The translations under genes and the position numbers were made by a program. This document shows, in pieces, positions 1 to 35,278 of a stretch of DNA of 35,278 bases; the stretch's first letter is position 1; each line of letters opens with the position of its first letter. The notes under the pieces are model-generated. The model was not told the origin of the DNA and searched no databases. It saw only the letters and a list, made by a program, of their open reading frames with translations. The DNA is taken from assembly GCA_016869045.1 (NCBI GenBank), contig VGFC01000024.1, positions 1 to 35,278 of the forward strand. The letters are read 5' to 3'. This DNA comes from Armatimonadota bacterium (GTDB lineage Bacteria > Armatimonadota > Zipacnadia > Zipacnadales > VGFC01).

Positions 1-1046
1 CCACCGGCCCCGACGGACTGCGCGGGTGGTACGGGTTGCCTCTGGAGCTGTTCCGCGACCCCGCGCAACCCGACCGCCAGGTCGATTGCCAGCTCACCGA
101 CTTCGTGGTCGCCGGCCTCATGGCGGACTTCGCGCGCGCCGTCCGGGCGGACGACACGCCTCGCGAGGCCTACGGGGCGAAGGCCGATGAGTACGTGGCG
201 CTGGCGCAGGAACTCGTGGACAAGTGGGACGCGCGGGGGAACTACAAGGAACTGGACGAGACCGGCGCGGTGTACATCACCGAAGCAGGCCTCAAGCCAA
301 CCAAGGGGCATCTGACGCAACCGAACAACAAGCATGCCAAGTACATCCGCGCGCTGCTGAGCCTCTACGCCGCGACCGGCAAGGACGAGTACGCGGCCAA
401 GGCCATCCGGCTCGGCACGCGCTTCAAGCGTACGCTCTCCCTCGCCGACGACCGCTACGCCTGGAACTACTGGAACCCCGCCGGCGCGTGGGACATCAAC
501 CCCGATGACGCGGCCCAATGGAAGCACTGGATCGGCGCCGAGCACCGCAGCGGCTACTACAGCCTCTCCGTGTCCGCTGCAGTCCGTCTGTATGAGCACG
601 GGCTCGTCTTCGACCGCGCCGACATCGATCGCTTCTTACGCACCCAGACCCAGGTCTGCTGGAACGGTGGCGCGCAGAACCCCTCCTGGTTCCGCACCGA
701 CGGCAAGCCCGCCGACGCGGGCCACGAGTACGTCTGCCCGCTGCTCGCGCCCTTCGACCCGCGCGTCCACGACCTCGCCTTCGGCGCCCGCGCCCAGGCT
801 GCCCGCCTCGCCGCCAAAGACCACCCCTGGCAAGGCGGCCCCGTGGCCATGGAGTGGCTCGAGCTGAAGTACGTCACCTGCCCCCGGTGGCAGAGCGGCG
901 AGCCCTCCGAAACCGACACGATGAAGCCCTTCCTCGCCAAGCCCGAGAACCGTGCGCTCGTCAACAGCCTCGCCTTCACCGTCGAAGGCACCGGCTACCA
1001 GGCGCCCCTGACGCCCGCAGACATGAACCCGATGCCGGGGAAGTAG
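1..1046 (+). CDS. Alpha/alpha-toroid (six-hairpin glycosidase-like) protein, 5' truncated
   Basis: The reading frame is open from the first bases of the window, so the N-terminus lies outside; a TTG at 36 is in frame but is probably internal. About 347 residues are visible, ending at a TAG at 1044-1046. The sequence has the helical-hairpin rhythm of (alpha/alpha)6 barrel carbohydrate enzymes: helices with aromatic loops such as YAWNYWNPAG and HRSGYYSLSVSAAVRLYEHG, and the run QPNNKHAKYIRALLSLYAATG typical of toroid lyases, epimerases and unsaturated-sugar hydrolases. No catalytic residue can be assigned. It converges on acs, with about 220 bp of repeat-bearing DNA between them. The fold is an inference from pattern; the substrate is unknown. 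Confidence 0.6.
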   Translation, partial: TGPDGLRGWYGLPLELFRDPAQPDRQVDCQLTDFVVAGLMADFARAVRADDTPREAYGAKADEYVALAQELVDKWDARGNYKELDETGAVYITEAGLKPTKGHLTQPNNKHAKYIRALLSLYAATGKDEYAAKAIRLGTRFKRTLSLADDRYAWNYWNPAGAWDINPDDAAQWKHWIGAEHRSGYYSLSVSAAVRLYEHGLVFDRADIDRFLRTQTQVCWNGGAQNPSWFRTDGKPADAGHEYVCPLLAPFDPRVHDLAFGARAQAARLAAKDHPWQGGPVAMEWLELKYVTCPRWQSGEPSETDTMKPFLAKPENRALVNSLAFTVEGTGYQAPLTPADMNPMPGK

Positions 1047-1088
1047 AGGGAGCTACGCGGAGGCGAGGGCGCGGAGCAACGGAAACAG

Positions 1089-1139
1089 GGGACAGTCCTC
1101 GTCTCGTCTCGCGGCTGCGAGACGAGACGGGACAGTCCC
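1089..1139. repeat. Hairpin flanked by GGGACAGTCC direct repeats
   Basis: A perfect 12-bp stem (GTCTCGTCTCGC at 1101-1112 and its complement at 1117-1128, loop GGCT) is bordered by two copies of GGGACAGTCC (near 1089 and 1129), each itself a short palindrome. It lies just downstream of the toroid gene. There is no T-run on either side, so it is not a classical intrinsic terminator. It fits the other dispersed hairpins of the window. Confidence 0.7.
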
Positions 1140-1226
1140 GACGGCGATGGCGCTCTCGGCGCCGCCTCGCGTGTCGGGGAATACGTTCGGCGCGGGCGAG
1201 GGTTTCCTTGTGGGCAGCGCAATGGC

Positions 1227-1246
1227 CGCAGGCTGGGAAGCCTGCG
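1227..1246. repeat. Short hairpin between convergent genes
   Basis: An 8-bp stem, CGCAGGCT at 1227-1234 and AGCCTGCG at 1239-1246 with loop GGGA, sits 22 bp from the acs stop between two convergent genes. It may slow transcription from either side, but it has no T-run. The rest of 1047-1268 holds no credible gene. Confidence 0.5.
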
Positions 1247-1268
1247 CCACGAGCACTCAGATGGGTAG

Positions 1269-3230
<1,962 letters not shown>

Positions 3231-3284
3231 GGTAACCCTCCGCCTGACTGGGCCCCTCGGCGGGAGCACCCGCCTGCACGCTCC

Positions 3285-3330
3285 CGCCCGGGCTACAGTA
3301 ATACAGTATCTGAATTCTCGTTAGTTCCCC
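3285..3330 (-). promoter_or_regulatory. Possible acs promoter region (AT-rich island)
   Basis: Read on the minus strand, this stretch upstream of acs is clearly richer in A and T than its surroundings. It holds a TAACGA element followed about 17 nt later by TACTGT. These are weak matches to sigma-70 boxes; the position before acs is the main argument. Confidence 0.25.
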
Positions 3331-3347
3331 AGAACGACCTGGGGGAC
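3324..3347. terminator. Hairpin downstream of the metallopeptidase gene
   Basis: GTTCCCCAG and CTGGGGGAC form a 9-bp stem (one G-T pair) with a 6-nt loop in the gap between the metallopeptidase stop and acs. No U-run follows on the transcribed strand, so termination is only a possibility. The remainder of 3231-3439 shows no gene. Confidence 0.3.
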
Positions 3348-3439
3348 CTTCCTGCTCCCGGCGATGCGTCCGGCATTCGCGCGGGGCGCCTCCACCTGCA
3401 GCGTCTGCCTGCCCCAGGGCGAGCGTGACGGGAGCCGGA

Positions 3440-5431
3440 CTACGAGGGCTGAGTCGTCGCCGGCGCCTTGCGTTTCGGGATGGCGAGCAGGAGGTTGTCG
3501 CGCGGGTCGATGTCGATGTCCCGAGGCTCGTCGCGGGTCACGAAGCGGAACTCGTTGTGGGCCCCGGTGAGCTTGCCGGTGTCGAGGGTCTTGCCGGAGG
3601 GTGTGACCACCTGTAGATCGATCGGCATCCGGTAGGGCGGATCGCTCTGTTGGTCGAGGGTGATGACGGTCTCCCACTCGCCGCTACCCAGTGACTGCGT
3701 ACGCCAGTCGTAGACCAACACGATGGTCCCGGTGCGTTCGAGCCACTCGTCGAAGAACCAGTCGAGCTTCTGCTTGGAGCGCTTCTCCGCCTCGGCCTCG
3801 AACTGGGCGATCGTGCCGAGACCGTAGCGGCGATCGTCGAGGAAGCCCTTCAGTGTCGCGTAGAAGGCCTCGTCGCCGATCACCTGCCGGAGCATGTGCA
3901 GCACGTAGGCGCCCTTCGAGTAGACGACGCCCATGTAGGAGCCCTGTTGGTTGAAGGGGTCGGTGTCGATGATCGCCTCTTCGGGCGGGTTCTGGTTCAG
4001 GAAGTGGTACTGCTGCTTGGCGTCCCAGAGCGCGCGGCGGAAGGCCTTCTCGCCGAGGGTATGCTCGACGTACACGATGCTCGAGTACTCGGCGAAGCCC
4101 TCCGCCAACCAGCCCGCGCCCGGGCCCTGCGGCATGACCAGGTTCCCCCACCACTGGTGCGCGATCTCGTGGGCAATCACCGCATCGAACAGCTTGGTGA
4201 TGCGGCTGTTCTTCTGGAACAGAATCTCCCCGAGCAGCACCATCGACGTCGGGCTGTACCCGCCGGGGAAGAAGGGGATCTCGGCAATCGCCAACTTGTC
4301 GTAGGGGAACTTGCCGTACAGCCTCTCGAACAACTCGACCGACCGCTTCGCGACGGCCAGGACGTGCTCGGCGCGCGCCGCGTCCTTCTTCCAGAGCAGC
4401 ACGGTGATCGGCACGTCGCCCGCCTTGCCCTCGAGCTTCTGCCAGGGACCGGCGGCGATGGCGACGCCCATCGCGTTCTGCTTGCACTCCCACTCGTAGG
4501 TGGTGCCGCCATCGGCCGCCGGTTTCTCCGACTTGAGCACGCCCGGACCAAGTGCGAACTGCCCCTTCGGCACCGTGATGCGCACCGTGACGGGGCTGCG
4601 GAACTCCAGGTAGCCGATCGCCGGGCACCAGCGGGACTCAGGCCGCAGGTAGCTGCCCTCGGTGCTGAGCACATCTCCGGCCGGCAGTAGGCGCTCCTTG
4701 CCGAAGCCCTTGTAGCGGATGGTCACCTCCGAATCGCGCCGCGAGTCCACAGGGCCCTTCGGGCTGACGGTGATCCACTCACCCTCGCGTTTCCGGTCGG
4801 CGGGCTTGCCGGCCACGGTCAGCTTCTGGATGGTGCACTCCGGGCTGAGGGCGAGGTCGAACTCCCGCACCTTCGCCCGCTTGGCGCGGATCGAGAAGCG
4901 GGCCTCGGCGGTCAGGGCGTGCTTCTTGGGGTCGAGCGTCACGTCGATGGCGTACCCCGTGATCCGGACCTGGCTCTCTCGCCGCTGGGGATGCCCCGCG
5001 GGGGTCGCGGCGCCGCCCGCCGCTCCGCCCCCTCCCCCACCTCCTCCGCTCGGGGCCACGGTGCCGGTGCCCTGGTCCGCACGGCGCTTGGCCTCTTCGC
5101 GGGCCTTGGCGACCTTCTCGAGTTCCTCCTTGGGCGCCTTGTTCTTGGGGTCGAGCTCCTGGGCGCGCTTGAACTCCTGCTCGGCCTCATCGGTCTTGCC
5201 GCGCTGCATTAGCTCCTTGCCGCGCTCGACCGCCTGCTTGGCCTCCTGCTTCCTCTGTACGACCACCGCGTTGTAGGCGCCGAGCCCGAGCGCCACACAC
5301 ACCACGAGAAGCAGCAGCCCGACCTGCCACCCGCGCCCGCGGCGGTCGCCGGTCGGCCGGGAGAGCAAGCGGATCACGTAGCCGATGGCCACGATGGCCA
5401 CAATCGCGAAGACGAAGGTCAGTGCAGGCAT
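3440..5431 (-). CDS. Membrane-anchored M1-family-like zinc metallopeptidase with N-terminal TPR
   Basis: The 663-residue protein starts at the ATG at 5431 (MPALTF); the frame is open further upstream but those codons lack family character. Residues about 3-20 and 37-55 are membrane helices. A TPR-like helical pair follows (about 64-98), then a Lys/Arg/Glu-rich helix and a Gly-rich linker. The M1 beta-domain runs to about 360. The zinc site is HEIAHQWWG at about 421, followed after 18 residues by the third ligand Glu in WLAEGFAEY, so HExxH-x18-E is intact. YSKGAYVLHML carries the usual catalytic Tyr. The GxMEN exopeptidase motif is replaced by a GGYSPTS sequence, so a simple aminopeptidase role is doubtful. 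It is divergent from the lipoprotein cluster. Confidence 0.85.
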   Translation of the reverse strand: MPALTFVFAIVAIVAIGYVIRLLSRPTGDRRGRGWQVGLLLLVVCVALGLGAYNAVVVQRKQEAKQAVERGKELMQRGKTDEAEQEFKRAQELDPKNKAPKEELEKVAKAREEAKRRADQGTGTVAPSGGGGGGGGAAGGAATPAGHPQRRESQVRITGYAIDVTLDPKKHALTAEARFSIRAKRAKVREFDLALSPECTIQKLTVAGKPADRKREGEWITVSPKGPVDSRRDSEVTIRYKGFGKERLLPAGDVLSTEGSYLRPESRWCPAIGYLEFRSPVTVRITVPKGQFALGPGVLKSEKPAADGGTTYEWECKQNAMGVAIAAGPWQKLEGKAGDVPITVLLWKKDAARAEHVLAVAKRSVELFERLYGKFPYDKLAIAEIPFFPGGYSPTSMVLLGEILFQKNSRITKLFDAVIAHEIAHQWWGNLVMPQGPGAGWLAEGFAEYSSIVYVEHTLGEKAFRRALWDAKQQYHFLNQNPPEEAIIDTDPFNQQGSYMGVVYSKGAYVLHMLRQVIGDEAFYATLKGFLDDRRYGLGTIAQFEAEAEKRSKQKLDWFFDEWLERTGTIVLVYDWRTQSLGSGEWETVITLDQQSDPPYRMPIDLQVVTPSGKTLDTGKLTGAHNEFRFVTRDEPRDIDIDPRDNLLLAIPKRKAPATTQPS

Positions 5432-5564
5432 GGATCGTAGGGTTACGCCGCCGAGCCTCGACCTTAGATTGGCTGTCCGTGGGCAGAATGCCTGCACCGG
5501 CCGGCAGGAACAAACCTCGCGGACGGCGTAAGAGTCTATCGATTCGGCGTGCGGGAGGTGGGCG

Positions 5565-6245
5565 ATGGCCGGGAACGACTCCCCCAGTGTCACCCGACGG
5601 GCGTGGACGCGCATGGTACTGTGGGGCGCGGTCGGGCTGTCGCTGCTGCCCTCGTGCCGTAGGGCCGCGGGCGGCCCGCGGTCGCCCGCGCAGAACTGGG
5701 CGGAGCTGGGGCGCGTGTGGCGAGAGATGGGGTCGTACGTGAGTCGCGGCAAGGTGGACCTGCGGCGGCGGAGAGGGCTGAAGCGCCTGAAGGACGACAT
5801 GGGGGGCGCACTCGACGCTGTGTCGGCCTCGCCGGAACTGAGAGTCGCGTTCGAGGGCCGGTGGGAGTGCATCGACTTGCCCTACGCGATGGAGGAGGCC
5901 TTCAGGCGCGATCACATGACGTGCTACGATATGGCTCTGACACCGGCAATGAGGTCGGGGCCCGAGATCGAGGCGCAGGTCGAGCAGTTGAAGGCCCTGG
6001 AGGCTGAGGGCAAGCTGACGACTGAGGCGGCACGCAAGGCCGCTGCGGCGTTGGCGCTCCAGGCGGAGTACCTGGCGCAAGGCGCCCTGGCGGGCACCCC
6101 CGGTGCGGCGCACATCAAGCCCGGTGCGGGGGCCCAGAAGGCTGGGGAGCAGCTCGTCGAGATGACGGTGGACCGACCCGGGATGCTTGGGGGAGTGCCC
6201 CCGAGCGCCGGGACGACGGAGCGGGGCAAGGAGGGTGCGCGGTGA
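5565..6245 (+). CDS. Exported lipoprotein, paralog 1 of a tandem triplet
   Basis: The 226-residue protein has a Tat-like signal (TRRAWTRM followed by LWGAVGLSLLPSC); the Cys after LLPS is a possible lipidation site. The mature part is mostly helical and charged. It shares with its two neighbours the block WAELGRVWRE, a TCY motif in the middle, a helix pair of the form KALEAEGKLTTEAARKAAA ending in AEY, and a C-terminal V(E)(M/L)xVDRPGML segment. No known domain was recognised. The ATG at 5565 has a GGGAGGTG ribosome-binding site. Its stop overlaps the next start (GTGA). It is divergent from the metallopeptidase with about 130 bp between, where a promoter should lie. The function is unknown. 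Confidence 0.75.
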   Translation: MAGNDSPSVTRRAWTRMVLWGAVGLSLLPSCRRAAGGPRSPAQNWAELGRVWREMGSYVSRGKVDLRRRRGLKRLKDDMGGALDAVSASPELRVAFEGRWECIDLPYAMEEAFRRDHMTCYDMALTPAMRSGPEIEAQVEQLKALEAEGKLTTEAARKAAAALALQAEYLAQGALAGTPGAAHIKPGAGAQKAGEQLVEMTVDRPGMLGGVPPSAGTTERGKEGAR

Positions 6246-7084
6246 GCCGGTGGGAGGACATGCCGTTCGCGCGTCGCGCCTGGCTGAAGATGGCGCTGTG
6301 GGGTGCGGCGGGACTGTCGCTACTGCCGTCTCGTTGGCTGGCCAGCTCGTCCTCGGGGGCGGACGAGGGCGGCGCGTCTGAGGGGAGGGCCGACGCACAC
6401 GCGCCGCTTCTGGCGCGTTGGGCGGAGCTGGGCCGCGTGTGGCGGGACTGGAGCGCGGCGGCCAAGCCGGAGGCTCGGTTCACGGTCGTTCAGCAATGGG
6501 AGCGCCGGCGGGCGGAGCTCTGGAAGGAGACCGATGCGGCCCTTGGGGCCCTCCCGGCCTGGCCGGAGCTTCGGCTCCTCTTCGTAGAGCGGTCCTTGTG
6601 GATCGCTGACCACGAGATGAGCGACCGGTGGGCCGCCACCTGCTACGTCGTCGTCGGCCCGATGTACGAGGACGTTGGGCGGGCCATCTTCCGGCAGACG
6701 GGTGAGCTGGAGAAGCTTGTGGCCGAGGGGAAGCTCACGCGCAAGGCCGCCGAAGGCGCCGCGCACCGGCTGGCACTCCACGCTGAGTACAAGCTGCGGT
6801 CAGAGGAGGCCTGGGAGAAGGCGAACCCACCCGAGCGATTCGCCGAGGCTGAGGCGGCCGGCACCGACGATGTTGAGGCTCTCCTTGACTGGCGAGAAGT
6901 GAACCGGATCGAGAGGGCCTACAAGGCCGGTCGCCTGCCGACGGGTGCGGCTGCTGAGCTGGCAGGCCGACGGGTCGTCGAGCTGATTGCCGATGACCTC
7001 GGAATGCTCGCCGGGGAGCCGACCGAGGAGGAACTGCCGACGCCCAAGCCTGCCGACGACGCTGCGAAGGAGGGCGGATCGTGA
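6242..7084 (+). CDS. Exported protein, paralog 2 of a tandem triplet
   Basis: The 280-residue protein starts at a GTG overlapping the previous stop, with AAGGAGG upstream. Its signal, ARRAWLKMALWGAAGLSLLP, is the most Tat-like of the three (twin Arg, then W-L-K), but no lipobox Cys follows: the paralog-1 Cys position is Arg. Shared blocks are WAELGRVWRDW, W-x-ELRLLFVER, ATCY, KLVAEGKLTRKAAEGAA, LHAEY and the C-terminal VVELIADDLGMLAGE. It carries an extra segment after AEY (about residues 185-235) compared with paralog 1. The relation is recognisable along the whole length, so the triplet arose by tandem duplication. The function is unknown. Confidence 0.72.
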   Translation: MSRWEDMPFARRAWLKMALWGAAGLSLLPSRWLASSSSGADEGGASEGRADAHAPLLARWAELGRVWRDWSAAAKPEARFTVVQQWERRRAELWKETDAALGALPAWPELRLLFVERSLWIADHEMSDRWAATCYVVVGPMYEDVGRAIFRQTGELEKLVAEGKLTRKAAEGAAHRLALHAEYKLRSEEAWEKANPPERFAEAEAAGTDDVEALLDWREVNRIERAYKAGRLPTGAAAELAGRRVVELIADDLGMLAGEPTEEELPTPKPADDAAKEGGS

Positions 7085-7830
7085 ATCGATGGGATGAGGT
7101 TCCGCTGACGCGGAAGGGTTGGCTGCGGATGGCGTTGTGGGGTGCGGCGGGGCTGTCGCTGCTGCCGGCGTCGCTGCTGGGCTGCAAGCGCAAGGTGCCG
7201 CCGCCGACGTGCTACGCCCCGCCGCCGCCGGACCCGAAGTCCGTGACGCTGGGCATGAACGCGAAGCCGGTGGAGGGCGACGGCGTGCTCGCGCGGTGGG
7301 CGGAACTCGGACGCATCTGGCGGGAGCTGAGCGCGCACTCGCGTGGGAAGTACGAGGGCAAAGAGGGCGAGAAGAAGCTCAAGGCCCTCGAAGCCGAGAT
7401 GGCCAAGGCGCTGACCGCGCTGCCGGCGTGGACCGAGCTGCGGAGGCTGTTCGAGGAGCGCGCTGCGCACGTCTACCGCGAGCACTACTTCCTCGCGACG
7501 TGCTACAGGATGGCGCCCTGGAACCCGATGCAGGCGCAAGGCGATGTCGAGAAGCAGATGACCGCGCTGCAGAAGCTCATCGAGGAGGGGACGCTCACGA
7601 AGGAGGCCGCCGAGAAGGCGGCGCAGGCGGTGGCGGCGGACGCGGAGTACCTCACGCAGTTGCGCGCCATGTACGACGGCGGCGAGGCGGCGCGCGCCAA
7701 GTTCGAGCCCGTGCATGAGGCGTACCAGGCGGGCAAGCTCAAGCCGGGTGAGGGCGCTGAGCGCGCGGGTCGGCATGTCGTCGAACTCGAGGTGGACAAG
7801 CCCGGACTGCTGACCGACACGGAGGGGTAG
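7081..7830 (+). CDS. Exported lipoprotein, paralog 3 of a tandem triplet
   Basis: The 249-residue protein starts at a GTG overlapping the previous stop, with GAAGGAGGG upstream. The signal LTRKGWLRMALWGAAGLSLLP has RK instead of RR, and it ends in LLGC, a good lipobox, so this is probably a surface or periplasmic lipoprotein. A Pro-rich linker follows, then WAELGRIWRELSAH, WTELRRLFEERA, ATCYRMAPWNP, a helix pair with LIEEGTLTKEAAEKAA, and VVELEVDKPGLLTD at the end. A heptamer repeat array lies between its stop and the radical SAM gene. The family was not recognised. Confidence 0.75.
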   Translation: MNRWDEVPLTRKGWLRMALWGAAGLSLLPASLLGCKRKVPPPTCYAPPPPDPKSVTLGMNAKPVEGDGVLARWAELGRIWRELSAHSRGKYEGKEGEKKLKALEAEMAKALTALPAWTELRRLFEERAAHVYREHYFLATCYRMAPWNPMQAQGDVEKQMTALQKLIEEGTLTKEAAEKAAQAVAADAEYLTQLRAMYDGGEAARAKFEPVHEAYQAGKLKPGEGAERAGRHVVELEVDKPGLLTDTEG

Positions 7831-7842
7831 GCCGTCGTTCCT

Positions 7843-7870
7843 GTCACCCATCACCCGTCACCTGTCACCT
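7843..7870. repeat. Tandem heptamer array, RTCACCY x4
   Basis: Four head-to-tail 7-bp units (GTCACCC, ATCACCC, GTCACCT, GTCACCT) fill the gap between paralog 3 and the radical SAM gene. The TTG start of the latter is 3 bp after the last unit. Confidence 0.85.
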
Positions 7871-7873
7871 ACC

Positions 7874-8896
7874 TTGTACTCGGTCATCTTCGAAGCCACC
7901 CAGGCCTGCAACCACGACTGCCTGCACTGCTACAATGTGTGGAAGTGCGGCCGCCCCTACCCCCAGGGGCAGCTGGACACGCCCGGCACGCTCAAGCTGA
8001 TCGACCGCATCATCCGGCAGACGCGCCCGCGCATCTTCAGCTTCACGGGCGGCGAGCCGCTGCTGCGGCCCGATCTCCTGCAACTTATCGAGGCAGTCAG
8101 TCGTAGGGGAATCACGGTGAACCTGCTGACCAACGGGTCGCTGCTCACCGATCAACTGATCGAGAGCCTCGTGAGTGGGGGCGTGTCGCTGTTCGAGATA
8201 CCGCTGCTCAGTGGGGATCGCGCGGAGCACAACCATCTGACGCGGTCGCACTCCTTCGACCGTGTCACGGAGGCCCTGGCGACGATCAAGCTGGCCGGTG
8301 CGCACGCGGTGAGTGTGTTTGTGGTCACAAAGCGCAACTGGGACCACCTGCACGACATGCTGCGAATCTCGTTCGCGCTGGGAGTCGATGGCGTGATGGT
8401 GAACCGCTTCAACCCCGGGGGCAGCGGCTTGCAGAACCTGGCTGAGTTGCTGCCCACGGTGGAGCAGACCGCGGAGGCGCTGCGGGTCGCGAACGACGCG
8501 GTCGAGGAGTTCAGCCTGCCGATCTCGGTATCGGTGCCGATCCCGCCCTGCCTGATCGACCTGAAGGCCTACAATCGGCTGAACTTCGGCTTCTGCGCTG
8601 CGGGCACCGACCGCGCTTACTACACGTTCGATCCCTTGGGCAACCTCCGCATGTGCAACCATAGCCCGACGATCCTCGGCAGCATCCTTGCAGGCAGTTT
8701 CCGGCGCTTCATCCGGGGGGAAGCGGCTCGTGCGTTCAACCGCGAGGTGCCTCCCGAATGCGCTGATTGCGCGAGGGTCGCCGAGTGTCGGGGGAACTGC
8801 AAGGCCGCGGCGGAGCAGGCCTGCGGCAGCCTGTGCGCGCTAGAGCCATTCGTCGCCGCCAACGAAACCCGCCGCACGCTGCCTCGTCAATCGTAG
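7874..8896 (+). CDS. Radical SAM/SPASM domain protein
   Basis: The 340-residue protein binds the SAM-cleaving 4Fe-4S cluster through Cys12, Cys16 and Cys19 (ACNHDCLHCY) and has the GGEP SAM-binding motif near residue 60. The C-terminal part fits a SPASM domain for auxiliary clusters: FCAAG, then PLGNLRMC, then CADC, five residues, C, three residues, C (CRGNC), and a final CGSLC. This family commonly modifies ribosomal peptides or proteins, or matures enzymes. The TTG start at 7874 is chosen because the family motif begins almost at once; there is no visible Shine-Dalgarno site, only a heptamer array. It sits between the paralog triplet and moxR in one direction. Its substrate is unknown; the neighbouring exported proteins are candidates by position only. 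Confidence 0.88.
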   Translation: MYSVIFEATQACNHDCLHCYNVWKCGRPYPQGQLDTPGTLKLIDRIIRQTRPRIFSFTGGEPLLRPDLLQLIEAVSRRGITVNLLTNGSLLTDQLIESLVSGGVSLFEIPLLSGDRAEHNHLTRSHSFDRVTEALATIKLAGAHAVSVFVVTKRNWDHLHDMLRISFALGVDGVMVNRFNPGGSGLQNLAELLPTVEQTAEALRVANDAVEEFSLPISVSVPIPPCLIDLKAYNRLNFGFCAAGTDRAYYTFDPLGNLRMCNHSPTILGSILAGSFRRFIRGEAARAFNREVPPECADCARVAECRGNCKAAAEQACGSLCALEPFVAANETRRTLPRQS

Positions 8897-8929
8897 TGAG
8901 CATTGAGTATCGAGCACTGAGCATCAGCC
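8895..8929. repeat. Tandem heptamer array, AYTGAGY-like x5
   Basis: Units AGTGAGC, ATTGAGT, ATCGAGC, ACTGAGC and a degenerate ATCAGCC run head to tail. The first overlaps the radical SAM stop codon (TAG at 8894-8896). The unit sequence differs from the array at 7843. Confidence 0.75.
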
Positions 8930-8962
8930 GAGACGAGGACTCAGCGTGCGGGAGGAGTCGAG

Positions 8963-9919
8963 ATGACCGTCATTGACCTCACGGAAAAGGCCGCACGTCT
9001 CATCGAGCAGATCGAGACCGTCATCGTGGGCAAGCGCCAGACGGTAAGGCTGACCGTGGCGGGCTTGCTGTGCGGGGGGCACATCCTGATCGAGGACATC
9101 CCCGGGGTCGGCAAGACGATGCTGGCCAAGTCCCTGGCGAGGGCGCTGGAGTGCGACTTCAAGCGCATCCAGTTCACGCCGGATCTGCTGCCGGCCGACG
9201 TGCTGGGGGTCTCGATCTACAACCAGGCAACCGGGCAGTTCGAGTTCCGCGAGGGCCCGATCTTCGCGAACGTGGTGCTGGCGGATGAGATCAACCGCGC
9301 GACACCCAAGTCGCAGTCGGCGCTGCTGGAGGCGATGGAGGAGTTCCAGGTGACGGCCGACGGCCGCACGCGGGAGCTGCCGCGGCCCTTCTTCGTGATC
9401 GCCACCGAGAACCCGATCGAGTACGAGGGCACGTACTCCCTGCCCGAGGCGCAGCTCGACCGCTTCCTCATGCGCGTCTCGCTGGGCTACCCGAGCCCGG
9501 CGGATGAGGTGGACATCCTGACCCGCCAGGTCAAGGAGCACCCGATCCACCGGGTGACGCCGGTGCTGAGCCAGGACGACGTTGTCGAGCTCCAGGACGC
9601 CGTACGCGACGTGGTGATCGACGACACGCTGAAGGAGTACGCGGTGCAACTCGTCGATCGCACGCGCTCGCACCCGGCGGTGCAGCTCGGCGCCAGCCCG
9701 CGCGGGTCGCTCGCGCTGATGCGCTGCGGGCAGGCCCTGGCCGCGATCGCCGGCCGCACCTACGTGATTCCCGAAGACATCCAGAGCGTGGCGCACGCCG
9801 TGCTGGGCCACCGGATCATCGTGAAGCCCGAGCAGCGTATTCGGGGCCTCGGGCCGGAGCACGTCGTCGGGGACATCCTCCGTTCGGTGGATGTGCCGAT
9901 CCTGGCGGAGTCTGCGTAG
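8963..9919 (+). CDS. MoxR-family AAA+ ATPase
   Basis: The 318-residue cytoplasmic ATPase has Walker A in IPGVGKTM (about residues 46-53), Walker B in VLADEINRATPKSQSALLEAMEE, sensor-1 region FFVIATENPIEYEGTY and an arginine-finger region LDRFLMRVSLGYP. MoxR ATPases act as chaperone-like partners of DUF58/VWA proteins. The ATG at 8963 has GGAGGAG upstream. A DUF58 gene and a transglutaminase gene follow, the usual three-gene arrangement. Confidence in the family is high; the client is unknown. Confidence 0.95.
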   Translation: MTVIDLTEKAARLIEQIETVIVGKRQTVRLTVAGLLCGGHILIEDIPGVGKTMLAKSLARALECDFKRIQFTPDLLPADVLGVSIYNQATGQFEFREGPIFANVVLADEINRATPKSQSALLEAMEEFQVTADGRTRELPRPFFVIATENPIEYEGTYSLPEAQLDRFLMRVSLGYPSPADEVDILTRQVKEHPIHRVTPVLSQDDVVELQDAVRDVVIDDTLKEYAVQLVDRTRSHPAVQLGASPRGSLALMRCGQALAAIAGRTYVIPEDIQSVAHAVLGHRIIVKPEQRIRGLGPEHVVGDILRSVDVPILAESA

Positions 9920-9970
9920 ACGGCAGTCCGCAACTTGGCAAGTTCGCAAGTGCCTCAGGGACGTCGCGCC

Positions 9971-11230
9971 ATGGAGACCACCGTCGGCCAACTGAAGATC
10001 GGCAAGAGCCTGGCGCTTCTGATCGGGGCGTTCTTCATCCTCGTCGTGGCTGTGCTGCTCCACGTGGAGTACCTCTACTACATGGCGCTGGCCCTGGGCG
10101 TCACGCCGATCGTCGCGTACGTGACGGGACGGCTGACGCTGCGCGCGGTCACGGCGCAGCGCGAGTGCCCGGCGGTCGCGAAGGCCGGCGAGCGGGTGCC
10201 GATGCGGCTCACGCTGACGAACACGGCGCCGGCGCGCACGGGCTTGATGGTCGTCCGCGACCACCTGCCCTCGGGGTTGCAGGCGGAGGGCGCCACCGAG
10301 CGATACGTGATGGACATCGCGCCGGGCGAGACCGTGGCGGTGCACTACCCGCTCCTGGCGCGCCGCCGCGGCGTGTACTACCTGGGCTACGTGGACCTCG
10401 CGTGCACCGATCCGCTGGGTCTGTTCAACTACGAGCAGGAGAAGACCGCCGAGGGCGTGCTCGTGGTGCACCCGCGGGCGATCCCGCTGCCGCGCGTGCG
10501 GCCTCCGGCGGCCGGGATGCTGGTGACGAACCGCCTGCGGGCGCGGAAGCGCGGCGAGGGGACGGACTTCGCGGGCGTGCGCGAGTACACGCCCGGCGAT
10601 GATCTGCGCCGCATTCACTGGAAGGCGACCGCAAGGCGCGGCAAGCTGACGGTGGTGGAGTACGAGTCGGGTGAGGCGAACAATGTCGCGGTCGCGCTGG
10701 ACCTCTCGCCGGAGTACCACGCGGGCGAGGAAGACGAGCACACGCTGGAGTACGGCGTGACTCTGGCGGCGTCGATCGCGGCGCAATGCCTGCGGAGAGG
10801 GTCGGAGTTCTCGCTGGTCGCCGAGGGCCATGACAGTCACTCACATCGTTCGCTGATCTCCGAGCAGGCTGAGCCGACCGTGATGGACGCGCTGGCGCGG
10901 GTTCGCGCGAACGCGGGCGAGACATTCGCCCAGACGCTCACGGCCTTCGAGCCGTGGCTGCCGCCGGGGAGTGGCGTGGTGGTCATCAGCCCCGCGGTGG
11001 GCCCGGAGGCCGTGGCAGCGGCGCGGCGACTCGTGGCGCTGGGGCACGGGGTCTTGTGGGTGAGCCTGGTCGCGTCGAGCTTCGCCACGAACGGGCAGCG
11101 GCCGCCGGCGGATGAGGGGGCGTATGAGGAGCTGGCGCACGGCCTGGCGGGAGCGCGCTGCGCCGTCCGGCAGATTCGGCGGGGCGACAGCCTGGCGCTG
11201 CGGATGGGGGTGAACCTCGGTGCGCGCTGA
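9971..11230 (+). CDS. DUF58 domain protein with two N-terminal membrane helices
   Basis: From the ATG at 9971 (METTVGQ) the protein has about 419 residues; a TTG at 9935 is in frame but lies in a small repeat, so it is less likely. Two membrane helices lie at about residues 12-55. A beta-rich domain follows, then the DUF58 signature YTPGDDLRRIHWKATAR and a von Willebrand-like region (VAVALDLSPEY, then GVVVISPAVG). Such proteins work with MoxR ATPases and membrane transglutaminases. Its stop overlaps the next gene start by 11 bp, so translation is probably coupled. Confidence 0.92.
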   Translation: METTVGQLKIGKSLALLIGAFFILVVAVLLHVEYLYYMALALGVTPIVAYVTGRLTLRAVTAQRECPAVAKAGERVPMRLTLTNTAPARTGLMVVRDHLPSGLQAEGATERYVMDIAPGETVAVHYPLLARRRGVYYLGYVDLACTDPLGLFNYEQEKTAEGVLVVHPRAIPLPRVRPPAAGMLVTNRLRARKRGEGTDFAGVREYTPGDDLRRIHWKATARRGKLTVVEYESGEANNVAVALDLSPEYHAGEEDEHTLEYGVTLAASIAAQCLRRGSEFSLVAEGHDSHSHRSLISEQAEPTVMDALARVRANAGETFAQTLTAFEPWLPPGSGVVVISPAVGPEAVAAARRLVALGHGVLWVSLVASSFATNGQRPPADEGAYEELAHGLAGARCAVRQIRRGDSLALRMGVNLGAR

Positions 11231-13334
11231 CCCGAACGCCCTCAGGCTGCTTCCCCCATTGTACCTCGGCGTGTTCACCATGGCGGCGGCGGCGGTCGCG
11301 GCTCTGGGCCTCGCGATCGACTCGCCCGAGTTCACCGTCCGCGCGTATCTGCTGATCACGATCGGCCTCGCCGCGAGCTTCCTGGGCGCGTACCTCGGGC
11401 GGAACCCCGCCCTTGTCGGCGCGCTGATCGCCTCCTTCGTGTTCCCGCTGCTGGTCTTGGCCAACACGGGAGCGGGGATCACGCGCCTCTTCTGGCCCGA
11501 TGAGACGCTGGGGGAGCACTCGCTGCTGCTGCCGACGATGGCGGTCTGGGGCATCATCGCGGTCAGCTTCGCCCAGGTCAGCCGGCCGAACTCCATCTTC
11601 ATCTTCGTGTGCGGGCTGGTCGTCTTCGGGCTGACGGGCACGGTGAACCTGAACCAGTCTCTGCTGGTCTGCTTCTTCGTGTTCCTGCTGGCCACGTTCT
11701 TCGTGTGGAGCTACAACGGGGCGCTCAACCTGCGGGAGCGCGCCGAGGCGGCGGGCCAACGCATCCCGCCGCAACCGGGTCGGTGGGCGCACATGCAGGT
11801 CGGCGTGGCGGTCGCCCTGGTGGCGGTGGTGTTCGTCGCCTCCGTGCTCGCCGGCTATCCGACGTACGCCTCAACCCGCAGCTTCTTCATCGGCCCCGCC
11901 TCCATGCCCTACCGCCCGCCGACGCAGCTCGCCCTCATGCGCAACTATGCGGGCTTCTCGGACCAGTTCGTCCTCGCCGGCGGCCGACTGACGCTGAACG
12001 ACGACCCCGCCCTGACGGTGAAGGCGAACGCCCCGGCTCTCTGGCGGGGCCTGGCGTACGACTCCTACACGCAGCACGGATGGCGGCGCACGATCCCCGG
12101 CAACGACTACGAACTCCCCGAGTCGCCGCCCCGCTCCGGCCGCTACCACCTCTGGGAGGGCAACTGGAACGGTCCGCAGACGGCCCAGGTGAAGCGGATC
12201 CGCCAGACGATCACAACGCACACGCCCACCGGGGGAGTCCTCATCGGCGCGGCGACGCCGGCCTCCGTTCACGGCCTGAGCTTCCGGATCGCGCCCTCCG
12301 TGGACAGCTACGGGTGCCTGCACGCTCGTGGCCTCGGGACCAACGAGCAGCGCTACGAGATCGAGTCGGTCGCCGCGACGCCAACCGAGGATGAGATGAG
12401 GCAGGCACCCGCCGAGTACCCCGAACTCGTCAGCGCGTACTACCTCCCGGTCCCGCCGGGCACCCGCGCAGAGCTCCAGGACCTGGCCGACCGCCTGACG
12501 GCGGACCGGGCCAGTCCGTATGACAAGGTCCGGGCCATCGAGGAGTACCTCTACGAGGAGTGCCGTTACACGCTGGATGTGCCGCCGATCCCACCGCAAC
12601 AGGACGCCGTGGCGTACTTCCTGCGCACGACCCACCGCGGCGCGTGTGACCTGTACGCCAGTTCCCTGGTGGTGCTGTCGCGACTGGCGGGAGTGCCGGC
12701 GCGTGTGGTCACAGGGTACGCGACGGGCGAGGAAGACGCCGCAGCGGGGACATACGAGGTGACCAACGCGGACGCGCACGCGTGGACGGAAGTGTACTTC
12801 CCCGGGATCGGCTGGGTGGAGTTCGACCCGCCGTGGCAGAAGGAGCCCGACCGCCTGTCGTGGCTGAGGAAGCTCTTCGAGCCGGGCTGGACCGGGCCGG
12901 CGCTGCGCGTCCTGGCCAAGCGGGTCGGCATCGGGCTGATCGCCGTGGTCCTCCTGCACGCCCTCATCCAGGCGGTCAGCGGGGCGTCGCCGCTGCAGAT
13001 GGGCGCGGGCTGGCTGCGGCGGCGGCGGCGGTCGGCCAACCCCCGGCAGCAGGTGGCCGCGGCCTACCTCGCGGTGTGCGGGCAGCTGGCGCGTCGCGTC
13101 GGGCCCCGAGGCGGCGGCCAGACCCCAACCGACTACGCCCACGAGGTCGCGGCCTGCGCGACCTTGCCGGACGACATCCGCCTGGCGGAGGTCCCGCGCT
13201 TCACCGACGAGTTCCTGCGTCTGCGCTACGACGCCTCGCCTCCCTCCCCCGAAGAGACCTCCGCCTTCACCGCCCGAGCCCAACACCTGGCGAGGAGAAT
13301 CCGCCGGGCCAGGCGAACCCGACGGCGGTCGTGA
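11220..13334 (+). CDS. Membrane transglutaminase-like protein (TgpA type)
   Basis: The 704-residue protein has about six membrane helices in the first 215 residues, an extracytoplasmic region, and a transglutaminase-like fold with the Cys-His-Asp triad: Cys in HRGACDLYASS (about 476), His in ADAHAWTEVYF (about 518) and Asp in GWVEFDPPW (about 536). A further membrane helix (about 565-585) and a cytoplasmic, Arg-rich DUF4129-like tail follow. This matches TgpA, usually encoded beside MoxR and DUF58. The GTG at 11220 lies inside the DUF58 gene and has a GGGGG tract upstream. The reaction (amide hydrolysis or crosslinking) and the substrate are not known. Confidence 0.92.
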   Translation: MRADPNALRLLPPLYLGVFTMAAAAVAALGLAIDSPEFTVRAYLLITIGLAASFLGAYLGRNPALVGALIASFVFPLLVLANTGAGITRLFWPDETLGEHSLLLPTMAVWGIIAVSFAQVSRPNSIFIFVCGLVVFGLTGTVNLNQSLLVCFFVFLLATFFVWSYNGALNLRERAEAAGQRIPPQPGRWAHMQVGVAVALVAVVFVASVLAGYPTYASTRSFFIGPASMPYRPPTQLALMRNYAGFSDQFVLAGGRLTLNDDPALTVKANAPALWRGLAYDSYTQHGWRRTIPGNDYELPESPPRSGRYHLWEGNWNGPQTAQVKRIRQTITTHTPTGGVLIGAATPASVHGLSFRIAPSVDSYGCLHARGLGTNEQRYEIESVAATPTEDEMRQAPAEYPELVSAYYLPVPPGTRAELQDLADRLTADRASPYDKVRAIEEYLYEECRYTLDVPPIPPQQDAVAYFLRTTHRGACDLYASSLVVLSRLAGVPARVVTGYATGEEDAAAGTYEVTNADAHAWTEVYFPGIGWVEFDPPWQKEPDRLSWLRKLFEPGWTGPALRVLAKRVGIGLIAVVLLHALIQAVSGASPLQMGAGWLRRRRRSANPRQQVAAAYLAVCGQLARRVGPRGGGQTPTDYAHEVAACATLPDDIRLAEVPRFTDEFLRLRYDASPPSPEETSAFTARAQHLARRIRRARRTRRRS

Positions 13335-13384
13335 CCGCCCGAGACAGGGAGTTCAGGGACACGATCCTACTGCGCTTCGCAGAA

Positions 13385-13463
13385 ACACGGGAACAGTGGG
13401 GCGGGCATTCTTGCCCGCCACAGCCTCTGGCGGGCAAGAATGCCCGCCCCACTGTTCCCGTGT
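13385..13463. repeat. Family A BIME-like hairpin, copy 1
   Basis: Two perfect 36-bp arms (13385-13420 and 13428-13463) surround a 7-nt loop. Each arm contains its own smaller hairpin, GGCGGGCA and TGCCCGCC around TTCT. The same core returns at 15041-15098 and 23395-23470, always between genes on the plus strand. The rest of 13335-13543 shows no gene. Confidence 0.95.
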
Positions 13464-13543
13464 CTATCCGAGACTCAGTAATTCGGTGCGACTGAACTGG
13501 GTCATGTCGCTGAATTCCCCACAACGGTCCCGCTCCGGTACTC

Positions 13544-14698
13544 ATGCCGAGGCTCGACCCGCACGTCCAACTGACACTGATTCACGGCGACGCGCCGTTC
13601 ATCATCGAGCGCGAGGCGCGCGCCTTCGTCAATGCGGTCCTCCCCCCGGAAGAGCAGACCTATGGCCTGACGGTCGTTGACTTCGAGACGACACCCGTCG
13701 CGGAGGCCGTCAGCGCGCTGTACAGCGGTTCGCTGATGGCGGGCACGCGCGTGCTGCTGCTGGAGAACGTCCAGGCCTTGCGGGCCGGCGCCGCCAGGGC
13801 GAAGGAGCCTGCCGAGGGTGAAGAGCCCTCGGAGGCGGACGAGCCTGAGGAGGCCGCCAAGTCGGGCACGAAGCCGCCGCAGAAAGTGCTCACAGAGGCC
13901 CTCGCGAGCATCCCGCCCGGCGTGTTCGTCGTGCTGACCCACGTGTCTACGAGGGAGAGGAAGGGGTACGCGCTTAGCGCGCAGCTCAGCAAGCTCGTCG
14001 CCTCCAACGGCCAGAGCGCCCAGCACAAGATGCCGTGGGAGCGCGAGCTGGGTCAGTGGCTCATCCAGGAGGCGCGGGAGCGCGGTAAGCGGCTCGACCC
14101 GGCTGCCGCCAGCCTGCTGGTCGAGCTGACGGGCCGCGACCATGGGCGCCTCTCCAGCGAGCTGGACAAGGTCTCCGCTTACGTCGGGAAGGCGGAGCGC
14201 ATCAGCGCCGACGACGTGTCGGCCGTCGCGGTCCGCAGCGCCGAGGCCACGAGCTTCCAGTTGGTGGACGCCATCGCGGAGGGCGACACCGCGAAGGCCC
14301 TGGCGATGCTGCCCGATCTCGTGCCGCCGCACAATGCCGCGAGCGCGGCCATCCTGCTGCTGGGCATGATCGCGCGAAACCTGCGACTCCTCTGGCAGGC
14401 GAGTTACCTCGGCCGAAACCGCGCGCCCGTGGATCGCGGGAGACCGCCCGAATCCCTGGCGGAGCTGCTCCCGACGCAGCAGAATGTCTCGGAGGCGACG
14501 CGCTCCGACTACGTGGCGAAGAAGCTCGCCGGTCATGCGCGGAACTTCACCGACACACAGGCCGCTGTTTCCCTTGAACGCGTGCTGCACGCGGACCAGG
14601 CCCTCAAGGGCCAGACGGGCGAGCACCTCGACCCGCGTCTGGTGGTCGAGCGCCTGGTGACGGAGCTTTGCCTGCTGGCGCAGCGGAGTCGCCCATGA
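13544..14698 (+). CDS. holA: DNA polymerase III, delta subunit
   Basis: The 384-residue clamp-loader subunit begins with the typical VQLTLIHGDAPFIIEREARAFV and SALYSGSLMAGTRVLLLENVQAL (Rossmann-like domain I), continues with the LSKLV and LGQWLIQEARERGKRLDPAAASLLVELTGRDHGRLSSELDK block, and ends with the helical domain holding HNAASAAILLLGMIARNLRLLWQ. Delta opens the beta clamp. A charged, low-complexity insert (about residues 85-120, rich in Glu, Ala and Pro) interrupts domain I. The start is the ATG at 13544; no strong ribosome-binding site is visible. The stop overlaps the next ORF. Confidence 0.93.
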   Translation: MPRLDPHVQLTLIHGDAPFIIEREARAFVNAVLPPEEQTYGLTVVDFETTPVAEAVSALYSGSLMAGTRVLLLENVQALRAGAARAKEPAEGEEPSEADEPEEAAKSGTKPPQKVLTEALASIPPGVFVVLTHVSTRERKGYALSAQLSKLVASNGQSAQHKMPWERELGQWLIQEARERGKRLDPAAASLLVELTGRDHGRLSSELDKVSAYVGKAERISADDVSAVAVRSAEATSFQLVDAIAEGDTAKALAMLPDLVPPHNAASAAILLLGMIARNLRLLWQASYLGRNRAPVDRGRPPESLAELLPTQQNVSEATRSDYVAKKLAGHARNFTDTQAAVSLERVLHADQALKGQTGEHLDPRLVVERLVTELCLLAQRSRP

Positions 14699-15018
14699 CG
14701 CGTCTAGTGCGCCGTCACTCGTCGGGGCGTGAGTGCCGTTTGGAGGGGCCGAATGCGAAGCATCCGGCCCCGCGCTGGGGTAGCCGCAACGCTACGGCGG
14801 GGCCGGATGCTTCGCATTCGGCCCCGCCAAACGGCACCCATCCCTTCACGGGCGACAGACCACTAGCCCCGCCCCCGCTCACGCGTGACGCGGAAGAGGA
14901 GCCCCAGGGATGGCCGGCCTGGAAGGTGTTGCCGGCGGCCCTGTGGCCGGTGGCCATCCTCGCCGCGTACGTTGCATCCGCCGTGCTGCCGCTGCTGCTG
15001 CGGCTCGGCGGTAACTGA
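14695..15018 (+). CDS. Small membrane protein with an inserted hairpin repeat
   Basis: The ATG overlaps the holA stop (ATGA). The 107-residue product has one C-terminal membrane helix (ALWPVAILAAYVASAVLPLLL) preceded by an acidic stretch. Codons from about 14733 to 14837 are a long inverted repeat, so roughly a third of the protein is repeat-derived. No start codon is seen between the repeat and the helix, so either the repeat is translated or the gene is disrupted. No family was recognised. Confidence 0.45.
   Translation: MTRLVRRHSSGRECRLEGPNAKHPAPRWGSRNATAGPDASHSAPPNGTHPFTGDRPLAPPPLTRDAEEEPQGWPAWKVLPAALWPVAILAAYVASAVLPLLLRLGGN
14733..14837. repeat. Family B compound hairpin inside a small ORF
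   Basis: Arms 14733-14773 and 14797-14837 are complementary over 41 bp with one mismatch. Each arm holds its own hairpin (GGGGCCGAATGC then GCATCCGGCCCC), and the 23-nt centre holds a third (GTAGC and GCTAC). This hairpin, centre, inverted-hairpin plan resembles a BIME. Confidence 0.92.
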
Positions 15019-15040
15019 GCTTCCCACAAGCACGGAAGCG

Positions 15041-15098
15041 GTGGGGCGGGCATTCTTGCCCGCCACAGGCCATTGGCGGGCAAGAATGCCCGCCCCAC
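15041..15098. repeat. Family A BIME-like hairpin, copy 2
   Basis: Arms 15041-15065 and 15074-15098 match perfectly over 25 bp around an 8-nt loop. The core is identical to the copies at 13385 and 23395; outer flanks have drifted. It fills most of the gap before the first GT-C gene. Confidence 0.93.
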
Positions 15099-15134
15099 TG
15101 TCTCCGCATCTCTCAGAGAATCGCTAGGACCGCC

Positions 15135-17183
15135 TTGCTGAGCCTCCTGGTGGCCGCTTGCATCCTCGTCTCCTGCCTGCTGCTGGGGGCGCAGGTTCTC
15201 AGCACCACCCGCCTTGCGCCCTCCACGAACCCCTCGCTTCCCACGGCCGAACGCGTGCTGTTCTCAGTGGCCGCGGGCATGCTGCTCATCGCGCTGATCG
15301 TCTTGCTCCTGGGGCTGCTTGGCTTGCTGCGACCGTGGGTGCTGTACACCGTGGTGGTCGCTGCAGCCCTCGCCGGGGCGAAGCAGGCGCCCTTCCTGTG
15401 GGGCGCCGCCGATCAGGCTGCGCGGATGGTTGGTCGCGGCCTGTTCGGCCCGACCCGGCGCCGCGCGCTGCATGTCTTCCTCGCGGGGTGGGCCATGCTG
15501 ACGTTGCTCAGCGCGCTGGCGCCGCCCAACGACCTGGACGATGACGGTCTCAGTCAGCACCTCGCGGCGCCCAAGACGTACCTGCGTCACGCCCACATCC
15601 ACCCGCTGTGGTATGACCACCACTCCCAGTTTCCGGCCGCCCTGCAGATGCTGTTCACCGTTGCGCTCGCGACCGGTCAGGTGGAGGCGGCGAAGGTGCT
15701 GCACTGGGCGTGCGGCGTGCTGGCGGCGCTCACGCTGATCGTGATCGGCCGCCGGTTCCTCTCGCCGGCCGCCGGGGAATGGGCGGCCTTTGCGTTGCTC
15801 GTCACGCCGGCTGTCGGCGCGCTCAGCACGGTCGCCTACGTGGACCTTGCGAGCGTCTTCCTTGCCGCCCTCCTCCTCCTCGCCTTCCTCCGTTGCCGTT
15901 CCCCCCTTCTGGAGGAAGGGGGGCAGGGGGGTAGGAGCCGTTCCCCCCTTCTGAAGGGAGGGGGGCAGGGGGGTAGGGACGTCGCCCTGGCCGGCCTGGC
16001 CGCCGGGGGCGGCATGGCGGTGAAGATGCAGGGCCTGCAGATCTTCGGCGTGGCCCTGCTCTTGCTCGCGATTGCGGCGCTTCTCGCGCGAGAGACCGTG
16101 GCGCGGGCCGCTCGCCGGCTCGGGGTCTTCGTCCTGGTGGCGGCGCTACCCGCGGCGCCCTGGTATCTGAAGAGCTTCCTGTGGACCGGCAACCCGGTGT
16201 ACCCGTTCGCGTACGGCGTGTTCGGGGGGAAGTACTGGGGTCCCGCCGAGGCCGCGCAGTATAGGGATCACCAGCTCGGTTTCGGCATCGGCGTTCCGCC
16301 GCCGGCAGCGGAACGGGAGCAGATGGGGTTCCTGAGGCGCACGTTCTACGGCCCAAGGGCGCCGCTCAATCTGCTGCTGGCGCCGTGGAACCTGACCATG
16401 CGCCCGAGAGAGTTCGACGTCCTGACCATGAATCCGGTCTACGCGGTCATGTCGGCAGGTGTCGGGCCGTTGCTGTTAGCGGTCTTGCCGCTGGTGCTCC
16501 TGACCGGGGCTCCGCGGCCGCTGCGCTGGTCCCTGGCCTTCCTGGGGCTCCTGTGGCTCGCCTGGCTGATGCTCATGCAGTACAACCGCTACCTCGTGCC
16601 TGTGCTGGTCTTCGCCGCCGTACCCGCGGGGTTCGTCCTCGGCGAGGGCGTGCCCGCGGGGATTGCCCGCCGCGCGCTGCGAGGCGTAGCCTGGTGCTGT
16701 GGCGCACTGGCGCTGCTGTACCTCGCTGTCGGCGGTCTGCTTGGCGGCTCGTGGGCTGCCGGAATCGGGCTTGTGCCGCGTGACGTGTACCTGCGGACGA
16801 CCTCCCAGTGCTGGCGCTTCTCGGACTGGGTGAACCGGGTGACGCCGACGCGGGCGAAGATCGCGCTCTATGCCGAGCCCAAGGGGTTCTACCTCGACCG
16901 CGACTACCTCTGGGCCGACCCGGGCCATAGCCGGCTGATCGAGTACGAGAAGATCACGTCGCCCGAGGACCTGCTCGACGCCTACAGCAGGCTGGGAGTC
17001 ACGCATGTCCTCTACCACCGGCTGCCCGGCACTCAGGAGCTGTTCGAGCTGGAGCCGTACGGCACGGAGTTGGGGGAACTGGAGCGCAGCGGGGAAGTCA
17101 GCGTTGTGGGCCATCCGCCCGACGACCCGAGTTACGTGTTGCTGGCGATCGAGACGCCCTGGGCGAGGGAGCTGACTCGGTGA
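15135..17183 (+). CDS. GT-C type polytopic membrane glycosyltransferase-like protein
   Basis: The protein of about 682 residues has more than ten membrane helices and a large C-terminal soluble part. An acidic motif, PPNDLDDDGLSQHLAAPKTYL, follows an early helix, as in polyprenol-phosphate-sugar dependent GT-C enzymes, where the acidic pair is catalytic. A later loop carries NPVYPFAYGVFGGKYW. The TTG start at 15135 is uncertain. A tandem 14-residue duplication of repeat origin interrupts the loop after about residue 254. The stop overlaps the next gene (GTGA). It likely transfers a sugar from a lipid carrier on the outer face of the inner membrane; donor and acceptor are unknown. Confidence 0.78.
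   Translation: MLSLLVAACILVSCLLLGAQVLSTTRLAPSTNPSLPTAERVLFSVAAGMLLIALIVLLLGLLGLLRPWVLYTVVVAAALAGAKQAPFLWGAADQAARMVGRGLFGPTRRRALHVFLAGWAMLTLLSALAPPNDLDDDGLSQHLAAPKTYLRHAHIHPLWYDHHSQFPAALQMLFTVALATGQVEAAKVLHWACGVLAALTLIVIGRRFLSPAAGEWAAFALLVTPAVGALSTVAYVDLASVFLAALLLLAFLRCRSPLLEEGGQGGRSRSPLLKGGGQGGRDVALAGLAAGGGMAVKMQGLQIFGVALLLLAIAALLARETVARAARRLGVFVLVAALPAAPWYLKSFLWTGNPVYPFAYGVFGGKYWGPAEAAQYRDHQLGFGIGVPPPAAEREQMGFLRRTFYGPRAPLNLLLAPWNLTMRPREFDVLTMNPVYAVMSAGVGPLLLAVLPLVLLTGAPRPLRWSLAFLGLLWLAWLMLMQYNRYLVPVLVFAAVPAGFVLGEGVPAGIARRALRGVAWCCGALALLYLAVGGLLGGSWAAGIGLVPRDVYLRTTSQCWRFSDWVNRVTPTRAKIALYAEPKGFYLDRDYLWADPGHSRLIEYEKITSPEDLLDAYSRLGVTHVLYHRLPGTQELFELEPYGTELGELERSGEVSVVGHPPDDPSYVLLAIETPWARELTR
15897..15980. 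repeat. Two direct 42-bp repeats inside the GT-C gene
   Basis: Units 15897-15938 and 15939-15980 are close copies starting CGTTCCCCCCTTCT and ending near GGGGGGCAGGGGGGTAGG. Each is exactly 14 codons, giving RSPLLEEGGQGGRS and RSPLLKGGGQGGRD. The host frame stays open. Confidence 0.93.
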
Positions 17184-18583
17184 GCAAGCGGCGCCGCCGT
17201 ACCGAGCGTGAGAAGGAGCCCGGCCCGCCTGCGCCTGCCGCCGTCGGCTGGCCTCCGCGGATTGCGCAGTACCTGGCGTGGGCAACCATTCCCGTTGGCC
17301 TCATCGCCGCCACCCTTCAGCCCTATGATCCCGACGGCCCGGGCTGCAAGGACCGTACGCCTCCCGACGAGACCGCCCACGTGCTGTACGTACAACATCT
17401 GCTGGGCGAGCACACGCTGCCCCTCCTGACCTCCGGGGGCGGCAACTACGAGGCCCACCAGCCGCCGCTGTACTACCTCACGGTCGCGCCGGCGATGGCG
17501 CTCGGGCAGTGGCTTGGCCGGGGCTCGCCGGTGGACCATTCGGGCGCGCCCACGCCCGACGTGTGGCTGGGCCGCTTGTGGTCGGTCCTGATCGCCGCAG
17601 GCGTGACCTTCGCCTCCTACCTTCTGGCGTGCGCGGTGTTCCCGCAGTCCCGGGTCCTGCAACTCGCCGCACCGCTGTTCGTGCTGCTGCTTCCGGGACA
17701 TATCATCAACCTCGCCGCTGTGACGAACGACGGCCTCGCAGAGTTCTTCTGCGGGCTGGTGATCTGGCAGTGCGTGCTTCTCCTGCGCCGCCCGCCGACT
17801 CGCGCACGCCTGATCGGTATCGGCGTGCTCATCGGCGCTGCGTTACTCACCAAGACCTCCTGTCTGTTCCTGTTTCCCGTCGCGGCAGCGGCGGTGTTGC
17901 TTTCGGCGTCCCCTTGGGCGCCGGAGCCCTCCTCCTGGCGGCGCTGCCTGGCGGGATTGGGGTTGGTCGTCGGACCGGCCTTGCTGCTGTGGGCGCCGTG
18001 GATCGCCCACAACCTGGCGAACTACCCGGGCGACCCCCTGGTGGCCCGCACCTTCACGGAGGTCTTCGGCAAGGACCGCTGGACTCCCGAGCGCTTCTAC
18101 GCGCAGGGGCTGTCGCCGCTGGGCTACTGGCGGCTGGTGCTGACCTGGACATACCTGAGCTTCTGGGGCGTGTTCGGCTCGGCGATGGTGTTCATGTCCG
18201 GCGGCTACTACCTCGGCGCGACGCTGCTGAGCGTGGTCAGCCTCGTCGGTTGTCTGCGCGGGCTCGCGCGCTGGTGGCCGGCCGACCGCGAGACAAGATG
18301 CGTCTGGTCACTTCTCGCGCTGGCGGTTATACTGGTGTGTCTGCAGTTCCTGAGCTTCAACCACACGTTCTTTCAGGCCCAGGCGCGCTACCTGTTCCCG
18401 GCCATCGGGCCGCTCGCGTGCCTGTTCGTTGCCGGCCTGCACTTGGCCGGGCAGCGGATCGCCGGGGCCAAGGGCGCCCTGTGGGTGCAAGTGCTGACGG
18501 GGCTGGCGATGGTGGCCCTGCTGGTGGCGGCGCTCGTGGAGGTCGCGGCGAGAGGGCCGGTTAGCCTGCCGGTTTGGCTGTAG
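17180..18583 (+). CDS. GT-C type polytopic membrane protein
   Basis: The 467-residue protein starts at a GTG overlapping the previous stop. A basic N-terminus (SKRRRRTEREK) is followed by about ten membrane helices. The first extracytoplasmic loop has RTPPDETAHVLYVQHLL and NYEAHQPPLYY, the acidic Asp-Glu and aromatic pattern of ArnT/PMT-like or DUF2142-like GT-C proteins. It probably acts on a lipid-linked sugar, like its upstream partner. The TAG stop (18581-18583) is the first part of a hairpin repeat, so the present C-terminus may have been set by that insertion. Confidence 0.75.
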   Translation: MSKRRRRTEREKEPGPPAPAAVGWPPRIAQYLAWATIPVGLIAATLQPYDPDGPGCKDRTPPDETAHVLYVQHLLGEHTLPLLTSGGGNYEAHQPPLYYLTVAPAMALGQWLGRGSPVDHSGAPTPDVWLGRLWSVLIAAGVTFASYLLACAVFPQSRVLQLAAPLFVLLLPGHIINLAAVTNDGLAEFFCGLVIWQCVLLLRRPPTRARLIGIGVLIGAALLTKTSCLFLFPVAAAAVLLSASPWAPEPSSWRRCLAGLGLVVGPALLLWAPWIAHNLANYPGDPLVARTFTEVFGKDRWTPERFYAQGLSPLGYWRLVLTWTYLSFWGVFGSAMVFMSGGYYLGATLLSVVSLVGCLRGLARWWPADRETRCVWSLLALAVILVCLQFLSFNHTFFQAQARYLFPAIGPLACLFVAGLHLAGQRIAGAKGALWVQVLTGLAMVALLVAALVEVAARGPVSLPVWL

Positions 18584-18643
18584 GGGCGGACCCATGTGTC
18601 CGCCCCGGCGCCAAAGCGGGCGGACACATGGGTCCGCCCCTAC
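18580..18643. repeat. GTAGGGGCG-type double hairpin
   Basis: Perfect 26-bp arms (18580-18605 and 18618-18643) surround a 12-nt loop. Each arm is itself a hairpin (GGGGCGGAC and GTCCGCCC around CCATGT). The left arm contains the stop codon of the upstream gene. It is related to the elements at 24611-24666 by its GTAGGGGCG edge. Confidence 0.93.
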
Positions 18644-18693
18644 AACGGCGTGGATCGCGTGGTGTCTTGCAGCCGAGGAAGGAGGCGCGTCTC

Positions 18694-19473
18694 GTGGAGG
18701 TTGTCATCTTCGTCGGCGGACGCGGCACGCGAATGAGCGGGCACGAACGCGCGCTCCCCAAGGTGCTGTATGAACTGGGCGGGCGGCCAATCGTCTCACA
18801 CGTAATCGACATCTTCCGGGCCGCGGGGCATCGGGACTTCGTGCTGACGCTGGGCTACCGGGGCGCCGAGATCGCGCGGCACTTTCTCGAGCGGCCGCCG
18901 CAGCTGGACTCGGACTTCGTCCTCACCATCGAGGGCGAGGAGCGCCACGCCAGCTACCTGTCGGGTCAGCCGGACCGCACCTCGCTCAAGTTCATCTATA
19001 CGGGCATCGAGTCCGGCAAGGGCGAGCGGCTGCGGCGCGTGGCAAAATATTTGACGGGCGAAATATTTTACTGTACTTACGGCGACGGGCTGGCGGACAT
19101 CGACCTGAACGCGCTGCTGGAGTTCCATCGCAGCCACGGCAAGGCGGCCACGATCACGGTGGTCCGCGCGCGCTCGCAATTCGGCCATGTGGAGGTGAGC
19201 GAGGACGGGACGGTCACGAAGGTCGAGGAGAAGCCCGCCCTGCCCGGCTGGGTGAACGGCGGCTTCTTCGTCTTTGACCGCCGTATCTTCAGCTACTTGC
19301 AGCCCGACGACGAGCTGGAGCCGGACTGCTTCCCGCGCCTGGTCGCCGCGGGCGAGATGGCGGCTTACCGGCACGAGGGCTTCTGGGCCTGCATCGACAC
19401 CGACAAGGACTACACGACGCTCGACAGCCTCTGTCAGGCGGGACCGCCGCCGTGGATGGCAGGTCATAGGTGA
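18694..19473 (+). CDS. Glucose-1-phosphate cytidylyltransferase-like nucleotidyltransferase
   Basis: From the GTG at 18694, with AGGAAGGAGG upstream, the product has 259 residues, the length of RfbF. The frame is open back to 18574, but those codons are hairpin-repeat sequence. Motifs: nucleotide-binding VGGRGTRM, then LPKVLYELGGRPIVSHVI, FYCTYGDGLADIDL with the metal-binding Asp, EEKPALPGWVNGGFFVF and YRHEGFWACIDTDKD. It probably makes CDP-glucose for the dehydratase that follows. The usual Ala-Gly-Gly at the start reads Val-Gly-Gly. Codons around 19040-19078 are strikingly AT-rich. The last codons and stop lie in a heptamer array. Confidence 0.82.
   Translation: MEVVIFVGGRGTRMSGHERALPKVLYELGGRPIVSHVIDIFRAAGHRDFVLTLGYRGAEIARHFLERPPQLDSDFVLTIEGEERHASYLSGQPDRTSLKFIYTGIESGKGERLRRVAKYLTGEIFYCTYGDGLADIDLNALLEFHRSHGKAATITVVRARSQFGHVEVSEDGTVTKVEEKPALPGWVNGGFFVFDRRIFSYLQPDDELEPDCFPRLVAAGEMAAYRHEGFWACIDTDKDYTTLDSLCQAGPPPWMAGHR
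19043..19069. repeat. AT-rich palindrome inside the nucleotidyltransferase gene
   Basis: AAAATATTT and AAATATTTT form an inverted repeat around a short GC-rich spacer (GACGGGCG), embedded in a GC-rich gene. It encodes a conserved segment of the enzyme using codons (AAA, TAT, ATA, TTT) rare in the neighbourhood. Confidence 0.7.
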
Positions 19474-19489
19474 TGGGTGATAGGTGATG
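19462..19489. repeat. Tandem heptamer array, GGTSATR x4
   Basis: Units GGTCATA, GGTGATG, GGTGATA and GGTGATG run head to tail. On the other strand they read much like the array at 7843. The array contains the stop codon of the nucleotidyltransferase (19471-19473) and two in-frame alternative starts (GTG 19484, ATG 19487) of the dehydratase. Confidence 0.85.
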
Positions 19490-19498
19490 GGGAACGGC

Positions 19499-20518
19499 AT
19501 GGACGACAACGTCGGGGCGTGGCGAGGGAAGCGGGTTCTGGTGACGGGCGGCTACGGCTTTGTGGCCTCGCACATCATCGGGCGGCTGGTGGGCGAGGGC
19601 GCCAAGTGTGTCACGATTGCCATCGAGCGTCCGGCGGAGTCGTATCTGTCGCTGGCGGGGTTCGAGGGGCGCACGACGGTGGCGTTCGGTGACGTCGCGG
19701 ACGCGGCGACCGTGGAGCGCGTGCTGAGCGAGCATGAGGTCCAGGTGGTCTTCCATCTGGCGGCGCAGGCGATTGTTGGTGTTGCGGGGCGTTCGCCGCT
19801 GCCGACCTTCGAGGCGAACGTGCGGGGGACGTACGTGCTGCTGGAGGAGTGCCGGCGGGCCTGGCGTGAGGGCGCGGGGCCCTTGCGGGCGGTCGTCGTC
19901 GCGAGCAGCGACAAGGCCTACGGGGAGCAGCCTAACCTGCCCTACACCGAGGGCCATCCGCTGCGGGGCCTGAACCCTTACGACGCCTCGAAGGCCTGCA
20001 CGGACATCCTGACGCGCTGCTACGCGCACAGCTACCGTCTGCCGGCGGCCGTCACGCGGTGTGCGAACATCTACGGGCCGGGCGACCTGAACTTCAGCCG
20101 GATGATCCCCTCGGTGATGCGGGACCTGGCGAACGGCCGGCGGCCGGTCATCCGCAGCGACGGCTCACCGGTCCGCGACTACCTCTACATCGCCGACGCC
20201 GTGGAGGGCTATGTCCGCCTCGCCGAGGCGGTCGTCGCGGGCCGGGGCGCCGGGGGGGCTTTCAACTTCGGCACGGGCGAGCCGGTGAGCGTGCTGGACA
20301 TCACGCGCGAGATGGTCGAGATCTCCGGGCGCACCGACCTTCAGCCGGATGTGCAGGGCCAGGCCGCGGGCGAGATCAGCCGCCAGTACATCGACGCCTC
20401 CAAGGCGCGCGAGGTCCTCGGCTGGGCGCCCCGCACGCCTCGCCGGGAGGGGCTGCGCGAGAGTTGGGAGTGGTACTCCGCCTACGTTCGCTCACCCGCG
20501 TCCCCCGACCACCGATGA
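19499..20518 (+). CDS. CDP-glucose 4,6-dehydratase-like SDR enzyme
   Basis: From the ATG at 19499 the protein has about 339 residues; GTG 19484 and ATG 19487, inside the heptamer array, are alternatives. The Rossmann NAD site is VTGGYGFVASHI. The extended-SDR features are FHLAAQ, the Ser-rich VVASSDKAYGEQ (Thr/Ser-Asp-Lys as in 4,6-dehydratases), the catalytic YDASKA (Tyr-x3-Lys), CANIYGPGDLNFSRMIPSV, and RDYLYIADAVEGYV. The FSRMIP and SSDKAYG segments favour the CDP-glucose 4,6-dehydratase (RfbG) group, in keeping with the preceding cytidylyltransferase. The product would be a 4-keto-6-deoxy sugar nucleotide for surface glycan. The stop overlaps the next start. Confidence 0.83.
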   Translation: MDDNVGAWRGKRVLVTGGYGFVASHIIGRLVGEGAKCVTIAIERPAESYLSLAGFEGRTTVAFGDVADAATVERVLSEHEVQVVFHLAAQAIVGVAGRSPLPTFEANVRGTYVLLEECRRAWREGAGPLRAVVVASSDKAYGEQPNLPYTEGHPLRGLNPYDASKACTDILTRCYAHSYRLPAAVTRCANIYGPGDLNFSRMIPSVMRDLANGRRPVIRSDGSPVRDYLYIADAVEGYVRLAEAVVAGRGAGGAFNFGTGEPVSVLDITREMVEISGRTDLQPDVQGQAAGEISRQYIDASKAREVLGWAPRTPRREGLRESWEWYSAYVRSPASPDHR

Positions 20519-21237
20519 AACTATCCGTCATCATGCCCGTCTATAACGAACGAGGCACCGTGCTGGAGGTGTTGGGCCGCGTCCGTGAGGTCCCCATCGA
20601 CAAGCAGATCATCATCGTCGATAACTGCTCGACGGATGGGACGCGGGAGCTGCTGCAGAAGCTGGACCTGCCGGGCGTGCGCGTGGTCTTCCAGGCCACG
20701 AACATGCAGAAGGGCAACTCGGTGAAGAAGGGCATCGCGGCGGCGGAGGGGGAGTACTTGGTGGTGCAGGACGCGGACCTGGAGTACGATCCACAAGACC
20801 ACGTGCCGATGCTGGCCGAGGCCGAGAGGGACGACGTGGTCGCGGTGCTGGGGTCGCGGCCGCTGGGGGCGGAGGCTCGGGGCGAGAAGCTGCCCTCCAC
20901 GATGTTCAGCGTCGGGCGGAACTGGATTACGGGCTACTTCCGTCTACTGTACGGGAGCCGCTTGACGGACATCGCGACCTGCTACAAGATGATGCGGACC
21001 GAGGTGGCGCGGAGCCTGGACTTGCGCCGCAACGGCTTCGATCTCGACTTCGAGATCGCGTGCAAGCTGACGCGGCTGGCCGGGCTCACCGGCAAGCGGA
21101 TCGCCGAGGTGCCGATCTACTACGCGCCGCGCTCGGTGGCCGAGGGCAAGAAGATCCGCTGGCGGGATGGGCTGTCCGCCCTCGCCGCCATCACGCAGTT
21201 CCGAACCTGGACGCCCGCAGGGCCGGTTGTGCGATGA
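20515..21237 (+). CDS. GT2 family glycosyltransferase (DPM1-like)
   Basis: The 240-residue protein starts at the ATG overlapping the dehydratase stop (ATGA); the frame is open far upstream, but that part is antiparallel noise inside the dehydratase. It begins SVIMPVYNERGTVLEVL, has IIIVDNCSTDGTRELL and the metal-binding QDADLEYDP, then GNRN-like GRNWITGYFRLLYGSRLTDIATCYKMMR, which resembles polyprenol-phosphate hexose synthases. There is no C-terminal membrane helix. A role in making lipid-linked sugar donors for the two GT-C proteins is plausible. The stop overlaps the LptC start. Confidence 0.88.
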   Translation: MKLSVIMPVYNERGTVLEVLGRVREVPIDKQIIIVDNCSTDGTRELLQKLDLPGVRVVFQATNMQKGNSVKKGIAAAEGEYLVVQDADLEYDPQDHVPMLAEAERDDVVAVLGSRPLGAEARGEKLPSTMFSVGRNWITGYFRLLYGSRLTDIATCYKMMRTEVARSLDLRRNGFDLDFEIACKLTRLAGLTGKRIAEVPIYYAPRSVAEGKKIRWRDGLSALAAITQFRTWTPAGPVVR

Positions 21238-21842
21238 AGAGCATCAGTCCAGTCTGGGTCGCGGTCGCCATCGTCGTCATCCTCATCGGCGCCGCGATCG
21301 TGGTCACGGCGTGGCGTGCGAAGCTCGCCAATCCAGGCGGCAACCCCGGCGCCAAGACAGCCTTCCAGCCATCCAGGCCGCTGGGGCAGCACACCGAAGG
21401 CGGGCGGCGCGTGTTCGGCAATGTGGAGGTCCAGGGCCCCAGCCTCGTGCAGCGTGACGCGCAGGGCAACGAGGTGTGGTCGGCGCAGACGACCGGCGCG
21501 GTGGAGGTCAGCGACAAGGACGAGCGCGTTCGGGCCAGCGGCGTAGTCTGGAAGCTCACGCGCGGCAAGGACACCGTCGCCGTGGTGTCCCAGCGCATGG
21601 AACTCACCTGGCGGGGCGGGGATGTGGAGTTCGGGGGAGACATCGACATCCGGGCGAGCGGAGACCGGCGCTTCACCGCGAAGCGGGCGCGGTTCGAGAC
21701 GGGGACGGACAAGCTCATCTGCGAGGGCGGCGTGGCCTGGAACGCGGGCCGCTATAGCGCGGGCGCCGACAAGCTCGTGATCGACGTGCGCAACAAGAAG
21801 ATCCGCCTGCGGGGCAACGTGAAGCTGGTCGCGAGGACGTGA
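21234..21842 (+). CDS. lptC: LptC-like periplasmic LPS-export protein
   Basis: The 202-residue protein overlaps the GT2 stop (ATGA). It has one N-terminal membrane helix (VWVAVAIVVILIGAAIVVTAW) and a repeating beta domain of the OstA/LptC jellyroll type: GNVEVQG, then ASGVVWKL, EFGGDIDIRAS, KRARFETGTDKLICEGGVAWNAG and IRLRGNVKL. LptC hands LPS from the inner-membrane transporter to LptA. Sequence conservation is low in this family; the call rests on the fold rhythm and the lptA-lptB-lptF genes downstream. Confidence 0.75.
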   Translation: MKSISPVWVAVAIVVILIGAAIVVTAWRAKLANPGGNPGAKTAFQPSRPLGQHTEGGRRVFGNVEVQGPSLVQRDAQGNEVWSAQTTGAVEVSDKDERVRASGVVWKLTRGKDTVAVVSQRMELTWRGGDVEFGGDIDIRASGDRRFTAKRARFETGTDKLICEGGVAWNAGRYSAGADKLVIDVRNKKIRLRGNVKLVART

Positions 21843-21847
21843 AAGGC

Positions 21848-21875
21848 GGTCTCGGGTCTCGCGTCTCAGGTCTCA
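21848..21875. repeat. Tandem heptamer array, GGTCTCR x4, with inverted units
   Basis: Units GGTCTCG, GGTCTCG, CGTCTCA and GGTCTCA run between lptC and lptA. Two inverted units (TGAGACA, TGAGACC) lie at 21929-21942, so the stretch can fold. The rest of this 119-bp gap holds a small CCCC/GGGG stem and the lptA ribosome-binding site. Confidence 0.82.
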
Positions 21876-21961
21876 GGTTGGCGACGGCCTGTGGCCAACG
21901 AGCAGAGCGCGAACCCCCGGCGGGGCTGTGAGACATGAGACCTCCAGCCGGAGGACCAACC

Positions 21962-22528
21962 ATGAGATACCGACGAACACTCGCTGCGGTTCTGGGGCTG
22001 GCGCTGCTGCTTCTCGCGGCTGCGTATGCCCAGCACGTGAAGCAGGGCAGCGTCGCGACCATCACGAGTGACGAGCTGGAGATCGACTACGGGACCGGCG
22101 TCTCGGAGATGACGGGCAATGTCACCATGACCATCCGGGGCGACTACACGGCCACGATGAACGCGTCGCGAGTCGTCCTGAAGGGCGATATCGAGAAGTC
22201 GCGGATCCTCTCGGTGGAAGCTCATGGCCCGGTGAACTTCGTGATCGACACGACGAGTAAGGACGGTAAGCGGTCCCACATCACGGCAAGCTGCTCGCGG
22301 GAGGCGACCTTCAGCGAGCAGACGATGATCGTGACCATGGTCGGCAACGCACACGCGGAGATCATCGGCGGCGAGGCCCTGGCGGCTCAGTTGGAGAGCG
22401 CGAAGTACGACGGCGAATCGATGACGATCGACCTGAACAACCGAAAGATCAACCTGAAGAAGGCGACGGCGGAGGTCCACCTGGCGCCCCAGGAGGAGAA
22501 GCCGGCCGCTGCTCAGGGGAACCCGTAG
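21962..22528 (+). CDS. lptA: LptA/OstA-like periplasmic protein
   Basis: From the ATG at 21962, with GGAGG upstream, the protein has 188 residues. It has a clear signal peptide (RYRRTLAAVLGLALLLLAAAYA). The mature part is an OstA-type beta jellyroll: ITSDELEIDYGTGVSEMTGNVTM, then MNASRVVLKGD, ITASCSREATFSEQ, AHAEIIGGEALAAQLESAKYDGESMTIDLNNRKINLKKATAEVHL. It would form the periplasmic bridge for LPS. It abuts the LptB start (TAG then ATG). Confidence 0.83.
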   Translation: MRYRRTLAAVLGLALLLLAAAYAQHVKQGSVATITSDELEIDYGTGVSEMTGNVTMTIRGDYTATMNASRVVLKGDIEKSRILSVEAHGPVNFVIDTTSKDGKRSHITASCSREATFSEQTMIVTMVGNAHAEIIGGEALAAQLESAKYDGESMTIDLNNRKINLKKATAEVHLAPQEEKPAAAQGNP

Positions 22529-23296
22529 ATGGCTCTGCGCACCGAGGATCTGGCCAAGAGCTACGGCGGGCGGCGGGTGGTCAACGGCGTCAGCATCGAG
22601 GTGAACCGGGGTGAGGTCGTCGGGTTGCTCGGCCCCAACGGCGCGGGAAAGACGACCACCTTCTACATGGTGATCGGCCTCGTGCGCCGCGACGGCGGGC
22701 GCGTCTTCCTCGATGACGAGGACATCGGGGCCTTACCCATGCACCGCCGCTGCCGGCGGGGAATCGGCTACCTCGCGCAGGAACCCTCGGTCTTCCGCAA
22801 GCTCAGCGTCCGCGACAACCTGCTACTCGTGCTGGAGGTGCAGGGGCTGAAGCGGCCCGAGCGCCTTGCCCGGGCCGACGAGCTGATGGGCAAGCTCGGC
22901 GTGGCGCACCTGGCCGACAAGAAGGCGATGGTCCTCAGCGGCGGGGAGCGGCGGCGCGTCGAGATCGCGCGCACGCTGTGCAGCAACCCCTCGTTCATCC
23001 TGCTCGACGAGCCGTTCACCGGAATCGACCCGCTGGCCATTGAGGACATCCAGGGCATCATCTTGGGGCTGAAGTCCGAGAACATCGGCATTCTCATCAC
23101 CGACCACAATGTCCGCGAGACTCTGGGCATCACCGACCGGGCATATATCCTGTTCGACGGCGTGATCCGCACCCACGGCGCCTCGCGAGACATCCCGAAC
23201 GACCCCGAGGCGAGGAAGTACTACCTGGGTGAGCGCTTCAGCTCGGACGGCTGGGTGCGTCCCGAGGACCTCGCGAAGTCCACTGACCCGCCCTAG
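22529..23296 (+). CDS. lptB: LPS export ABC transporter ATPase LptB
   Basis: The 255-residue ATPase has Walker A GPNGAGKTT (about 35-43), the Q-loop in YLAQEPSVFRKLSV, signature LSGGERRRVEIAR, Walker B FILLDEPFTGIDPLAIEDIQ and the switch His in LITDHNVRETL. The DEPFTGIDPLAI sequence is typical of LptB. The C-terminus GERFSSDGWVRPEDLAKS is slightly longer than usual. The ATG follows the lptA stop directly, with AGGGGA upstream. Together with the LptF/G permease downstream it powers extraction of LPS from the inner membrane. Confidence 0.95.
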   Translation: MALRTEDLAKSYGGRRVVNGVSIEVNRGEVVGLLGPNGAGKTTTFYMVIGLVRRDGGRVFLDDEDIGALPMHRRCRRGIGYLAQEPSVFRKLSVRDNLLLVLEVQGLKRPERLARADELMGKLGVAHLADKKAMVLSGGERRRVEIARTLCSNPSFILLDEPFTGIDPLAIEDIQGIILGLKSENIGILITDHNVRETLGITDRAYILFDGVIRTHGASRDIPNDPEARKYYLGERFSSDGWVRPEDLAKSTDPP

Positions 23297-23394
23297 CGCC
23301 GTTGCCGTGCCTGGGACCGCGCGCACCCTTGCGCGCACGCTGTTGCCTTCGTCGTCCTTGCCGTTGCCGTCATTCTATAGAGCCTTGCAGAAAC

Positions 23395-23470
23395 ACGGAA
23401 ACAGTGGGGCGGGCATTCTTGCCCGCCAGCGGGGCGTGGCGGGCAAGAATGCCCGCCCCACTGTTTCCGT
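23395..23470. repeat. Family A BIME-like hairpin, copy 3
   Basis: Perfect 34-bp arms (23395-23428 and 23437-23470) around an 8-nt loop, with the same core as the copies at 13385 and 15041. It separates lptB from lptF/G. The preceding stretch 23297-23394 is low-complexity, with degenerate CGTTGCC units and two copies of GCGCGCAC. Confidence 0.95.
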
Positions 23471-23508
23471 ACCTACGAAAGGCCCAGTAACTCCTGACTC
23501 CAGACGCC

Positions 23509-24585
23509 ATGCAGCGCCTCGATCGCTACATCTTCTCGGAACTCCTCCGGGCCGTCGCGGGCGGCCTCGCGCTGTTCGCGGCGCTGGTGATCTGCGTCTA
23601 CCAACTGCAGGGCTTTCTCAAGCTGCTACTGCGCGAGGACTACCCGGCCGGCGCGGCGCTCAAGTCGTTCCTGTACGGTCTGCCGCAGAATGTGGGGTGG
23701 GTTCTGCCGGTTGCCGTGATCTTCGGCACGATCACCGCCGTGGGCCGCATGAGTTCGGATGGCGAGCTGATCGCCATGCACGCGGGGGGGGTGTCCTTCC
23801 GGCGGATGCTCCTGCCGGTGGCGCTCGTCGGCGGGATCGGGGTGGGCGTCCTGTACATCGACACGGAAGTCCTGGCGCCGCGCGCGCTGGCGGCGGCCGC
23901 GGATCTGGTGTGGGAGTACGGCTCGAAGGCTCGGCCGGTGATCGGCTTCGACTACACCGGGCGGGAGGGCGATCGGGTCTCGGCCCACATCTTCGCCTCG
24001 GTGCTGGACCCGCGCACGCGCGTGCTGACCGGCGTGGTGTTCGCCCAGATCAAGGAGAACCAACCCGAGGTGGTGGTCGTGGCGCGCTCCGCCCGGTGGG
24101 AGGGCGAGTGGCTCAACCTGGAGGATGTGCAGACATGGCAGATGACCCCGAAGGGCGCGATTCTGGCGCAGGCGGCGAAGGCCTCGTACGAGGTGGGAGC
24201 GTTCCCCCTGGAGGTCGAGCGTCGGCCGGAGGCGATGACGATCCCCCAGATGCGCGCGTGGGTGGCTGAGCTCCGCGGGATGAAGGCGCCCGTCGGCCGA
24301 GCGATCCGCCCCTTCGAGCAGGCCATCGCGGTGCGCTGGGCGACCCCGTGGTGTGCGCTGGGGTTCGCGCTCGTGAGTGCGCCGCTGGGCATCCGGCGGG
24401 TCCGCAGCTCGACCGGCGTGAATATGGGGCTGTCGCTCATCGTGTTCGTGCCCTACTACTTTGTCTCCTACACCTTGCAGGTCCTCAACAAGCATGGGGG
24501 AATCCACCCCCTGATACCTGCCTGGGCCGCGATCGCCATGCTGTTCATCGTGGCTGCCGGGCTCATTCTCGACAAGTCGCGTTAG
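23509..24585 (+). CDS. LptF/LptG family permease
   Basis: The 358-residue protein begins LDRYIFSELLRAVAGGLALFAALV, the classic LptF/G start, followed by membrane helices at about residues 15-35, 60-80 and 100-120, the RMSSDGELIAMHAGGVSFRRML coupling region that contacts LptB, a periplasmic beta domain (about 140-255), and three C-terminal helices. Only one LptF/G gene is seen here, so the permease may be a homodimer, or a second copy lies elsewhere. No strong ribosome-binding site is visible before the ATG at 23509. Confidence 0.92.
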   Translation: MQRLDRYIFSELLRAVAGGLALFAALVICVYQLQGFLKLLLREDYPAGAALKSFLYGLPQNVGWVLPVAVIFGTITAVGRMSSDGELIAMHAGGVSFRRMLLPVALVGGIGVGVLYIDTEVLAPRALAAAADLVWEYGSKARPVIGFDYTGREGDRVSAHIFASVLDPRTRVLTGVVFAQIKENQPEVVVVARSARWEGEWLNLEDVQTWQMTPKGAILAQAAKASYEVGAFPLEVERRPEAMTIPQMRAWVAELRGMKAPVGRAIRPFEQAIAVRWATPWCALGFALVSAPLGIRRVRSSTGVNMGLSLIVFVPYYFVSYTLQVLNKHGGIHPLIPAWAAIAMLFIVAAGLILDKSR

Positions 24586-24610
24586 GTGGGAACCCGCGAT
24601 ATCGCTTCTT

Positions 24611-24666
24611 GGGCGCCATGAATGGCGCCCCTACACGGTCGGGCGCGATGAATCGCGCCCCTACGT
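24611..24666. repeat. Two GTAGGGGCG-type hairpins in direct order
   Basis: Hairpins 24611-24630 (GGGCGCCAT, ATGGCGCCC) and 24641-24660 (GGGCGCGAT, ATCGCGCCC) are each followed by CCTAC. On the other strand both start GTAGGGGCG. They differ in the stem with compensating changes. They lie between lptF/G and the DUF3084 gene. Confidence 0.92.
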
Positions 24667-24717
24667 GGGAACGGGGCGGACGGGAATCGCGGACTGCCAT
24701 ATGGGGCCGGATGCCGC

Positions 24718-26181
24718 GTGTACTCGGTAGCCTTCATCCTCGCCCTGCTCGCCTTCGGCGGCCTGGCGGCATACCTGGGTGACCTGCTCGGGTACCGGCT
24801 CGGGAAGCGCCGCCTGAGCCTCCTGCGCCTACGCCCGCGCACGACTGCTCGCCTGGTGGCGGTTCTGGTCGGCCTGATGATCCCCCTCGTGACGGTCGGA
24901 ATCACCTCCCTGCTGGTGCCCGAGGTCAAGGATGCCGTCTTCCGGATCGACGACCTGCACCGGAAGATCGGGAGCCTGCAGTCCGAGTGCGACACGATCG
25001 GCAAGCAGCGGGACTCCTTCCGGGGCGAGGCCAACGAGCAGCGCAAGGTCGCCGGCGACGCTCGCGCGGACGCCGACGAGAGCCGCAAGGACCTCTCGGC
25101 CGTCCAGACCGAGCTGACTGCGGCTCGCGGACACCTGGCGGAAGCGCGCAGCCGCGTGGGGGAACTCCGCGCGCAGACCGAGCGGCTCGGCCGGGATCGG
25201 GAGAGGGCTGTCCGCGACCGCGACGAGGCGCGCAAGGACCTGAAGGTCGCCGAGACGGCGCTGGACGACGCCGAGACGGCTCTGGATGAGGCCGACAAGA
25301 AGCTCGCCGCGGCGACCGAGAGCGTCAAGAAGGCCATCGGTGACAAGGAGCGCCTGGAGCAGGAGCGAGACCGCCTGAAGGCAGACCGCGATGCCCTGGT
25401 GGCCGAGGCGCAGACCCTCCGACAGAACCTCGGCGCGCTCCGCGAGCAACTCACGCAAGTGCAGCGCGAGTGGGAGCTGCAGCACACGATCTTCTCGCTG
25501 CGCCACCCGATCCTGGACATCGACACCGAGCTGGTGCGCGGGGTCATCTATCGGCCACCGACCGTGGATGAGCTGACCGACGAGATCGTGAAGCTGCTCG
25601 TGCTGGCCGACACCGCGGCAGAGGCTGCAGGTGCCGGCCCGACCGAGAAGGGCCGGTTCACGCGGGCGATCTACCCCGTGGACCCGGCGCGGACGTGGGA
25701 CCGGGATGAGCTGCCGCCCGAGGAGATGGTGCTGGGCGCCGTGCGAAGGCAGTTGTGGGCCAGCCCGGCGGACGAGAACGTGGTGCAGGTGAAGGCGGCC
25801 GGGCGTGCGTTCGCCGGCGAGCCCGTTCAGGTGCGGTTCGAGGCCCGGCCGAATGAGCTGGTTTTCCGCAAGGACGAACCGATCGTGACGCGCGAGCTTC
25901 CGGCGGGGCTGGAGGACGTGGACGCGCTGGAGCGGCTATGGCTGCTGATCGCCGACCCGAAGCACAGCGAGGTCCGACGCCAGGCGCAGGCCGCGAATCT
26001 GCTGCCCGACCCCGCCGACGGACGGTACGGCGACATCACGATCCGCGAGTTGTACACGGCGGCGCACGCGTGCGCGGGGCGCGGGCAGCCGGTGAAGGTG
26101 CGGGTGCAGGCCGCCGAGGACGCCTACACGGTTGGGCCGCTGAAGATCAAGGTGGTCGTCGAGCCCCCGGGAGGGGAGTAG
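24718..26181 (+). CDS. DUF3084 coiled-coil membrane protein
   Basis: The 487-residue protein starts at a GTG. Two N-terminal membrane helices (about residues 3-20 and 40-65) flank the DUF3084-type sequence GYRLGKRRLSLLRLRPRTTA. A long coiled coil (about 75-255, many Glu, Arg, Ala and Lys in heptads) follows, then a globular C-terminal domain. The function is unknown. A YqgF-like gene follows after 1 bp, a pairing recalled from cyanobacteria. The family call rests on the N-terminal motif. Confidence 0.82.
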   Translation: MYSVAFILALLAFGGLAAYLGDLLGYRLGKRRLSLLRLRPRTTARLVAVLVGLMIPLVTVGITSLLVPEVKDAVFRIDDLHRKIGSLQSECDTIGKQRDSFRGEANEQRKVAGDARADADESRKDLSAVQTELTAARGHLAEARSRVGELRAQTERLGRDRERAVRDRDEARKDLKVAETALDDAETALDEADKKLAAATESVKKAIGDKERLEQERDRLKADRDALVAEAQTLRQNLGALREQLTQVQREWELQHTIFSLRHPILDIDTELVRGVIYRPPTVDELTDEIVKLLVLADTAAEAAGAGPTEKGRFTRAIYPVDPARTWDRDELPPEEMVLGAVRRQLWASPADENVVQVKAAGRAFAGEPVQVRFEARPNELVFRKDEPIVTRELPAGLEDVDALERLWLLIADPKHSEVRRQAQAANLLPDPADGRYGDITIRELYTAAHACAGRGQPVKVRVQAAEDAYTVGPLKIKVVVEPPGGE

Positions 26182-26182
26182 G

Positions 26183-26632
26183 GTGAGCGACCGGCGGGCC
26201 GGCGGCGCGATCATCGCCATCGATCCGGGCCGCGAGAAGTGCGGTCTCGCAGCCGTCGCGGCGGATGGGCGCCTGGTCGAGAAGGCCGTCGTGCCGACCG
26301 GCGAGTTGCCTGACCGCCTCGCACGCATGTTGTCCGCCGCGCCCGAAGCCGACGTCATCATCGGAGGCGGCACTTCATCCAAGACCGTCCAGGCCGCCCT
26401 CCGCCAGGCCCTACCCGATCTGACCGCAGCGGTCGTCGATGAGGAGCACAGCACCGAGCGCGCGCTGGAACGGTGGCGCGACACCGTGCCGCCGAGGGGC
26501 TGGCGGCGCCTCCTGCCCCGGTCCCTGCGCTTTCCGCCCGGCCCGATCGACGACTTCGCCGCGTGGATTCTGGCCGAGGACTACCTGACGAAAAAGAGGG
26601 ACACCATACCAATTTCCCGACGCATGCCCTGA
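26183..26632 (+). CDS. YqgF/RuvX-like RNase H-fold nuclease
   Basis: The 149-residue protein has the RNase H-fold landmarks: IIAIDPGREKCGLAAV with the first catalytic Asp, the strand ADVIIGGGTSS, VVDEEHSTERALERW and PIDDFAAWIL with the last Asp. The YqgF family trims 16S rRNA precursors; related proteins are annotated as resolvases. The GTG starts 1 bp after the DUF3084 stop with GGAGGGGAG upstream. The last about 13 residues, KKRDTIPISRRMP, come from the left arm of a family D hairpin, so the native C-terminus has been replaced or extended. Confidence 0.8.
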   Translation: MSDRRAGGAIIAIDPGREKCGLAAVAADGRLVEKAVVPTGELPDRLARMLSAAPEADVIIGGGTSSKTVQAALRQALPDLTAAVVDEEHSTERALERWRDTVPPRGWRRLLPRSLRFPPGPIDDFAAWILAEDYLTKKRDTIPISRRMP

Positions 26633-26683
26633 AAACTCAGCGGAAGTGCTACCAGGAAATTGGTATGGTGTCCCTCTTTTTCG
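26589..26683. repeat. Family D hairpin, copy 1
   Basis: Perfect 29-bp arms (26589-26617 and 26655-26683), containing AGAGGGACACCATACC, with a 37-nt centre. It spans the 3' end of the YqgF gene and ends at the ribosome-binding site of the next gene. Relatives lie at 28374, 30511 and 31880. Confidence 0.95.
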
Positions 26684-26699
26684 GGGAGGTGCAGTCGTG

Positions 26700-28097
26700 A
26701 TGTCGGAGTCACGCCTTCAGGCCGGCGCCGCCCAGATCGACATCACCCCGCCCGCGGGGACGCACCTGTCGGGCGACATCGTGCGCCATCGTCCCGCGCG
26801 GCTGGCCCTCGATCCCCTCTTCGCGAAGGCGATCGTGTTCGAGCGCGAAGGCCGCAAGCTCTGCCTGCTCGCCCTCGACGTCACCATCGTTACGGCTCCG
26901 TACACGGCGCGCATCCGTGAGGCCGCCTCACGGGCGACAGGCATCGAGCCGGACGCGATCATGGTGCACGCCACGCAGACCCATTCCGCGCCCTCCGTCG
27001 GGGGGTTCATGCTGGACCCGGACTTCCCGCCGCTGCCGGCGGAGTTCGAGTGGGCCAACGGCGCGGTCCGCGAGTATAGCGACTTCGCCGCCGAGCGCGC
27101 GGTCGAGGCGATTCGGCTGGCGAACGACTCGCTGCGTCCGGCGCAGGTCGGCGCCGCGAGCTGCATCGAGGGGCGACTGGCGTTCAACCGGCGCGCCGTC
27201 ACGCGCGAGGGCGGCATCCTGATGCCGGGACCCTCCTGGCACGGCGGCTCCCTCGGGCCGACGAGCATCCGCTACATCGAGGGGCCGATGGACCCGGAAC
27301 TCGGCGTGCTCTGCGTGCGGGACGAGGCGCTTAGCATACGCGCCCTCATCGCGAACTACACCTGCCACCCCGTGCATGTCTTCCCGAAGCCCTTCGTCTC
27401 GGCGGATTGGCCCGGGGCCCTCGCCGCGCGGTTGCAGGAGGTCCACGGGCCGCAGTGTGTCAGCCTGGTGGTGAACGGCGCGTGCGGCAACATCAACCCC
27501 TGGCCGCCCTTCGATCTCGACTATGTCGAGGACCATGTCCGCATGGGCACGATCCTCGCCGACCGCGCGCAGGCCGCCATCGAGGCGATCCAGTTCACGG
27601 ACGATGCAGTTCTCGACTGGCGCATCGCGCAGGTGCCCATCCCCCTGCGCGAGATCCCCGCCGAGGAGCTGGAACACGCCCAGCAGGTGATCTCCGAGCG
27701 ACCGCAGCCGACCTGGGCGGACGAGTCAAAGAGCGGGGTGGACTACGACTGGATGGTCGCGGCCAGCATCTACAGCGTGCACCTGATGCGGCAGCGCTCG
27801 CGGATCTTCGACTACGAGGTGCAGGTCCTGCGCATCGGCGATACGGCCGTCGTCGGTTTGCCAGGCGAACCGTTCGTCGAGTGCGGCCTGCGCATCAAGC
27901 TCGCCTCGCCTACCTACCCCACCTACATCGCCCACTGCACGACGACCTATGTCGGCTACATCCCGATCCGCGAGGCCTTCGACCGGGGCGGTCACGAGGT
28001 CAACACGCGCTACTGGGCCAAGCTGGTCCCGGAGGCCATCGACCTGATCGTGGAGGGAGCGACAGGGGTGCTGCAGGACGTGTTCGGCCCTTCGTAG
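26700..28097 (+). CDS. Neutral/alkaline ceramidase N-domain-like hydrolase
   Basis: The 465-residue protein has GGAGG at 26685-26689; the GTG at 26697 is an alternative start with slightly better spacing. It begins QAGAAQIDITPPAGTHLSGD, as in the ceramidase N-terminal domain family. Probable metal ligands are in HATQTHSAPS and ANYTCHPVH. The position of the ceramidase nucleophile motif (GDVSPN) reads GACGNINPW, without the serine, and the protein is shorter than true ceramidases and lacks a signal peptide. The substrate is therefore open; sugar or amide hydrolysis is possible. It converges on the large minus-strand gene, 26 bp away. Confidence 0.8.
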   Translation: MSESRLQAGAAQIDITPPAGTHLSGDIVRHRPARLALDPLFAKAIVFEREGRKLCLLALDVTIVTAPYTARIREAASRATGIEPDAIMVHATQTHSAPSVGGFMLDPDFPPLPAEFEWANGAVREYSDFAAERAVEAIRLANDSLRPAQVGAASCIEGRLAFNRRAVTREGGILMPGPSWHGGSLGPTSIRYIEGPMDPELGVLCVRDEALSIRALIANYTCHPVHVFPKPFVSADWPGALAARLQEVHGPQCVSLVVNGACGNINPWPPFDLDYVEDHVRMGTILADRAQAAIEAIQFTDDAVLDWRIAQVPIPLREIPAEELEHAQQVISERPQPTWADESKSGVDYDWMVAASIYSVHLMRQRSRIFDYEVQVLRIGDTAVVGLPGEPFVECGLRIKLASPTYPTYIAHCTTTYVGYIPIREAFDRGGHEVNTRYWAKLVPEAIDLIVEGATGVLQDVFGPS

Positions 28098-28123
28098 GGC
28101 AAGAGGCGCCCCGCGGGCGCACT

Positions 28124-31100
28124 TCACGGTTGTCGCACCTCGACCATCCTCCACCCCCGCCCGGGCATTGTGAGACGCAGGGCCCCCCGCCGTAGGTCCA
28201 GGGCTTCGCCCGAGACCGCGTCTCGTACTGTCACCCCGTTCGGCAGCGCCTCGAGGAGCTTGCCGATCTGCACCTCGACCTCGGCCTGGGCTTCCGTCTG
28301 GCTGCCGACGACGAGGAGGGCGTGGTCGGGCTTGAGGTAGAGGCTGCCGAGGACCTGGGGCGGCTGGACAGACACACGGGGACACCATGAAATGGTGTCC
28401 CCGGTGTACCAGTAGCCGACGAATTGCGTCTCGGCGTCCTCGTAAGGCGCGAGGGCGCGGTCCACCTCGGCCGGCTGGCCGCGCGTGGCGGAGTCGTGGA
28501 TGAGCGAGATCGCGAGGGCCTGGTCCATCGTGTGGCGGTTCGGGAGGAACTCGCCGCGCAGGCCGAACTGCTTGCCCATGTAACTCGCGACGTAGGTGTC
28601 GGGCGACAGGCGGAAGCCGGGCTTGTAGCGCGCGAGGGTCTCGCCATCGTAGTAGCCGTCGGTGAAGGCCTGGGTTGCGATGTTGAGGCAGCCGCCGGTG
28701 TGTGCGTCGAGGAAGAAGCTCTTGCGCCGCTGGGCGAAGATGTTGCGCAGGCGCTTCATGAACTCCCGCGTCGCGCGGATCGGGCTGTGTCCCCGGTACG
28801 TGCCGTCGCCCTGGGGCGTGCCGCAGCCGGGATGGGTTGGACTCTCGCAGTACCACGGCACGGTCGTCCCGTCCATGTAGACGCCGTCGATGCCCGCCTC
28901 ATCCGCGAGCCTCGCGATCCCATGCAGCAGCAGTTCTCCGTACGGTCCGTTGACACACCCCGTGTAGCAGTCCTGCGGCACGTCGTCGCGGTGATAGTGG
29001 TTCGACATCGGGAAGGCCAGCAGGTCATCGTGGAACGCCTCCCACTCGGGCTCGGCCGTGGAGACGCTCTGGTTGAAGTAGATGAGGAAGAGCATCCCCC
29101 GCGCGTGGCAGGCGTCGGCGATGCGCTTGAGCTTCGGGACCTGCGCGAGGTCGGGGTAGCCCTGGAAGCGCGACCAGTTCTCGTGGAAGATGACGATCCG
29201 CTTGCCCTCGTTGGCGAGGCGGTCGATGAATGTCCCACCGCCCGTGCCGAGAGCCTGCCCGAAGCACCCCTCGACGAGCACCGCGCCCTCGGCGTGCAGG
29301 TCCGGGCTCAACGCGTCGCAGTGATCGAGGAAGAGCGTGTCCGTGTCGGCGGTGAAGGGCACAGCCGGCACTCTCCCCGTCCGGACGCTCCGTGAGATGC
29401 GAACCTCATCCAGCGCGAAGCAGCCGAGGTCGAACTGGAGCGTGCTCTGTTCGACCGACCCCGAGACGGTGCCCGCGACGCTCAACTCCTGCGCCTGTCC
29501 GTTGACGCTCAGGCGGAGCTTGTCGCCCCAGGACAGCACGAGATAGCTCCACTGCCCGGCCGCCAGAGGGCTTGGCGCCGAGAGCACGACGGGGTACGTG
29601 CCATCCGCCTTGCGCGTCACGAGGCGGAAGTTGCGCACGTCGGCGTTGTAGTACAGAATGAGCCATTCGTCCGTGCTCGTGCGCACGTTGAGGAACTGCC
29701 GGTTGTACTGCGAGCGGTCCACGCTCTCGTCGTACGCCTCGCCCGTGTCAAACAGCGGCTTCACCCAGCACTCGAAGGTCCCGCGGCTCAGGTCCAGCCG
29801 GTTCTTCGCCGCGACGCGCAGGCTGCCGCCACCCGGCGCGGACTCCATGCCGTAGAAGGCCCCGTGGTAGATGCGCGACTTCCATAGCGAGACGGGCTTG
29901 GCGGGCGTGATGTGTAGCGCGAACTTCGCGGCATACGGCTCCGAGAGTACGGTTGGCGTGTCGATGAACGTCGAGCGCCACACGGTCTCCGTGGCCCCGG
30001 GGATCACCTCGACCTGCCGCGCGCGGTCCTCGGCCTGGACCCACTCCAGACTTTCCGTGAGCCACGCGAGCCCGCGCTCCTCGTCGCCCAGCCACAGGTT
30101 CTCGCCAACCGGCCGCCGCAAGCCGAGGGGCGACAGGGCGTGCCCCGCCTGTGCATGGCCCTCGTAGGCGTAGCGGGAGACCGCCTTGCGCATGGGTATC
30201 TCAAGGGCGACCCGCTCCACGCTTACTGATTCGTTCGGTGTGAGTGTCACCTCGTTCCACGTGAAGCCGTCGTACTCGACCTGCGAGGTCACGGTCAGCG
30301 TCAGCTTCGGGCTGCGCCAGATGCTCTCCAGCAGCGCGTGATCGTCGGCCTGCTCGCGGAGGCGAAGGTCCCGCGACTGCCACTCGACCTTCGCGCCGTC
30401 CGCGATCACCACGAGCCGCATCGGCTCGGCGAGTAGCTCGGCGCCGGCGCTGGTGATGGAGGCCGGTAGCGCGAGGTCGCGGTACGTCAGGCGCTTGCCG
30501 AGCATGTCGAGAAAAAGAGGGACACCGTACCAATTCCGGACGTCGGAAATTGGTATGGTGTCCCTCTTTTTCAGCCGGATCGGCGTCCACGGCGGCAGCA
30601 CGCCGAGGGGCAGCCCGGCCTGCGTGCCCTGCCACGAGGGCTTCTCGGGTACCGTGAACTCGATCGAGCGCTGGTCGAGCGTCTGGCCTGCGGCGTCAGT
30701 CACGACGACCTGCGCGGAGAGGTGCTCGCCGGGCTTCGCGTTCACGGGCAGCGTCAGCGTGCAGCCACGGGTCTTCCGCAGGTCAGCGTGAGAGGTCGTC
30801 GCGTCGTCGGCCGGCGGCTGCAGCGTGAGCGTAGCCTCGGCGGCCCCGCCGATCTCGGTGAGGTTCACATCCGCGCGCACCTCGGCCGGCAGCGCGAAGT
30901 AGCGCAGCCCAAGCTGCAGCCTCGGCTGCACGTGATACGGCGCCTCACCGACGAGCAGCGGGACCTCGTCGCCTTCGGCATGCACCGCGTACTTCGCACT
31001 CAGGGCGTACGCGAGGCTTACAGGCTCCTGCGCGCCGGGCGCGAGGTCCACCCGCCGCTGAACCGACTGCCCATCCCCCGGCGTCGCATCAATCACGACC

Positions 31101-31897
31101 GCTGCTGAAGACTCGCTTGGGTTGGCGAGGGTGAGCCGCAGCTCGTGGTCGCCCGGGCCGGCGGTCGGGGGCTCCGTCTGACGCACGAAGGGTCGCCGGC
31201 TCACGAGCCGCATGGCCCCCAACGGCAGGGGGCGGTAGCCCCCGAAGCCCGGGCACACCCAACCGCTGAGGTCGGGCGGGCGGTTGCGGAAGAGGTTGAG
31301 GCCCCAGATCGCATCCTCCGGCGCGCCTTGCAGCCCGAAGGCCGCGAAGGGGATGGCCATCTCCGCCGTCCAGGCCTCGTCATTGCGCGAGGTAGCCGCC
31401 TGCCAGTCGGCGTCCCAGTCGCGCACATCGTTGCGGGCTTCGGTCCGGCTGCCCGCGGCGTTGACCGTGAACTCGTAGTAGGCCTGGATGTCCTGGTACC
31501 ACGTGTCGAGCGCGCCCTCGTAGCCGCCGAAGGCGATGCGCGCAGTCTTCGCCGCGCGTGGGTCCTCCGGCGCCACGAACACCTGCACGCAGTCATCCTC
31601 GAAGGCGCGGTCGTCGTGCGCACGCTTGAACGCGCGCGGGAGGTTGCGGTCAGGCTCCAGGCAACGGAACCCGACGTACAGCGCGTCCGCGTCGAAGCCC
31701 AGGTAAGCAGCCGTGTTCGGCTGCGCCAGCGCCTGCCCACCGAGGGCCGCGAAGCCGCTGACCGCCGCCGCGTCGCGCCACTCGTCGGCAGCGAGGCGAC
31801 CGTCGATCACCGGCGCGAGAGAGAGGCGGGGCACGGTGATGAAGGCGTTGTCGCCTACGGCCCGGCACGCGAGCCCGATGAAAAAGAGGGACACCAT
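28124..31897 (-). CDS. Large exported CBM9-like/LamG/glycosidase-like protein
   Basis: From the ATG at 31897 the protein has 1257 residues. Domains in order: a short signal-like segment MVSLFFIGLACRAVG encoded partly by a family D repeat; a CBM9/DOMON-like domain (about 20-210; VIDGRLAADEWRDAA, YLGFDADALYVGFRC); beta-sandwich regions; a LamG-like domain near the middle (GTFECWVKPLFDTGEA, GQWSYLVLSWGDKLRLSVNG); a TIM-barrel glycosidase-like domain (IVIFHENWSRFQGYPD, GMLFLIYFNQ, GIDGVYMDGTT) and a C-terminal beta domain. It resembles multi-domain glycoside hydrolases of environmental bacteria (GH123 or DUF6067-like). Two more family D hairpins lie in frame inside. It follows the ADP-ribosylglycohydrolase gene in the same direction. 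Confidence 0.72.
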   Translation of the reverse strand: MVSLFFIGLACRAVGDNAFITVPRLSLAPVIDGRLAADEWRDAAAVSGFAALGGQALAQPNTAAYLGFDADALYVGFRCLEPDRNLPRAFKRAHDDRAFEDDCVQVFVAPEDPRAAKTARIAFGGYEGALDTWYQDIQAYYEFTVNAAGSRTEARNDVRDWDADWQAATSRNDEAWTAEMAIPFAAFGLQGAPEDAIWGLNLFRNRPPDLSGWVCPGFGGYRPLPLGAMRLVSRRPFVRQTEPPTAGPGDHELRLTLANPSESSAAVVIDATPGDGQSVQRRVDLAPGAQEPVSLAYALSAKYAVHAEGDEVPLLVGEAPYHVQPRLQLGLRYFALPAEVRADVNLTEIGGAAEATLTLQPPADDATTSHADLRKTRGCTLTLPVNAKPGEHLSAQVVVTDAAGQTLDQRSIEFTVPEKPSWQGTQAGLPLGVLPPWTPIRLKKRDTIPISDVRNWYGVPLFLDMLGKRLTYRDLALPASITSAGAELLAEPMRLVVIADGAKVEWQSRDLRLREQADDHALLESIWRSPKLTLTVTSQVEYDGFTWNEVTLTPNESVSVERVALEIPMRKAVSRYAYEGHAQAGHALSPLGLRRPVGENLWLGDEERGLAWLTESLEWVQAEDRARQVEVIPGATETVWRSTFIDTPTVLSEPYAAKFALHITPAKPVSLWKSRIYHGAFYGMESAPGGGSLRVAAKNRLDLSRGTFECWVKPLFDTGEAYDESVDRSQYNRQFLNVRTSTDEWLILYYNADVRNFRLVTRKADGTYPVVLSAPSPLAAGQWSYLVLSWGDKLRLSVNGQAQELSVAGTVSGSVEQSTLQFDLGCFALDEVRISRSVRTGRVPAVPFTADTDTLFLDHCDALSPDLHAEGAVLVEGCFGQALGTGGGTFIDRLANEGKRIVIFHENWSRFQGYPDLAQVPKLKRIADACHARGMLFLIYFNQSVSTAEPEWEAFHDDLLAFPMSNHYHRDDVPQDCYTGCVNGPYGELLLHGIARLADEAGIDGVYMDGTTVPWYCESPTHPGCGTPQGDGTYRGHSPIRATREFMKRLRNIFAQRRKSFFLDAHTGGCLNIATQAFTDGYYDGETLARYKPGFRLSPDTYVASYMGKQFGLRGEFLPNRHTMDQALAISLIHDSATRGQPAEVDRALAPYEDAETQFVGYWYTGDTISWCPRVSVQPPQVLGSLYLKPDHALLVVGSQTEAQAEVEVQIGKLLEALPNGVTVRDAVSGEALDLRRGALRLTMPGRGWRMVEVRQP
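28374..28407. repeat. Family D-related short hairpin inside the large gene
   Basis: ACACGGGGACACCAT and ATGGTGTCCCCGGTGT pair with one bulge around GAA. The GGACACCAT core is shared with family D. It is translated as part of GDTISWCPRVS. Confidence 0.75.
30511..30572. repeat. Family D hairpin, copy 2, in frame inside the large gene
   Basis: Arms 30511-30538 and 30544-30572 pair with two small differences around a 5-nt centre. Read in the host frame the element gives KKRDTIPISDVRNWYGVPLF with no stop. Confidence 0.93.
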
Positions 31898-31971
31898 ACC
31901 AATTTCCAGACGCGTGGCCTGTAGATTCAACGAAAACTGACCTCCGAAATTAGTATGGTGTCCCCATTTTT
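31880..31971. repeat. Family D hairpin, copy 3, at two gene ends
   Basis: Arm 31880-31907 is intact; arm 31945-31971 has diverged (TTAGTATGG, CCCCATTTTTA). The element fills the 72-bp gap between the ADP-ribosylglycohydrolase gene and the large gene. It supplies the stop of the first (TAA, 31970-31972) and the ATG of the second (31895-31897). Confidence 0.9.
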
Positions 31972-33886
31972 AGGGGAGGAGTTCGATCTCGCTGATCTGC
32001 GCGGCGTTGGGCCAGCGGTCGCTCGCGGACTTGCGGATCGTCAGGCGGAAGTGGCGCGCCTGGACGGCATCGAAGACCTTCTCGTAGCGGCGCGCGTCGG
32101 CGTAGCCGCTCTCCTCGAAGACGGTCTGCCAGGTCTGCTCATCCTGGCTGACCTCGCCGAGGAAGTCCACCGGGTGGCCCTGCGGATCGGCGAAGTGGAT
32201 GATGACCCGGCCGATGCTCTGGGCCTCCGGCAGATGGACTGTGATCCAGTGCGGGTGCGGGGTGAGGGCGGCGTGCCAGCGTTTCCCCTCGAAGTCCCAC
32301 TCGGTGGCGAGCACGCCGTCGATGGCCTTCTGCGTGCCGCCGACATCGCGCTCGTACTCGGAGTCTGAGGTCGCCGTCGCGCCCTTGCTCGCGAGGGCGA
32401 GGTCGCCCTTGCTCACCGTCACGTGGGTAGCGAGCGCGAACGGGACCACGCCCAGGCTCGGACGACCGCGCGGGGCGATCTCGACGCAGCCCCTCAGCAC
32501 CGGCTGGTCGATCTCCTCCGCACGTAACTCGACGCGCACCGTCACCGGCTCGTGGCCGAGGGGCGGAAGGTCCACGGTCTGCGTCGCGGGTTCGGCGGTG
32601 AGCCCCTCGGGCAGGCGGCAGGTGAGCGTGACGGGCAGCGGCTGCGGCGTCTGGTTCTGCAGCTCGACCGCGATCGAGTGAGGCGCGTCCACGCTGAGCC
32701 ACGGCTCGCCCAGCATGTCGAGCGTCGCGCGGATCGTAACCAGGTCGAAGGGCACGCGCCACGGGGACCGCGTCCAGAGCGCCTTCGCCGCGGCCTCATC
32801 GGTCAATGAGACACCGGCCAGGTCGGTCGGCGCGTCGGCGATGCGCACGGAGGCGTTCTGCTCCAGCAGCACGATCTTCGCCATGCGCACCGTGCGGTCG
32901 CTCAGTTCGGTGAGCGTCTTGGGCGGCTGGAAGTTGCCGATCGCGACGTTGCGGATCTCCTCACCGATCGGCGCGCGCCAGCGTTCGGGGATGCCCCGCG
33001 TTCCGTTCAGGATGCCGAGCAGCGAGCCGAGCGTCGCGCCCGTGCAGTCGGTGTCATCGCCGCAGTTCACGGCCGCGCAGATCGACTTTCCGAAGTCCCC
33101 CTCGCCGTAAAGCCAGCCGAGCATCGTGAATGCCACGTTCTGCGGCGCCATGAACCAGCCGGTGGACTCCGAAGCCTTCACCACGGCCTCGCGCGCGGCC
33201 ATCAGGTCGAGGGCCTGCCTGCGGGCATCCATCGCTGCCCGGACGCTCTTCGCCACAGCGCAGTCCGACGGGATGTAGCTGAGGCCGATCTGCAGGAGCC
33301 GGTCGCGGTCCGACTCGACGAACGCGGCGCTCTCCATCGCGGCGGTGAACAGCTCCGCGTAGGTTCCCTCGGCCGCGCCGTGATCGACGCACGCGTCCTC
33401 ATAGGCGTATCGCGCGGCGAGCGCCGGGCAGCCCGGAGCCACGCAGGCCCAGATCTCGGAGCGAATCCACGCACCGTTGCTGTCGCGCCAGCGGTCGTTG
33501 CGGAACTGCCCGGAGATCGGCGGCGCGAACCCGTCGCGCATGTTCGTCTTGCCGACCCCGTACTCGTTCCAGTCCACCGGCACGAAGCTGAGCCAGTACT
33601 CGCCGAGCACGCGCGCGTCGATGCGCGTCCCGCGCTCCTCCAGGGCCTTCAGCCACAGGAGCTGCAGGTCGAGGTCGTCGTTCGCGGTCTGACCCGAGGG
33701 CATCGGATCGTAGAACGTGAACTGGTGCGTCTCGCGGCGCCCCTCGACCGGCGCGCCGAGCGTGCCCCCGATGCTCTTGCCGAGCCAACAGGCGTAGACC
33801 TTGTCGCGGAACTCGGCCTCGTTGAGGGTCACCGCGTGGGCGGGCTGGTAGAGCGTCGTCAACAGGAGAGCTGCTGCTCCAGGCAT
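31970..33886 (-). CDS. Exported ADP-ribosylglycohydrolase family protein with C-terminal discoidin domain
   Basis: From the ATG at 33886 the protein has 638 residues; the frame is open further upstream but overlaps a real plus-strand gene. A short signal (GAAALLLTTLYQPAHA) is followed by the ADP-ribosylglycohydrolase fold (about 20-340): FRDKVYACWLGKSIGGTLGAPVEG, the divergent first metal motif TANDDLDLQ (usual TDDT), and the well-kept NCGDDTDCTGATLGSLLG. A beta-sandwich region follows, then an F5/8 type C-like domain (about 490-638; ATSDSEYERDVGGTQKAIDGVLATEWDF, HWITVHLPEAQSIGRVIIHF, RHFRLTIRKS). In this family the metal centre cleaves ADP-ribose or related bonds; an exported form with a sugar-binding-like domain suggests another substrate. 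Confidence 0.85.
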   Translation of the reverse strand: MPGAAALLLTTLYQPAHAVTLNEAEFRDKVYACWLGKSIGGTLGAPVEGRRETHQFTFYDPMPSGQTANDDLDLQLLWLKALEERGTRIDARVLGEYWLSFVPVDWNEYGVGKTNMRDGFAPPISGQFRNDRWRDSNGAWIRSEIWACVAPGCPALAARYAYEDACVDHGAAEGTYAELFTAAMESAAFVESDRDRLLQIGLSYIPSDCAVAKSVRAAMDARRQALDLMAAREAVVKASESTGWFMAPQNVAFTMLGWLYGEGDFGKSICAAVNCGDDTDCTGATLGSLLGILNGTRGIPERWRAPIGEEIRNVAIGNFQPPKTLTELSDRTVRMAKIVLLEQNASVRIADAPTDLAGVSLTDEAAAKALWTRSPWRVPFDLVTIRATLDMLGEPWLSVDAPHSIAVELQNQTPQPLPVTLTCRLPEGLTAEPATQTVDLPPLGHEPVTVRVELRAEEIDQPVLRGCVEIAPRGRPSLGVVPFALATHVTVSKGDLALASKGATATSDSEYERDVGGTQKAIDGVLATEWDFEGKRWHAALTPHPHWITVHLPEAQSIGRVIIHFADPQGHPVDFLGEVSQDEQTWQTVFEESGYADARRYEKVFDAVQARHFRLTIRKSASDRWPNAAQISEIELLP

Positions 33887-34033
33887 GGCGTCAATGTCCT
33901 TCGGCGCGACCGAGATGCTGGTGCCTTCCGCGCTCCTCTCAGATCGTCCTCGCAGCAAAGAAGGAGTCCGATGCGGCCGTGGCGAAGATGGTCGAACAGA
34001 CGTGCGAATACGACGAGCAGGGAGGCGTTCACA

Positions 34034-34507
34034 ATGGCATGTGCATCGGCGGAGCACGCAAGGGGCATCACTCGGATGGAACACGAGCAACTGATGCGGG
34101 ACTTCCAGCACATACCGGACGACAAGCTGGACTGGGTGCCGATGGGGAAGGCGAAGACCCCGAGGCAGATCGTCGTCGAGTGCGCCGGGGCCTATCGGTG
34201 GCTCTCGGCGAAGCTCAGGAACGCGCCGGACGCAGACCAGCAGTGGGGGGCGGTGTGCGAGCTGAACCCGGCCACGCGCGAGGAGACGGTGAAGCTGCTG
34301 GGCGAGTGCTGGGACGAGCTGATGGCCGCGTTCGACGGGGTCGAAGAGGCCATGCTTGAGGAGAAGCGCCAGGTGTTCTGGGGCGAGGCGACAGTGGAGA
34401 CGCTGCTCTTCTTCTGCGAGTGGCACAGCACGTACCACTCCGGCCAGCTCAACTACATCCAGACGCTGCTCGGGGACACGGAGATGCATATGGAGCCGCC
34501 GGCCTAG
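34034..34507 (+). CDS. DinB-like four-helix protein
   Basis: From the ATG at 34034, with GGGAGG upstream, the protein has 157 residues; ATG 34077 is an alternative. It looks like a DinB/YfiT-type bundle: MRDFQHIPDDKLDWVPMGKAKTPRQIVVECAGAYRWL, and CEWHSTYHSGQLNYIQTLLGD with the usual His-x3-His metal ligands. The first His of the usual triad is not seen at its place (VVECAGA). The function is unknown; some relatives are thiol-dependent transferases. It is divergent from the ADP-ribosylglycohydrolase gene, 147 bp away; that gap shows no clear promoter. Its stop overlaps the convergent gene's stop in CTAG. Confidence 0.8.
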   Translation: MACASAEHARGITRMEHEQLMRDFQHIPDDKLDWVPMGKAKTPRQIVVECAGAYRWLSAKLRNAPDADQQWGAVCELNPATREETVKLLGECWDELMAAFDGVEEAMLEEKRQVFWGEATVETLLFFCEWHSTYHSGQLNYIQTLLGDTEMHMEPPA

Positions 34508-35278
34508 CGCGCGATCCACACGGGCCAGTAGGCGAAGCTGCGGTCCGGGCTGGACGGCCCGGCAATCCAGCCGTGCGGCTGCTCGCGGATGACCGCTTCG
34601 CAGTTCGTGATGCCGCTGTTGAGGAGCGCCACGTTGCGGCTGTCACTCACCTCGATCATCGCAGGCACCGGCGCGGTCCAGTTCCCGGCGATGGTCTGGA
34701 AGATTGTGATGTCCTCCGAGTCCTCGATGAGCACGTACCGAGGTGAGGTCTCGAACTGCAGCCCCAGAGCGACGAGGTTCCTGGCGCCGCGCAGGATGAC
34801 TGCCGTCCCGCGGTAGTGTTCCTGCTGCACCGCGTAGAGCCACGTCGGGCCGGTGGACGTGATCTCCAGGCCATCGCCCGAGACCCCCGGGTTCCAGGCG
34901 TTCTCGAAGAGGCCGCCTCCGCGCCCGCTGATCCGCCAGTTGAGTTCCTGGGTGCGGCTCTCCGTGTAGGTGGTGGAGTCGATCAGCATCGACCACTCGC
35001 CGGCGCGCCAGTCGAAGGCGATGCCGCCGGGGCTCTGCAGGTGGAAGCGAAGGTGGCAGAGCGTGAGCGCTGCATCGGGATCGTCGGGGATGTACAGCAA
35101 GGGCTTGCGGCTGCTGGGTTCCTGGAAGCCCGCGCTGTCCGCTGCGAGGTCGATGACGCTCCACATCTCACCGAACAGGCGATGGTTCGGCTTCAGCCGC
35201 AGCGTGTCGCGGACGAGGTAGGTGCCCTCCGGGAAGAAGACCTCCCGGCACTCGTCGAGCGCGCGCTGAACCGCGACC
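34504..35278 (-). CDS. Right-handed beta-helix (pectate-lyase superfamily-like) protein, 5' truncated
   Basis: The frame is open to the window edge, so the N-terminus is missing; the ATG at 35166 is internal. The first visible residues, ALDECREVFFPEGTYLVRDT, then LRLKPNHRLFGE, are the hallmark of pectate-lyase-like beta-helix proteins (GH28/phage tailspike superfamily). Later rungs are ILRGARNLVALGLQFE, VLIEDSEDITIFQ and MIEVSDSRNVALLNSGITNCEAVIRE. The C-terminus is complete at TAG 34504-34506. It is probably exported and acts on a polysaccharide, but no catalytic residue can be named. Confidence 0.78.
   Translation of the reverse strand, partial: VAVQRALDECREVFFPEGTYLVRDTLRLKPNHRLFGEMWSVIDLAADSAGFQEPSSRKPLLYIPDDPDAALTLCHLRFHLQSPGGIAFDWRAGEWSMLIDSTTYTESRTQELNWRISGRGGGLFENAWNPGVSGDGLEITSTGPTWLYAVQQEHYRGTAVILRGARNLVALGLQFETSPRYVLIEDSEDITIFQTIAGNWTAPVPAMIEVSDSRNVALLNSGITNCEAVIREQPHGWIAGPSSPDRSFAYWPVWIAR

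Follow-up and report, generated by a model that had tools for sequence, protein, structure and literature searches.

Background

The closest precedents for the element described here are the Rickettsia palindromic elements, the REP and TIR repeats associated with RAYT genes, and a MITE that contributes to a signal peptide in Yersinia. In reviews of the work of Ogata et al., Rickettsia palindromic elements (RPEs) are described as in-frame palindromes within unrelated conserved genes (PMC10969869, PMC2229807). The present family resembles them in that its palindromes are dispersed, lie in frame within unrelated conserved protein genes (18 copies), and occur as copies without a transposase of their own. 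It differs in its apparently unrelated sequence, its host phylum (Armatimonadota), and its size (60-103 nt, against about 105-150 for RPEs). It is also linked by sequence to RAYT-type genes, and it displaces native codons at the sites that were compared.

The second precedent is the set of TIR repeats of RAYT-type genes (TIRYT/TIRtron; Di Nocera et al. 2013, PMC3733652). The arm GGGGACAC fits their GGGGWSAS pattern, close relatives of the arms flank a Y1 gene (in G022), and sister hairpins adjoin a Y1 gene in the present genome. REP ends were reported in the same study to supply stop codons, and the present hairpin ends often do so as well. Unlike TIRYT/TIRtron repeats, the present family consists of a full long hairpin with a GACGTC loop, many copies lie within coding sequence, and no Y1 gene with exactly the present arms was found in this genome. 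The family also recalls REPINs (Bertels and Rainey 2011, PMC3116915), being an inverted doublet that forms one hairpin, is dispersed in one lineage, and has a likely RAYT-type partner. However, REPINs are almost wholly extragenic and consist of two REPs, each with an imperfect palindrome, whereas the present arms are individually non-palindromic. Classical REPs are palindromes of 20-40 nt with a terminal GTAG/CGTC tag, and no such tag occurs in the 54 aligned copies. As in MITEs, terminal inverted repeats are present, but none of nine empty-site comparisons revealed a target-site duplication.

Finally, a MITE was proposed to form part of the predicted signal peptide of Yersinia YPO1552 (Delihas; PMC2229807). 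That case involves a putative new exported protein, whereas the gene considered here encodes a conserved enzyme whose native leader has been displaced, and the copy in question also closes the upstream gene. What is new is the host phylum, the loss of native codons to the element, and a single copy that redefines the stop codon of one conserved gene together with the start and leader of the next.

A palindromic element between two genes

The stretch of Armatimonadota DNA that was analyzed (hereafter, the window) is 35,278 nucleotides long. The features on which the argument depends are as follows; palindromes are given without a strand.

26590..26682, no strand: third family copy, between ORF 26183-26632 and a ceramidase-like gene
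28124..31930, minus strand: GH123_N/Laminin_G_3 enzyme, 1257 aa from the ATG or 1268 aa from the TTG
28378..28402, no strand: short palindrome GGGGACACCAT-NNN-ATGGTGTCCCC, in frame in the enzyme gene; this type also occurs at the Y1 gene of C140
30511..30572, no strand: second family copy, read in frame within the enzyme gene (KKRDTIPISDVRNWYGVPLF); 14 native nt are displaced
31841..31879, minus strand: IGLACRAVGDNAF, putative remnant of the native leader, from alignment with L071, L072 and L074
31880..31972, no strand: palindromic element of 93 nt, assigned by its 54-copy family and RNA fold; proximal arm ~31880-31907, distal arm ~31946-31972
31895..31897, minus strand: ATG in the proximal arm (MVSLFF), taken as the start in the earlier note; in frame, 0% unpaired, Shine-Dalgarno (SD) energy -3.7 kcal/mol
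31928..31930, minus strand: TTG in the loop region, the favoured in-frame start candidate
31940..31945, minus strand: Shine-Dalgarno-like GGAGGU within the apical portion of the hairpin; duplex energy -10.2 kcal/mol
31970..31972, minus strand: TAA stop of the ADP-ribosylglycohydrolase, at the outer edge of the hairpin; four relatives end 1-3 residues later
31970..33889, minus strand: ADP-ribosylglycohydrolase (Pfam ADP_ribosyl_GH) with an F5/8 type C domain

The hairpin at 31880-31972 constitutes the whole gap between the ADP-ribosylglycohydrolase gene and the GH123-like enzyme gene. The earlier note had placed a mobile-type repeat here, between two minus-strand genes, and both the position and the attribution hold: the arms match those of the window copies at 26590-26682 and 30511-30572, and 54 paired-arm copies occur genome-wide. 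The predicted RNA fold has an energy of -48.9 kcal/mol with flanks (z -3.2). Its stem contains four mismatches, and its outer ends belong to different sub-types (GAAAAAGAGGG versus AAAAATGGGG). An Rfam scan of the window returned no family.

The glycohydrolase gene ends, on the minus strand, with CTC CTC CCC TAA, the TAA occupying 31972-31970. Four relatives continue past EIELLP with R, K, N or PGK, residues that the window protein lacks, its stop coming directly after the P. Because the glycohydrolase and the enzyme share one reading frame across the 93 nt, the TAA alone parts them. The distal arm had been credited with this codon, and the stop does lie at the outer edge of the hairpin, but one native base probably completes it. 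The T is found at no other family copy's terminus, which leaves two possibilities: it is a native base next to an element of 92 nt, or an end base of the element that has mutated.

A family expanded in one lineage

Genome-wide, the arm core gave 52 forward and 53 reverse matches, versus 0 for a reversed control. The 54 catalogued paired-arm hairpins are mostly 60-62, 67-68 or 92-93 nt long. Their arms are inverted, near-perfect and about 26 nt or more in length, and most copies have perfect outer stems; the C249 and C257 copies contain several mismatches each. The congener (G001) has one family hairpin, and other relatives carry few related arms or none, which indicates that the family expanded in the present lineage. 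A literature search for a related arm sequence found none.

The congener's only family-type hairpin (L181, G001 C807) lies at the same site as the C117:14735 copy (L138), and the DNA is nearly identical, with the remainder of the gene showing ~80% protein identity between the species. Local transfer, gene conversion or mis-binning are possible explanations of this near-identity.

The counts of copies in coding sequence that follow rely on a codon-bias heuristic trained on window genes, not on a gene caller. By this measure, 18 copies lie inside long ORFs with the frame kept, as judged by codon bias on both flanks, and all three frames are used (translations include KKRDTIPIS..., KRGTPYQF... 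and EKEGHHTN...). All frames of the hairpin arms are stop-free, and no copy was seen by the heuristic to break a gene's frame clearly. An assembly artefact is an unlikely source of the family copies, because the 18 copies keep frame in unrelated genes. At about nine gene 3' ends, the same heuristic places a stop codon astride the hairpin terminus (for example, T/GA), and about 20 further genes stop inside a hairpin.

The junction copy is not unique in its relation to a leader, since two or three other copies also lie in leaders. The C231:5242 hairpin is embedded in the leader MMFSRG[EKKEGHHTNFGRRKLVWCPSFF]LALVPSVAFAA, and the C167:6936 hairpin lies in a leader whose congener counterpart is a plain native one. 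The C21:11164 case is less certain, its start being unclear. The signal peptides of C231:5242 (G000) and its congener ortholog (G001 C22:9411-9463; L259/L233) carry arms of different types at the same position, those of the congener being sister-type.

Other repeats were observed in the window. The 26590-26682 copy appears to supply the last residues (KKRDTIPISRRMP) and the TGA stop of ORF 26183-26632. A second hairpin family (GGGGCGGGCATTCTTGCCCGCC) has three intergenic copies, at 13345-13498, 15011-15113 and 23380-23491, and two C-rich units of 41 nt (CCCCCCTTCTGGAGGAAGGGGGG...) stand in tandem at 15895-15977 within a predicted membrane-protein ORF.

Displacement of native bases

Ortholog alignments at the nine sites with usable relatives show that the hairpin displaces ~7-45 native bases, with no clean insertion. 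The 30511 copy displaces 14 nt relative to each of four relatives, the C70:14577 copy 38 nt relative to three, and the C299 and C183 copies 17 and 16 nt, respectively, each relative to two. At C117:14300, C117:16186, C240, C239 and C234, the displacement is ~7-45 nt and varies by relative. The nine sites exclude C106, C136 and C255, for which automatic anchors failed or spanned long unrelated segments (reading by hand suggests ~29 nt displaced at C106, which is not counted). The C117:14735 copy, being near-identical in the congener, provides no empty site. Clean insertion with target duplication is ruled out at the nine comparable sites, where native bases are displaced, not duplicated.

In two genes of the congener, native residues are likewise replaced by hairpins of a sister arm type. 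One site is shared by the two species: a gene resembling Y-family polymerases contains a hairpin there, in frame, in each of them (L268, G000 C345; L260, G001 C40). The gene lacks the usual ASDxxKPDG segment, and the two arms have changed together (GGCCCC...GGGGCC versus GGCACC...GGTGCC). From the shared site and the matching arm changes, it follows that some copies are passed on by descent and remain palindromic. Selection on loop length after insertion and a mechanism that replaces sequence both fit the missing native bases.

Relation to Y1/RAYT-type transposases

Several Y1 genes are associated with hairpins of related type. In the present genome, the Y1_Tnp gene at C183:1091-1945 is preceded, at a distance of 30 nt, by a sister GGGACAGGC hairpin, and a second one lies towards the 3' end within its open frame. 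These sister hairpins share the GACGTC loop of the present family and occur at 66 places here and 11 in G001. In G022, arms closely related to those of the present family lie on both sides of a Y1 gene (L142:531-1287). Flanking of a Y1 gene by arms, as expected of a TIR/REP family, is therefore found in G022 and, for the sister hairpins, at C183. Palindromes of the form GGGGACACCAT-NNN-ATGGTGTCCCC come after the RAYT-like Y1 gene at C140 (L035:1459-2121), and one of these adjoining palindromes is also read in frame within it (QGTPSNGVPLCG). A run of GGGGACAGCAT palindromes lies upstream of this gene.

The C183, G022 and C140 proteins match Y1_Tnp above the cut-off; against REP_Tyr_transpos, they score 68-71 bits (E 1e-18 to 1e-20), where the curated cut-off is 80 bits. 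A search for the family arms near this genome's ten Y1_Tnp loci found no exact arms, and gave only the short palindromes at C140. We infer that these Y1 enzymes mobilise the hairpins.

Origin of the junction and the start of the enzyme

Our preferred reading, to which we assign a probability of roughly 0.55, is that a copy of the palindromic family replaced the native ends of both genes, and that the enzyme is made mainly from TTG 31930 with a weak composite signal peptide. The element is present here, and repeat-free relatives have the parts that it displaces. Presumably, this was a single event, and the two genes were neighbours before the element arrived. No relative provides an empty site for the junction, the two genes lying apart in relatives and none having the same pair adjacent.

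The same arrangement would also result if recombination between two dispersed copies had joined distant genes through a hybrid hairpin, with no single insertion. The differing sub-types of the outer ends and the four stem mismatches, in a family whose outer stems are mostly perfect, point in this direction, as does the fact that the neighbours of both junction genes differ in relatives. However, these MAGs are distant and their gene order is fluid, so that little weight attaches to the loss of synteny, and the mismatched C249 and C257 copies illustrate that decay can mimic a hybrid. We consider recombination unlikely, although it deserves serious attention.

Our preferred reading, replacement by a family copy, also concerns where the enzyme begins. 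In three repeat-free orthologs, the start and the leader are native (MLTSLLTSCCVALAQA, MPPIVAVGILLLLAQGVLAA and MSQRTLRRTILLAVCALPMTALA), whereas in the window enzyme only IGLACRAVGDNAF is left between the hairpin and the conserved domain. The earlier note had said that relatives with the same start and leader but no repeat would speak against it; those compared have a different native start and leader. Its reading of ATG GTG TCC CTC TTT TTC (31897-31880, minus strand), continuing into IGLACRAVG, is correct. Its proposal that the repeat supplies the start is borne out insofar as every start that keeps a hydrophobic leader falls within the 31880-31972 element, but ATG 31897 is unlikely to be the main start. 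Likewise, MVSLFF is encoded by the element, but the signal-like leader is composite, its other half being a native leftover.

We favour TTG 31930 as the stronger start candidate on the basis of predicted pairing. This codon lies ~10 nt after GGAGG (SD energy -10.2 kcal/mol); against it, the SD and the TTG are each only ~30% unpaired in the predicted hairpin. Among the other 93-nt copies, the best pairing of SD and start reaches -6.4, none being as strong as that of TTG 31930. A start at the proximal-arm ATG, giving the signal peptide MVSLFFIGLACRAVG, would have the commoner start codon, a hydrophobic run from residue 1, and a possible A-V-G/D cleavage site. Against this stand an SD energy of -3.7 kcal/mol with poor geometry, the position of the ATG within the stem, where the predicted ensemble leaves it 0% unpaired, and the in-frame TTG with its GGAGGU 33 nt upstream; we therefore regard initiation mainly at ATG 31897 as rather improbable. 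From either start, the hydrophobic core of the leader is short (11-13 residues), the same cleavage site is possible, and the net n-region charge is 0, with no net positive charge before the hydrophobic run. Export of the enzyme through the composite leader is plausible from the predicted sequence.

It is also doubtful that the hairpin is extragenic in effect, with translation from GTG 31834 (MPRLSLAPVIDGRL), the leader lost, the enzyme cytosolic or decaying, and MVSLFF a chance frame. In favour of this reading, an open frame is of little evidential value when all arm frames are stop-free, REPs found at predicted N-termini were judged often or mostly non-coding in other genomes (PMC3733652), and the enzyme gene carries two further palindromes. 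Against it, the 1257 codons of the enzyme run on without a stop across the two internal palindromes and show good coding bias, leader-like residues remain before the domain, and three orthologs have leaders.

Under our preferred reading, then, a palindromic family related to hairpins that adjoin Y1/RAYT-type genes has spread in this lineage, its copies tending to substitute for short native stretches. At the junction, the element takes the place of the glycohydrolase's last 1-3 codons and native stop; on the enzyme side, it stands where the start codon, the n-region and roughly half of the signal-peptide hydrophobic core would be expected. The stop now lies at the hairpin base, the loop carries GGAGGU together with the in-frame TTG, and the in-frame ATG falls in the far stem. 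Ribosomes terminating on the glycohydrolase at the base of the hairpin may loosen it and so aid initiation at TTG 31930, from which the enzyme would mainly be translated. The element-coded MVSLFF and the leftover IGLACRAVG would then form a weak composite signal peptide.

Conclusions

A wider generalization is conceivable, although we put it forward very tentatively and think it unlikely to hold in full: that a RAYT-linked superfamily of palindromes in Armatimonadota overwrites native stretches, is translated in all frames, and remodels gene ends by providing stops, starts with an SD in the loop, and signal-peptide cores, with downstream translation coupled through the hairpin and with species-shared copies keeping their arms matched. 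The present findings would bring protein-coding palindromes, best known from Rickettsia, into a distant phylum and connect them with RAYT-type transposases, whose mode of spreading repeats is poorly understood. The consistent deficit of native codons at occupied sites is a clue that dispersal is not simple transposition. In the gene pair at the junction, a selfish repeat has redefined the end of one protein, the start of the next, and possibly its route of export, and this case is concrete enough to be tested.
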